Shown: positions 1 through 53,077 of the stretch, piece by piece
Numbering within the stretch: the first letter of the stretch is position 1
Layout: the number at the start of each line of letters is the position of its first letter
Assembly (NCBI RefSeq): GCF_900196725.1
Contig: NZ_FZMP01000249.1
Location: 1 to 53,077, forward strand
Source: Candidatus Methanoperedens nitratireducens
GTDB taxonomy: Archaea > Halobacteriota > Methanosarcinia > Methanosarcinales > Methanoperedenaceae
Reading direction: 5' to 3'
DNA: 53,077 nt
Notes under the pieces: model-generated
Told to the model about the DNA's origin: nothing
Seen by the model: the letters and a program-made list of their open reading frames with translations, nothing else
Databases searched by the model: none
Translations under genes and position numbers: made by a program

Positions 1-51
1 GAAAATGCGTTTATACTTTCCTATGCGTTAAAAGAAAACCTTCTAATAAAC

Positions 52-1314
52 TTAGGAATATTGCAGCATTGCAGCTTTTGCACCATCGATGACCTTTTCT
101 TCATCTATGACTCTCACTTCATGATCTTCCATGAGTATCTCTCCATTAACTATAGTGGTTTTCACATCACACCCCGAAGCGCCGTGAATGAGGGCTGAGA
201 TCAGGTTCGTGGACACAAATTGAGGTTTTTTCATGTCAACAAGAATGATATCCGCAAGATTTCCGGGCTTGAGCACACCTGCCTTTATGCCCAGTGCCTG
301 CGCCCCGTTCACGGTCGCCATCCCAAGCACAGTGGATGCAGGCATCGCTTGCGGGTCTTTAAGCTTATGAAGATATGAGGCAGTTCTTATTTCATTCCAC
401 ATATCAAGGCTTCCGCCTGAAGCAGCGCTGTCTGTTCCAAGCGCCACATTTATTCCTTTTTCAAGCATCTTCGGAACAGGTGCGACCCCGGTGCCAAGCG
501 CCATATTGCTTGACGGGCAGTGGACAACATTTACATTGTTATTTCTGAGTATATCAATATCCCCATCCGATAACCAGATGCAGTGGGCAGCAAGAACGCC
601 CCGGCTGAGTAAACCTATGCTATCAAGGAAATTAACAGAACACATCATGTAATTTTGTTTCATTAACCGAAGCTCATTTTCTGTCTCAAGGACATGTATG
701 TGGATCCTGGAATTATCCCTCCCAGCGAGTTCTTTAACCCTTATCAGGAATTCCTTTGAGCATGAAACTGCAGAATGCGGCGCATACATGGTCGTGATCC
801 TGCCCCCGGCTTTGCCGTTCCATTTTTTGTTAAATCCTGCCCTGCTTTTTAATTTAGTATCCGGATCCTCATTGATACCTTCTATCATTCCATACCCTAG
901 AGCCGCCCTTGTTCCAGTCTCCTCCACGACCCGGGCAACTTCATCCATGTATACATACATATCAGCAAAGGCTGTAGTGCCTGATTTGATCATCTCAAGC
1001 ACACCGAGGTATGCGCCAGCCCTGATGTCGGCGGGTGACAGTTTCATTTCCGCCTGCCGGATCTTTTTTATCCATTTCCCATACAGGAGCCCGTCCGCAT
1101 ACCCGCGGAAAAGTGTCATGGAGAGATGTGTGTGGGCATTAATAAGACCAGGCATGACAGCGCAGCCTGTTGCATCAATTATTTTATCGGCTTTTTCATC
1201 TTTGTCCTTTCCCACGAAGGTTATCATGCCATTATCCACAACTACCACTCCTTTATTGAGGATAGCGCCCTCCATAGTGAGGACGGTGCCGCCTTTGATC
1301 ATCAGGTCTGCCAT
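52..1314 (-). CDS. dadD: Amidohydrolase, 5'-deoxyadenosine / S-adenosylhomocysteine deaminase type
   Basis: A 420-residue metal-dependent amidohydrolase of the MtaD/DadD family. These cytosolic enzymes deaminate 5'-deoxyadenosine, methylthioadenosine or S-adenosylhomocysteine and so recycle by-products of radical SAM and methyl-transfer reactions. The N-terminal beta-sandwich starts MADLMIKGGTVLTM. The metal-binding HTHLSM follows at about residue 61, later histidines lie in HIHVLETE and AAHCIW, and the catalytic aspartate is in ALGTDSAASGG. Length is normal for the family. The ATG start lies about 55 bases downstream of a TATA-like box on the same strand. The gene stands alone, divergent from the next gene. 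The exact substrate cannot be read from sequence. Confidence 0.9.
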   Translation of the reverse strand: MADLMIKGGTVLTMEGAILNKGVVVVDNGMITFVGKDKDEKADKIIDATGCAVMPGLINAHTHLSMTLFRGYADGLLYGKWIKKIRQAEMKLSPADIRAGAYLGVLEMIKSGTTAFADMYVYMDEVARVVEETGTRAALGYGMIEGINEDPDTKLKSRAGFNKKWNGKAGGRITTMYAPHSAVSCSKEFLIRVKELAGRDNSRIHIHVLETENELRLMKQNYMMCSVNFLDSIGLLSRGVLAAHCIWLSDGDIDILRNNNVNVVHCPSSNMALGTGVAPVPKMLEKGINVALGTDSAASGGSLDMWNEIRTASYLHKLKDPQAMPASTVLGMATVNGAQALGIKAGVLKPGNLADIILVDMKKPQFVSTNLISALIHGASGCDVKTTIVNGEILMEDHEVRVIDEEKVIDGAKAAMLQYS

Positions 1315-1368
1315 ATGGTGTTATGTTGGCGGGTGGAATGAAATAAGTTTTCTAAAATGCTGAGTAAA

Positions 1369-1399
1369 CTTTATATACCATGTTCGCATATATACGAAC
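1369..1399 (-). promoter_or_regulatory. Promoter of the amidohydrolase with adjacent inverted repeat
   Basis: Read on the minus strand, TATATAAAG at 1377-1369 is a good archaeal TATA box. It would start transcription about 30 bases before the ATG. Directly upstream is an inverted repeat, GTTCG (1382-1386) with CGAAC (1395-1399), in the position expected for an operator or activator site. The TATA box is fairly clear; the regulator is inferred. Confidence 0.5.
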
Positions 1400-1401
1400 T
1401 A

Positions 1402-1457
1402 ATAGTGGGCAGCAAAATACTTTTTTACACCACCATAATCCCCAACCTGCCCACTAT
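1402..1457. repeat. Perfect 11-bp inverted repeat with long loop (element E1)
   Basis: ATAGTGGGCAG (1402-1412) pairs perfectly with CTGCCCACTAT (1447-1457) around a 34-base spacer. Read on the minus strand, the loop is G-rich and then has a TAAAAAAGT stretch. A second element at 13294-13357 has the same plan. It could be a small structured RNA, a MITE-like remnant or a regulator site. Confidence 0.5.
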
Positions 1458-1771
1458 CCTCCTTGATTTCCTTTCCATACGAAATAAGGGTTACATAATC
1501 TGTATCCGGTCATACAGTTAAAAAAGTTTGCTATCTAATGTTGTTTAATTTGAGGCGGTTAATATAATCGATAGGCAGCGAACTGGTTTTTTAATTAATC
1601 TTCCATCATTATAATAACAATCATTATTTATTTTTCCAATAGAAATAAAGGGGTTGAATAATAAAAAGTATAATAAATATCTGTAGAGGCATAACGCAGA
1701 ATATACAAGAAAATACTACAAAATTTTTACAGATAGAAAACTCACTTTATTATTAGAATTTTGGTTAAGAT
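1458..1771. other. AT-rich intergenic stretch
   Basis: No credible ORF was found here. The stretch contains AGTTAAAAAAGT at about 1516-1527, the same 12 bases found in the loop of the element at 13294-13357. A weak imperfect inverted repeat runs from about 1525 to 1585. The rest is AT-rich and shows no clear signal. Confidence 0.4.
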
Positions 1772-1795
1772 AGGTATAAATATTCATTTATACCT
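1772..1795 (+). promoter_or_regulatory. TATA box embedded in a perfect palindrome
   Basis: AGGTATAAAT (1772-1781) and ATTTATACCT (1786-1795) form a perfect 10-bp inverted repeat around ATTC. The left arm contains TATAAAT, well placed as a TATA box for the ATG at 1806, giving a leaderless or nearly leaderless transcript. A protein bound to this palindrome would compete with TBP, so repression, possibly autoregulation, is the natural reading. Confidence 0.6.
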
Positions 1796-1805
1796 GCTTG
1801 ACTCC

Positions 1806-2300
1806 ATGAGTGATTACTGGGATCTCCCCGAGCAGGATTACGAACTCTCGCTTCTGCAATTTGCAAAGAAAGAATTGTCAGATATGGGCTATACCGTTCT
1901 TAGCGAAAAAGTGGAAGTATGCAGCGGTGCGGGCGCCATGACACTGACAGCCATTCTTCAAAAAGAAGACATGGCATTCGGTCTGTATATCCACGACGGT
2001 CCGAAGCAGCGGAAAACCAGGGGTCCGCCCATAATCTGGATGCTCCGGCTCCTGCCCGGAATGAAGACGGCGGATGACCTCCGCAACTTCATATTGACCC
2101 ACCAGCATGATTTCAGCATCACTTTGGCGGCGGAAAATACGATACTGAAAGACAGGAAAGAGGCAAAGCTAAAGAAAATATACACGTTCCTGTACAATTC
2201 AAAGATAAAAGACCTTTATGACAACGATCTCAGCAGCGCAGCCGATGTGCTGAGGGTGAGGTTACGGAAAGAGGCTACTGAATTTCAAGCCTTATCCTGA
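1806..2300 (+). CDS. Unknown 164-residue protein
   Basis: I do not recognise this protein. It is soluble, about 164 residues, with an acidic start (MSDYWDLPEQDYE), a central block containing CSGAGAMTLTAIL and DGPKQRKTRGPPIIW, and a charged helical C-terminus. The frame is open upstream to a TTG at 1761. I chose the ATG at 1806 because the TATA box at about 1775 puts the transcript start close to it; the longer form would begin upstream of transcription. Its last 26 bases overlap the end of the convergent gene on the other strand. The promoter palindrome suggests a regulated gene, possibly a regulator, but no DNA-binding domain is evident. Confidence 0.65.
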   Translation: MSDYWDLPEQDYELSLLQFAKKELSDMGYTVLSEKVEVCSGAGAMTLTAILQKEDMAFGLYIHDGPKQRKTRGPPIIWMLRLLPGMKTADDLRNFILTHQHDFSITLAAENTILKDRKEAKLKKIYTFLYNSKIKDLYDNDLSSAADVLRVRLRKEATEFQALS

Positions 2301-3095
2301 TCCTGTCGCCTACAGAAAGTAGTTCATCGCCGTATTTTTTGGGCAAGACCTTGATCCTGGGCTCGTAAAAAAATAAACAAAAGGCAATCCCTGCGCAATC
2401 TACCTTTCTACCTCCTGCTGTGATCTCAAGCGCCCGGACTTCCGGATGGATATATCCCTGCGGCATGACGATGCCAAAGAAACCGCTTTCAGCACCGGAA
2501 GCGACATAACCATCAAGAAATCCACCATCCATTGCAAAACCCCTGATGTCGCCGCAGGTATCGCAGGGCGCGGAAAGAAGAGCATACCTCTTATTTAAAT
2601 CCGCAACGCTGCATTCCAGGTCTATTTTTTTCGCGAAGAAAGCCTGCCCCATTTGATCTGCGGCACAAGGCTCAGGCGGTTCGAGGCGCGCAGGTAGTCA
2701 TCAGGCTGCCGCACCTCGACGTGCATAACAGGGTCGTTCCAGAAGATGAAATATCCATTTTGTATAAAGGTCCCGATTTTATCACCCGCTGTGATCCTCT
2801 CGCCTATCTCAACATCAGGTTTTATGTGGAGTATTTTAACGACATGCTCCTTCTGGCGCAGGGCTATAACATATTCCCTGGAATCCCGGTCTTTAAAGGG
2901 CGTGGGCGTATCGAAACTTCGAACATCTATTACTTCCCCGTCGGCAGGCGAAAGAGCATCGCTGCTAAAACTCCCGTAGTAAATATCTACGGCGCTATGG
3001 GTCTTATGGGCTGCATAAGGGCTTTTAAGGAAGGAGAACCTCGAATTATCCGGCGCAAAAATATCAATATCATTATGGCTTGCTATCTTTTTCAT
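2275..3095 (-). CDS. M23/LytM-like peptidase-fold protein, reading frame broken
   Basis: Two overlapping minus-strand frames, 3095-2622 (157 residues) and 2652-2275 (125 residues), probably form one gene of about 273 residues. The first part resembles the M23/lysostaphin fold: HKTHSAVDIYYG, LSPADGEVIDVR, LHIKPDVEIGERITAGDKIG and VMHVEVRQPDDY. The second part has CDTCG and a Gly-rich region. The first frame stops directly after an A7 run (minus strand, about 2628-2634); one extra A joins the frames as SRKKIDLECS. The start ATG overlaps the stop of the radical SAM gene (ATGA), so the two are translationally coupled. The substrate is unknown; archaeal members need not be peptidoglycan hydrolases. 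A sequence error is more likely than true splitting. Confidence 0.6.
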
Positions 3096-4041
3096 GGTGA
3101 TATATTAAATGAACAGCACATTTTCGGTATCTCAACGATATTCAGTCCAAGTTCCCGGCATATTGTATAAGCTTTTCTTGAAGGTACTGCTATCCTGTCT
3201 ATCCCGCCCAGGATCGCGTACATATCAAGCATCGAGCGGTACCTGCCGCCGGGACGCACGCAGCTTAATGAAAGTGGCACACCGAACATTTCGCGCGCCT
3301 TTGTTATCACTTTCACAACATCTTCGAGCTCAGGCGGCGCAACTCCCTCAAGGGCAGTTCCTTTTGTGGGAATGAATACCACTATCACCACGACCCCGGG
3401 ATTGAACTTTTTTACGAGCTCAAGCGCCCTGAACTCTCCTTTCAGCTTGCCATTATGCAATCCAACAATGATATGCGGCGCAAGCGGAATTCCGGCAGAT
3501 GAAAGATGGTTCAGCGAATTTTCGTAATCCTGCACGCAGGCGTTGATGCCAAGTATGTCGTGTATGGTTTCATTATCGCCTAAAACATCAACGAGCGCCA
3601 TGTCAAGGTATCCGGCAAGTGCCTGTGCCTGTGAGCTGTTCACAATGCCTGTGTGCGCGCTGAGCTTGAGTCCTGTATCCCGCTTGAGCTTCTGGATAAC
3701 ATCTGCCTGCTCATACGTAGGGACGCTTCCATCGGCAGCGCTTCCCCCGCTCAGCAGTATCCCTTTTGCGCCTTTGTTAGCTAATCTTAAGACTTCAAAA
3801 CGCAATTTGCTGTCAGAGCCGTCAAGCATGTGGCGCAGGTAATGCGAGTTGCAGTGCCTGCATGCAAGAGAGCAATGTGTGCCAGTCAGGGATATCGGGG
3901 TAAAAGGCTCTCTAAAAAAAAGATGTCGCTGCCGGAGAGTTCAACCCTGCGCGCGAATGATTTGAGCATGGAGGCTTTCGTATCTGAGCCGATCTCCAGC
4001 GCACCTATCATATGTTTAGCGCGATGCAGGTCATAATCCAT
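3092..4041 (-). CDS. Radical SAM protein, reading frame broken near N-terminus
   Basis: A uninterrupted 245-residue frame (3829-3092) carries the body of a radical SAM barrel but lacks the cluster motif. The motif lies just upstream in the same frame as CSLACRHC (CxxxCxxC, the 4Fe-4S ligands), preceded by TPISLTGTH. The true start is probably the ATG at 4041 (MDYDLHRAKHM); that frame is lost after a T8 run (minus strand, about 3914-3921). One extra T joins the parts into a 316-residue protein. LSGGS and RPGGRYR fit SAM and ribose contacts. It resembles archaeal biotin-synthase-related radical SAM proteins; the reaction is unknown. Coupled to the M23-like gene by ATGA. Confidence 0.7.
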
Positions 4042-4123
4042 AGATTTGTTTAAGAGGCTTTGCTGTATAAAGAGATTATCCAGTCATTTTTCATATGCGT
4101 TACCTTTATGTAACATGAAATGC

Positions 4124-4151
4124 ATTCAGGGGGAGACTGAATCATTTTTTT
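4124..4151 (+). terminator. Hairpin followed by a T7 run
   Basis: ATTCAG (4124-4129) pairs with CTGAAT (4137-4142), and a run of seven T follows at 4145-4151. This is terminator-like. It lies near the expected start of the ribosomal protein transcript, since a TATA-like CTTTATG lies near 4104. It could therefore be an attenuator or part of the leader structure rather than the end of another gene. Confidence 0.35.
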
Positions 4152-4171
4152 ATGATTCTGCATTAACCGTA

Positions 4172-4287
4172 GCAGGCACTCGCCTGCGGCGTATGGATCT
4201 AAAAATCCGAACGCAGTAAAACCTCATAGAAAGGTTCCAAACCGAAATCGGTTTGCGTGAGTCGGACCTCGTAAGGTCTTACGGAGG
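4172..4287 (+). promoter_or_regulatory. Structured leader of the L18e operon
   Basis: Five consecutive hairpins are visible: GCAGGC/GCCTGC (4172-4187); GCGT..GGAT/ATCC..ACGC (4189-4214); AACCT/AGGTT (4220-4236); CAAACCG/CGGTTTG (4238-4255); GACCT/AGGTC (4265-4278). The ribosome binding site GGAGG (4283-4287) follows directly. The stems are seen in the sequence; a regulatory role, such as autogenous control by a ribosomal protein, is inferred. Confidence 0.5.
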
Positions 4288-4293
4288 AACAGG

Positions 4294-4656
4294 ATGAAGC
4301 ACAATTACAAAACAAACACACAGTTATTAGACCTGATATCAGGTCTTAAAAAACAGTCAAGGGAGAAGCAGGTACCGCTCTGGCGGGATATAGCGTTACG
4401 GCTTGAGCGCCCGACAAGGCAGTGTCACGAGGTCAATCTCAGCAGGATAAACAGGTACACGAAAGAAAAAGATCTGATACTCGTGCCCGGGAAAGTACTC
4501 GGAGCAGGCGAACTTGACCATCAGTTGACAGTTGCAGCCCTGGGCTTCAGCGGAAGCGCAAAAAGCAAGATTACCGCGGCAGGAGGCTCCTGCCTTAGCA
4601 TCCAGGAACTCATGAACAAGAATCCTGAGGGTGCAAGAGTAAGGATAATAGGGTGA
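4294..4656 (+). CDS. rpl18e: Large-subunit ribosomal protein L18e
   Basis: A 120-residue protein of the archaeal/eukaryotic L18e family, which shares the L15 fold and sits in the 50S subunit. It has the basic N-terminal region with WRDIALRLERPTRQ, then LVPGKVLGAGEL, and ends ARVRIIG as is typical. Length is normal. The ATG has a strong site, GGAGG, six bases upstream. It is the first gene of the operon L18e-L13-S9-RpoN, a conserved archaeal order, with a four-base gap to L13. Confidence 0.96.
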   Translation: MKHNYKTNTQLLDLISGLKKQSREKQVPLWRDIALRLERPTRQCHEVNLSRINRYTKEKDLILVPGKVLGAGELDHQLTVAALGFSGSAKSKITAAGGSCLSIQELMNKNPEGARVRIIG

Positions 4657-4660
4657 AATC

Positions 4661-5080
4661 ATGGCAGTAATCGACGCAAACAATCTTATACTTGGAAGGA
4701 TGGCAAGCCTGGTAGCCCAGCGATTATTGAAAGGCGAAGAGATCAATATCATCAATGCCGAAAAGGTGATACTCTCAGGCAGAAGGGACACGACATTCGC
4801 CAGATACAAAAAATACACCGACAGGGGCTCGCGGGAGTTCGGCCCTCATTTCCCGAGGCGTCCTGACCAGATAGTGGCAAGAACTATACGGGGTATGATC
4901 CCCCACAAAAAGATGACCGGCAGGGAGGCATATAACAGGCTAAAAGTCTATATAGGAGTACCGCCGGAATTAAGTAAAGAGCAGGCAAATACATTACAGG
5001 ACGCAAGCATAACACGCCTGAGCACAAGTAATTACACGGTGCTTGGCGACCTGAGCAAAAGATTAGGTTCAAAATTTTAG
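4661..5080 (+). CDS. rpl13: Large-subunit ribosomal protein L13
   Basis: A 139-residue universal ribosomal protein uL13 that binds 23S rRNA. Diagnostic pieces are VIDANNLILGRMAS at the N-terminus, INAEKVILSG, and the basic block ARTIRGMIPHKKMTGREA. Length fits the archaeal form. It lies between L18e and S9 with gaps of four and nine bases and is certainly cotranscribed with them. Confidence 0.97.
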   Translation: MAVIDANNLILGRMASLVAQRLLKGEEINIINAEKVILSGRRDTTFARYKKYTDRGSREFGPHFPRRPDQIVARTIRGMIPHKKMTGREAYNRLKVYIGVPPELSKEQANTLQDASITRLSTSNYTVLGDLSKRLGSKF

Positions 5081-5089
5081 GAGTCATAC

Positions 5090-5488
5090 ATGAAAATCGT
5101 TAATTCATCCGGAAAAAGGAAAACCGCTATCGCCCGCGCAACTCTGCGGGAAGGTAAAGGGCGGGTAAGGGTTAACAATAAACCCATCGAGATAGTAGAG
5201 CCCGAACTGATACGCCTGAAAATGTCAGAACCCCTCGAATTCGCGAATAACTTTCTTCAGACAGTGGATATCGACGTCAATGTACACGGCGGCGGTATTA
5301 TCGGGCAGGCAGGCGCAGTCCGCACAGCCATAGCCCGCGGCCTTGTGGATTGGACAAATGATACGGCACTCAGAGATGCCATGGCGCAGTACGACAGGAG
5401 TCTCCTAGTTAACGACACGCGTTACAAGCTGCCCAAGAAGTTCGGCGGACGCGGTGCCAGGAAGAGAAGACAGAAATCATACAGGTGA
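5090..5488 (+). CDS. rps9: Small-subunit ribosomal protein S9
   Basis: A 132-residue universal uS9 protein whose basic C-terminal tail reaches the P-site tRNA. It shows [24 protein letters not shown] at the N-terminus, [21 protein letters not shown] in the middle, and the usual tail [12 protein letters not shown]. It lies in the conserved operon, three bases before RpoN. Confidence 0.97.
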
Positions 5489-5491
5489 AAC

Positions 5492-5677
5492 ATGATACCG
5501 GTACGATGCTTTTCATGCGGGAAAGTCATCTCCAGCGTATGGGATGAGTACAAAAAACGGAGCCAGACAGAGGATCCGGGCAAAGTACTCGACGACCTGG
5601 GTATAGAGAGATATTGCTGCAGGAGAATGCTTCTCACCCATGTGGAGCTGGTGGACCTGCTGGCGCCGTACCAGTGA
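5492..5677 (+). CDS. rpoN: DNA-directed RNA polymerase subunit N (Rpb10 homologue)
   Basis: A 61-residue zinc-binding assembly subunit of archaeal RNA polymerase. The zinc ligands are visible as CFSCG near the N-terminus and the CC pair in [15 protein letters not shown]. Start ([11 protein letters not shown]) and length are normal. It follows S9 by three bases and is followed three bases later by a tRNA gene, so the tRNA is probably cut from the same transcript. Confidence 0.97.
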
Positions 5678-5680
5678 GGA

Positions 5681-5755
5681 GGGGTTGTAGGGTAGTCTGG
5701 TCCATCCTACGGCGTTCGGGACGCCGTGACCTGAGTTCAAATCTCAGCAACCCCA
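5681..5755 (+). tRNA. tRNA-Pro (anticodon CGG)
   Basis: A complete cloverleaf. The acceptor arm is GGGGTTG (5681-5687) with CAACCCC (5748-5754), discriminator A at 5755. The anticodon stem CGGCG/CGCCG encloses the loop TTCGGGA, giving anticodon CGG. The T arm is CTGAG-TTCAAAT-CTCAG. CCA is not encoded and no intron is seen. It sits between rpoN and rpoK. Confidence 0.93.
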
Positions 5756-5900
5756 TATTCCGGGGCAAAGGAAACGAACATGAACCACTCTCAGAGGGAC
5801 TCTGGGAAAAAACAGTATATAATTAATACATTTGTAATAAATATTTGTATAGATCCGTTGTACTTATTTAACTTCCGCATACTTGTTTTGAGGTGATTAA

Positions 5901-6101
5901 GTGGTCGAAACTAAATTTACTCGATATGAAAAGGCAAGAATTATCGGAGCAAGGGCACTTCAGATATCCATGGGCGCTCCAGTATTGATAGAAACAGATA
6001 AAAAAGAACCTATAGATATCGCGATGGAGGAACTGGAAAAGGAAGTGATCCCCATCACAGTAAAAAGAACAACAGAAGAGATAAAACCAATAGCAGCATA
6101 A
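5901..6101 (+). CDS. rpoK: DNA-directed RNA polymerase subunit K (Rpb6 homologue)
   Basis: A 66-residue homologue of eukaryotic Rpb6 and bacterial omega that helps assemble the largest polymerase subunit. It shows [24 protein letters not shown], the family signature, and an acidic C-terminal part. It starts with GTG behind GAGGTG. An AT-rich promoter region with TATA-like TTATTTAAC (about 5867-5875) precedes it, so it may have its own start as well as readthrough. It is three bases from S2. Confidence 0.95.
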
Positions 6102-6104
6102 AAG

Positions 6105-6740
6105 GTGAAGAAAATGGAAAATATCGTTGATATTAAACAGGATGTAAAACAGGATACAGGTTATGAATCAATTATTCCCCAGGATGAATATCTTACCGCA
6201 GGAATCCATATAGGCACGCAGCAGAAAACGAAAGAAATGATGCGTTTCGTGTATCGCGTAAGGACGGATGGGTTGTATGTGCTGGATATACAGGCTACAG
6301 ACCAGCGGATACGGCTTGCGGCAAAGATGCTTGCCAAATACGATCCGCAGAGGGTACTTGTAGTGTCTGCCAGGCAGTACGGTCACTATCCTTCGGAGAT
6401 GTTCGCAAAAGCGATAGGTGCAAGGGCAATAACAGGCAGGTTTATTCCAGGCACTTTAACCAACCCGAAATTGCATTTATATGTAGAACCCGATGTCCTT
6501 GTGGTAACAGACCCTGCAGGCGATGTACAGGCTGTGAACGAAGCGATCAATGTCGGGATACCTGTTATTGGCTTGTGCGATACCAATAACTCGACATCCA
6601 ATGTGGACTTTGTGATCCCCACCAACAACAAGGGTAGAAAAGCACTCGCGTTGATATACTGGCTTCTTGCAAAGAAGACACTTGAGGAAAGAGGAGATAC
6701 CATTAATTATACGGTAGCCGATTTCGAGGCTGAAATATAA
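6105..6740 (+). CDS. rps2: Small-subunit ribosomal protein S2
   Basis: Universal uS2 protein of about 210 residues. Family signatures are [67 protein letters not shown] and [29 protein letters not shown]. The start could be GTG at 6105 or ATG at 6114; the overlap of GGTGAAG with the likely ribosome binding site favours 6114. In many euryarchaea enolase lies between rpoK and rps2; here it is absent. Confidence 0.95.
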
Positions 6741-6746
6741 CCTGAT

Positions 6747-7544
6747 ATGAGGGCTCCGGCAGTTTCGGGACAGTTCTATCCCCGCAATAAAAACGACCTT
6801 CTCAGGGAAGTCAGCAGATGCTTTATTGACGTCCCTCGGACCAGGAAGAATGTCCTAGGCGCTGTGGTACCCCACGCAGGCTATATTTATTCGGGAAAGG
6901 CTGCTGCCCATGTATATGCTTCATTACCTGATGCCGGCACCTTTGTGATGCTTGGGCCCAACCACACTGGTTATGGCTCGCCGGTGTCTGTTTCTTCCGA
7001 GACATGGAGCACTCCGCTGGGTGGGGTGGGCGCCGACCTTGATTTCATCAGGGCGCTTCCCAAGAGAATTATTTATCAGGATGAGACCGCCCATAAATAC
7101 GAGCACTCCCTTGAAGTACAGCTACCTTTCTTGCAGTACCGGTTCAAGGATTTTAAGATAGTCCCCATCTGCATGGGAATGCAGGACGAAGAAACTGCAA
7201 TGGAAGTGGGGCAGGAAATAGCTGAAGCTGTGCACAAGGTCGATAAGAAAATAGTGGTAATAGCATCAAGTGATTTCACCCACTACATGCCGGATAAAGT
7301 AGCAAGGGAGAATGATAAGTACTATATTGAATCGATCCTGAACATGGATATCCCGGGTTTCTATCAGCGGTTACAGAAGCGTGATGCTTCTGTGTGCGGA
7401 TACGGACCGATCGCCGCGATGCTTGCCACCACAAAAACTCTCGGCGCAAAGAAGGCCACGTTGCTAAATTACAGCACAAGCGGCGATGCTACCGGCGATG
7501 TTTCTGCAGTTGTGGGGTATGCCGGGATAATTATGGAATGCTGA
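6747..7544 (+). CDS. Memo family protein (AmmeMemoRadiSam system protein B)
   Basis: A 265-residue Memo-family protein related in fold to extradiol ring-cleavage dioxygenases. Visible motifs include AVSGQFYP at the start, VVPHAGYIYSGKAAAHVY, LGPNHTGYG, HSLEVQLPFLQYRF, ASSDFTHY and CGYGPIAAML. The conserved histidines could bind a metal. The position directly after S2 is conserved in archaea. The role is not firmly known; in some genomes it occurs with a radical SAM protein and an AMMECR1 domain, neither of which is adjacent here. Six bases separate it from S2. Confidence 0.92.
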   Translation: MRAPAVSGQFYPRNKNDLLREVSRCFIDVPRTRKNVLGAVVPHAGYIYSGKAAAHVYASLPDAGTFVMLGPNHTGYGSPVSVSSETWSTPLGGVGADLDFIRALPKRIIYQDETAHKYEHSLEVQLPFLQYRFKDFKIVPICMGMQDEETAMEVGQEIAEAVHKVDKKIVVIASSDFTHYMPDKVARENDKYYIESILNMDIPGFYQRLQKRDASVCGYGPIAAMLATTKTLGAKKATLLNYSTSGDATGDVSAVVGYAGIIMEC

Positions 7545-7559
7545 ACTGTTAACTGGTTC

Positions 7560-8792
7560 TCACCCTTTGAACAACCATACCGTCTTCTCCAGCGCATCGA
7601 TGAATTTCCGTGCCTCCTCTTCGGTGTTATACAGGTAAAGCGAAGCACGCACCGCAGCCTCGCATTTGCGGTAGTTGAACCACGAATGTACGCAGAACGC
7701 GCCTGAGCGAACTGCGATATTCTCGGTCTCATCCAGTATAATGGCGATATCATGCGCATCGCCACCCTTCGGGAATTCAAGAGTGAAGGTGATAATGCCG
7801 GATCTCTGCGCCGGGTCCTGCGGTCCTATTATTTTCAGCCCATGTATGTCCTTTATCCCGTCCGTGATAATCCTGTTCAGCTTTTCCTCATGCTTTTCTA
7901 TGTTCGAAAGCCCGACATTCTTAAGATAATCCACAGCGGCGCCGCTCCCTATTATCCCGGCATAGTTCTGAAGCCCTGCCTCGAATTTCTCAGGTGGGGG
8001 AAGGAATTTTGCAGCTTCATAGGTGGTATCGCTCACTGTATCACCTCCTACAAGAAAAGGCGCAAGTTCCTCAAGCAGGTGATATTTCCCGTACAACATA
8101 CCCATTCCAGTCGGACCGAGCATCTTGTGCACCGAAAACGCAAAAAAATCCACATCCAGTGCCTTAACATCTATAGATTTTTGGGGCGCGCTCTGTGCGC
8201 CGTCCAGCATGACAAGCGCGCCGTGGTCATGGGCTATTTTGATAATTTCCCCTGCCGGGATGGTATAGCCATCCAGGTTTGCGGTATGAACCATGCTCAC
8301 TAGCCTGACATTTTTATTTTTGTTTAAGGTCTCTTCAAAGTTGTCAAGATTAAAGGTATTGTCCGGGTTTGAGTAAACGATTATGTGCTTTATTCCCTTC
8401 TTATAAGCCTGCACCTGCCAGGGAATAAGGTTTGAGTTATGTTCCCTGTCCGTTGTAAGGACTACATCCCCCTTCTTAAAATCAAGGCAATTGGCGATAA
8501 GGTTCAACCCCTCACTGGTGTTCCGTGTGAAAATCAGCTCTTCAGGGTGCTGTGAATTAAGAAATCCCTGGAACTTCTCCCTTACTTCTATAACTTTCTC
8601 ATCTACTTTTTTCGCCATCTTATGAAGCGAGCGCCCGCCGCATACGGGATACTCGTTATAGTATTCGTTCATTGCTTCCATGACCTGTGCGGGCTTCAGG
8701 GTCATGCAGGCATTATCGAGATAGATGGGATATTTCCCGTTCCATTTTTTCGCAAGTGCCGGGAAATCAAGGCGAATTTTCTGGATATCCAT
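7560..8792 (-). CDS. sufS: Cysteine desulfurase, SufS/CsdA type
   Basis: A 410-residue PLP-dependent class V aminotransferase-fold enzyme that takes sulfur from cysteine for Fe-S clusters or tRNA thiolation. It has YLDNACMTLKP at the N-terminus, TRNTSEGLN, TDREHNSNLIPW, MLDGAQSAPQ, the PLP lysine in SVHKMLGPTGMGMLYG (about 224), and the active cysteine in RSGAFCVHSWF. The arrangement fits type II (SufS) enzymes. The gene is convergent with Memo (15 bases) and has its own promoter. No sufBC or iscU homologue is in the window. Confidence 0.9.
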   Translation of the reverse strand: MDIQKIRLDFPALAKKWNGKYPIYLDNACMTLKPAQVMEAMNEYYNEYPVCGGRSLHKMAKKVDEKVIEVREKFQGFLNSQHPEELIFTRNTSEGLNLIANCLDFKKGDVVLTTDREHNSNLIPWQVQAYKKGIKHIIVYSNPDNTFNLDNFEETLNKNKNVRLVSMVHTANLDGYTIPAGEIIKIAHDHGALVMLDGAQSAPQKSIDVKALDVDFFAFSVHKMLGPTGMGMLYGKYHLLEELAPFLVGGDTVSDTTYEAAKFLPPPEKFEAGLQNYAGIIGSGAAVDYLKNVGLSNIEKHEEKLNRIITDGIKDIHGLKIIGPQDPAQRSGIITFTLEFPKGGDAHDIAIILDETENIAVRSGAFCVHSWFNYRKCEAAVRASLYLYNTEEEARKFIDALEKTVWLFKG

Positions 8793-8814
8793 AGCGATTA
8801 TAAATTAGCCGGGA

Positions 8815-8828
8815 TGCGATATATATGT
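8815..8828 (-). promoter_or_regulatory. Promoter of the cysteine desulfurase gene
   Basis: Minus-strand ATATATAT at about 8826-8819 is a TATA box about 26 bases before the ATG at 8792. This implies a leaderless or nearly leaderless mRNA; no ribosome binding site precedes the ATG. Confidence 0.5.
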
Positions 8829-8971
8829 TGGTGCACGTTTTCGAATATTGGTCGATATGGAACGTACAATGCAAAAAACGTCTACCGATGTTGAAAATAA
8901 AGTTTCAAACGTGTAAGTCCTGAAAAAACACTTTTTGATAAATAATAAAAAAAGAAAGAAAATGTCGGGAC

Positions 8972-9298
8972 TCAGCCGAACAACGCGCCGAGCCCTTCCA
9001 TTCCACTCTCTTCAGACTTCTCTTTATCTTTCTCTTTTGCTTTTTCTTCCTTCTTCGGCGCCTCTGCCGCTGCTGCCGGGGCTGCTGGTGCTGCCTGAGC
9101 CGGGGCTGCCGCAAATGCTGCTTTTGAGATAGCCTCTTCTATATTGACGCCCTCAAGAGCCGAGACAAGGGCCTTTGCCCTTACAGAATCTACTTCCATT
9201 CCTGCTGCTTTTATTACAGCAGCAATTCCTTCCTCTGTAACTTTCTTTCCTGCGCTGTGTAATAAAAGCGCTGCATATACGTATTCCATTTTAATCAC
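8972..9298 (-). CDS. rpl12: Ribosomal stalk protein L12 (archaeal P1)
   Basis: A 108-residue archaeal L12/P1 stalk protein. It has the helical dimerisation part ([22 protein letters not shown]), an Ala/Pro-rich hinge, a charged Lys/Glu region, and the factor-binding tail [13 protein letters not shown]. The last residues GLGALFG recur almost exactly in L10 next door, as expected for the shared factor-binding tail. It is the last gene of L1-L10-L12. The uniform start is probably the second methionine (MEYVYA). Confidence 0.96.
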
Positions 9299-9311
9299 CT
9301 TTTAAATGAAC

Positions 9312-10343
9312 TTAACCGAACAGTGAGCCAAGACCCGATGCAATATCAGATTCCTTGGGTTCTTCCTTTTTCTTTTCTTCCTTTACTTCCTTTGGCGCAG
9401 CCGCTGCCTCCGGTTTCTTTTCTTCCTTTGGCGAAGCTGCAAGCTTCTCTTTTAACTTCTCGCCGATGGCGTTCGTATCCTTCTGTGATGCGATCTTTGC
9501 AATAGTTAACATCTGCGCATTGGCTTTGGCAAGCAACACATCCATGATATCCGGCATTATTATTTCAGCGTTTATGGCAAGGTTCCTTGATTCAGACGCT
9601 GCTTTAGCAAGCAGGGTACTGATTGTTGCTTTTGCCGGGTATGCTGTATTAATGGACAGATTAAATGCCTTCTGTACCGCCCGGGTTATATTGCCAATAT
9701 ATTGTGTCTCATCGATCAGCAACATTTTGGATTCATAAATTGTGCCATTCTCATAGACCGCCCGCAGGTCCAGTCCCAGATCCACAGGGTGAATCTCAAG
9801 ACGTGAAAGTATAGATGCAAGTTTTGCATCCACAACATCGCCTTTTCTGGCTACGGTCTTTGTTTCCCGGATTACGACCTTCCCGCCTTCTATGCCGGCG
9901 GGGATTCCTGAACCTTGCAGTTCTCCCACTATCGGTCCTGGCGGGAAAGAAGTAGGGCCTTTCTGGACAACAATATCCTTTGGCGCTATGCCACCGGGTT
10001 TTATGGGTGCAGCTGTCCTGCCTTTCTCTAAGATCTTGTAGAGCTTAAAGGGGTTCTCATTCGTAAATAACAAAGCGGTCTGGTCTTCTACATACTTACT
10101 GATCTGTTTGACCTGGTCGGGCGATTGATCCAGCGCGTGGAAAATGAGATTATTCCTGCTCATCTTGACGTTTGCCATGCCGCGCAGGTTCTTGCGCATC
10201 AATTGAAGCTGGCTTGACGGGATTCCATGAACCCCTACAACGCCAATAGATGAATAAGCGCCGATTAATCTTTTAATATCCTCTATTTCATCTTTTTTCC
10301 ACTGGGGGATATGAATACTGTGATGTCTAACCTCTGATGCCAT
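9312..10343 (-). CDS. rpl10: Ribosomal protein L10 (archaeal P0)
   Basis: A 343-residue stalk base protein that binds 23S rRNA and anchors the L12 dimers. It has the L10 domain (IPQWKKDEIEDIKRLIGAYSSIGVVGVHGIPSSQLQ), the archaeal insertion, helical L12-binding segments, and a charged tail ending SDIASGLGSLFG. The ATG directly follows the L1 stop codon, so translation is coupled. Length is normal for archaeal P0. Confidence 0.96.
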   Translation of the reverse strand: MASEVRHHSIHIPQWKKDEIEDIKRLIGAYSSIGVVGVHGIPSSQLQLMRKNLRGMANVKMSRNNLIFHALDQSPDQVKQISKYVEDQTALLFTNENPFKLYKILEKGRTAAPIKPGGIAPKDIVVQKGPTSFPPGPIVGELQGSGIPAGIEGGKVVIRETKTVARKGDVVDAKLASILSRLEIHPVDLGLDLRAVYENGTIYESKMLLIDETQYIGNITRAVQKAFNLSINTAYPAKATISTLLAKAASESRNLAINAEIIMPDIMDVLLAKANAQMLTIAKIASQKDTNAIGEKLKEKLAASPKEEKKPEAAAAPKEVKEEKKKEEPKESDIASGLGSLFG

Positions 10344-10985
10344 TTAGATCACCCTCACAGACGGTCCCATGGTAGTCTTGACATATACAGACCTCACATT
10401 GTATAAACCGCGTTCGTATCTGTGTTCGATACGGTTTACTATCGTCTCTATGTTCTCTGCTATTTTCACAGCATCCATTTCTTTTCTTCCGATAGAAATG
10501 TGGAACGTCATCTTATCCTTGGACCTTACTTTTATCGAGTTCCTTGATTTGGTTATTATCTGGACTATATCCTTATCAGGTGTCAGAGGTATGGGCATCT
10601 TCCCCCTCGGGCCGAGCACCTGACCGAGTGTTTTACCGATCAGAGGCATGTACGCAGCCTCGGCTATAAAGAAATTGACCTCTTCAGCGAGAGTTTTAGT
10701 TCTTGCCTTATCCTCGCCGAGCACATTAATCTCCTCAGGATCAAAAACATAATCAGCCCCTGCGCCTTTTGCTCTCTGCGCAGTTTCACCTTTTGCGAAT
10801 ACCGCAATCTTGATAAGCTTTCCGACGCCGTTGGGCAGGATTATTTCTTCATCGATCCTGTTCTGCGGCTGGTTCATATCAAGGTTTTTAAGATTTATCG
10901 CCAGATCTATGCTTTCTGAGAATTTACGCTGCGGCGACTTCTCAAGTGCCTGCTTTACAGCAGTTAATATTTGTTCTTGCTCCAA
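10344..10985 (-). CDS. rpl1: Ribosomal protein L1
   Basis: A 213-residue uL1 protein that forms the L1 stalk near the ribosomal E site. Signatures include SPQRKFSESIDLAINLKNLDM, VFAKGETAQRAKGAGAD, VLGPRGKMPIPLTPDKD and the C-terminal VRSVYVKTTMGPSVRV. The start is TTG at 10985, supported by GGGAGG seven bases upstream. It is the first gene of L1-L10-L12; L11, often just upstream in archaea, is not here. In methanogens L1 represses its own operon through an mRNA site. Confidence 0.95.
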   Translation of the reverse strand: MEQEQILTAVKQALEKSPQRKFSESIDLAINLKNLDMNQPQNRIDEEIILPNGVGKLIKIAVFAKGETAQRAKGAGADYVFDPEEINVLGEDKARTKTLAEEVNFFIAEAAYMPLIGKTLGQVLGPRGKMPIPLTPDKDIVQIITKSRNSIKVRSKDKMTFHISIGRKEMDAVKIAENIETIVNRIEHRYERGLYNVRSVYVKTTMGPSVRVI

Positions 10986-10996
10986 TAAGATTCCTC

Positions 10997-11060
10997 CCGT
11001 AGTAGTCGACTGTATGTCTCCTACGGTGATAGGGGGTACTCTTTTCGACTATATAGTACT
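10997..11060 (-). promoter_or_regulatory. Leader and promoter of the L1-L10-L12 operon
   Basis: Minus-strand CTATATAG near 11057-11048 is a TATA-like box. The leader can form a hairpin from CCGTAG and CTACGG (10997-11002 with 11021-11026), directly before the ribosome binding site GGGAGG. Its place fits autogenous control by L1, known from methanogens. The hairpin is seen; L1 binding is inferred. Confidence 0.5.
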
Positions 11061-11419
11061 TTAAGCTATCGGTCAATATCACTGTCAGGATAATACTACA
11101 AAATCGTAAAAGTTATTTTGAATATCCAAAAAGCTATTTATATTACTGCCACCATACTTTACATCAGGAGTTTAAAGGAGTTGGTATTTTACGATTGGAG
11201 CACAGAAACTGATACTAATTTTTGCCGTAATTCTTTTGTCGTTCAGAGTCAGCAAACTGCCGGAGTTCGCATGCTGCCCGGGCAAATCCACATGATAGTT
11301 CGGGTTTGGACTAATATAATCGACGAAAGATTAATAGCAAAATCAATGTATATTTTGTTGATCCAAAGATTATTGATGGGGAGGAGCTTTGAGATATAAA
11401 AATATGGGGGACTTGTACC
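11061..11419. other. Intergenic region, possibly decayed coding DNA
   Basis: No whole gene is supported. Short coding-like pieces occur in different plus-strand frames: a hydrophobic stretch IGAQKLILIFAVILLSF near 11195-11245, and KINVYFVDPKIIDGEEL ending at about 11394. The frames are broken by stops. This may be the remains of a lost gene. A TATA-like GCTATTTATATTAC lies near 11128-11141. Confidence 0.3.
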
Positions 11420-11692
11420 GTGGTAAAGAAAAGAAGCAGATGGGAACTCATTTACGATGTGTTAAAAGTAACGTATGAAGAGAAAAATTCTAAGAAGACA
11501 CGAATCATGCAGAGGGCATATCTTGACTGGAGAAACTTTCAGAAATATTTTGAGCTATTGATAGATAAAGGTTTTATAGCAAAATGCACCAGTATTCCTG
11601 ATAACTACGAAATTACTGAAAAAGGGATGAAATTACTGGAACGATTGAGGAAAGTAGATGAAATAAGGATTGTGGGCGAGATGCTTGGATAA
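11420..11692 (+). CDS. Small winged-helix transcriptional regulator (ArnR1-like)
   Basis: A 90-residue protein of the small archaeal winged-helix type. RSRWELIYDVLKVTYEEKNSKKTRIMQRAYLDWRNFQKYFELLIDKGFI forms the helix-turn-helix, and NYEITEKGMKLLERLRKV forms the wing and last helix. Such proteins bind DNA as dimers. The start is GTG at 11420, preceded by a G-rich possible ribosome binding site. It stands alone, so its target cannot be inferred from context. Confidence 0.8.
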   Translation: MVKKRSRWELIYDVLKVTYEEKNSKKTRIMQRAYLDWRNFQKYFELLIDKGFIAKCTSIPDNYEITEKGMKLLERLRKVDEIRIVGEMLG

Positions 11693-12013
11693 CATGATTC
11701 CAGCATCAGGTCAGCGATTTAACATAGCTTACATTTAAAAACCGTATGCCACTTGCATATGTTATAGCATATGCAACTTATTCATAGGGCTATTTATTTT
11801 CAGGATTCTTAATGGTAATTATGGTGACTCGCCTGTATTCCGGCAGCACCACATAATAAAATGGGAGTAGGCAGGTTCGCTTATATCAGGTATGGTATCA
11901 GGCATATCGGAATAGGGAATTTGTCCCTGGGGTCTGCATGGTGACAGTTCCGGTCAGGCAACAAGGACATCCCTTTATCCGGTATGCCTTTACCTTCTTG
12001 CCTTTAACAACCG
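11693..12013. other. Intergenic stretch, no gene recognised
   Basis: This contains a near-palindrome, TTGCATATG..CATATGCAA (about 11753-11777), and GC-rich patches without a clear ORF. Phrases such as GGTATGGTATCAGGCATATCGG look like loosely repeated short words. No function is assigned. Confidence 0.3.
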
Positions 12014-12166
12014 ATGTGGGATATGATATACGCAGGTATCATGATAATAGCCGGGCTTGCATGTCAATATCCCTATCCGATGGACGGGGGCTTTGCTCTT
12101 TCGGGGAGGAAGAGCCGTGGTGGGGTGGTCCCCGGCATGCCTATCCCATTTCCAAATGCACAGTAG
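12014..12166 (+). CDS. Possible 50-residue membrane or lipoprotein-like peptide
   Basis: A short ORF with a hydrophobic start (MWDMIYAGIMIIAGLACQ) followed by a Gly/Pro-rich tail (YPYPMDGGF, VVPGMPIPFPNAQ). The hydrophobic segment ending in a cysteine is reminiscent of a secreted lipoprotein, but the lipobox is imperfect and no ribosome binding site is seen. It lies in a region with little else. Chance cannot be excluded. Confidence 0.25.
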   Translation: MWDMIYAGIMIIAGLACQYPYPMDGGFALSGRKSRGGVVPGMPIPFPNAQ

Positions 12167-12208
12167 TTCGTCTCGCAGATGCACAGTATGTCTTTTAACA
12201 ATGTCCTA

Positions 12209-12248
12209 AAGGTTGGAGGCTTTTCATTCCTCCTTAGCCTTCAACCTT
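12209..12248. terminator. Hairpin downstream of rtcA
   Basis: AAGGTTG (12209-12215) pairs with CAACCTT (12242-12248), reinforced by inner GGC/GCC. It sits 18 bases beyond the restored rtcA stop and could protect or end its transcript. No strong T run follows on the minus strand. Confidence 0.3.
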
Positions 12249-12266
12249 GGATTGATTCATGAATAG

Positions 12267-13261
12267 TTAAATAGATACGAGGAACAACCCTGTATTTAGC
12301 TCTTCTATCTTGAATTTCACATTAAGGAACTGCTCTGTCACCCATATATTTGTCCTTGCATGTGGAGTTAAGCTCCTTGTTGTAAAAGAGCCACCGCGAG
12401 CCAGTGCCAGATACGGTATTAACTGGTCTGCTAAATATATGTCCACTCCGGCGCGGTTTTTAACTCCCGGAGTATTGAGGCTGCCGCAGTACTACCTACT
12501 TTTTCTGCTCTTAATCCCTGCTTACCAAGTGCGCTCCCTCCTGCAGTACCGCACCATAAAGTAATACCGCTACCTGTTGATGTTTCATCTTTTATTTCAA
12601 GTGAAATACTGGTGTTATAATCCTCCTCGCGCAGTATTTTTTCGGCACTGGAAGCCTGTCTTTGCGCTACATGGGCAGGAAGACCCGACGAGTGGGATAT
12701 TCCCTTGATGATGTTGCACTGGTTTTTATCGAAACTTGTTTTTCTCAATATCGAAGGATTGATGGTCGCCTCAATATAACCGCCCCCGCGCGGATAATAT
12801 CCTCTGCGCACCAGGCGGAGCTCACACTCATATCCCATCAGTGAGAGCGCCCTTAGAGTGACGTACCTGAGGTAATCAATGGGCGGCGACCAGGCGACAT
12901 CCGTTCCGCCTGTGATCGTTAACTTTACAGGCGACGGGGCGTGCATGGCTACGGGCATCAGGCACTGGAGGAGAAGAGTTATGCTGCCCGCTGTGCCGAT
13001 ATCGATATTATATGTCCCGCCTTTTATTTTCGCGGGCTTAAAACTCAGGTAAGTAGAATGAAGTGAGCAACCCTCAACCTCTGCATCGCAAATGGATGAG
13101 ACGGTCTCTATGGCTTTCACATGCTGGGTGGCAAGCCCGGGTTTCGGTCGCATCTTCCTGATATTATAAATCTCGACTGGTTCCCCTGTAACTGCCGAGA
13201 GCGCTACCGCTGTTCTTAATATCTGACCGCCGCCTTCGCCATAAGACCCATCCAGCCTCAT
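12267..13261 (-). CDS. rtcA: RNA 3'-terminal phosphate cyclase, reading frame broken
   Basis: RtcA converts RNA 3'-phosphate ends to 2',3'-cyclic phosphate using ATP. The N-terminal 270 residues (GSYGEGGGQILRTA, GLATQHVKAIE, DIGTAGSITLLLQ, RRGYYPRGGG, ETSTGSGITLW) are clear. The uninterrupted frame stops at 12431. The family C-terminus continues in another frame: DIYLADQLIPYLALARGGSF, then PHARTNIWVTEQFLNVKF, which holds the expected catalytic histidine, ending at 12267. One extra base near 12450 (CCGCGCC to CCGGCGCC) restores a normal 331-residue protein. Without it the enzyme would lack its active-site histidine. A sequence error is more likely than a pseudogene. Confidence 0.85.
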
Positions 13262-13293
13262 AGGATTTTAATTATCTGTTAAATGATTAAAGT

Positions 13294-13357
13294 TAACGAG
13301 CGGGTCGGGGAGTGGGAGTGGGGGTTAGTTAAAAAAGTCGTACCTACCCGCTCGTTA
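13294..13357. repeat. Perfect 12-bp inverted repeat with G-rich loop (element E2)
   Basis: TAACGAGCGGGT (13294-13305) pairs perfectly with ACCCGCTCGTTA (13346-13357) around a 40-base loop. The plus strand has four G runs (GGG, GGGG, GGG, GGGGG between 13302 and 13324) separated by two or three bases, a canonical G-quadruplex pattern. AGTTAAAAAAGT follows. It lies 33 bases upstream of the rtcA start and shares its plan with element E1. Confidence 0.55.
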
Positions 13358-13704
13358 GAATATCATTATGATTATTATAATATATATAGTTTCCCCTCGG
13401 CCAATTTTGTCCATAAAATTTGATATATAAATATATTCATATTTGTATGCTTTGTTAAACTTGGTGGCTTCAACTGTTGGCGCTTTTGCGTGCTCACTTT
13501 AGGACGGGGGCAATCATTATGATTGCCTTGATTGCTGCGCCTTGACTCATATACAATAATAGACCATTGATAGCAGGGAATTGATATCATGGTTGGTGAA
13601 TAAAAATTATAGATGAAATAAGTATAAAAGTAACTTCAATTAACCATAACCCAGTATTTAGATAAAATTTTGCTAAGCATTATGTTGCTGATTTTAAAAG
13701 CAGC
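13358..13704. other. Intergenic stretch with an 8-bp palindrome
   Basis: GGCAATCA (13509-13516) and TGATTGCC (13520-13527) form a perfect inverted repeat, an operator- or hairpin-like site. Around it are AT-rich blocks with TATA-like words (for example ATATATAAATATATT near 13422). No credible ORF is seen. Confidence 0.35.
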
Positions 13705-14199
13705 CTATGTTTGTGCCTCAGCCAGCCTTTTCTCGATATCGGCGATTTTAAGCTTGAGTGCTGTAATCTCCTCGATAACCGGAATGCGTCGTTCGAGCGA
13801 ATCAATCCTGTAGTTCAAAGCCGTAAATTCGGATTTTGTTTCACTTCTGAGGCTGTCTATCTTCTCATCGAGGCTGTTTATCTCCGTCCGTACACTGGCT
13901 ATCTCTGTTTTGGTCTCATTTCTGAGGCTGTCTATCTTTTCATTGAGGCCGGTTATCTCCGTTCGTACACTGGCTATCTCTGTTTTAGTCTCAGTTTTCA
14001 GACCAGCAATCTCCGTTCTTACGCTGGCTATCTCAGTTTTCGTCTCATTTCTGAGGCTATCAATCTTAGCATCCGTTGAATCTATCCGCGTATTAATAGC
14101 TTTGAGTTCGCCTCTAATCTCTTTGAGTTCACCGCTTATCTCGCTGAGTCTCGGCAACAATAACCTCTCAATCCAGCCAGGTATTTTTTCTGCGGGCAT
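13705..14199 (-). CDS. Coiled-coil protein with internal repeats
   Basis: A 164-residue, almost wholly helical protein. After a short N-terminal region (PAEKIPGWIERLLLPRLSE) it has a long coiled coil built from repeats such as TKTEIASVRTEI (three near-identical copies) and EKIDSLRNET. This fits an elongated trimer or dimer. No enzyme domain is present. The repeats are near-identical at DNA level, so copy number may vary by slippage. The N-terminal amphipathic segment could contact a membrane or partner. Function unknown. Confidence 0.7.
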   Translation of the reverse strand: MPAEKIPGWIERLLLPRLSEISGELKEIRGELKAINTRIDSTDAKIDSLRNETKTEIASVRTEIAGLKTETKTEIASVRTEITGLNEKIDSLRNETKTEIASVRTEINSLDEKIDSLRSETKSEFTALNYRIDSLERRIPVIEEITALKLKIADIEKRLAEAQT

Positions 14200-14407
14200 A
14201 ATCTATACTTGACTCATGTTCTATTTAACCTTAAGCTGCATTAAACGCAGGACGGGATTTGAATCTCCGACTCCCTAACAATAAATATAAAAACCTGTAA
14301 ATCAATAAAGAGAGGCGAAAGTATCAATTAAAAATAAGATGAATATAACCAAATACCTCCTTATTAATATATGTTAATTAATACAGGATGTATCAGGAGG
14401 CTTTATC

Positions 14408-15871
14408 ATAGAGGAGAAATCATTCGACCTGAAGCCGATAAGGGCGACGTATGCAATCCTTGGAAGCGGCGGTATAGGTCTTGCTCTGGCGAACGAGCTA
14501 GGTACAAGAAATAAAAACATCATTCTCATAGACAACGATTCAGCAAAAGTCGAAACCTTAAAGGAGCAGAACCTCAATGCATTCCTGGGGGACATCGAAA
14601 ACACCGAGGTACTGGAAAAACTCGATTTCAAGCATCTTAAATCTGTTTTTATAGTAAGCTCGGATATCGATGCCAATAAGCACGCACTTGCTTTCATAAA
14701 GAGAACTGCACCTGATATCCAGATCGTTGCAAGAGCGCACGATTATCAGCAGAAGGAAGAAATGGAAGCTGCAGGCGCGGATCTTGTCGTACTTCCTTCA
14801 AAACTTCCCCAGAAAGCCATCGCACTGGCGGTTGTCCAGTATGTAGAGAAAATCACTTCAGTAAAATTAGCCCAGGATTTAAAAAAAATGGTAAGTGCTG
14901 TAGGCGATGGGAAATTTGCTATTATTGTTCATAATAACCCTGACCCGGATGCGATTTCAAGCGCCATGGGCTTAAAAGAAATAGCCGGCAGCGTAGGGGT
15001 CAAAGCAGAGATACTTTACAAAGGACAAATCGGTCATCATGAGAACAAGGCATTTGTCAACATCCTCGACGTAGAGTTAGACCAGTCCAGGGATTTCAAG
15101 TCTACGGAGTATCGAAAGATAGCCCTGATAGAATGTTCTGTACCCGGAGTGAACAACCTGCTTCCACCGGATACACCGGTCAGCATAATAATAGACCACC
15201 ACCAGGCTGATATTGAAGAAGTGAAAGCAGAGTATGTGGACATAAGACCGAACATTGGCGCCACTGCCACTATAATGACAAAGTACCTGCAGGACCTTGA
15301 GATCCCCATCAAGACCGAGCTGGCAACTGCTCTTTTATACGGTATAAAAGTCGATACGGACGATTTCAGGAGAAATACCGACCCTGCGGATTTTATGGCA
15401 GCCGCTTACCTGTATCCTCTTGCGAACCAGGAAATATTGACAAAGTTCGAAACACCGTCAAGGTCTGTTGAGGAGATCGATGTTCTGGGCGAAGCCATCA
15501 AGAACAGGGAGATAAAAGGCAGTTATCTTATCTCAAACGTCGGGACTATACGCAACAGGGACACTCTGGCACAGGCTGCCGATTACCTGCTGACCCTTGA
15601 AGGAGTAACCACGACTATAGTTTTCGGGCTTGGAGAAGACCATATTTACATATCAGGCAGAAGCCGTGACGTGCGCATCAATATAGGCAAAGTCATGCAG
15701 GATGCTTTCGGGGCTGATAAAGCCGGAGGTCACGCGATGCTCGCCGGCGCGCAGATTCCACTGGGAGTTTTCGGCGGCACCAGGGATAAACAAACTTTGA
15801 TGAAACTTGCAGAAGAGGTAGTGGTCAAACAGATACTTTCTGTTATAGGGATACAGAAAGGGCCAAGTTAG
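14408..15871 (+). CDS. TrkA-N / DHH-DHHA1 phosphoesterase with unusual start
   Basis: A protein of about 487 residues with an N-terminal Rossmann TrkA-N domain (TYAILGSGGIGLALANEL, IILIDND, SDIDANKHALAFIKR), then a DHH phosphoesterase domain (HNNPDPDAISSAMG, IIDHHQAD) and DHHA1 (GGHAMLAG). The first ATG in frame (14762) would cut off the TrkA-N domain. The open frame reaches 14378 with no ATG, GTG or TTG. GGAGG at 14396-14400 is seven bases before ATA (14408), so either ATA is the start, the base is wrong, or one base is missing after an ATG at 14388 (MYQEA...). The substrate may be a linear or cyclic nucleotide; this is unproven. Confidence 0.75.
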   Translation: MEEKSFDLKPIRATYAILGSGGIGLALANELGTRNKNIILIDNDSAKVETLKEQNLNAFLGDIENTEVLEKLDFKHLKSVFIVSSDIDANKHALAFIKRTAPDIQIVARAHDYQQKEEMEAAGADLVVLPSKLPQKAIALAVVQYVEKITSVKLAQDLKKMVSAVGDGKFAIIVHNNPDPDAISSAMGLKEIAGSVGVKAEILYKGQIGHHENKAFVNILDVELDQSRDFKSTEYRKIALIECSVPGVNNLLPPDTPVSIIIDHHQADIEEVKAEYVDIRPNIGATATIMTKYLQDLEIPIKTELATALLYGIKVDTDDFRRNTDPADFMAAAYLYPLANQEILTKFETPSRSVEEIDVLGEAIKNREIKGSYLISNVGTIRNRDTLAQAADYLLTLEGVTTTIVFGLGEDHIYISGRSRDVRINIGKVMQDAFGADKAGGHAMLAGAQIPLGVFGGTRDKQTLMKLAEEVVVKQILSVIGIQKGPS

Positions 15872-15960
15872 TTACTATTAAGTTATCATTATAACCCCGT
15901 AATCCCAACATCCGGATTTTCCAGAATGATTATGTATTACCTTTACAATTAGTACCCCCT

Positions 15961-18708
15961 ATGCTTGAGGATGAGTACCAGCTGGATTATTTCAAAGAGA
16001 ACGGGTTTGTGCGAAAACAGTGCCCGAAGTGCGGCAAGAACTTCTGGACGCGAAATCCTGAAACCGAATTTTGCGGAGACCCTCCCTGCGTAACGTACTC
16101 ATTTATTGGTAATCCGGTTTTCAAGAAAGAATACGACATATCTTCAATGCGGGAAGCCTATCTGTCATTCTTCGAGCGGCACGGGCATACGCGTGTGAAA
16201 CGCTATCCGGTAATAGCGCGCTGGAGGGATGATATATACCTGACGATCGCTTCGATTGCGGATTTCCAGCCTTTCGTAACGTCAGGACTTGTTCCCCCGC
16301 CTGCCAATCCTCTTACCATATCCCAGCCCTGCATCCGCCTTGATGACCTTGATGCCGTTGGAAGGAGCGGACGCCATCTTACCACCTTTGAGATGATGGC
16401 TCATCACTGTTTCAACTCGCGCAAAAAGGAAATCTACTGGAAGGACAGGACTTTGGAATTATGCGACAGCCTGTTATCGGAGCTCGGTCTTGACCTGAAC
16501 GCTGTAACATATAAGGAATCACCATGGGCCGGCGGAGGGAACGCCGGTCCGAGCGTCGAAGTGATGGTCGCCGGTCTTGAGCTTGCCACACTTGTTTTCA
16601 TGGACTTGAAACAGGTAAAAGGCGGTCCGATCGAGATCAAAGGCGAGACCTACGAGAAGATGGATAACTACATCGTGGACACCGGCTACGGTCTTGAGAG
16701 GTTCGTATGGGCATCCAAAGGCTCACCCACTATATACGATGCCGTATTCCCGAAGGTCGTAAACGAACTGATGGACCTTGCGGGCATCGAGCACTCGATA
16801 GAAGACCCCGAATATGCTAATATATTCTCTCAGAACGCACGGTTCGCCGGTATGATGGACATCAGCGGACAGGCGAATCTTCTCCAGTTGAGGAAGAAAG
16901 TAGCTGGAAGTATCGGCACGACAGTCGAGAAACTGCAAAAGATCATGGTGCCTGTAGAGACCGTGTACGCCATCACAGACCATTCAAGATGCCTTGCATT
17001 CATGTTCGGCGATGGCATCATTCCTTCGAACGTGAAGGCTGGTTACCTCGCGCGGCTTGTGCTGCGGCGGACGCTCCGGATGATGAAAGAACTGGATCTC
17101 AGGATACCGCTTTCTGAAATAATAGAAGTACAGATACGGAATTTCCCCGAGTATCCGGAGTTCAGGGAGCGGCTTGACACGATCCATGAGATAGTCGCGC
17201 TTGAGGAAGAAAAATACGCGGATACAATTGAGCGCGGAAAGAAGCTTGTCAGAAAAACTGCCCTGCATTTCAAGGAAAAGAAGGAAAGGATTCCTCTTGC
17301 CGAATTAATACAGTTATACGATACACACGGCATCCCGCCTGAAATCACCCGCGAGGTGGCAAAAGAAGCAGGTGTTGACGTGGAGCTTCCTGATACGTTC
17401 TATTCACTTGTGGCTAAAAAACACAGCAGGGCCGAAGAGGAAGAGCAGGAGAAACTTCCGCTTGATATACCCCCGACAAGAAAACTATATTATGAATATC
17501 CTGAGCAAACCGAGTTTGAGGCAAAGGTGCTTGAAGTCATTGATAACAAGATTATCCTTGACAGGACTTTATTTTATCCTGAGGGAGGAGGTCAGCCTGC
17601 AGACCACGGCACTCTGGCTGTGAATGATTTTGTCGCTAACGTTGTGGATGTTCAGATTGTCAACGGTGTCATAATCCATGAGACCGATTCTGATTTCGGG
17701 TTCAAGAAAGGGGATACTGTTAAAGGCAGGCTCGACTGGGAGAGGCGACTGGCGCATATGAGGCACCATACAGCAACGCATATCGTGAACGAGGCTGCTA
17801 AAAAAGTTCTTGGAAGGCATATATGGCAGACTGGGGCGCAGAAATCGACAGACAGGGCAAGGCTTGATATTACCCACTATAAGCGGATCGCCGATGAGGA
17901 ATTCAAAGAGATCGAGATGCTCGCTAATAAGGAAGTGATGAAAAACCTGCCTGTGGACATTAAATGGATGGACAGGATGGAAGCCGAGAAGCTGTACGGA
18001 TTTGTCCTGTACCAGGGCGGCGTGCCGCCGGGAAAGGAGATACGCATCCTGAGAGTCGGGGATGACGTGGAAGCCTGCGGCGGAACGCATGTTTCAAATA
18101 CGGGACTGATAGGCCCGATCAAGCTCATCAAGACCGAGAGGATACAGGATGGTGTTGAGCGCATTGAGTTCTCAGCAGGCGAAGCTGCCGTAAAGCGGTG
18201 GGAGGAAAGGGATGAGCTGCTCAATAAATCCGCAGAAGCGCTGCGGGTATCGCCTGAGCAGTTGCCCGATACTGTGAACCGCTTCTTTGAGGAATGGAAA
18301 GACCTGAAGAAAGAGAACGAGCGCCTGAAGGCTGAACTGGCTGAAGCGAGGGTGAAGGCGATGATGAGTGAGGCTGTGGGTATAAACGGCTTGAGAGTTC
18401 TCTCGAAGAAGATACCCCACGCTGATGTTGATGAGCTTATAAAAGCAGCAACAGAGTTCAGCAAAAATGATGATGTAGTGGCGCTGCTTGCAAGCGACTC
18501 AGGCGGCGTGAAGCTTGTGGTAGCGGCAGGCGAGCGCGCCCAGAAAATGGGTGTGAATTCGGGCGCAATAGTGCGCGAGATGTCAAAGCTTGTGGGCGGC
18601 GGAGGTGGAGGGAAGCCGGGGATAGCACAGGGCGGGGGGACTGATGCCAGCAAGATTGAGGAGGCGCTGGAGAGGGGGGTGGAGATGGTGAGGGAGAAGG
18701 TGGGATGA
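15961..18708 (+). CDS. alaS: Alanyl-tRNA synthetase, archaeal type
   Basis: A 915-residue class II synthetase charging tRNA-Ala. The archaeal N-terminal zinc region (KQCPKCGKNFWTRNPETEFC) is followed by the catalytic core (HGHTRVKRYPVIARWRDDIYL, FEMMAHH), the tRNA recognition part, and the editing domain with HHTATHIV and CGGTHVSNTG. The C-terminal oligomerisation domain ends in a Gly-rich segment (LVGGGGGGKPGIAQGGG). It is complete and undisturbed. No ribosome binding site is obvious before the ATG, suggesting a leaderless mRNA. Confidence 0.97.
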   Translation: MLEDEYQLDYFKENGFVRKQCPKCGKNFWTRNPETEFCGDPPCVTYSFIGNPVFKKEYDISSMREAYLSFFERHGHTRVKRYPVIARWRDDIYLTIASIADFQPFVTSGLVPPPANPLTISQPCIRLDDLDAVGRSGRHLTTFEMMAHHCFNSRKKEIYWKDRTLELCDSLLSELGLDLNAVTYKESPWAGGGNAGPSVEVMVAGLELATLVFMDLKQVKGGPIEIKGETYEKMDNYIVDTGYGLERFVWASKGSPTIYDAVFPKVVNELMDLAGIEHSIEDPEYANIFSQNARFAGMMDISGQANLLQLRKKVAGSIGTTVEKLQKIMVPVETVYAITDHSRCLAFMFGDGIIPSNVKAGYLARLVLRRTLRMMKELDLRIPLSEIIEVQIRNFPEYPEFRERLDTIHEIVALEEEKYADTIERGKKLVRKTALHFKEKKERIPLAELIQLYDTHGIPPEITREVAKEAGVDVELPDTFYSLVAKKHSRAEEEEQEKLPLDIPPTRKLYYEYPEQTEFEAKVLEVIDNKIILDRTLFYPEGGGQPADHGTLAVNDFVANVVDVQIVNGVIIHETDSDFGFKKGDTVKGRLDWERRLAHMRHHTATHIVNEAAKKVLGRHIWQTGAQKSTDRARLDITHYKRIADEEFKEIEMLANKEVMKNLPVDIKWMDRMEAEKLYGFVLYQGGVPPGKEIRILRVGDDVEACGGTHVSNTGLIGPIKLIKTERIQDGVERIEFSAGEAAVKRWEERDELLNKSAEALRVSPEQLPDTVNRFFEEWKDLKKENERLKAELAEARVKAMMSEAVGINGLRVLSKKIPHADVDELIKAATEFSKNDDVVALLASDSGGVKLVVAAGERAQKMGVNSGAIVREMSKLVGGGGGGKPGIAQGGGTDASKIEEALERGVEMVREKVG

Positions 18709-18783
18709 AAAACCCACCAAATAAAACCAATAAAATTATTTCATAACTAAAAAAGAAGAATAAAAGGGTAAATCCCTTTTATT

Positions 18784-20889
18784 TTATTTCTTAAATATCT
18801 CTTTCCTCTTGATGTACACCACTGCAACTATGGCGATCAGAACAATCACTAACATTACGATTGCCAGATTCACCGGGGGCGCCTCAGAAGTCGGCGTTTG
18901 GGTAATTGTAGCTGTACCACTAGTTGTTGAAGTCTCTTCAGGTTGCTGGGTTGCTATCGGCGTTAGTGCTGGCAATAATCCGCCTTTCAGCCCGGTTAAT
19001 ACGAAAGATGAGAATCCGGGGGTATCGGCCTCAACAAAGGTATATGTGCCATCATTCTTTATTTCGGCTATATCCAGCGTTTGCCACCTATTTTCACTCC
19101 ATCTGAGTATTTTCATATCACTGCCTGCAAGGCCATTTGATTCCAGCCACGTGTTCTCAATCTTGTATCTGAGCCGGGCATCTTTGATCTTCTTGGTACC
19201 CGCCCATATATTGAAATTCTTGTAAACATTACCTGGCGCTGATTCATTAACAAGCGTCGATGTTCCTTTAAGTTCTTCGACCCTTATAGAAATAGCGTTT
19301 TCATTTTCACCGCCAGTGACATCTATTTCATATAATCCAAGAGTGGAGTAGGTATATTTTACGGCTCTATCTGCCAGAAGATCCCGGTCTACAGTCTCGA
19401 CCCTGGCGATATTGTCAAAGGGCTCTGATGAGATTACACCGCCACCGCCAGTACTTCCACCACTACCGCCCGTAGAACCACTACTGCCCCCGGACCCGGA
19501 GGACGACTCTTCAGGTACCGTACCAATCAGGGCGAAGGTGCTGAAGTGGGATACATTTGCTATTATATAATTTTCTTCAGTGTTGCGTTCTACGATAGGA
19601 AGCGTTTCCCATGTATCGGTCGTTTCATTATATGTCCTGATCTGCAGGCTGCTTTCACTGACGCCAGAAGGCAGGGGCTCTGTATAGTTAAACCGTATCC
19701 GTATCGGGGGAACAAAGGTTGAGCCTGATGGTTCAAGTTCTACAAGTTCTCCAATCGATCTATCCCTTGAGGATAATTTTTCCCTGGCTTTTGATGGGAG
19801 ATCAGCCAGGGAAGTAACGGTTATATTCGATAGTGGAGTTCCGTCACTTTTCAGAGCCCGCGTTCCTGCCGGGATTGTAATAGTCATGTTTCCTGAGGGG
19901 GACTCTCTAGTAACTGTTGTATTGGTTATGCCAGATTCGTCGGTTGATAATGGAACATCTATACTGCATTCCCTGGTCCTGAAACTACCAGTCCCGACTA
20001 TATCCTGTTCGCTATAGGTCTTTCCTGTCAGGGTTGCCTGAGTATCGCCGCACTGGATACCTGTGTCATTTGTATAGAACTTTAACATTAACTTCTTATC
20101 GGCAGGGGTATTGTTCCAAAACGGTGCAGCACCATTTGGTCCAAATCTCACGGTTGAGATATTTAAATTGCCAACATCAAAACCTGCAGAATCATTGTTA
20201 AAGATAGTTACTGTGATTTCCCCATTGCTCTTTGGGTTAATTGTCTCCGGCTTAATTTCAATGCTAACAGGTATGCTCTCTGATGTACCCCCGCCTGAGG
20301 CGACAATATCGAAAGTTTCTGTTTCTGATGAGAATGCGGGCTTTTCTGTCCTGCCAGTGTTAAGGCTTGCGACCATGCTGTAACTGCCTACAGGCAGAGA
20401 AGTTGTATCGATGGTAACATCATAATCGTATTCTAATTTAGGCTTTACTCCATAACCATAACTATAGCCGTAACCGTAGCCATAACCGTAGCCGAAATCG
20501 GTTCCCTGATCAAGTACATCATCGAAACCGTAGCCATAGCCGTAGCCGTATTTGCCGGAAGGATTTTTATCATCGGGCGAAATGCTGATGTTCGAGTCGC
20601 CTCCGGGTATTGGCGTTCCATTAAGGTAGAAGGTACTTTTTTTATTGACACCAGATGGTCCTGTCAGGTCAAGGGATATGTTAGTTATAGGCACATACTG
20701 GTCAAGATCTTCGATATCTATTTTAATCTTGAAGCTTATGCTGCTTCCAGATGTGTACGAAGAATCAAGATCCGCTATTTTCACCGACACTGCCTGCGCA
20801 GGTCCTGAAATAATTAACATAATTACAATGAAAACCGTGATTAACGCGCTTGATAATATTGACTTTTTCTGTCCTTTCTTTACCACCAA
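18784..20889 (-). CDS. Gly-Tyr-rich surface protein with PGF-pre-PGF-type domain (copy 1)
   Basis: A 701-residue surface protein. It has an N-terminal signal or anchor (about residues 10-33, ending GPAQAVS), a beta-sandwich-like segment, a GY-repeat block at about residues 111-148, a segment with IEIKPETINPKSNGEITVTIFN, a Ser/Gly linker, then a domain resembling PGF-pre-PGF (PFDNIARVETVDR through TPGFSSFVLTG). A C-terminal membrane helix follows a Thr-rich stretch and ends IKRKEIFKK, so the protein is held outside the membrane. Start TTG 20889 or GTG 20886 behind AGGAGG. Paralogous to the next two genes. The role is probably cell envelope; details unknown. Confidence 0.8.
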   Translation of the reverse strand: MVVKKGQKKSILSSALITVFIVIMLIISGPAQAVSVKIADLDSSYTSGSSISFKIKIDIEDLDQYVPITNISLDLTGPSGVNKKSTFYLNGTPIPGGDSNISISPDDKNPSGKYGYGYGYGFDDVLDQGTDFGYGYGYGYGYSYGYGVKPKLEYDYDVTIDTTSLPVGSYSMVASLNTGRTEKPAFSSETETFDIVASGGGTSESIPVSIEIKPETINPKSNGEITVTIFNNDSAGFDVGNLNISTVRFGPNGAAPFWNNTPADKKLMLKFYTNDTGIQCGDTQATLTGKTYSEQDIVGTGSFRTRECSIDVPLSTDESGITNTTVTRESPSGNMTITIPAGTRALKSDGTPLSNITVTSLADLPSKAREKLSSRDRSIGELVELEPSGSTFVPPIRIRFNYTEPLPSGVSESSLQIRTYNETTDTWETLPIVERNTEENYIIANVSHFSTFALIGTVPEESSSGSGGSSGSTGGSGGSTGGGGVISSEPFDNIARVETVDRDLLADRAVKYTYSTLGLYEIDVTGGENENAISIRVEELKGTSTLVNESAPGNVYKNFNIWAGTKKIKDARLRYKIENTWLESNGLAGSDMKILRWSENRWQTLDIAEIKNDGTYTFVEADTPGFSSFVLTGLKGGLLPALTPIATQQPEETSTTSGTATITQTPTSEAPPVNLAIVMLVIVLIAIVAVVYIKRKEIFKK

Positions 20890-20931
20890 ATATTCCTCCT
20901 AAAGTTAATAACAATGACTTTTACAACCCAC

Positions 20932-21029
20932 CCATATATATATTTATCTAATTTTGTAAATAATAATGGTTATAATCATAAGCACTATTACCCAATCCCG
21001 GTTTTGCTATTTTGCAGTATTGCAAAATA
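20932..21029 (-). promoter_or_regulatory. Promoter of surface protein copy 1 with upstream palindrome
   Basis: TATATATATG-like sequence near 20945-20932 serves as a TATA box on the minus strand. Further upstream TATTTTGCA (21008-21016) and TGCAAAATA (21021-21029) form a perfect 9-bp inverted repeat with spacer GTAT, operator-like. The phased AAAC array found before copies 2 and 3 is missing here, so this copy is probably regulated differently. Confidence 0.45.
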
Positions 21030-21224
21030 CGATATCAATAAGATTATTTTGATACTAACAAGATTTACACATCAACTTCATGCTGAACTCATTCAGAATA
21101 TCCTGGAGATGATTTGAAGAGAGATCATGCCGGGTTAAGATTTTTTAACTGATAATTTCATATGTCCTTAAAAAAATTGATGGAATACTTAAGGGTATGA
21201 GAAGGTGAGAGGAGAGGTGCGATG
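21030..21224. other. Intergenic stretch between surface protein copies 1 and 2
   Basis: AT-rich; no credible gene seen. It separates the copy 1 promoter from the decayed end of copy 2. Confidence 0.3.
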
Positions 21225-21339
21225 CCCCTCTACCCTACCAGCTGAACGCCACAGGCTTATCGGCACTGCGATAACTCTCTTTTTTCATAAAAAGCTATGT
21301 TATCAAAAAGCTCTCGCTACCGATGTCCCTGTTATTACC
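21225..21339 (-). pseudogene. Decayed C-terminal remnant of surface protein copy 2
   Basis: Beyond the stop of copy 2, translated pieces in shifting frames match the start of the C-terminal domain of copy 3: a region like GSxxxFDNIAFYEKRE, then SYRSADKPVAF. At least two indels break it, and similarity ends at about 21245, where the sequence becomes unrelated. This shows that copy 2 once continued like its neighbours. Confidence 0.5.
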
Positions 21340-22314
21340 TCACCTCAACCAGATTTGCCACAAGAACTGCCTCAAGAGTTTCTTCCAACCATGACCGCCA
21401 CCTCCGCATCCTACCGTGCTAATGTTATCCGACCCTGTTATGTCCTGTCCGCTATATGTTTTTCCAGTCAGGGTAGCCTGGGTATCTTCGCACTGGATAC
21501 CTGTATCCTCTGTATCGAACTTGAGAATCAGCCTGTTTGCGGCTATGTTGCTGTTAATGACTGATGCATTGCCGGGTCCAAACTTCACAGTTGAAATGTC
21601 TATATCGGCGACATCAAAGCCAGCAGGCGTATTGTTAAGGATGAATACTGTAATTACCCCTTTGCTTTCCGGGTTGATAGTCTTCGGGCGAATATCGACG
21701 GTTACTTGAACAATAGCTGCAGAAATAGTGAATGCTGCTTGTGCTGAAGTAAATGCGGGTTTAACTTCCTTCCCTGTGTTGAGATTTGCGACCGCATTAT
21801 AATTGCCTTCCGGGAGAGAAGTAGTGTCTATGGTGACATTATATGTATAAGTGATAGTACCCCCTTTGACTCCGTATCCGTAACCGTACCCGTAACCGTA
21901 CCCATAACCGTACCCGTAGCCATAGCCGAAGTTATAGCCAGTCCCACTTTCACTATCTACGCCATATCCGTAGCCATATCCAAATTGACCGGGTTGAGGC
22001 GTATTAACAGGTGTTATGGTAATAGCGGTATCGCCGTCCGGGATTGGCGTTCCATCTAAAGTAAATGTCCTGTTGAGGTTTACAGGCCCTGTTACATCAA
22101 GAGAAATATTGGCTGCAGGCACATATTTGTCCGGATCGGTTATATTTACTGATACTGTGAATTCGATGCTATCACCTTTCGTATATGTTCCGCCCAGACC
22201 GGAAATGATTACCGACACTGCCTGAGCAGGTCCTGAAATCAACAGGATAATAACAATAAAAAGGGTTATCAACGTGCTTACCAAAAAAGATTTTTGCTTT
22301 CTTATCTTATTCAT
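21340..22314 (-). CDS. Gly-Tyr-rich surface protein, truncated (copy 2)
   Basis: A 324-residue paralogue of the flanking genes. It has the signal segment (STLITLFIVIILLISGPAQAVSV), a beta-rich segment, a long GY block at about residues 110-148, then VDIRPKTINPESKGVITVFILN and ISTVKFGPGNA. It ends abruptly after TVGCGGGGHG with an unrelated basic tail (WKKLLRQFLWQIWLR). The PGF-pre-PGF-type domain and membrane anchor are lost. The product may be secreted freely or be non-functional. It has a good GGAGG and a TATA box (22370-22361) with a phased AAAC array upstream. Confidence 0.7.
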   Translation of the reverse strand: MNKIRKQKSFLVSTLITLFIVIILLISGPAQAVSVIISGLGGTYTKGDSIEFTVSVNITDPDKYVPAANISLDVTGPVNLNRTFTLDGTPIPDGDTAITITPVNTPQPGQFGYGYGYGVDSESGTGYNFGYGYGYGYGYGYGYGYGYGVKGGTITYTYNVTIDTTSLPEGNYNAVANLNTGKEVKPAFTSAQAAFTISAAIVQVTVDIRPKTINPESKGVITVFILNNTPAGFDVADIDISTVKFGPGNASVINSNIAANRLILKFDTEDTGIQCEDTQATLTGKTYSGQDITGSDNISTVGCGGGGHGWKKLLRQFLWQIWLR

Positions 22315-22360
22315 TATTTAACTTCCTCCTCAGAAATCCTTTAGGGTACTCATAATTAAC

Positions 22361-22422
22361 TTTATTTAAAGCCAGTGATAGTTTTTACAATTTAATTTGT
22401 TTTGGTGGTTTTAGACAATTTT
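22361..22422 (-). promoter_or_regulatory. TATA box with phased AAAC array (surface protein copy 2)
   Basis: On the minus strand TTTAAATAAA (22370-22361) is the TATA box. Upstream of it, A-rich motifs begin at 22422 (AAAA), 22411 (AAAC), 22402 (AAAC), 22393 (AAAT) and 22384 (AAAC), a 9-bp step after the first. The array ends 10 bases before the TATA box. It overlaps the end of the copy 3 gene. See the arrays at 24522, 33655 and 45001. Confidence 0.55.
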
Positions 22423-24456
22423 GATGAAAATCTCTTTTCTCTTGATATACACGTACGCAACGGCAGATATTATACCAACAAGGCCAATTATAACCGCCAG
22501 TTTTGTTGGCGGCGCTTTTACAGACGGAGACCCTGTAGCTTCCGGGGCCTCTGTAACCGCCGGCGCACTCTCCGGCAAGGCTATTGTTTCTAGCTGCTTC
22601 GCCTCGCCGGCTTGCGACCCTGCTATTGCAAAGGTTGAGAAACCAGGCGTATACGCTTCAAGATATGTGTAAGATCCATCTTTTGCTGTCACTGTGGTTT
22701 CAAGTTGAGACCATTTACTGCCTTCCCACCTGTACATCTTTACTTTGTCGCCTGAAATCCCTCCGGATGCAATCCATGAGTTCTCGACCTTGAATTTTAT
22801 CCGGGCTTCCCTGACCTTTTTTGTGTTAATCAAGATATTCATGTATTTTGCGCCATCAATAGGTACAGTCACCAGCCTGGATCTATCTTTAAGTACCTCG
22901 ACTCTTACAGAGATGCCGTTCTCATTCTCTTTTCCCGTGATAACTATCTCCGATATCCATTGCCCCGCTTTTAAGAAAGTGAACGCTACAGGCTTGCCAG
23001 ACCGGAGATAACCCTCTCTCGTTTCATACAAAGCTATGTTATCAAAGGGCTCTGCGCTACCGATGACCCCGCCGCCACCGCCGCCACCGGAGCCGCCATC
23101 ACGATGATCACCTCCGCATCCTGCGGTCTTGATGTTATCGGACCCTATAATGTCCTGCCCGCTATATGTTTTTCCGGTCAGGTTCGCCTGAGTGTCGCCG
23201 CATTGAATGCCTGTATCTTCCCTGTTGAAATGAAGAACCAGTTTTTTGTGATCGCGTACTTTCAGCCTGCCATCTTCCAGCTCTGTTATGACGAGTTTTT
23301 CATTGTCGCCTCCCGGGATTTTGTCCCAGGTGAACAAATCCCTGTCATCCGGATGATGCGGCGGTACGGTCTTGTATTTGATCACCTCTGCACCGCCAGG
23401 TCCGAACCTCACGGTTGATATATTTATACTGTCAACATCAAAGCCGGGAGGAGTGTTGTTAATGATCGTTACTTTAATTTCCCCTTTGCTCTTCGGGTCG
23501 ATGCGATCCGGGCTAATTCTAATGCTGACAGGGACAGGTTGTGGCAGAATTGCAGGCGCCGTTCTTGCTGTGCGGGTCACCCATGTCCCGTTGGTATTGC
23601 CGCTCGTATCCCCAGTCCTTGTGGCGATAGTATGTTCCGTATCCGGAGCAAAACCTGTCGCGTTATAGAACCGTATGCCCTTTGGAACATTGTCTTTAAA
23701 AGTGCCGTCTATCCATACGCTTACACTGGCAAAGTCCGCATCTGTCGGGTCAATCCATGTCCAGTTGATATAAGTCGGGGCATAGGTTATATTATTCAGG
23801 CCGGTCACGCCGGCAGGAGACGTATTATCAATCAACCTGAAACTCCCGGTTTCCTGGAACAGAACACCCCGACCGGTGTTGACCTTTACCACTATATCAT
23901 ATGCCTGCGCGTTTGCACCTGTCGTATCGACCGTTATCTTATAGTTGAGCCGGGTGTAGGTGCCGGAATTACCGTATCCATAACCATAGCCGTAACCATA
24001 ACCATAGCCGTAACCATAACCATAAAACCGGTACCCATACCCGTATCCGTAGTAGGGGAGGATTTCAGTGTTATTAGTATAACCGTAGCCGTAGCCGTAA
24101 CCATTTGTCCAGCCATGCCTGTCTGCCAGAGAAATATTATAGTTATCCTTTATAACATTTGTACCCACAGAATTGAAATCACTTACATTGAAAAGGAGTT
24201 CTCCGCCGGGAGATCCGGGTATATCGGGAAGACCTTCTACGGATATGTTAGTGATAGGAATCCTCTCATTTGCGCCGATCGTTATATTAACGTAAAAAAA
24301 AGCTGTCTCCCCTGCCGCGCTGCCATTTATATTATTTGTGTCTATCGACACCCGGACTGCCTGAGCAGGTCCTGAGATGACCAGCATCGCGACAACAAAT
24401 AGAGTGATCAACGTGCTTACCGTAAAAGATTTTTTCTTTTTCCTCAGACTGATCAT
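22411..24456 (-). CDS. Gly-Tyr-rich surface protein with PGF-pre-PGF-type domain (copy 3)
   Basis: A 681-residue paralogue of copies 1 and 2. Signal segment (VSTLITLFVVAMLVISGPAQAV), a beta-rich part, a GY block at about residues 121-164 where GYGYGY is mixed with Phe and Asn, a fibronectin-like segment (NITYAPTYINWTWIDPTDADFASVSVWIDG), the VSIRISPDRIDPKSKGEIKVTI segment, a poly-Gly linker, the PGF-pre-PGF-type domain (EPFDNIALYETREGY to TPGFSTFAIAG) and a C-terminal membrane helix ending YIKRKEIFIKIV. Probably an anchored envelope protein. The promoter carries the phased AAAC array, and the gene overlaps the copy 2 array. Confidence 0.8.
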   Translation of the reverse strand: MISLRKKKKSFTVSTLITLFVVAMLVISGPAQAVRVSIDTNNINGSAAGETAFFYVNITIGANERIPITNISVEGLPDIPGSPGGELLFNVSDFNSVGTNVIKDNYNISLADRHGWTNGYGYGYGYTNNTEILPYYGYGYGYRFYGYGYGYGYGYGYGYGYGNSGTYTRLNYKITVDTTGANAQAYDIVVKVNTGRGVLFQETGSFRLIDNTSPAGVTGLNNITYAPTYINWTWIDPTDADFASVSVWIDGTFKDNVPKGIRFYNATGFAPDTEHTIATRTGDTSGNTNGTWVTRTARTAPAILPQPVPVSIRISPDRIDPKSKGEIKVTIINNTPPGFDVDSINISTVRFGPGGAEVIKYKTVPPHHPDDRDLFTWDKIPGGDNEKLVITELEDGRLKVRDHKKLVLHFNREDTGIQCGDTQANLTGKTYSGQDIIGSDNIKTAGCGGDHRDGGSGGGGGGGVIGSAEPFDNIALYETREGYLRSGKPVAFTFLKAGQWISEIVITGKENENGISVRVEVLKDRSRLVTVPIDGAKYMNILINTKKVREARIKFKVENSWIASGGISGDKVKMYRWEGSKWSQLETTVTAKDGSYTYLEAYTPGFSTFAIAGSQAGEAKQLETIALPESAPAVTEAPEATGSPSVKAPPTKLAVIIGLVGIISAVAYVYIKRKEIFIKIV

Positions 24457-24502
24457 TAAATTATTCTCCTCAGTGAATCATTTATGATACTCATAATAAG
24501 CA

Positions 24503-24582
24503 TTATTTAAAACCATCGACAATTTACAATAGTTTCAATAGTTTTGACGGTTTCGGACAGTTTCGATGGTTTCAAATGGTTT
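24503..24582 (-). promoter_or_regulatory. TATA box with phased AAAC array (surface protein copy 3)
   Basis: On the minus strand AAAC begins at 24582, 24572, 24563, 24553, 24544 and 24535, followed by AAAT at 24525: seven units at 9-10 bp. Flanks are similar too (GAAACCATC, GAAACTGTC, GAAACCGTC, GAAACTATT). The TATA box TTTAAATA (24511-24503) begins ten bases after the last unit. This is the most regular of the four arrays with respect to unit sequence. Confidence 0.65.
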
Positions 24583-24728
24583 ATTCATTCGAGATGCTGA
24601 AAAAACTATGGTAATGTTTATAATTAGCATGATTATTATAACTATCATATTAATTATGCGCATTGCGATATTTCCATAGAAAATAATAAGTACCCCTTAT
24701 AAAATACTAGAGAACGAGGTGGATAAAA

Positions 24729-24866
24729 ATGTCGGCAAAAATTAATAAAAACGTAAAATTTCTTTTGGAACTTGAGTTTGCCGGACATTGCATCGCGATA
24801 ATAAATTCCCGCAACCCTCGCGGGAATTTCAGCAGCATTATAAAGAAACAGGTGCATAGTTTATGA
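24729..24866 (+). CDS. Possible 45-residue protein upstream of the GT2 gene
   Basis: A short ORF (MSAKINKNVKFLLELEFAGHC...) with GAGGTGG seven bases upstream and a stop that overlaps the next start (ATGA). A TATA-like TTATAAAATA at about 24696-24705 lies upstream. The coding region contains a perfect 10-bp hairpin, AAATTCCCGC (24803-24812) with GCGGGAATTT (24820-24829), so it could equally be a structured leader. The protein is not recognised. Confidence 0.4.
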   Translation: MSAKINKNVKFLLELEFAGHCIAIINSRNPRGNFSSIIKKQVHSL

Positions 24867-25890
24867 AAATAGAAAAAAAGCCGGTTAAACTGGCGATAAC
24901 AATCCCGGCATACAACGAAGAGAACAGCATAGAAAAAGTCATTCGCGAAATACCTGGGATAATTGAAGGAATCGATGAGATCGAAGTAATAGTCATAAAC
25001 GACGGCTCAAAGGACAGGACATCCGAGGCAGCAGAACAGGCGGGCGCAGCAGGATAATCGAGTTCCCTTCCAACAAAGGGCTTGCTATCGCCTTCAAGGA
25101 GGGGCTGAACGCAGCCATCGACAGCGGCGCCGACATCATAGTGAACATCGACGCGGACGGTCAGTACAACCCGCTTGAGATACCGAAGCTCATCAAGCCC
25201 ATCCTGGACGGGAAGGCGGAGATCGTGCTCGGCTCAAGGTTCGCGGGGACGATCGAGCATATGGTGCCCCAGAAGAGGTACGGGAACAGGCTTGCGACTT
25301 TTGTGGTAGGTATCGCGTCCGGAATGAAAGTCTCTGACGCCCAGACGGGATTCAGGGCATTTTCAAGAGAGGCTGCCCTGCGGCTTGTGATCCATTCGGG
25401 TTATACATATACCCAGGAGACTATCGTCCAGGCAGCGCACAAAAGGATAAGCATGGTTGAGGTCCCTGTTGAATTCAGGAAGAGGAACGGCGACGGGCAG
25501 TCAAGGCTCATATCCAATATAATCAACTATGCGAAGAACTCGGCAATAACGCTGATAAGGACATATACTTCTTACAACCCCCTCAGGACGTTCACTTACC
25601 TCGGCGGCGGTATTTTCCTTCTGGGGATAGCTCTTGGCTCAAGGGTCCTGATCCATTTCATCGAGACGGGAATGGTCACCCCATATCTTCCCACGGCGCT
25701 TCTTGCGTCGGTTCTGGCTATAATCGGATTCCAGATAATCGTGATAGGGCTGATAGGGGACATATCCCATCAGAACAGGCATATTATGGAAGAGACGCTG
25801 TACAGGATGAGAAGAATAGATAAAGAAATACTTAGAGATAGGGATCTGGACCCGGTTAGAGAAGTGATGGCTTTAGAGAGGCGGATTTAA
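24863..25890 (+). CDS. Family 2 glycosyltransferase (polyprenyl-phosphate type), reading frame broken
   Basis: A DPM1/GtrB-like enzyme that moves a sugar from a nucleotide donor to a polyprenyl phosphate on the inner membrane face. It starts with LAITIPAYNEENSIEKVIREIPG and VIVINDGSKDRTSE, then has the metal-binding DADGQYNP (DxD) and the acceptor region GSRFAG, and two C-terminal membrane helices. The first frame stops at 25055; the rest continues in another frame from RIIEFPSNKGLAIAFKEGLN. One extra base near 25048 (GCAGCAGGATAA) restores 342 residues. Likely a sequence error. It opens the glycan region. Confidence 0.8.
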
Positions 25891-25914
25891 GATAAGAGCG
25901 GAGACGTTGCCAGG

Positions 25915-26022
25915 ATGAAAGTAACAATGATCGGCACGCTTCCGCCGATAAAGGGCATTTCTCCTATAAGCATAGAACAATTGGTATATTTATATGAGAG
26001 TATGCATAGCTCAAAATGTTAG
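25915..26022 (+). pseudogene. N-terminal stub of a glycosyltransferase at a cassette border
   Basis: MKVTMIGTLPPIKGISPIS is a typical start of an archaeal GT4 glycosyltransferase, in the GC-richer style of the upstream genes. After about 20 residues it becomes unrelated (IEQLVYLYESM) and stops at 26022, overlapping the next gene in another frame. This looks like a host gene cut by arrival of the AT-rich cassette at about 25965. Confidence 0.55.
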
Positions 26023-27154
26023 TTTAGCAGATCACCTTGCATTATCAACATATCTCCGAAGTATTACAAAATATTTAGCAAAGCAAGAATCTATTGAACT
26101 AGTATTACTACCTCTCAAAGGTTCTCATATTCCAAGCGATATTCCTCAGAATATAGAGATTCATGAAATAGAGGGTAGCCTTTATTCTATAAAAGGAAAT
26201 ATTAAATATGCATATAATCTTTATAAAAAAATTAGTGAATTAAGTAAGGAGAAGCCAATAGATATAATTCACTGCCTATATCCAAACTCAGCGATACTCG
26301 GTGCTTGCCTTTTTAAACGAAAATCGCCAAACACTAAAATTATTTATGATATCCGTAGCCCTTGGATAGAAATGAGCATTGAAAAGAAGACTATTCCAAA
26401 ATTTATGATTCCAATTTATCGCATGTTGGCATACCAGAGTGAAAGAACTCTGGCGAAACATGTTGATGGGTTTATCTTTATAACAGAAGGATTAAAAAAA
26501 TTTTACGAAGGCTTAATTGAACTCGATAACAAGCCTACAACTGTGATACCATCCGGCGTTGATATTGATATGTTTTCCTCTATAGATAAGAAGAATGCAA
26601 TTAGAACAAAGTATAAAATATCTGAAGAAGATTTTTTAATAGGTTATGTCGGTGTGATCTCTAAGATGAGAGAACTAGATTTCATTTTGAATACATTTAA
26701 AAATTTAATTAATAACAATAAAAAATATAAATTAATGTTTGTTGGCGACGGTGACGCTAAAGAATATTTAGAGAAATTATCTACCGAGCTTAAAATACAA
26801 GATAATGTCATCTTTACAGGGAGAGTCCCTTATGAACAAGTTCCTTACTATATGTCTGAATTTAACTTGGGGTTATGCCATCTTCCAGACAAGTTTGTTT
26901 TTAGATACAGCTTTCCAATGAAGGTCTTGGAGTATCTCGCTTGTGGTATTCCTGTTTTAGCATCAGATATTGAGGCACATAGAGAGATTGCTATGCAAGT
27001 AGATAATATAAGATTGTACAAAAATGAAGAAGAAGCCCTTACAGTTAGTTTATATAATTTTTCTAATCTAAAACCCGATAACAAGAGAATACAAGATTTC
27101 TCTTGGTTTAATTTAACAAATAAGATTATTGATAGTTATAAGAGGGTTTTATAA
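25994..27154 (+). CDS. Family 4 glycosyltransferase
   Basis: A 386-residue GT-B fold enzyme. The C-terminal nucleotide-sugar domain is clear: VIPSGVDIDMFSS, IGYVGVISKMRELDFIL, VGDGDAKEYL, VIFTGRVPYEQVPYYM and PMKVLEYLACGIPVLASD, the last being the E-x7-E-like donor region. The N-terminal acceptor domain is more variable. Donor and acceptor are unknown. It is the first gene of the AT-rich cassette, with a shared base with the next gene (27154), so one operon. Codon third positions are mostly A or T, unlike the flanks. Confidence 0.85.
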   Translation: MRVCIAQNVSLADHLALSTYLRSITKYLAKQESIELVLLPLKGSHIPSDIPQNIEIHEIEGSLYSIKGNIKYAYNLYKKISELSKEKPIDIIHCLYPNSAILGACLFKRKSPNTKIIYDIRSPWIEMSIEKKTIPKFMIPIYRMLAYQSERTLAKHVDGFIFITEGLKKFYEGLIELDNKPTTVIPSGVDIDMFSSIDKKNAIRTKYKISEEDFLIGYVGVISKMRELDFILNTFKNLINNNKKYKLMFVGDGDAKEYLEKLSTELKIQDNVIFTGRVPYEQVPYYMSEFNLGLCHLPDKFVFRYSFPMKVLEYLACGIPVLASDIEAHREIAMQVDNIRLYKNEEEALTVSLYNFSNLKPDNKRIQDFSWFNLTNKIIDSYKRVL

Positions 27155-28635
27155 TGAGTAAAAAATCCGAATATGTTTCCCTGAGTATAATTTTAGCTCT
27201 TGCCTTTGTATTAATAACTCACTCACAATTCAAAATAGACACTCTTTATTCCTATGATGCATATTTTCAAAATGGAATTTCTCGTATTATTTTAGATAGT
27301 GGAGATGTTGTCTATGATGTCTTAGAGCCCCCATATGCTGCATCATCCACTGTAGTGACAATAGGTTATGTTCCAATGCCCCCTATTTCTCAAACAATTC
27401 TAAGTCTTGTAACATCTTCTAGTCTATTTTTTGCTGCAAAAATATATATTATAACGTTTTTTTTCATGCTCATATTAACAATCTATATACTTACAAAAAA
27501 AATTACAAAATCACCAGTAGCTTCTATTTTTTCTTCATTTGTTTTCATATTTATACCGATTGTTTTTTATAGATTAAATTATATTGTAGGCGAATCTTCT
27601 GCATTACTTTTATGGTTATTAATATTCTTCATACTCATAAACCAAAAAGCTACAATGCTTAATATTTCCTTGGTTCCTTTGTTTGTGGCAGGGTTAACAT
27701 TTCATCCAAGAAGTCTAATTTTTTATTTACCACTAATGATTATTCTATATCTATTGAAGAATGGATTCTCAAAAAACAATATAAATATAAGAAATCTAGT
27801 AATTGTTTTAAGTATTACTATTATAGCTATTCCATTCTTGAAATTTTTTATTTTGAATCTATTGGCATATTCTAAGCAAGGAGCAACCTATATTCTATTT
27901 CCCCCAATCACCGTACAACCAATCACTTTTGATTTTATATCCTCTCAATTTGGGATTTTTGTTTTACTAATTTCATTTTTTGGATTAATTTATCTATTCA
28001 AAAATATCAAGAAGTTTGAATATCAATTTCTAAGCGTATGGTTACTTCTTGGATGGATGCTTATTTTTGTGGGGTTTTATCTTTCATTTCCATCGAATAG
28101 ACTAACCTTACACCTAGGTGTAATATTAGCATTATTATGTGGCTGTGTGCTACAACTAGTTAAAAACAACTCCCAACGGATAATGATACCATTTATCCTC
28201 TTTTTGCTAATTGTACCTGTAGTTCCTATTTTCAATAAATCATCTTGGCATAATCCCTTTTTAGGGTGGGGGAATGAAGAAAAAAAAGCTATGATGTTTT
28301 TATCAAGCAACATAGTTGAAAAAGAACATGAGGAGGATTACTTAATTTTCACATCAGCATATAGTTTGCCATTTGGATATGGTTTAAAGCATATAGAGTT
28401 TAATGAAACATTACTTGCTGAGATATTAAGTAGTAGCACAGAGCAAGATTTATTATTAAAATTTAATCAAAAATACCCTAGTAAAAAGGTAGTTTATATC
28501 ATCAAAGAAAATTACGCAAATAAGATTATCAGCAATCGATTTCCAATATTGAAAAACTTGGATGACGGTAAAATAATTTATAGTAGTAGTAAAGTCCAGA
28601 TATACCGTTATCCTATTAAGGGGATTGAGACATGA
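27154..28635 (+). CDS. Multi-pass membrane protein, probable GT-C type glycosyltransferase
   Basis: A 493-residue protein with about 11 membrane helices. An acidic motif near the N-terminus after the first helix (IDTLYSYDAYFQNGI) fits the catalytic loop of GT-C enzymes that use polyprenyl-linked sugars (GT39/PMT-like or STT3-like). A soluble C-terminal part follows (EEDYLIFTSAYSLPFGYG...). It could alternatively be a polymerase of the Wzy type. It lies between two GT4 genes with overlaps at both ends. Confidence 0.6.
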   Translation: MSKKSEYVSLSIILALAFVLITHSQFKIDTLYSYDAYFQNGISRIILDSGDVVYDVLEPPYAASSTVVTIGYVPMPPISQTILSLVTSSSLFFAAKIYIITFFFMLILTIYILTKKITKSPVASIFSSFVFIFIPIVFYRLNYIVGESSALLLWLLIFFILINQKATMLNISLVPLFVAGLTFHPRSLIFYLPLMIILYLLKNGFSKNNINIRNLVIVLSITIIAIPFLKFFILNLLAYSKQGATYILFPPITVQPITFDFISSQFGIFVLLISFFGLIYLFKNIKKFEYQFLSVWLLLGWMLIFVGFYLSFPSNRLTLHLGVILALLCGCVLQLVKNNSQRIMIPFILFLLIVPVVPIFNKSSWHNPFLGWGNEEKKAMMFLSSNIVEKEHEEDYLIFTSAYSLPFGYGLKHIEFNETLLAEILSSSTEQDLLLKFNQKYPSKKVVYIIKENYANKIISNRFPILKNLDDGKIIYSSSKVQIYRYPIKGIET

Positions 28636-29773
28636 AAATAGGGATAATTACAGGTCTTTTATACCCCTGTACAAAAAGCGGTCCTGCCATAGTTACATAT
28701 AATCTGGCAAATTATTTAGCAAAGAAAAATATTGAAGTTACAATATTTGGTGCAATAAAACAAAAACAATCCACCGAAATAGAAGAATATTATCCAAAGG
28801 TGGATTTGAGAACACATGTTGAAAAAAGTACGTTTTCTGTGCTTTCTTATCAATTCAAATATATAAAGCAAATTAATAGTAAAGATTTTGATATTCTTCA
28901 TCTTGAAAATCTACCTGGAGCTAGGGGTTTCATAATAGTTCCACTCCTACATGCTTTAAATAATAATGTTAAGATAATCCAAAAAATACATGGATGGCCT
29001 CCAACCGAATTAAATTTTAGATTTGATAGCGTTTTTAAAAGAATTATGTACCGGCTCCATTGGAGCGTTGCAAAAGAGATTATACATAATTACAGCGATA
29101 AAATTATTGTGAATAGTAATTTTATGAAAGAGACTGTAAGTAAAGATTTTCACAAGCATATCGATGTAATCCCAAATGGCATAGATTTAAATGTCTGGAA
29201 ACCGGCAAAAAAAATAAATATAAAAGGGAGAAAGAATGTTGTTTTTGGGGGAGATTCTCTATAGAAAAGGGTGTAGATCTTATTATAGAATCTGCAAAAA
29301 ATATTATAAAAATGGACACGGATGTACACTTTTATTTAATTGGTGATGGCCCAATTTTAGAATCCCTTCAGCAACAATCTAAGAAGGCTAAAATAGAAAG
29401 AAATATACACTTTATGGGTTTCTTACCCCTTCAAGAACTTATAAAGTATGCATCTACGGCTGATATTGCTATATTCCCATCTCGATATGAGCCTTTTGGG
29501 ATGATGATCTTAGAAGCGATGGCTCTAAAAAAACCAATTATAGCCACAAATGTAGGTGGTATAAAAGAGATTATACAAAATTATAATAACGGAATTTTAG
29601 TAAATCCTGACAGCAATGAGATATCCGAAGCGTTGGTAAAACTTCTAAAGGATGAAGAGTTACAGGAGACATTAAGTGTAAATGCATATGAAACATCAAA
29701 AAGATATGATTGGGATAAGGTTTGTGAAAGTTATATAAACTGCTATCAGACGATTGGTGGAGACTTAAAATGA
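28632..29773 (+). CDS. Family 4 glycosyltransferase, reading frame broken
   Basis: The N-terminal half (28632-29264) has GIITGLLYPCTKSGPAIVTYNLANYLAKK and ends in VIPNGIDLNVWKP followed by NVVFGGDSL-stop. The C-terminal half continues in another frame: FSIEKGVDLIIESAKN, FYLIGDGPI, NIHFMGFLP, PSRYEPFGMMILEAMALKKPIIATNVGG. One extra G in the G5 run at about 29247-29251 gives VVFGGRFSIEKG, a typical GT4 sequence, and a 380-residue enzyme. A missing base in the sequence is likely. It overlaps neighbours by four bases on each side. Confidence 0.8.
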
Positions 29774-30390
29774 AAAATGATATTATTAAACCAATAAGTT
29801 CAGAAGGTGTTCACGAAACAGTATTAGAACTAATATTTAACAAAAAAGGTAAAGTTTTAGATGCTGCGGCCGGTCAAGGATTTTTATCGAAAATACTTTT
29901 GGAGAGAGGGTTTGAAGTTTATCCGGTTGATATAAATACTTCCCAATTTTCTTATGGTAGATTAGAATGTCAGGCTGTAGATTTAAATAAACAATTACCT
30001 TTTGAAGATAATTTTTTTGATTTCATTATTAGTGTTGAAACCATAGAACATTTAGAGAATCCTTGGCATTTTATAAGGGAATTAAATAGAGTTCTGAAAA
30101 ATGAAGGTCAATTAATAATTACCACGCCAAATGTAACCAACATATTCTCAAGAGCGTTATTCCTGACTAATGGGAGATATGTACTTTTCTCCAAGCGGGA
30201 CGTACAAAATAAATATCATATTACACCTCTCCCAATGTGGATCTTAGAAGGAATTCTAGAACGAGAGGGTTTTAAAACAGAAATAATAACATGCAGTAAA
30301 GGCTATATTCCATTATTTAAAAAATATTTTAAAACCAAAGAATTATTATTAGGGCATGTATTGATAGTGTCTGCTAGAAAAATTAAGTAG
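29770..30390 (+). CDS. Class I SAM-dependent methyltransferase
   Basis: A 206-residue methyltransferase. Motif I is VLDAAAGQGFLSKILLERG; FDFIISVETIEHLENPWHFIRELNRVLKNEGQLIITTPN covers motifs II and III and marks the UbiG/type 11 group. In a glycan cluster it probably methylates a sugar or end-caps a chain, which can set chain length; this is inference. It overlaps the preceding GT4 by four bases and is the last gene of the AT-rich cassette. Confidence 0.85.
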   Translation: MKNDIIKPISSEGVHETVLELIFNKKGKVLDAAAGQGFLSKILLERGFEVYPVDINTSQFSYGRLECQAVDLNKQLPFEDNFFDFIISVETIEHLENPWHFIRELNRVLKNEGQLIITTPNVTNIFSRALFLTNGRYVLFSKRDVQNKYHITPLPMWILEGILEREGFKTEIITCSKGYIPLFKKYFKTKELLLGHVLIVSARKIK

Positions 30391-30507
30391 CACAGTAAAA
30401 ACTTGTGTGATCTCATCATGTTGAATAAATGCAAAAATCGATACAAATTATTTATCTCCTTAACTATACTATGAACTATTCCGTTATCCAAATAGACCGA
30501 GGTTGAC

Positions 30508-31926
30508 TTGGGCGCATTAGCACTCGGCACATTATACTTCATCCTCGTCCAGATAGTATTCCTAGCCAGCGGCTACGCCATCCACGCAGGTCTCGGCAGG
30601 ATGCTGGGTCCTGAGCTCTACGGCACCTTCGGCGTTGTTATATCTCTTGTTACCATGTTCAACTTCATCCTCACAACCGGACTTCCCCAGGCAGCCTCAC
30701 GCCATATCGCGCTGGATAAAGCGAACACATTCGCCGTGAAAAGAGCTGCTAATAAAATCATGCTGTATCTTTCTACAGGCATTTTTTTAGCCTATTTCCT
30801 GCTTGCGGACATGATCTCATCCCTTCTCCTTGACCCCGGGCTTGCTATCTATATCAGGATATCTGCCATTATAATTCCGGTATACGCATTCTATTCTTTA
30901 TATACGGGCTTCTTGAACGGTTTGAGAGAATTCGGAAAGCAGGCAAAAGCTATGATCTCTTACAACATTGCGAAGGTCGCAGGGATTTTCGCCCTTGTAC
31001 TGATGGGATTCTCAGTCGGCGGAGCAATCGCAGGATTCGCCCTTGCGCCGCTTATAGGCCTTATTGTTGCAGGCTACTATTTCAAGCCCGGGGAGGCGGA
31101 GAACGGGTTTAAACAGAAAAAATTGGTGGATTTTGCAATACCCGTAATAATATCCTCGGTCGCATTTAATGCTCTTATGAGCCTTGACCTGTTCTTTGTG
31201 AAAAGGATAATTGCCGGGGATGGTGTCGGCTATTATACCGCTGCTTCCAATCTCTCAAGGCTTCCTTTCTATGCCTTAACAGCGATGGGCACAGCCCTCT
31301 TCCCTGCGATCGCCGCATCAAGGGACAGGGAGCAGATCCAGAATTATTTAACGGGCGCGATGAAATATCTCCTGATAATGCTGTTCCTGATAGTAGCTCT
31401 TATAAGTGCGACATCCGGCAGCCTTGTTACTCTCTTCTATTCTTCAAAATATATCCCTGCCGCATTACCGCTCAATACATTGATCTTCGGTCTTGGGTTC
31501 CTGACGCTCTTTTCCATTTTCACAACGGTGATAACAGCAACCGGAAGGGCTAAATCCGCTATGCTTTTTTCCATAGCCGTGCTGCCGGTCGCATTCATTG
31601 CCAATGCCGCTCTGGTGCCTGTTTATGGTCTGGAAGGCGCTGCTATGGCAACTACAATTGCAGGATTTCTTGGCTTTATAGCAGTTCTATTTTATGTGCA
31701 CAGGATTGCCGGAAAAGTTGCCGAGCCGCGGTCAGTACTCAGGGTCGGGCTGGCGTCTGTCATAGTATTCATATTGATATCGCAGATCCATGTCTCACCT
31801 ATCCTTTTGCCTGCTCTGTATATTGGAATGTCAATTTTATATTTTGGCATTCTTGTTATTCTGAAAGAGGTAGGTATGGAGGATTTAAATAAGTTAAAAG
31901 AGAGTTTTGAGGGCAGGAAACTATAA
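30508..31926 (+). CDS. Polysaccharide flippase (Wzx/MATE-like)
   Basis: A 472-residue protein with about 14 membrane helices of the MOP superfamily that flips polyprenyl-linked oligosaccharides. Features include an N-terminal LGTLYFILVQIVFLASGYAIHAGLGRMLGPELYGTFGVVIS, the usual polysaccharide-synthesis start, and TTGLPQAASRHIAL. The start is probably TTG at 30508; the frame has no ATG nearby and an in-frame stop at 30493. Codon use returns to the GC-richer style of the host. It completes the export route for glycans made by the upstream enzymes. Confidence 0.85.
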   Translation: MGALALGTLYFILVQIVFLASGYAIHAGLGRMLGPELYGTFGVVISLVTMFNFILTTGLPQAASRHIALDKANTFAVKRAANKIMLYLSTGIFLAYFLLADMISSLLLDPGLAIYIRISAIIIPVYAFYSLYTGFLNGLREFGKQAKAMISYNIAKVAGIFALVLMGFSVGGAIAGFALAPLIGLIVAGYYFKPGEAENGFKQKKLVDFAIPVIISSVAFNALMSLDLFFVKRIIAGDGVGYYTAASNLSRLPFYALTAMGTALFPAIAASRDREQIQNYLTGAMKYLLIMLFLIVALISATSGSLVTLFYSSKYIPAALPLNTLIFGLGFLTLFSIFTTVITATGRAKSAMLFSIAVLPVAFIANAALVPVYGLEGAAMATTIAGFLGFIAVLFYVHRIAGKVAEPRSVLRVGLASVIVFILISQIHVSPILLPALYIGMSILYFGILVILKEVGMEDLNKLKESFEGRKL

Positions 31927-31945
31927 TCGTAAAAATTCAGGTATT

Positions 31946-33610
31946 ATGTTCAAAAAAAAACTGGAGGATGCACTTAACTGGATAAAAGAACCTGTTATAC
32001 AGGATATTAAAAATGTTTTTATACGTACCTACATCCAGCTATCAATTCTCTTCGTTATTGCCATCTTCCTGAAAGAGATCGGGTTATTGCCCACATATTT
32101 TTTGAATTATATACTTTTCGGATACCTGCTGCCGGTATTCGCTATTCCGCTTCTTCTTGAGCACGAAAAATCAGGTAAACCGGGAATTCGGATAAAAACT
32201 GTCTATATCTATCTGGCATTAATCATCCTGTTTATCTTTACCATAAGTATTCGGCTGCTGCCGTACGCTGATAATTCTATCCCTCTCGGCTATGACACAG
32301 GATACTATAAGTACACGATTGACCTGTACCTGAATACCCTTCCCGGCATACCTGAATCATCGCTTCCTTTATGGATAAAACAAATGCATGAGCAGGGGTT
32401 TTTCGTCCTGTTCGATGCATTGCATATTTTTAGCGGTATGGATTCGATACAGGCGCTCACCTACCTATTCCCGTTCCTTTCTGCCCTGCTTCTTCTACCC
32501 CTGTTCATTTTAACAAGATGGATTTTTGATGAAAAAGCAGCCGTACTTGCCAGCGTACTTTACGCCGTATCCTATACCCAGTTCACAGCATTTACATTTA
32601 TGTATCTGAGGAACCTCCTTGGTATGTTCTTTTTATTATTAGCCCTTTATGCTCTTGAAAAAAAGAGATATGCGCTTATTGCCATCATGTTCGCCGCCCT
32701 TGGGATATACCACAGGCCGGAGTTTCTCATATTTTCTCTTATATTAGCAGGTTATTTCCTGAAAAACCGCGACACAAAGCTCATGTATTCAATATCATTA
32801 ACTGCGATCCTCATCGCCCCCTTCTGGCTTCCAAGGGCTGATCAGTATTTTTCATTGATATCCGGAGTCTCAAGTACCATGGTTCAGAACATTCAGAGTG
32901 AGCCCGCAGGAGGTGGTACTTTCTTCGGTTTTAACATATACGAATGGGTATCTCTGGCATATCTCCCCTTCGGCATAATCGGAGCCTTATACCTGGTTCA
33001 TAGAAAAACGTGGAACTCCCTTCTTATCTATTTTATGATCAACGGGGTAATTGTAGTTTTTAAACTTTTCTTCTTCAATCGCCTGATCATAGATTTGGAT
33101 ATAGTGGTACTGATCCTCGCGTCAGCCGGAATACTGTACACGTTCTTAACAAGCAGGAAAATACCCCAGATAGCAGGGGTCGTTTTCGTTCTTCTGCTCG
33201 TGGTCTCAGGTGGAATTGTCACCCTTCAGAAAGCCGATGAAGTAAAGCCGTTTGCAAATGAAGGGCAGATAAGCGCCCTGGAGTGGCTCTCAGAGAACTC
33301 GGAGCCGGATGCCTTCATACTTGCGACAAGCTACGATGCTCCGTGGGCACTGGCATGGGGCAACAGGAGAGTACTTGCCCCGGGACTTTTTGAATGGGAT
33401 AATAGCGGCAAAGAAAAGTGGCTTAGGTTTTTAGCTACGAACGATCCTTCCGAGGCAGTGGACTTCCTAAAAAAACATGATGAAAAGGTTTATATATTTT
33501 ACTCTTTTAACAAGTTCAACTGGATGAATCTTGAAAAATTTAATAACTCATCTTTCACTAAAATTCCGCTGAAGGATGCCGTAGTTTATCGCTATGACGG
33601 AAATAAGTGA
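31946..33610 (+). CDS. Multi-pass membrane protein, probable GT-C type glycosyltransferase
   Basis: About 554 residues with 11-12 membrane helices. After the helices near the N-terminus it has IPLGYDTGYYKYTIDLYL, an acidic loop typical of GT-C enzymes, and a soluble C-terminal part with ALEWLSENSEPDAFILATSYDAPWALAWGNRRVLAPG. I chose the ATG at 31946 because the upstream TTG (31907) lies inside the flippase gene. Family assignment is by topology and motif only. It probably adds a sugar outside the membrane or to a surface protein. Confidence 0.6.
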   Translation: MFKKKLEDALNWIKEPVIQDIKNVFIRTYIQLSILFVIAIFLKEIGLLPTYFLNYILFGYLLPVFAIPLLLEHEKSGKPGIRIKTVYIYLALIILFIFTISIRLLPYADNSIPLGYDTGYYKYTIDLYLNTLPGIPESSLPLWIKQMHEQGFFVLFDALHIFSGMDSIQALTYLFPFLSALLLLPLFILTRWIFDEKAAVLASVLYAVSYTQFTAFTFMYLRNLLGMFFLLLALYALEKKRYALIAIMFAALGIYHRPEFLIFSLILAGYFLKNRDTKLMYSISLTAILIAPFWLPRADQYFSLISGVSSTMVQNIQSEPAGGGTFFGFNIYEWVSLAYLPFGIIGALYLVHRKTWNSLLIYFMINGVIVVFKLFFFNRLIIDLDIVVLILASAGILYTFLTSRKIPQIAGVVFVLLLVVSGGIVTLQKADEVKPFANEGQISALEWLSENSEPDAFILATSYDAPWALAWGNRRVLAPGLFEWDNSGKEKWLRFLATNDPSEAVDFLKKHDEKVYIFYSFNKFNWMNLEKFNNSSFTKIPLKDAVVYRYDGNK

Positions 33611-33654
33611 TATAATTTCGGTATACTTCTGTTAAAGTGTTTTAAGATGATTAT

Positions 33655-33718
33655 AAACCGAAATAAACTGTAATAAACCGTAAAAATTGATAAAAACGAT
33701 AGATAAGTTATTATTTTA
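33655..33718 (+). promoter_or_regulatory. Phased AAAC array with TATA-like box (surface protein operon)
   Basis: AAAC occurs at 33655, 33665, 33675 and 33694, with AAAT at 33684 filling the gap: a step of 9-10 bp. Ten bases after the last unit a TATA-like TTATTATTTTA begins (33708-33718). The start codon is at 33752. The design matches the arrays before surface protein copies 2 and 3. Confidence 0.6.
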
Positions 33719-33751
33719 TCATAATCATCATAATCAACATAATAAGAACTG

Positions 33752-35209
33752 ATGGCTATGCGAATTATTGTATACACGATCCCATTTACAGCAGTACTTT
33801 ATATTTTATATCTCAGTCTGTATGCTCCTGTGTTGCCTGATAACCCCCCCATTCCAACAGGATCAGATTCAACAGTCTACACTATAGATGTAGGAGCGCA
33901 GGATAGTAAGGGAGATGCTGTACTTCAGGGACCTTTTGACAGGACTTCATATCCGATAAGTAAAGGTAATGTCACTTACAGATTCATTGAAAAAGATCTT
34001 GTTTACTTTAATAGTCCGGTTAAACAAAATTTCAGCAGGGTAAAAGTTGAAATGAAATTTATAGACACAATCCCGCAGGGCTATGAATTTAAAGTGGGGA
34101 TGAAAAATAAAAAGGAGTGGAGCTACGTATGGAATACTCTTTATAACCCATTTTATGCATCTCTTGGAACGTTCAATCTGACAGGGGAAGATAGCCGGAT
34201 CCGTGTTTATTCGCTGAATGCCAATATTACAACCCCTATCTCATCCTTTCTTAGTTCTCCTTCCGAGGGTTCTACAATAGCTACAGATGCCCCTGTCGAA
34301 ATATATAATGACCCCGCTGCCACGTACAAGGAGTCCGGTTCAAGCATCGGTGAACTCAGGGGAGTCCATACCTTCTATATTTACACTAAAGGGAACCTGA
34401 GCTTATCCGTGAAAAAGCAGGACCTTAACTGGTACAACGGCCCGGATGTTCTTGATATAAACCTTTACTCCCCTGCAAACGAACTGATAAAAAACATAAC
34501 GATATCAGATGACGGTAACCTGGGAAAAGATAATATTAAAGGACATCTGCAAAATGGCACACTTGGGTCAGTCGTTAAGGAGGGTATTTATAAAGTCACT
34601 ATGAGAGGTGGAAGCGATATCCTTATTCGGAAAATTGAGCTTAACAATGGCAACATTGTAGTGCAGAACCCTTTCCTCGCAGGTGTACAATATACCTACT
34701 CTACAAGGTTTAACCTGTACACAAGGGCTGCGACCGGAGATAGGTTAGGGTTTATGACTTATCACAATGAAGGTCTTCAAACTATACGCATAACCAATGG
34801 TAACTATACTAGATCACTTAATATTTCTACAGTTAATAGCTGGCATTACATAGACCTTCCTTCAAGCAATGAGCTTTATAAGATAGAAATTCCAAAAGGC
34901 AATATCTTAATAGATTCAGATAGCTATTTCTCGTTCTCAAAAGATTCATATTTTACCCCTCAGGCAATTAAAATACTTCCCCTGCAGGATAGCATAGACT
35001 GGCTTAAAATAAATAAAGTGGATTATATTATTATCCCCAACAGCCAGGAGTCTAAAGATGGCAACTGGACTATTGCCAGTGTCGAATACGATCTTTCAGA
35101 CGCCTATATAAATAATAATACACTAAATTTTGCTATAAGCGCGCCGCACCTCAATAAATACAATTATTCAGTACCTGTGGACTGGATCAGGATTTACCTG
35201 GAGGAATAG
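33752..35209 (+). CDS. Secreted or anchored surface protein, related to the next gene
   Basis: A 485-residue extracellular protein with one N-terminal membrane helix (IIVYTIPFTAVLYILYLSLYAP). The body is beta-rich and has the phrases SFLSSPSEGSTIATDAPVEIYNDP, IGELRGVHTFYIYTKGNLSLSVKKQDLNWYNGPDVLDINLYSP and NIVVQNPFLAGVQY. All of these recur in the next gene, so the two share a duplicated domain of about 250 residues. No known family is recognised. It is two bases from the next gene, the same operon. It could be a glycan-bound envelope protein or a substrate of the nearby glycosyltransferases. Confidence 0.65.
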   Translation: MAMRIIVYTIPFTAVLYILYLSLYAPVLPDNPPIPTGSDSTVYTIDVGAQDSKGDAVLQGPFDRTSYPISKGNVTYRFIEKDLVYFNSPVKQNFSRVKVEMKFIDTIPQGYEFKVGMKNKKEWSYVWNTLYNPFYASLGTFNLTGEDSRIRVYSLNANITTPISSFLSSPSEGSTIATDAPVEIYNDPAATYKESGSSIGELRGVHTFYIYTKGNLSLSVKKQDLNWYNGPDVLDINLYSPANELIKNITISDDGNLGKDNIKGHLQNGTLGSVVKEGIYKVTMRGGSDILIRKIELNNGNIVVQNPFLAGVQYTYSTRFNLYTRAATGDRLGFMTYHNEGLQTIRITNGNYTRSLNISTVNSWHYIDLPSSNELYKIEIPKGNILIDSDSYFSFSKDSYFTPQAIKILPLQDSIDWLKINKVDYIIIPNSQESKDGNWTIASVEYDLSDAYINNNTLNFAISAPHLNKYNYSVPVDWIRIYLEE

Positions 35210-35210
35210 C

Positions 35211-38200
35211 ATGAATTTCAGGATTATAATGCTTTTCTGTTTGCTGCTGCTCGTTGGTGCATCTGCCGCAGGGGAGGAGATCAGGTCGCCGGTTTGTCCC
35301 GTGAGCTTCGGGAGCACGCCGTGCATCATAAACATAACAAATTCTCCAAGCCTTCTGAGCGACTATGAGGAGATTTACATCGATACCTCGAATGGCTATT
35401 ATTTGACCGATAGCAATTTTTATTATGCAGGATTGAACTATAAAAACAGCCAGATTGATTTATTTTCCATACGGCATAACGTAAGTAGCATAAATACCGG
35501 GAAGGCTGTATTAACCGGCGAGTTATATAAAAATGATAACAGTTTGCAGGTAATCATTGGAAAAGAGCTTATTTTAAAGAACGGGTACACCCTGGAACTT
35601 GTTGACGCAGGTGAAGACGGCGCCGTTTTTTCTTTGAAGAGAAATAATGTAATACTCGAAACCGGCACTGTGAACAGGAATAAAATCTTCTCCTATAATA
35701 TTACTATAGATGGAAAAGAGATCGAGATTTTTCGTACAAAACTCACAGGTATCTTCGGGAATAGTGCGGTTATCACAGGTACCTATCTGAGAGATACCAG
35801 AATAATAAGGAATGGAGAGTCTTTTGGGGATTACGAAATAAATTTAAAGGATATAGACGGAGACAGGGATGTTGATATAGTGTATTCACTTAAAAACAAA
35901 ACTTTCCTGCCCGATGAAGGAGCAACGCCTTTACCGGGTGGCTTCTTCACTTTACGAACATATCCTGCTTATGTCCCATTCTATGAATCTCTTGATAGGT
36001 TCAATCTCATAGGGAAAGATAGCAATTTCAGGATATATTCTATAAACGATAACCTTAAAATGTCGGTTCCCTCTTTTTTGAGCTCCCCTCCTGATGGCTC
36101 AGTAATAGCCGCCGGTTTACCTGTCGGGATAAACACAAAGCCCACAGTCACTTATAAGGATTCAAATTCAATCATAAGTGAACTCAGGGGAAATCATATC
36201 TTCTATATTTATACTGCCGGAGACCTGAGCTTATCCGTGACAAAACAGGATCTTAACTGGTACAACGGCTCGGATGCCTTTGAAGTAAAGCTTTATTCTT
36301 CTGCAAACAAATTGATAAAAAATATAACCATTCCGGATGACGGAAATGCAGGAAACAATCACATCTCAGGGTATTTGCAAAATGGAATTCTCACGGCTGA
36401 AGTTGAGGAGGGCATTTATAAAGTAACTATGATCGGGGGAAACGGCGATCTTATTATCAGGAGCGTTGAGCTTAACAAAGGCAATATTGTAGTTCAGAAC
36501 CCCTTCCTTGCAGGCATACTTTACCCCGATCCTGTAAAGTTTAATCTGTACACACGGGCAGGCGATAGATTGAAACTTGATACATACCATAACACGTCGG
36601 TTCTTCCCCAAACTGTGAACATAAGCAGCGGCAGCTATATACAATCTCTGAGCATAACTCCGGATAAAGTGCCGTACTATATTGATCTTCCTCCCGGTAA
36701 CGAACTGTATAAAATAGAAATCCCTAAGGGAGATTTTATAATAACCGCAAACAGCTACTTCTCCTTCTCAAGCGACTCGTACTTCAGCACTTCATCGGCT
36801 AAAGTCCTCCAGCTGCAGAACAGCATGGACTGGCTGAATAAAAATAAGGTTGATTATGTCATCATCCCTTCCTCGAACCCCTTTACCGGCCTTTATTTTT
36901 ATAAAACTAAAACCGATAAGGAATACTATGTCCGCTCCCCGAAAAGCCCGTGGGCGGACTACACCATAGATACGTGGTCGGCACCCAATATCTTTCATTT
37001 TAACCCTGCCGAGAACAACACATGGGAATATCTGGTCATGAATAACAGTGGTGTGACTGATCTTAACAGGGACCGCCTGAAGTACGTTGCTGTCCGGACG
37101 CAGGGGAATATAGGCTATCGCGGGGAGTTCTATAAAGTCATGGATGAAACTCTCCCTGAGATGGTGTTATCAAGAAAAGTATCGGATATCGATAACAAAA
37201 CCCTGCTGCTTAATAGGGAATGGCAGGTGGGCGGAATATATACGCTGGCTCTGGAAGATGTTGACAGCGAGGGAAAATTCGCAGTACTGGAACTCTCCCG
37301 GTTGAACATGCCTGTTAGCAGGCAGATAATTTCCAGGGGCAGTATAATGTTTTATAACATCTCCTTAAAAGGAAAGGACGTTACGATCTTCCAGGCTAAA
37401 CTCACCGATGTTTTCCACGGAGCAAATACAGGCATAGTCAAGCTTTCGGATATAGAGCTTTACGATGAAGATATGACCGTAATAAAAAGCGGGGCATCTG
37501 TAGGGAATGAAATATTGACTTTATCAGATGTTAATAATGACGGGCTTCTCGATATCGTGGTTACGCGGAACAGCGTTTTTAATATCGAGAAAAGCACGAG
37601 GAAAACGTTATTCAATTCGTATCTTGACCTTGTGGCGGACGGTGGCGGGACTTTCTATCTTGAGCGTAAGGTAATTTCACCATCGGCAGTAACGAACAGC
37701 TCGAATATAGCCAGGGAAACAAGCTATACGCTTGCCCCGTATTTCCCGGGGAACAATATGACGCTTACCTTCCCTGATTTTGATATAACCGCCATAGCCC
37801 TTGATGTCTCAGGGCTCATCGACCAGGTTAAAGCCAGTCTGAAGGAACTCAAGAACATGCCCGATGATATCATCGTCGTCCCGGATGGTGTGGTATACAA
37901 ATATTTCTCGATATCGATAGATAAAGAGAACATAAAGAACGCAACAGTTTATTTCAGGGTGAACCGCCAGTGGTTAACCTATAACAATATCAGTGACACC
38001 TCTGTTGCATTGTCAGAGTTCCATGATGGTTCCTGGGAAGCCATTCCGACATACGTGACCGGAGGCGACGGGAAGTTCGCGTATTATTCGGCAAAGGTCA
38101 ATGACATTTCTGCGCTGTTCTCCATTTCAGGAGGCATATCATCAGACCGGGTTTTAGCATCGCAGGCGGATATTGCATCGCAGGCGATCCCGGATGCAGG

Positions 38201-38756
38201 AAAGGCAGGACTGTTAGAAGAATATAAACAATCGGGTATCGCAGCAATGTCTCTGGCACAGGCGGGAATCGGTCAAAATCCCAGGTCTGATCTCAATTTG
38301 ATAATACTGGCTTTTTCATCCATCTCGGTCGTTATCTCAGTATTTCTCGTGGCACGGAGAGCCGGTGTGTTGAACAGCAAAACAGTTTCATTTTTATCAA
38401 GACTTTGTTCTGAAATATTCAATTCACTGCTTCTTACGTTCCTGCTATTGTTACTTATAGATAATATATGGGACAACAGCGTAACAAAAAATCTGAACCT
38501 GAATCACCTGATGATCATAGTGTTCATTTTTGGGATCATATCATTATATGGCAATAAAACCGAAACCGACAAAATTACAGTAGCCACTAAAAAAGAATAT
38601 ATAACCACAGCCGGTATAGGGATACTGGGAATGATAATCATCTGGTCTAAAATAAATTATATGGGCTTCATCTCCTATCCGATATCTATTATAAGCGGGA
38701 TATTGATCGTGTTATTATCTTTCCTGATGCTTGAGGATAACGATGTACTTAATTGA
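35211..38756 (+). CDS. Large surface protein with C-terminal membrane helices
   Basis: An 1181-residue protein with a signal peptide (IIMLFCLLLLVGASAAGEE). The N-terminal part is beta-rich; residues from about 270 to 560 match the preceding gene; then come two copies of a short motif (GKEIEIFRTKLTGIFG and GKDVTIFQAKLTDVFH), each with a calcium-like Asp-rich loop (DIDGDRDVDIVY, DVNNDGLLDIVV). A PGF-pre-PGF-like region (IDQVKASLKELKNMP to NDISALFSISGG) precedes about five membrane helices. Possibly an S-layer-related or cell surface receptor-like protein. No exact family is recognised. It overlaps the next gene region by a few bases. Confidence 0.65.
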   Translation: MNFRIIMLFCLLLLVGASAAGEEIRSPVCPVSFGSTPCIINITNSPSLLSDYEEIYIDTSNGYYLTDSNFYYAGLNYKNSQIDLFSIRHNVSSINTGKAVLTGELYKNDNSLQVIIGKELILKNGYTLELVDAGEDGAVFSLKRNNVILETGTVNRNKIFSYNITIDGKEIEIFRTKLTGIFGNSAVITGTYLRDTRIIRNGESFGDYEINLKDIDGDRDVDIVYSLKNKTFLPDEGATPLPGGFFTLRTYPAYVPFYESLDRFNLIGKDSNFRIYSINDNLKMSVPSFLSSPPDGSVIAAGLPVGINTKPTVTYKDSNSIISELRGNHIFYIYTAGDLSLSVTKQDLNWYNGSDAFEVKLYSSANKLIKNITIPDDGNAGNNHISGYLQNGILTAEVEEGIYKVTMIGGNGDLIIRSVELNKGNIVVQNPFLAGILYPDPVKFNLYTRAGDRLKLDTYHNTSVLPQTVNISSGSYIQSLSITPDKVPYYIDLPPGNELYKIEIPKGDFIITANSYFSFSSDSYFSTSSAKVLQLQNSMDWLNKNKVDYVIIPSSNPFTGLYFYKTKTDKEYYVRSPKSPWADYTIDTWSAPNIFHFNPAENNTWEYLVMNNSGVTDLNRDRLKYVAVRTQGNIGYRGEFYKVMDETLPEMVLSRKVSDIDNKTLLLNREWQVGGIYTLALEDVDSEGKFAVLELSRLNMPVSRQIISRGSIMFYNISLKGKDVTIFQAKLTDVFHGANTGIVKLSDIELYDEDMTVIKSGASVGNEILTLSDVNNDGLLDIVVTRNSVFNIEKSTRKTLFNSYLDLVADGGGTFYLERKVISPSAVTNSSNIARETSYTLAPYFPGNNMTLTFPDFDITAIALDVSGLIDQVKASLKELKNMPDDIIVVPDGVVYKYFSISIDKENIKNATVYFRVNRQWLTYNNISDTSVALSEFHDGSWEAIPTYVTGGDGKFAYYSAKVNDISALFSISGGISSDRVLASQADIASQAIPDAGKAGLLEEYKQSGIAAMSLAQAGIGQNPRSDLNLIILAFSSISVVISVFLVARRAGVLNSKTVSFLSRLCSEIFNSLLLTFLLLLLIDNIWDNSVTKNLNLNHLMIIVFIFGIISLYGNKTETDKITVATKKEYITTAGIGILGMIIIWSKINYMGFISYPISIISGILIVLLSFLMLEDNDVLN

Positions 38757-38773
38757 ACAAGAGGTATGCTAAA

Positions 38774-39097
38774 ATGGATCTGGTAGAGGCACTGCGAATA
38801 ATTTTCGGCTCATTTTTTGTTCTGTTCATTCCGGGATTTGCATGGAGTTTTGTGTTCTTCGCAAAAGATGAGATCGATGCTATCGAGCGCACCGCGCTGT
38901 CATTTGGTCTTTCCATAGCCATAATACCTTTAGTGATATTTTACCTGAATTACCTCCTCGGTGTTAAGATCACGCTCATCAACTCCACCATAGCGATCCT
39001 TCTCCTGACCCTGATCCCGACTGCTATCTACTTTGCAAAAAAGCGGGGCTTAATGCCGGATAAATTATCGGATTTACGAAAACTCTGGAGGTCCTGA
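38774..39097 (+). CDS. Small membrane protein, DUF1616-like
   Basis: About 107 residues, three membrane helices: IIFGSFFVLFIPGFAWSFVFF, ALSFGLSIAIIPLVIFYLNYLLG and NSTIAILLLTLIPTAIYF. This is like the N-terminal part of DUF1616 proteins found in archaeal envelope clusters. I chose ATG 38774 because GAGGT lies eight bases upstream; an upstream TTG (38753) overlaps the previous gene. Normal DUF1616 proteins are longer, so this may be a domain-only version. It ends the surface protein operon. Confidence 0.6.
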   Translation: MDLVEALRIIFGSFFVLFIPGFAWSFVFFAKDEIDAIERTALSFGLSIAIIPLVIFYLNYLLGVKITLINSTIAILLLTLIPTAIYFAKKRGLMPDKLSDLRKLWRS

Positions 39098-39167
39098 ATA
39101 CGTTTAGTGAGTTTTATTTAAATAAGCGAACCATCCCGTTACGGAAGCTATTTTAACATTTTTATGG

Positions 39168-39190
39168 GTACTAATAAATACTAATAAATA
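39168..39190. repeat. Short tandem repeat of 10 bp
   Basis: TACTAATAAA occurs twice in tandem, followed by TAC. It lies between two convergent genes, so it is not evidently a promoter. It resembles the spacing but not the sequence of the AAAC arrays. Confidence 0.4.
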
Positions 39191-39231
39191 CAGAATTAGT
39201 AATTGAATCCAGTAACGGAACCGGTATTACA

Positions 39232-40433
39232 TCAAGAAGCCTTCAATATAACATCATCCACCCAAAATATACCATGTCCGTTGTAGATATTAGCGTACAC
39301 CGACACATAAGCCGTATCCGCGCCTGTTGTTATAGTTCGTTGTTTCTTAGTCCAGCCATAAGTGCCTTTCGGGAAATATACCGGAGTATTACGCAACCAT
39401 CCATGATTTACATCGTATTCGGCTAACCTGACTGCTGGTGCATTACCGCCAAGAGAGTAACCTTTACCCCAGGCTGACAGGTTGTATGTCTTATAGCTTG
39501 TTGATGGTAAGTGGTCGGATACTACATCACCGGATATTTTATTTGTTGTCCCTGAAATATATACTCTAACTGATTTGTTGCCACTGTGGTGAACTGTACT
39601 CCATGCAGGAGTATTACCATACATGGTAGCTAACCACCAGTTGTCAGGTCTTGTACTACCACTTTCAAACCCCGGGTTTTTAGTAGATTGGTTGTGGGTG
39701 CAGGTGTTGGCGTCGGGGTAACAGCAGGATTTAGTTGAGTCATCATTTTATCCAGAGCTGATTGACCTTTTGTATCTGCCGCTGTATGACTTTCAATCGG
39801 TACTACTACATTATCTTCTGTTGTAAAAACAATATATGTCACACCGCTCTCTATACCACCATAAGCAGGGTCAGGATCAATGCCCAGTGCAGATGCCATT
39901 GCATAACTGATTTCGCCTATTGCCAGCCCTGCACTATTGCCGCCATCTCTGCCCCTCTCATCACCAAAGACGCCAAACTCCATTTTATCATTGTAAAGGA
40001 CTACCCCGGCTTCTCCGCCATATATATTGCGGGTCGCATAGTCAAATATTGGGTTAGGGGTTTCTGGCAGTACGTACCAGGGCAGTAGTTCGGCATTTAA
40101 AGGCCTGCCATCTGATTGCGTGAACGAGGTCTGCCCCTGATAATATGGGTCAGTATTACTGTTGCAATGAGTTGTTGCCTGTCCGTCACAATCAATCGCT
40201 CCTGAACTTGTGTATACATACGCGACTGGATTTGTTGGAAGTTTATAAATGTAAACTTGTCCTTCCCCATACGATGTTTGCATCGGGTTACTCGGATTGA
40301 TGGCGTTTGATGGTATCATATACGGTTGTATTGCTGACATTATTTGGGTTGGTGTGTATGTGGCAGCTATCGCAGTCGTGGGAATCACCGATACTGCGGC
40401 GACAATTAAAACTAAACATATATTCTTATTCAT
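39232..40433 (-). CDS. Secreted GH75-type chitosanase with C-terminal carbohydrate-binding-like domain, reading frame broken
   Basis: The first frame (40433-39630) has a signal peptide (ICLVLIVAAVSVIPTTAIA), then a family 75 chitosanase-like domain: GAIDCDGQATTHC, DPYYQGQTSF, LNAELLPWYVLP, VVLYNDKMEFGVFGDERG, IGEISYAMASALGIDPDPAYGG, GVTYIVF. A Pro/Thr linker follows. The second frame (to 39232) is a beta-sandwich domain (NPGFESGSTRPDNWW, NKSVRVYISG, VSVYANIYNGHGIFWVDDVIL) like a carbohydrate-binding module. One extra A in the A5 run near 39677 gives LLKNPGFESG and a 400-residue protein. GH75 enzymes hydrolyse chitosan; the true substrate may be a related glycan. Confidence 0.8.
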
Positions 40434-40556
40434 AATATATTAAAAGATTGGAATGTGTAATAAATGAGTAAGATATTGTAGCATGTGTTATGTATCGATA
40501 TCGAATCCTGTATTTGGGGAATCCCATATATCGAGAAAGGATAGTCTCTGAGTCTA

Positions 40557-41171
40557 TTAAAGTGCCTTTCTATTCTTCAGTTTTTCTTTAAGCTCATCGG
40601 CATTATAAAGGAATATCTCGTTAGCGATACTAATCAGTTCCTGCGAGCACTCGGCCTGGGAATAAACCTGTCCTGCTACCAGGTCGATCCAGAATCGAGG
40701 CAAATGCTTCATTTTATGGACCATGCCGCCCTCCATATCAGGTGCAGCATGCAGGATTCTTTTGATCCCGGAAGTTATCATTCGTATCAGGCACATGGGA
40801 CAGGATTCAAGGGACGTGTACAGCGTGAAGCCTCCCGGATTATGAATATTCGGATGAGCATCTTCAAACTTATCCATAACTACCATTTCACCATGCCGGT
40901 CGCTGCGGAAGTATGGGTTGAACACTTCGTTATGACCCTGGACAACTATATTGCCGTTAACGTCCGTCAAAATGCACCCGACACCGAAATTTCCGGAATT
41001 CAAAGCCTCCAGTGCCAGTATGTCCGCAAGCCAGATATAACTGTCATCAGGATATGCATTATCGGATTCATACTCCGTGAGCCGGGCTTTAAATTTATCA
41101 ATATCCCTGTTCTCTGGATTGATCTTTGCAAGTTCATGCAGTCCTGACTCACTTATCTGTTCAGATATCAT
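40557..41171 (-). CDS. Nucleoside/cytidine deaminase-like protein
   Basis: A 204-residue protein with the zinc-dependent deaminase fold. Zinc ligands and catalytic Glu are seen as DRHGEMVVM (HxE) and SLESCPMCLIRM (CxxC; the usual Pro before the first Cys is Ser). NFGVGCILTDVNGNIVVQGHNEV is the substrate region. It resembles the tRNA adenosine / guanine deaminase group more than CMP deaminases. The N-terminal 45 residues are extra. It is alone and is separated from the chitosanase by about 120 bases. The substrate is uncertain. Confidence 0.75.
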   Translation of the reverse strand: MISEQISESGLHELAKINPENRDIDKFKARLTEYESDNAYPDDSYIWLADILALEALNSGNFGVGCILTDVNGNIVVQGHNEVFNPYFRSDRHGEMVVMDKFEDAHPNIHNPGGFTLYTSLESCPMCLIRMITSGIKRILHAAPDMEGGMVHKMKHLPRFWIDLVAGQVYSQAECSQELISIANEIFLYNADELKEKLKNRKAL

Positions 41172-41316
41172 TGTAAGATACTAAGCGGTTATGAGCAATT
41201 AGCTTAACTATGAAACATATTGGGCTGGACAATAAAGTTGGAGTGAAAGCTGGGATATTTTCATAAACTATGCAGTACAATTGATTATTTGAAGAGATTC
41301 CAAAAAAGGTGATATC

Positions 41317-41541
41317 ATGGTCAGATTAGAAAAGCAGGGCGATTCGTTCGTAATGATAACAGGCACAGTGCCGAAGATGGACGTGGATATATTGATCAAC
41401 GCCATATCAGAGCTTCATAAAAACCCGCCGGATAGGAACAAAATAAAAGAAGGTATCCTGTATCTTGATAACTCTGCGGGTACGGACCTTCGGAAAGAGA
41501 TCAGGATACTTCTTCAAAATACCCTGGAAAGGGAAGCCTGA
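41317..41541 (+). CDS. Unknown 74-residue protein
   Basis: A short, soluble protein: MVRLEKQGDSFVMITGTVPKMDVDILINAISELHKNPPDRNKIKEGILYLDN... with alternating strand and helix. It has an acceptable ribosome binding site, AAAAAGGTGAT, before its ATG. The family is not recognised. It lies 22 bases before the next unknown gene, so the two are probably cotranscribed. Confidence 0.65.
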   Translation: MVRLEKQGDSFVMITGTVPKMDVDILINAISELHKNPPDRNKIKEGILYLDNSAGTDLRKEIRILLQNTLEREA

Positions 41542-41562
41542 CCAGCCTTAAAAAGCCCAGTC

Positions 41563-42690
41563 ATGTCGCAGTTGTTCCTGATCCCCATCATAAGCGTATT
41601 TGATGTACACGATGTTGCTATCAGGGAATGGCTTGGCAGGCTTGATGAATCCGCTCTGCGAAACCATCTTGAGTATCCCTTCAAGCTTGACCGGTTCTTC
41701 CCCGAGGATTCGCAGCATGCCCTGGTGAGCGTGGATGAAATACATAATGAGATCTTGCGTTTGCTTGATATTATCAATCCCCGGGCTGTTTTCCTTGATA
41801 TATCGGTCGATTTTGTAGAGCTTGAGAATAAATACAATGAAAGATTGATATCGCCCCTTGAGTTCTGGTCGGATTATTACCAGATATCAGCCAGCGTTGA
41901 CGGGTCGCAGGCTCTCTATTGTGTCTACATCAAAGGCATTATCGATAAGGAGATAAGGCTTATTGAGAGCAGGGAGCGCCTTCCGTTAAGCGTTGTTTTT
42001 TACGGCCAGGATATTAAAAGCAGGGAGGAACTCATTCCCGTCTATGAACATACCCGCGACACAGACGACGAATTCCTGCTGCAGGTAGCAAGAACGATCA
42101 ATGAAATAGCATCATTACATAAGCTGCCTGAGCACCTGTGGTACGCCCCCATGCAGGTAAGGCAGACGGCTATTTCATACGAGGAAACAGAGGAATTTTA
42201 TAATGAATTATTGAACCGCCTTAAGAGATTACTTAAATTCAAGGTCAGGAGTTACATTATTAAAAGTTTAAGCGGGCATGCCCTGGAATTCCTGCAGGCG
42301 TACGAGAAGTTCCTGGATTACAAGATGAGAATAGACGAACTAAAATTTTCAAACATACTTGACGGTTTAAAGCTCCTCACAATTCAGTCAGAACATCCTT
42401 CTATCGTTATATTCTGCACGCCGATGCATTATTGCGCTCTTCTGGATTCTTTAAAAAAAGATAGATTATTAGCCGGGATGGGCATCAGGACCGGGGATAT
42501 CGATATCCGGGCATTGTTGAATAAAATGAAACCGTTCCTCCAGAAGAACCGGATAATGCAGAGCAACTACGATATAGCTTTGAACATACTCGGATTTAAA
42601 AAGTCTCCGAGATTCGACAACCCGGGTTCCAGGCTTATTCCTTCGTTAGATACTCCACATTTGAACTTACAGAACGGTAGTACTTCATGA
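41563..42690 (+). CDS. Unknown 375-residue protein
   Basis: A soluble alpha/beta protein with no recognised family. The N-terminal part has ISVFDVHDVAIREWL and FPEDSQHALVSVDEIHNEILRLL; then INPRAVFLDISVDFVELENKYNERLISPLEFWSDYYQI; the later half is helical, with FYNELLNRLKRLLKFKVRSYIIKSL and SIVIFCTPMHYCALLDSL. Length and a single long frame in host-like codon use support a real gene. Its end overlaps the convergent protease gene by 56 bases. Confidence 0.65.
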   Translation: MSQLFLIPIISVFDVHDVAIREWLGRLDESALRNHLEYPFKLDRFFPEDSQHALVSVDEIHNEILRLLDIINPRAVFLDISVDFVELENKYNERLISPLEFWSDYYQISASVDGSQALYCVYIKGIIDKEIRLIESRERLPLSVVFYGQDIKSREELIPVYEHTRDTDDEFLLQVARTINEIASLHKLPEHLWYAPMQVRQTAISYEETEEFYNELLNRLKRLLKFKVRSYIIKSLSGHALEFLQAYEKFLDYKMRIDELKFSNILDGLKLLTIQSEHPSIVIFCTPMHYCALLDSLKKDRLLAGMGIRTGDIDIRALLNKMKPFLQKNRIMQSNYDIALNILGFKKSPRFDNPGSRLIPSLDTPHLNLQNGSTS

Positions 42691-43462
42691 ATTCATGTAT
42701 CTCCGGCGGAAGCTGTGTGGAAACAGGAAGCCCGAGAGCCTGTGCATCCGCTGCCGATATCATCTCGGAGTGTATCATCTCGCCGCCTGTAAGTTTTTCG
42801 ACAACCTGCTCCTGCTTTTCCCTGTCATCGAACTTGCCTTCAAGCAGCTCGTTCACCATGCCCTTTGTGAATTTAAGCGCTTTTTCCGATATGTCGCTCA
42901 TCATAAGCGTCGTATCAGCAGCCTTAAGCCCTTTTTTACTTGCCACATGCAGCCATGAAGGCGCAGGAAAAACACCTCGCAGGATATCGCCAACCTGCGG
43001 GTCGACAGGACCCAGAGAGGCATCTTTATCCATAATTATCTCAGTTGCTGCCAGAGCTATGATCGTCCCGCCCGACATTGAATAGTGCGGAACGAAAACG
43101 CGCGTTCTTACGTTGTGGTTTTTCAGGGCCCTTGCTATTTGCATGGATGCATGCAGCTGCCCCCCGGGCGTGTGGATTATCAGGTCTATGGGCTTATCTT
43201 TGGCTTCGCGTATGCCCCTTAATACCTCCTGCGCATCTTCCACGTCTATGAACTGGTAAACAGGTATCCCGAACATGGAGATCGCTTCCTTCCTGTGAAT
43301 CATCGTCAGGATCTTCGTCCCCCATTTTCGCTCCATTTCACGGATTTTGGAAAACCTCCTCCTTCGCGCCGCGCTTACCTGCCATTGCGGATAAATAAGC
43401 AAATAAAGAAGGATTATCACACCGAGGACTATTAAAAAATCCGTTGTGCTCAAGCCGAACAT
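42635..43462 (-). CDS. Membrane-anchored serine protease, SDH family Clp fold
   Basis: A 275-residue archaeal protein related to ClpP/SppA (formerly DUF114). It has an N-terminal membrane helix (FLIVLGVIILLYLLIYPQ) and a Clp-type body: IDLIIHTPGGQLHASMQIARAL, the Ser in FVPHYSMSGGTIIALAA, and ASLGPVDPQVGD. The family uses a Ser-Asp-His triad and probably cleaves membrane proteins. The gene overlaps the end of its convergent neighbour and follows the MgtC-like gene on the same strand by 22 bases. Confidence 0.85.
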   Translation of the reverse strand: MFGLSTTDFLIVLGVIILLYLLIYPQWQVSAARRRRFSKIREMERKWGTKILTMIHRKEAISMFGIPVYQFIDVEDAQEVLRGIREAKDKPIDLIIHTPGGQLHASMQIARALKNHNVRTRVFVPHYSMSGGTIIALAATEIIMDKDASLGPVDPQVGDILRGVFPAPSWLHVASKKGLKAADTTLMMSDISEKALKFTKGMVNELLEGKFDDREKQEQVVEKLTGGEMIHSEMISAADAQALGLPVSTQLPPEIHEFMKYYRSVSSNVEYLTKE

Positions 43463-43484
43463 ATACTAATCATGGCTTTCCTGA

Positions 43485-44780
43485 TTAATAAACATAAGTT
43501 ATGAAAATTCCCCATATTATGAGGACAACGGTACCGAGTATTACAAAACCCGTGAAAGTCTCCTTCACCATTTCCGCAAGTCCCTGCGACCCCGCCCATT
43601 TTACAAGCAGTATCTTGTTCACTGTGCTGATAATACCAGCCAGCAGAGCGGTCAGAGCTGCCGTGCTGTATGAAACATGCCCGCTTACGGCAAGCGCAGT
43701 GGCTGATGCGGTCACGACCGCGCTGCTGATAAATCCTCCAAGCGCAGTTGCATAAACACCTGTGACCCCGGCCCACATGTTAGCGAATGTTGAAAATACG
43801 GATAGAGCCGCAAAACCCAGGGCGAATTTTATTGCAGAAGATAGCGCGAAAGGCGACTCAAGCTTTATCGTTTCGTTCACGGGCTCGCCATCCTTTGACC
43901 TCAATACCGTGCCCACTGCAACGGCTGTGATCAACAGTTGCGGGGGCAGCATGAACATTAACACCCTGCCGCTCGGGTCGACTATGAACGCGATGAGCAG
44001 GTTCCTCATCAGCATCGATGAATTAGAAAGGAGGATGCCTGCGTAGCCTGATGCCGTAAGCTCGTTCCGTTTCTTTACCATTGATGCTATCGCGCCTGCG
44101 GTTGCTTCACTGTTTACAAGTCCTCCGAGTATACCTGACAGGGGCAGCCCGTAACGTGTCCCTACTTTTCTCAGTGTAATAAAGCTGATGAAGCTGATAG
44201 TAGCCACTGTTATTACGATCAGCAGGATCCATCTTGGATTAATGATTCCAAGGAATAGTTCATCAGGAGCTAACGGGAAAAGTATAAAAACCACAGCCAG
44301 GAAACGGACGGCGCTTATGATCTCGGTATCGGTCAGGTTCGTGGCAAATGAATGCAGCGGGCGCTTCTCGGCAAGCAGGAGGGTCAGGACGACTGCACCC
44401 ACGATGGCTATCTGGTACAGGTTGTAGGTTATAAGGACTCCCAGCAGGAAAGTACAGTAAAGCGCGATCGAGCCAGTTATACCGGGCTGTTTTAATATAG
44501 CATTTTTTATGTAAGCATATATTGCGGATATTGCCGCAAAAAATGCAAGGGAGACCAGTAAGACCCCCGGATTAGTAAGGGTCGCCAGGTACGAGGATAT
44601 CATACCTGCGATGCAGGATATCGTAAAAGAGCGGACCCCGGCTATAAGCTCGACCCCTTCGGAACGCCTGTGTTCCCTTTCAATGCCTATGAGAATGCCT
44701 ATGAAAGTTGCCAGCGCTAATTTCTGGAAAAATTCGATATCTGTATTGCTGCCGGAAAATTGCGGTACAAGGTCGAACAT
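43485..44780 (-). CDS. MgtC/SapB family membrane protein with DUF4010
   Basis: A 431-residue membrane protein of about 12 helices. The N-terminal part is MgtC/SapB-like (LALATFIGILIGIEREHR, AGVRSFTISCIAGM, GITGSIALYCTFLLGVLI); the C-terminal half is the DUF4010 repeat (SGILGGLVNSEATAGAIASMVKK, TGVYATALGGFISSAVVTASATALAV). Bacterial MgtC affects Mg and phosphate balance; the role of the fusion form is unknown. Upstream of the protease on the same strand. Confidence 0.88.
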   Translation of the reverse strand: MFDLVPQFSGSNTDIEFFQKLALATFIGILIGIEREHRRSEGVELIAGVRSFTISCIAGMISSYLATLTNPGVLLVSLAFFAAISAIYAYIKNAILKQPGITGSIALYCTFLLGVLITYNLYQIAIVGAVVLTLLLAEKRPLHSFATNLTDTEIISAVRFLAVVFILFPLAPDELFLGIINPRWILLIVITVATISFISFITLRKVGTRYGLPLSGILGGLVNSEATAGAIASMVKKRNELTASGYAGILLSNSSMLMRNLLIAFIVDPSGRVLMFMLPPQLLITAVAVGTVLRSKDGEPVNETIKLESPFALSSAIKFALGFAALSVFSTFANMWAGVTGVYATALGGFISSAVVTASATALAVSGHVSYSTAALTALLAGIISTVNKILLVKWAGSQGLAEMVKETFTGFVILGTVVLIIWGIFITYVY

Positions 44781-45000
44781 TGTTTATCAGGTTAAGACTT
44801 TGTGGCATCTATTAGCAGATCGGAAAGAGTATTAACCAGTCCTCCATGGATTGTTATACGAGATATTAAATAAGCTTAATATGGTAAGAAGGTAATAAAA
44901 AGATAGGCATGTCAGGACAGATAGACTAAAAGATTCTAATTTTAATAGCATTATAATGATTTATAACTGATAAATATAAATAGCTTATTATACAGATAAT
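44781..45000. other. AT-rich divergent intergenic region
   Basis: Separates the MgtC-like gene (minus) from the KaiC-like gene (plus). It contains TATA-like words (for example ATAAATATAAATAG near 44970-44983) but no ORF. The ordered AAAC array begins directly at 45001. Confidence 0.35.
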
Positions 45001-45090
45001 AAACGATTATAAACAATCAAAAACGATTATAAACTACATAACATCCCTGAAACTCAAAGAAACTTAAAAGGATTGTCGGCATATTTATAT
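45001..45090 (+). promoter_or_regulatory. Phased AAAC array with TATA box (KaiC-like gene)
   Basis: AAAC occurs at 45001, 45011, 45021, 45031, 45050 and 45060, with AAC at 45040: exactly or nearly 10 bp apart for seven turns. The TATA box ATTTATAT follows at about 45083-45090, one turn farther away than in the other three arrays. The ATG is at 45179, so the transcript has a leader of about 65 bases. This is the longest array. Confidence 0.65.
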
Positions 45091-45178
45091 TAACAATTGA
45101 TAATAATACTTCTATGATGATGCGAATGATGATACTAATCGAATTTGTTGAATCAAAGAAATAACAAGGGGAAATAGC

Positions 45179-45871
45179 ATGATAGAAACTGGGATTTCGG
45201 AACTGGACAAACAACTGGGCGGTGGCATAAAGAAAGGGTCAAATATCATGATGATCGGTCCTCCGATGAGCAGAAAGGAAGTTATTCTGAACCACATAAT
45301 GTACCACGGGGCAGCAAAAAATAAGAACGCGGTAATAACGGTGAACACATACGAAACAGGAGCCGGTATCCTGGAATGGTTCAGGGAGAATAAGTTGATC
45401 CTGCCACTCTCAAGGATAGGGATAGTTGACTGCATTACAAGGATGATCGGCGTTGAAGCTGATGACGATGATAACATTAAAATAGCGAACCATCCGGTCG
45501 ATTTAACAGGAATAGGCATCAGGATCAGCCAGTTCCTTGAGGAATATTCCATGAGAAAGAATGTCCGAAAGATTCAGCTTTGTGTTAATTCACTTTCTGC
45601 ATTATTATTATACTCGAACATTAGAATAGTTTACAAGTTCCTGCATGTTTATACAAGGCGTATCAAGGCAGCAGGGGGTCTTGGAATATATGTACTGGAG
45701 AGCGGAATACATGACATGCAGTCGATAGCGACACTAAACCATCTGTTTGATGGTGTAATGGAGATCAAATCCGAGAACGGTAAGAACTTCATACGGGTGA
45801 TCGGCCTGTCACCAAAACCCACACTCTGGCTTGAATATGAGATCGATGGCGCTAAGGTGATGATAACGTGA
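45179..45871 (+). CDS. KaiC/RadA-like protein with degenerate Walker A
   Basis: A 230-residue member of the RecA-superfamily group that includes archaeal KaiC-like proteins. TGISELDKQLGGGIKKGSNIMMIGPP is family-typical, but the P-loop reads GPPMSRKE instead of GPPGSGKT, missing the second glycine of the loop and the Ser/Thr that binds magnesium. The Walker B-like strand IQLCVNSLSALLLY lacks a clear acidic end. It probably no longer hydrolyses ATP and may act as a regulatory partner. Its promoter carries the longest AAAC array. The gene is alone before gpmI. Confidence 0.75.
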   Translation: MIETGISELDKQLGGGIKKGSNIMMIGPPMSRKEVILNHIMYHGAAKNKNAVITVNTYETGAGILEWFRENKLILPLSRIGIVDCITRMIGVEADDDDNIKIANHPVDLTGIGIRISQFLEEYSMRKNVRKIQLCVNSLSALLLYSNIRIVYKFLHVYTRRIKAAGGLGIYVLESGIHDMQSIATLNHLFDGVMEIKSENGKNFIRVIGLSPKPTLWLEYEIDGAKVMIT

Positions 45872-45917
45872 TAAATAACCGATAACTACATACGCCAACG
45901 TAAAGTATTCAGCGTAA

Positions 45918-47441
45918 ATGATTAAAAAAAGACCTCTCTTGCTGATGATACTTGACGGTTACGGCATAAGCGGGACAAAAGAGGGGAATGCTATAGCCGC
46001 TGCAAGAAAGCCGAACATGGACGAACTGTTCGCTGCTTACCCTCACTCCGAACTCGAATCATCCGGGGAATCTGTGGGGCTGCCTGACGGCCAGATGGGG
46101 AATTCCGAGGTCGGGCATCTCAATATCGGTGCAGGCAGGATAGTGTACCAGGACCTGACGCGGATATCCGGATCGATCCGCAAAGGGGATTTTTTCAGGA
46201 ACAAGGTGCTTCTTGAAGCCATAAGTAACGTCAAAAACCACAACTCATCGCTGCATCTCATGGGTCTTCTCTCAGACGGCGGGGTGCACAGCCATATAAG
46301 CCATCTGTATGCGCTCCTACGGCTGGCTAAGGAACGGGGTATTAAAAAAATGTACATCCACGCGTTCCTTGACGGCAGGGACGTGCCCCCTAAAAGCGCC
46401 CTTACGTATATTGAAGAAGCTGGGAAAAAAATGAAAGAGCTGGGCGGCGAGTTCGCGACTATATCGGGCAGGTATTATTCGATGGACCGTGACAAAAGAT
46501 GGGACAGGGTGGAGAAATCTTATAATGTTATGACCTCTACCGCAGGCGTTATAGCTGAAAACGCCTATCTTGCGGTAGAAAATGCCTATGAACGGGGCGA
46601 GACCGATGAGTTTGTTACCCCGACTGTCATTTTAAGGGATGGAAGACCTGTAGCTTCGGTTTCGGATAATGATTCTCTTATTTTCTTTAACTTTCGCTCG
46701 GACCGCGCCCGCGAGATAACCCGCGCATTTATAAACAATGATTTCATGGATTTTAAACGAAAACAGCATCCTCATACCTTTTTTGTTTGCTTTACTCAGT
46801 ACGATGAGACCTTCCGTGCCCATGTAGCTTTTCCCCCTGAATCGTTAAAAAATATCCTTGCAGAAGTCCTGGCAGGGCGCCATTTAAGACAGCTCCGCAT
46901 CGCAGAAACGGAAAAATATGCCCATGTCACCTTCTTTTTTAACGGAGGCGTGGAAGTGCCGGTCACGGGAGAGGACAGGATACTGATACCATCCCCCGGA
47001 GTGGCAACGTACGATATGCAGCCTGAGATGAGCGCTTTCCTGGTAACGGATGAAGTTGTGAAAGCGATATCCTCGGGTAAATATGATGTTATCATCCTGA
47101 ATTACGCCAATCTTGATATGGTAGGACATACGGGTGTTTTTGAGGCTGCAGTGAGAGCGGCAGAAGCAATAGATCAGTGCATCGGCAGGGTATTCGATGC
47201 TGTAAGAGCTGCAGGGGGGCTCCTGATCATTACAGCCGACCACGGTAACGCAGAGAAAATGATAGATGAGGATGGAGGTATCCATACAGCGCATACCTCT
47301 AACCCGGTACCCTTCCTCATCTGTGAGAAAAGCCTCATGCTCAGAGACGGCATACTGGCTGATATAGCCCCGACGCTTCTTGAAATACTGGGCATCCGGA
47401 AGCCGGAAGAGATGGCAGGGAGATCATTAATACTGCCATAA
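45918..47441 (+). CDS. gpmI: 2,3-bisphosphoglycerate-independent phosphoglycerate mutase
   Basis: A 507-residue enzyme that interconverts 3- and 2-phosphoglycerate in gluconeogenesis/glycolysis. It has the metal site MILDGYGI, the phosphoserine in [54 protein letters not shown] and the C-terminal metal motifs [18 protein letters not shown] and HTSNPVPF. Length is normal for the iPGM family. It follows the KaiC-like gene by 46 bases and precedes the next gene by 33. Confidence 0.96.
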
Positions 47442-47474
47442 TAATTTATATACTATTCAAACCTATATTATTTC

Positions 47475-48587
47475 ATGGATGCAACTGGCGATCTAACTAT
47501 CTTTAACGGGAAACTCACCATACTTGTGGCTTTCGGTATCGGGGGAGAAGTGGATAAAAGCCAGCTGGCAAAGCTGTTCGGCTCGGACGTGATCGCAGAA
47601 AGGCGGAACAAACCCATAGAAATGGATCAATCAGAAGGCGTAGCTGTAATAGTTGCAGGCAGCGAAAAAATAACGTGCGGCGTGAATATATTCACGGACG
47701 TTTTTATCGCAGGCGTATCCCTCCTGCGCGCTGAATTCGAGATCAGGGACAGGATATTGTTCAACGATATACTGGTCGCACTCCACTCTAACACGATCAT
47801 AGTGGAAGGGCATGATTTCCAGACTTTCACGGACAGGAAGATTAACGAGATACGCGAAAAACTTAATGCAGGGAAGAAGGTTTCGTACTATCCGATCACA
47901 AAGAGATATACGCTCCTGAAAATAAAGGATTTTACTCCCAAACTTGACCAGAAAAGCCTGAAGGAACAGTATGGCGAGGTTATCACGCGTTTTGTATCAG
48001 GTGAGACCTCGATCCGTCCGCTGCACAGCAGGGAGATAACTGAGAAACTCGCCAACGACCTGTCCTATTATGATGAGGACCTGTTCCTTGCCTCGCCTGA
48101 AGGCGTATTTATACTGGGCTGTGATGACTATCTTAAGGACCTGCGGGAACTGCTTGAGCTTGCAATATCACTTTTGCTTTTATTCCAGATATATGACAGG
48201 AAAATCGACTCGGAAATCGATAATGCATTTGACGCGATAAAAAAGCTCAGCAGCTCGAAGCTGTATTTCCTTACGCAGGCGCCAAGAAAACTTGAAAAGT
48301 CACTGTTCAAAGTCAGTGAGATAGGGCTTGTAATCCTCGATGATATCGAAGACCTGATGAACCCGCACAAGATAACCGCTGACTGGTATTATCAATCTGC
48401 CTATCAGAAGATGCTGAATACCCTGAAGGTAACGGATTTTGAAAAAGTAGTTCAGCATAAAATAGATGTTCTTGAAGATCTCTATGCGACTGCGAGAGAA
48501 CTTTCTACAGAGCAGTTAACGATGATTCTCGAAGCTGCAATAGTCGCGCTGATACTGTACGAAGTGATAATTCCTATCATCAGGTGA
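47475..48587 (+). CDS. RMD1/DUF155-like protein with C-terminal membrane helix
   Basis: A 370-residue protein with a soluble alpha/beta N-terminal half, a helical C-terminal half (LRELLELAISLLLLFQIYDRKIDSEIDNAFDAI) and a last membrane segment (MILEAAIVALILYEVIIPII). The layout, and the helix pattern before the C-terminal anchor (KIDVLEDLYATARELSTEQLTM), resemble RMD1/YagE (DUF155) proteins. Identification is tentative; the function in archaea is unknown. Confidence 0.55.
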   Translation: MDATGDLTIFNGKLTILVAFGIGGEVDKSQLAKLFGSDVIAERRNKPIEMDQSEGVAVIVAGSEKITCGVNIFTDVFIAGVSLLRAEFEIRDRILFNDILVALHSNTIIVEGHDFQTFTDRKINEIREKLNAGKKVSYYPITKRYTLLKIKDFTPKLDQKSLKEQYGEVITRFVSGETSIRPLHSREITEKLANDLSYYDEDLFLASPEGVFILGCDDYLKDLRELLELAISLLLLFQIYDRKIDSEIDNAFDAIKKLSSSKLYFLTQAPRKLEKSLFKVSEIGLVILDDIEDLMNPHKITADWYYQSAYQKMLNTLKVTDFEKVVQHKIDVLEDLYATARELSTEQLTMILEAAIVALILYEVIIPIIR

Positions 48588-48766
48588 ATTTCCCGTTAAA
48601 GATAAAACCGCGTTTCTGCATATCTAAACTTTTCTCAACTAATGTGAAGTTTTTCACACGCCTGCTTATAATAATGTGATTTTGTATGAAAGAGTAAGAA
48701 TGTTAAAAGGAGATGCCGTTGCGGGGCAGTTCCTTACATCAATAAAAACCGCTTGCGGAGGATAAA

Positions 48767-49093
48767 ATGAGTGAAATAGTTGAATTCCTGACACAGCCAG
48801 CAACCCAGGCGGTTTTCTGGTTGATATGCATAGTGTTTGCCTTCATGTTCGCAAACTACGTTAAAAGGCAGAGTTTCGGTGACGATACAGGTACGAAAGC
48901 ATGGGCGATCATTGCCATTGGATTGTTTTTAATCGGTCTGAGGGTAAGCTTTAAGCTGATATTTCCTGATTTTTCCGCCAGCTACGACCTTCAGGTGACA
49001 AGGTACCTGCTGGGAATTGCAGGTGGGGCAGTCCTTGTTTACGGGTTCTTTAACTACTATAATGTGATGAACAGCCTGTACAGGGGTGCATAG
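48767..49093 (+). CDS. Small membrane protein
   Basis: A 108-residue protein with three hydrophobic segments: AVFWLICIVFAFMFANYV, AWAIIAIGLFLIGLRVSF and YLLGIAGGAVLVYGFFNYYNVM. GGAGG precedes the ATG by five bases. The family is not recognised. A 40-residue membrane peptide follows three bases later, probably in the same transcript, so the two may act together. Confidence 0.7.
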   Translation: MSEIVEFLTQPATQAVFWLICIVFAFMFANYVKRQSFGDDTGTKAWAIIAIGLFLIGLRVSFKLIFPDFSASYDLQVTRYLLGIAGGAVLVYGFFNYYNVMNSLYRGA

Positions 49094-49095
49094 AC

Positions 49096-49218
49096 ATGGC
49101 ATGCAATCTTGGTCCGGATATACTCTGCAACAGCATAAACAACCTGCGTATCGCCGAGGACGCGGTAACTGCAATAATAATAGCGGCTGTCATTTACCTG
49201 CTGATTTTTACAAACTGA
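49096..49218 (+). CDS. Small membrane peptide of 40 residues
   Basis: MACNLGPDILCNSINNLRIAEDAVTAIIIAAVIYLLIFTN. The C-terminal half is one membrane helix; the N-terminal part has two cysteines. Its ATG is three bases after the stop of the preceding membrane protein, and the coding frame is open throughout with host-like codons. Position and topology suggest a small partner of the upstream protein. Not recognised as a known family. Confidence 0.6.
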   Translation: MACNLGPDILCNSINNLRIAEDAVTAIIIAAVIYLLIFTN

Positions 49219-49223
49219 TTGAG

Positions 49224-49907
49224 TTATTCTTCGGTCTTTTTTGGCGCCAGCACGTCCTTATTGTATTTTTCCTGATAGATAATTTCCTTAATATCCGTAT
49301 TGCTGATTATCTCATTTGCGATCTGTCTCTTCGAGATGAGCCACCGCTGGTTAAAAGTCAGTTCAGGCTCAATATCCACGAACAGGGTTCCATCGTCTAT
49401 CCTGATTGAGAACTCTTTACCGATATACAGGCCCAGAAGACCTTTGACCTTACTTTCCGTATCCTCTATTTTCTCTTTTATCTCGTATTCGTAAGTAACG
49501 GTCTGTCCTGCCAGGAACCTGTTGAAGTCCACCTGTGCCATCCTGCCTATGACCCTTATCACTATACCCGGGCGACCGTCTATCTGCACCGGCATCCCGA
49601 CCTGCGGCCTGTCCTCGAACCTGGTGATGGGTACGGTCTCTATCAGTTCAGGGTTCCTGATGCCGAATGCTTTTTCGGGAGGAAGCGTGACAGTGCCTTT
49701 GTATCCTACTTCCTTGCCTTCTAAATCCTCGTCCAGTCCTGCCACGGTATGACCCGCGCCCACAATTATTATGTCCCCCCCGTACTTCCCTTTCTCATTG
49801 TAGATGTTGTTGGCTTTCGCAACCTCTTCATCTGTCGTGTCAAAAATGCGATCGTCATTTCTTCCGGTATATGAAACTTTAATAAAATCTCCCTTTTGGA
49901 TACTCAT
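49224..49907 (-). CDS. FKBP-type peptidyl-prolyl isomerase, archaeal long form
   Basis: A 227-residue protein folding helper. The FKBP body is IKVSYTGRNDDRIFDTT, then GAGHTVAGLDEDLEGKEVGYKGTVTLPPEKAFGIRNPELIETVP; the chaperone insertion with VQIDGRPGIVIRVIGRMAQVDFNRFLAGQTVTYEYEI follows. The C-terminal 70 residues are the archaeal extension. It is SlyD-like. Stop is six bases beyond the stop of the convergent small peptide gene. Confidence 0.92.
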   Translation of the reverse strand: MSIQKGDFIKVSYTGRNDDRIFDTTDEEVAKANNIYNEKGKYGGDIIIVGAGHTVAGLDEDLEGKEVGYKGTVTLPPEKAFGIRNPELIETVPITRFEDRPQVGMPVQIDGRPGIVIRVIGRMAQVDFNRFLAGQTVTYEYEIKEKIEDTESKVKGLLGLYIGKEFSIRIDDGTLFVDIEPELTFNQRWLISKRQIANEIISNTDIKEIIYQEKYNKDVLAPKKTEE

Positions 49908-49979
49908 AATTATTCGTTCCTTTTTTCCGCTCTTGATGTATCGATGGTATAAAATACTTACCTAAAGTTCTTTCAGAAA

Positions 49980-50516
49980 TTATTTATAAAAAGACCTCGC
50001 GCTTTCAATAGCGCCGCACGTTGCCCCCGTAAGCGTTATCACTTTTCCCGATATTTTGCCCCCATCGATAACCAGCTCAACCGCAGCCGGCTCGGACAGC
50101 CTCGGGAATGTGGGGCTGCCCGGGCAGACGAGGAGCATGTCCGCCCTCTCGATCACAGGCTTGTGGATATGACCGAAAACCAGCACATCTACGCCCATCT
50201 CTTTTGCCAGGTACCATGCGCCTGTAGTATCCTGGAGGGAAAGAGCTGCTTCATGGACTATCCCTATTTTTACGCCCTCTGCCTCTATTACCCTGCGCTC
50301 CGGGAGAATTTCTTTTAATTTTATTTCATCCATGTTGCCGTGAACTGCCTCAAGCCTGTTAAGTCCTGCAAGCTCATCGAATGCAGCTTTCATGACAAAA
50401 TCGCCTGCGTGGATGATCATATCCGCCTCTTTGAGCAATACCACAAGCTCTTCCGGTAGTTGCTCTAATATCGAGCCGTGTTTTATGTGCGTATCAGAGA
50501 TCGCAATTATCTTCAT
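49980..50516 (-). CDS. Metallophosphoesterase, YfcE/MJ0936 type
   Basis: A 178-residue calcineurin-like phosphodiesterase. The metal motifs are all visible: AISDTHIKHG (DxH), IIHAGDFV (GD), EAVHGNMDE (GNxD), IGIVHEAA and VFGHIHKPV (GHxH). Length is typical of this family, which cleaves artificial phosphodiesters; the natural substrate is unclear. The ATG overlaps the stop of the upstream gene (ATGA). Confidence 0.93.
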   Translation of the reverse strand: MKIIAISDTHIKHGSILEQLPEELVVLLKEADMIIHAGDFVMKAAFDELAGLNRLEAVHGNMDEIKLKEILPERRVIEAEGVKIGIVHEAALSLQDTTGAWYLAKEMGVDVLVFGHIHKPVIERADMLLVCPGSPTFPRLSEPAAVELVIDGGKISGKVITLTGATCGAIESARSFYK

Positions 50517-51334
50517 GCGTAACCATAGTCCATATAGTTCAGTTCTTTTTTGATGTCCGATAGGAATGTCTTATAGACTTCAACGGAAAAATCAAGCCAC
50601 TCCTTGAAATCAGAATTCAGTTTCTTACCGATCGCATCTTCTTTCTCCGTCCTGCTCGCTTCGCCGTAATCCCCGAACCCTTCGAGGTTTTTTTCCATGA
50701 ACCAGTAAAGCGCGCTCTCTGCAAAAGGTTTCGGGACAAGCGGGGATGTATAGGATATCTTCAGCATGAGCTGGTTCTCCCTTGCAAGCTCCTCTGAAGT
50801 TATTCCTGTCTTTTCGATGGCTTTCTTTAATGTCTCATCGCTGATCTTCTGTTTTTCTTCAGGTGTGAATTTCCTGGTTTCAGTTTTCATCAGTGCCTCT
50901 TCGTATATGCCCTTTTGAAGCAGTTCGTGCTCAAGCGTGTACTTTAGCATTTTTTCGCTGGCTTCCTTTATATAAGACCTGTTGAGGGTTATTATCGAGT
51001 ACCACGAGCCGAGGTAATACCGCCTGTTCATCGCGACCGCGTAATCAAAAATAGAGGGCATCCTTAGAAAGATGCTCTGCGAGAATACAACGGCATCGGT
51101 TGAGAGCAGCAGGATTTTTGATGGCGTAAGCTTTCTGGCGTTCTCAAGCCCGTCCATGCCGTACATGGATCCGGGCTCTTTCAGGTACTGCTCGCTCAGG
51201 GTGATTATATTCCTTACTTCCTCAGGCTTCAACTGGTTCAATGCAAAAGCGATGTCCTTTGCGGCTGATCTTATCCACAATGTATAATCTTCTATGAATT
51301 GTTCCTTCTGGCTTTGTTCCTTCTGGCTTTGCAT
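50513..51334 (-). CDS. Unknown 273-residue helical protein
   Basis: A mostly helical soluble protein, not recognised. It has RSAAKDIAFALNQLKPEEVRNIITLSEQYL, LLLSTDAVVFSQSIFLRMPSIFDYAVAMNRRYYLGSWYSIITLNRSYIKEA, KYTLEHELLQKGIYEEALM and a C-terminal WLDFSVEVYKTFLSDIKKEL. The first residues, MQSQKEQSQKEQ, come from a directly duplicated 15-base unit, so the start is variable by slippage. EHELLQKG looks a little like a metal site but is not HExxH. It overlaps the phosphodiesterase start, so the two are coupled. Confidence 0.6.
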   Translation of the reverse strand: MQSQKEQSQKEQFIEDYTLWIRSAAKDIAFALNQLKPEEVRNIITLSEQYLKEPGSMYGMDGLENARKLTPSKILLLSTDAVVFSQSIFLRMPSIFDYAVAMNRRYYLGSWYSIITLNRSYIKEASEKMLKYTLEHELLQKGIYEEALMKTETRKFTPEEKQKISDETLKKAIEKTGITSEELARENQLMLKISYTSPLVPKPFAESALYWFMEKNLEGFGDYGEASRTEKEDAIGKKLNSDFKEWLDFSVEVYKTFLSDIKKELNYMDYGYA

Positions 51335-51450
51335 AGCTGATTAATCGCGGCGGCTAAATAAATAGTTAGCGGGATTGCTTTATTTTATACAAAACATCAG
51401 TGCATCAGGCATAATAATTTTTAAACGTATATTTGTAAAACCCATAGTAA

Positions 51451-51466
51451 AGATTATATATAATCT
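51451..51466. promoter_or_regulatory. Perfect 16-bp palindrome, AT-rich
   Basis: AGATTATATATAATCT is perfectly palindromic. It lies between the minus-strand unknown gene at 51334 and a tiny plus-strand ORF at 51506. The centre is TATA-like and could serve either direction. Operator or promoter function is inferred. Confidence 0.4.
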
Positions 51467-51505
51467 ATGTATATTTATTGCAGTGGAAGGTGCTATGGCG
51501 ATGGT

Positions 51506-51601
51506 ATGAGCATTCTGAAAAATGTCTTAACAACCCTCAATGAATGGAAAACAAAAAGGATATGGGCAAGGATCCTTAAACAGGAACACAACGACGCCTG
51601 A
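51506..51601 (+). CDS. Possible 31-residue peptide
   Basis: MSILKNVLTTLNEWKTKRIWARILKQEHNDA: short, basic and amphipathic. AAGG-type ribosome binding sequence lies about 20 bases upstream and is poor. The palindrome at 51451 and a TATA-like run (about 51470) lie upstream. Support is weak. Confidence 0.3.
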   Translation: MSILKNVLTTLNEWKTKRIWARILKQEHNDA

Positions 51602-51618
51602 GAAAAGAACAGCGAATC

Positions 51619-51918
51619 TCAATGCTGCCACCTTGTACGCGACTCCCTTGTAATATGCTCTTTCTCAAGCCTTGCGCGCGTATCTTTAAATAATGCTCTG
51701 ATACGTTCTTCGCTGCACAATGGATCATCTAAGGTGCATTCTTTACTTTCTACAGCTTCCATTGCAAGGCGGAGGGCACGCGTCTCCAGCGCTGGCAGGG
51801 TATCTTCAAGGGTCTTCTTCAGCCATTTATCATCCTTTGACAGCACGCCCACGAACATGGAAGGGATAATATCGCGCTCTATGGATTCAAGTCTTTTCTT
51901 TGCACTAACCGTTACCAT
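51619..51918 (-). CDS. Unknown 99-residue helical protein
   Basis: A helical, charged protein: MVTVSAKKRLESIERDIIPSMFVGVLSKDDKWLKKTLEDTLPALETRALRLAMEAVESKECTLDDPLCSEERIRALF... The frame is open upstream to 51993, but that part lies in the insertion sequence end region and reads poorly as protein, so I placed the start at ATG 51918. Family not recognised. Confidence 0.5.
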   Translation of the reverse strand: MVTVSAKKRLESIERDIIPSMFVGVLSKDDKWLKKTLEDTLPALETRALRLAMEAVESKECTLDDPLCSEERIRALFKDTRARLEKEHITRESRTRWQH

Positions 51919-51989
51919 AAGGATTATGTTTACCTGCCAGAATATAAAACCTGAGGCTTTATCGGCTGTGGGACAAAATAGAACCAGCT

Positions 51990-52163
51990 TCAATCAACTA
52001 AGCTCTTAGTGATTATCACGTAAACCCTTTTTCCAATGTATTTTCTGGGAATATCAGCTTTGGCTGAAGTGCCAAAAGGAGTAACAACCCTTTCCAGAAA
52101 CCCTTCTATTTCGCCATCCTTCAAAATCAAGTCTTCTTTTTTAAGTTCTATAATTCTTGCCAT
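51990..52163 (-). CDS. DUF2080-like transposase-associated protein
   Basis: A 57-residue protein, MARIIELKKEDLILKDGEIEGFLERVVTPFGTSAKADIPRKYIGKRVYVIITKSLVD, too short to be listed by usual ORF cut-offs. The beta-rich second half (VTPFGTSAKADIPRKYIGKRVYVII) is like SpoVT/AbrB domains and matches the DUF2080 family often found beside ISNCY-type transposases in methanogens. It is divergent from the transposase gene with a palindrome between them. It may bind that palindrome and control transposition; this is inference. Confidence 0.7.
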   Translation of the reverse strand: MARIIELKKEDLILKDGEIEGFLERVVTPFGTSAKADIPRKYIGKRVYVIITKSLVD

Positions 52164-52168
52164 ACCAG

Positions 52169-52195
52169 TAGATATCTATAGATATCTATATAAAG
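52169..52195. promoter_or_regulatory. Palindrome and TATA box between DUF2080 and transposase genes
   Basis: TAGATATCTATAGATATCTA (52169-52188) is a perfect 20-bp palindrome. TATATAAAG (about 52186-52194) overlaps its right edge and is a TATA box for the transposase gene at 52217. The overlap suggests repression of the transposase by a protein bound to the palindrome. Confidence 0.6.
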
Positions 52196-52216
52196 CTTTG
52201 CATCCAAAATAGCATT

Positions 52217-53077
52217 ATGATGCGAAGTGAAGACATTCGGAACAGACTAAAAGATATAGATGAATTTCTCCTCAACCAGTACAAAGAGAACAAGAAAATA
52301 GAGAAACGTGATTTGCGAACATATGAACAGCAATTAATGAATCGGATCAAAGGAGCAATCCGTAATCTTGAACCTCTGATAAATGAAGCAACAAATATTA
52401 AAATTCATAGAGGCAGCGGAAGACCGCCCAGTCTTGATTTAAAGCAGAGTGTCATTATTCTCTTATTGAAAGAACTAATCGGTGAAACAAACAGAAAAAT
52501 GGCTTCGATGCTTACTTTATTTTCACTTCTTTCAGGAATTGATGTTGGCTATAAAACAGTAGAACGATTATACTCAAATTATGATATCAAAATGGTGATT
52601 TATAACCTACACATGCTGATTTTAAAAGCAAAGGGAGTTAAGAATGTAGATGCATGCGGAGATGGGACAGGCTATTCATTAACGATAAAAAAGCATTATG
52701 CCTCTGAAACGCAGAAACGAAAGGATAAAGCAAAAGAGTATTCTGGAACCAGGGCTTTCGTATATTCCTTTAAGTTGCTTGATCTTGAATCAAAGATGTA
52801 TGTAGCATTTGGAATGAGTTTAAAAAGTGAAAAGGAAGCTTTTGATAGAGCAATGGATATGCTAAAACATATTGATGTAGAAATCGATAGTATAAGGCTT
52901 GATAAATACTACAGCTTTCCTTCTTATGTGGATAGATTCGGGAAAGCAAAGGTCTATGTCATTCCGAGAAAAAATGCAACATTGAGAGGTTCCTGGAAAT
53001 GGAAGGATACAATGAAAGAGTTTGTGGATAATACCATTCCGTACCTTGAGCAATATTATCTTAGAAATAACTCTGAA
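52217..53077 (+). CDS. ISNCY-type transposase, cut by the window end
   Basis: At least 287 residues, open to the last base. The N-terminal part is helical (SEDIRNRLKDIDEFLLNQYKENKKIEKRDLRTYEQQLMNRIKGAI). Then comes GRPPSLDLKQSVIILLLKELIGETNRKMASMLTLFS. The acidic residues VDACGDGTGYS and SIRLDKYYSFP fit the first two positions of a DDE site; the third would be beyond the window. Not listed among complete ORFs because no stop is reached. The DUF2080 gene beside it supports assignment to ISNCY. Confidence 0.75.
   Translation, partial: MMRSEDIRNRLKDIDEFLLNQYKENKKIEKRDLRTYEQQLMNRIKGAIRNLEPLINEATNIKIHRGSGRPPSLDLKQSVIILLLKELIGETNRKMASMLTLFSLLSGIDVGYKTVERLYSNYDIKMVIYNLHMLILKAKGVKNVDACGDGTGYSLTIKKHYASETQKRKDKAKEYSGTRAFVYSFKLLDLESKMYVAFGMSLKSEKEAFDRAMDMLKHIDVEIDSIRLDKYYSFPSYVDRFGKAKVYVIPRKNATLRGSWKWKDTMKEFVDNTIPYLEQYYLRNNSE

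Follow-up and report, generated by a model that had tools for sequence, protein, structure and literature searches.

To our knowledge, few archaeal transcription activators have been characterised. The nearest precedent for repeated activator sites at an archaeal promoter appears to be that of EarA at euryarchaeal archaellum (fla/arl) promoters, where several short sites lie immediately upstream of the BRE/TATA elements. In the available accounts these comprise four 6-bp sites in Methanococcus maripaludis and between one and three neighbouring motifs, placed at a constant distance, in the Thermococcales, and EarA itself is presented as a winged-helix activator thought to recruit TFB (PMC5512572, PMC10665913, PMC13286277). 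SurR (PF0095) of the Thermococcales, an ArsR-type winged-helix protein, is described as recognizing the motif GTTn3AAC, as activating transcription when bound upstream of TATA and as activating its own gene (PMC12162507, PMC6316755), and the activators Ptr2 and TFB-RF1 are described as binding upstream of the BRE and recruiting TBP or TFB (PMC5512572, PMC5937170). Sequence signals are likewise described for DNA architecture: phased A-tracts are well known to accompany DNA curvature (PMC3940949), phased AA/TT/AT/TA and CC/GG/CG/GC dinucleotides are described as positioning archaeal nucleosomes (PMC3691661), and MC1 is reported to prefer AAAAACACAC(A/C)CCC(C/A) (PMC3928310).

Here we describe promoters in which AAAC motifs recur about once per helical turn immediately upstream of the TATA box. 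They were met in a 53,077-nucleotide stretch of DNA from Candidatus Methanoperedens nitratireducens (the window), which is contig C2 of a 3.52 Mb genome in 250 contigs. A first-pass annotation had reported four such arrays, and direct reading together with a script found all four at the positions it gave. Their features are as follows:

45001..45063, plus strand: AAAC array in the promoter of a KaiC-like gene, six exact units with one turn skipped
45070..45083, plus strand: turn adjoining TATA, bearing the conserved TCG (GGATTGTCGGCATA), at the BRE position
45084..45091, plus strand: TATA box TTTATATT
45179..45871, plus strand: first gene downstream of the array, for a KaiC-like protein (DUF7504/KaiC); homologues of the same clade retain the array
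33655..33697, plus strand: AAAC array in the promoter of a surface-protein operon, also matched by a profile that was not trained on it
33708..33716, plus strand: weak TATA-like stretch, starting at about 33708
33752..35209, plus strand: 485-aa ORF without a family match
35211..38756, plus strand: next ORF of the surface operon, with S-layer and PGF-pre-PGF domains in a family search
24532..24582, minus strand: AAAC array of six exact units (24582 to 24532), followed one turn on by an in-phase AAAT
24504..24511, minus strand: TATA box TTTAAATA of the 24582 array, starting at 24511
22411..24456, minus strand: Gly-Tyr-rich surface protein with a PGF-pre-PGF domain
22381..22422, minus strand: degenerate AAAC array, three exact units (22411, 22402, 22384) with in-phase AAAT between
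22363..22370, minus strand: TATA box TTTAAATA of the 22422 array, starting at 22370
21340..22314, minus strand: 324-aa ORF behind the fourth array, with no Pfam match at 1e-3 and no NCBIfam match at 0.1

In the KaiC-like promoter the exact units start at 45001, 45011, 45021 and 45031 and, after an empty turn, at 45050 and 45060; in the surface-operon promoter they start at 33655, 33665, 33675 and 33694, and a degenerate unit lies near 33685. The 5' end of the 22422 array overlaps the final bases of the upstream ORF (22411-24456). The earlier description of the spacing, with three arrays ending ten bases before TATA and the fourth one turn farther away, is accurate if the AAAT of the 24582 array is counted; for exact AAAC alone the gaps are about 10, 10, 20 and 20. 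The surface-protein gene at 20889 indeed lacks an array. ATN triplet repeats (ATCATAATC, ATGATGATG) are abundant behind the TATA boxes of several arrays, as at 33718-33743 and 45112-45135 in the window, and such a stretch is present in the KaiC-like homologues too.

Although the placement of these arrays recalls that of the EarA sites, there are several differences from EarA as far as it is described: 1) the repeated unit is AAAC(C/T), and not a TACA-type site resembling the EarA motif A(C/G)(C/G)TACA(T/C); 2) the EarA sites are fewer; 3) the EarA sites serve the archaellum operon, whereas the arrays precede, among the downstream ORFs read by eye, a set of surface genes; 4) they include a conserved TCG turn, of which there is no mention in the available EarA descriptions. 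SurR shares AAC/GTT half-sites with the arrays, but its sites are inverted, whereas the repeats here are direct (GTTT 2 vs AAAC 72 in 23 promoters). The described TFB-RF1 site is a palindrome, unlike the array, and Ptr2 is described as binding multiple sequences. MC1 is described at a single 15-bp site, again unlike the array, and available descriptions of nucleosome and MC1 sites do not tie them to TATA. The first-pass annotation knew of no archaeal promoter element of this form. This has to be qualified, as the repeated EarA sites beside the BRE are of the same general kind (PMC5512572, PMC10665913), but it holds for motif and unit number, and for target among the downstream ORFs read, to the extent that these are described. 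In the literature on promoter elements, mostly that outside subscription, we found no title describing such an element, and in that on Methanoperedens we found no described regulon. What is new is probably an array of likely activator sites that is long, phased and specific to certain clades, and whose promoter-proximal turn is conserved.

We examined the register of the units in two sets of promoters. In the first, of 26 promoters with TATA placed by eye, many chosen for AAAC spacing and none for TATA phase, 121 of 125 AAAC starts, counted from TATA, group into clusters at one-turn intervals, with centres near -14, -23, -33, -43, -53, -62, -72 and -82. The second set is the fairer test, as its 23 promoters were chosen by protein homology only and TATA was placed by rule: AAAC occurs 72 times upstream of TATA compared to 31.8±4.3 in shuffles, with a period of 9.6 bp and a phase statistic that none of 300 shuffles matched. 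With the rule-set TATA, and with the Gly-Tyr homologue L116 left out, phasing is clear both in the KaiC-like clade (R 0.91) and in the Gly-Tyr set (R 0.93); it is weak in the ten winged-helix loci alone (reached by 10 of 300 shuffles), because the TATA rule picked another box in several of them. When L116 and the winged-helix loci L225 and L239 are left out, the remaining 20 promoters have successive AAAC steps of 9 bp (26) or 10 bp (23) in 49 of 61 cases, and nine of the other 12 steps measure 19-20, 29 or 39-40 bp. In these promoters the base after AAAC is C or T (AACT 40 vs 16 and AACC 32 vs 14 in shuffles), with AACA and AACG below the shuffle means; the unit is thus AAAC(C/T).

The composition of the 23 promoters also bears on two readings that dispense with a dedicated protein. 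The first holds that phased A-tracts bend the DNA and thereby aid TBP/TFB or RNA polymerase, and a period of 9.6-9.8 bp with short A runs does resemble curved DNA. However, AAAC is enriched more than two-fold on a fixed strand, while AAAT is depleted (33 vs 52.6 in shuffles) and AAAG is flat (12 vs 12.5), so that, judged from base content rather than from computed curvature, the arrays do not behave as though any phased A-tract would serve; the conserved TCG turn likewise speaks against plain curvature. Since AAAT and AAAG would serve equally and yet are not enriched, curvature alone is not favoured, and we regard it as rather unlikely. The proposal of the first-pass annotation that bent DNA assists initiation thus loses ground as a sole cause, whereas a contribution of bending is possible. 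The second reading, in which the arrays position a particle of archaeal histone immediately 5' of the promoter, is compatible with the phased A/T-rich steps and with the presence of a histone gene in the window's genome. The described nucleosome signals are nevertheless strand-neutral (PMC3691661), while the arrays are not: GTTT is nearly absent (2 vs 3.9 in shuffles), and the AA/TT/TA phasing expected of a nucleosome element is not strand-neutral here. Further, 94 of 99 genomes have histone matches, among them genomes of families that lack strong array matches, and we found none in the draft genome G015, which holds the strongest array match. This makes histone positioning very improbable. 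The C of the unit, its fixed strand and the TCG turn are predicted by neither simple curvature nor histone placement.

A conserved block resembling AAACTRTCGNTATG forms the last turn and abuts TATA; it reads AAAC-T-R-T-C-G-N-T-A-T-R immediately 5' of the box and covers the BRE position. In 27 anchored promoters T at -8 reaches 96%, C at -7 74% and G at -6 74%, compared to 33%, 19% and 43%, respectively, in 21 other promoters. Such strong conservation where a BRE is expected could mean that a dedicated TFB reads the TCG turn as an alternative BRE while the array acts as a secondary enhancer; but the AAAC at -14 shows that the turn is also an array unit, and we hold this to be quite unlikely. 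A weak-BRE signature of the kind expected for TFB recruitment was not detected, the A content at -6 to -3 being equal to that of the 21 other promoters. At several array promoters (L249, L255, L258, L267, L319, L333) leaders of about 200-400 nt precede the first long ORF; Rfam gave no match to long leaders in nine loci, and the L267 leader has visible GAGGAGCC...GGCTCCTC complementarity.

Chains of at least three exact AAAC at 9-11 bp occur three times in the 8,898 intergenic bases of the window (two with at least four units; the 22422 array, which scores only with degenerate units, is not among them), compared to a mean of 0.026 in 1000 dinucleotide shuffles of the same DNA, none of which reached three. 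A functionless origin by tandem-repeat slippage or chance finds some encouragement in Tandem Repeats Finder, which detects short stretches of repeats with a period of 9 or 10 in all but one of the four window arrays (matches of 74% over 44987-45034 and of 85% over 33653-33683, for example), and in the relatives, where seven of 34 four-unit matches (in G021, G002, G012 and G003) are exact or near-exact tandem repeats. Outside AAAC, however, the units differ from turn to turn and lack the near-identity of a simple tandem repeat, the arrays follow gene clades, TATA phase and placement, and the shuffles fall short; we give this explanation almost no credence. In a 354 kb sample of the window's genome (40 contigs, for the most part each seventh one, represented by their first 20 kb, with C46, C146, C196 and C197 chosen for holding paralogues) there is no general AAAC phasing, so the array is a feature of selected promoters.

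To search more widely we derived a profile 76 positions long, from sequence alone, using 25 of the promoters; the window arrays at 33655 and 22422 were withheld. Both held-out arrays were recovered (33647-33709, E 8.5e-5; 22362-22422, E 7.8e-4), and the training-set members in the KaiC-like promoter and at 24582 matched at E 1.3e-9 (45026-45093) and 1.6e-9, respectively. Over 312 kb of the sample (22 of its 40 loci) the profile gave two matches at E<0.004, one coding and one (C23:10080) promoter-like. The window's genome contains 15 sites at E<=1e-3, six from training and nine others including both held-out window arrays, and its top match is a new site, C143:32455 (E 2.1e-10); matches to coding sequence begin at E of about 0.02 (C177, C35). 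Only two of 60 hit centres lie inside an open frame of at least 100 codons, compared to 1220 of 1500 random positions, a difference that is partly compositional, since AT-rich DNA has more stops. The objection that such arrays might be just as frequent at random places therefore receives no support in the part of this comparison that was run.

The arrays track gene clades and not genomes. Among 30 KaiC-like loci, the best matches of 30 genomes of the genus fetched from a longer list, the profile at E<=0.05 finds an array in 8/8 of one clade and in 0/22 others. In a tree of 28 of these loci, the truncated L100 and L112 being left out but kept in the profile count, a branch with 100/99 support separates the eight array loci from the rest. 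Three of the eight (L088, L090, L092) were outside training; L090 is weak (E 0.0028), and the matches of L088 and L090 end before TATA. A gene for a 120-aa winged-helix protein presents a similar picture among 30 loci fetched from a longer list: seven of ten orthologues (at least 75% identity) have profile matches, five of these having been trained on, two more show units by eye, and one with an internal stop has none, while the lone match among 20 more distant relatives is partial (E 0.02) and lies about 280 nt upstream of L235. The Gly-Tyr surface protein retains its array in G005, G007, G011 and G014, and the G005 homologue (L342) of the 485-aa surface-operon protein is preceded by a like array. 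The Gly-Tyr homologue L116 of G043 has none. Absence from orthologous promoters in close relatives, which would speak against the interpretation, is seen at L116, but most orthologous promoters among those examined retain the array, and this comparison, as far as it was run, does not refute it.

In the 99 genomes of the order, the Methanosarcinales, there are 54 matches at E<=1e-5, 19 of them training sequences and 35 not, under filters that were stricter and lose weak matches. They occur in 17 of 30 genomes of the window's family (f1), 7 of 17 of a second (f2) and 0 of 52 of the others (f3-f5), and are absent at this threshold from 13 of the 30 f1 and 10 of the 17 f2 genomes; related genomes are non-independent samples in all such counts. 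At E<=0.003, 44 of 237 genomes of the class have a match (29 f1, 9 f2 and 6 f5), none of them outside the order. E ranges from 1.4e-4 to 2.3e-3 among the seven f5 matches, of which five end short of the TATA end of the model; strong matches are thus confined to two families. Exact patterns agree with this distribution less sharply. The four-unit pattern occurs 34 times in 40 genomes vs 6 for its reversed control, and for three exact units plus TATA the excess over the reversed control is only modest in the genus (20 vs 7), with 9 vs 6 in f2, 2 vs 0 in f3 and 45 vs 48 in f5. The earlier suggestion of a shared design is accordingly strongly supported and reaches far beyond the window. Viral spread was considered and rejected: two pattern scans gave five and zero contigs, the five representing two distinct contexts, and the longest ORFs behind the match on these five are of 42, 54 and 112 aa.

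The genes behind the arrays are biased in kind. Taking as target the longest ORF within 480 nt of each of 60 fetched hits, with hits whose loci had already been read by eye kept outside these statistics, a strongly hydrophobic N-terminal segment is found in 27 of 38 downstream ORFs of at least 150 aa (orthologues being counted repeatedly) as against 44 of 225 background genes (Fisher p 8e-10); some hits stand before a long leader or a tiny ORF, and their target is uncertain. For CxxCH proteins the set shows no significant enrichment (5/38 vs 12/225, p 0.08), though a protein with 12 CxxCH motifs (L360, labelled by eye) is among the targets. In family searches the window genes gave PGF-pre-PGF and S-layer domains; two kinds of KaiC domain and an HTH_45 protein (L314) were also identified, and reading of the translations suggested secreted S-layer-like and CAP-like, membrane glycosyltransferase-like and decarboxylase-like proteins. 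No archaellum operon was recognised by eye among the downstream ORFs read. Elsewhere in the window, two adjacent ORFs (28632-29264 and 29312-29773) carry Glyco_transf_4 and Glycos_transf_1 parts, respectively, as if one glycosyltransferase gene had been split. A small protein family with the signature S.ERV.LLK.G...K.IE.LY (L060, L193, L289, L343, L344, L357, L361) has several copies behind an array. An f1 genome can have as many as 11 matches to it; within f2 it is confined to genus g2 (99 genomes searched), and two members gave no Pfam match. As a reader of the array it was discarded, being absent from the f2 genomes of genus g9, some of which bear arrays.

We propose that the arrays constitute one promoter class, bound head-to-tail by a putative sequence-specific activator beside TFB/TBP, and consider this probable. 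The direct repeats are fixed in strand, base and TATA register, so a protein reading each turn alike is the simplest explanation. The arrays, of about three to seven AAAC(C/T) units spaced by 9 or 10 bp in most cases, close with the TCG-bearing turn adjoining TATA. In the proposed arrangement, a small sequence-specific DNA-binding protein, perhaps of the winged-helix type if we may guess, would most likely occupy each turn in the same orientation and stack head-to-tail on one face of the helix, and the promoter-proximal end of the stack would touch TFB/TBP and bring about recruitment. Bacteria offer a parallel in a BldC-type MerR-like protein, which forms cooperative head-to-tail oligomers on a variable number of direct repeats of another motif. 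Unit number and match quality might set promoter strength. The regulon would consist mainly of cell-surface and secreted proteins, together with glycosyltransferase-like membrane proteins, KaiC-like ATPases and some small regulators. Binding, its attribution to a single protein, activation and the mode of contact with TFB/TBP are all inferred from the DNA. The idea in the first-pass annotation of one regulator acting cooperatively along one helix face is hence the best fit to base-specific, orientation-locked units in TATA register, with the protein itself only putative. With so readable a promoter signature, surface genes that are probably co-regulated can be listed in many Methanoperedens genomes and the regulator can be sought by pull-down; the signature also offers a simple system for studying the helically phased contact of archaeal activators with TFB and TBP.

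A special case of the proposed class is that the SurR/ArsR-like winged-helix protein G000:C122:55634-55993 reads the array and regulates itself. Its own promoter carries the array in most of the orthologues described above, and none lies close upstream of 20 paralogues. By sequence its nearest solved relative is SurR PF0095 (E 4.8e-5 with the single sequence, 1e-7 with a profile), which is described as self-activating; it is modelled as an ArsR-type winged helix (mean pLDDT 81), and at the aligned place it keeps one cysteine of the CxxC redox pair of SurR. On the other hand, the best fold matches of the model are Phr (2p4w) and PH1932 rather than SurR, the protein reaches 26 bits with the NCBIfam SurR model, whose cut-off is 250, many ArsR proteins show winged-helix similarity of this order, SurR sites are inverted half-sites while the arrays are direct repeats, and the gene may be merely a target. 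Further, a family match at E<=1e-15 is absent from 12 of 31 genomes of the genus, and genomes without the family still have the array (G010, 9e-9; G017, 1e-8; G023, 1e-9; G043, 8e-6). We therefore reject this clade as a universal reader, several of the 12 genomes having strong arrays; the candidate is a lead only, and an unlikely one. A bolder version, which we put forward tentatively as possible rather than probable, is a lineage-specific master switch in which a winged-helix protein would polymerise along up to seven AAAC turns and take the BRE position via TCG. If this were true, one regulator would jointly set S-layer-like, cytochrome-like and matrix genes, and the number of turns would grade the output.

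In an alignment (A3) of 17 winged-helix relatives, from which L233 and two others were left out, two cysteines, residues 28 and 76 of the L219 protein, are invariant. Residue 28 aligns with the second cysteine of the CMEC stretch in PF0095 (SurR).
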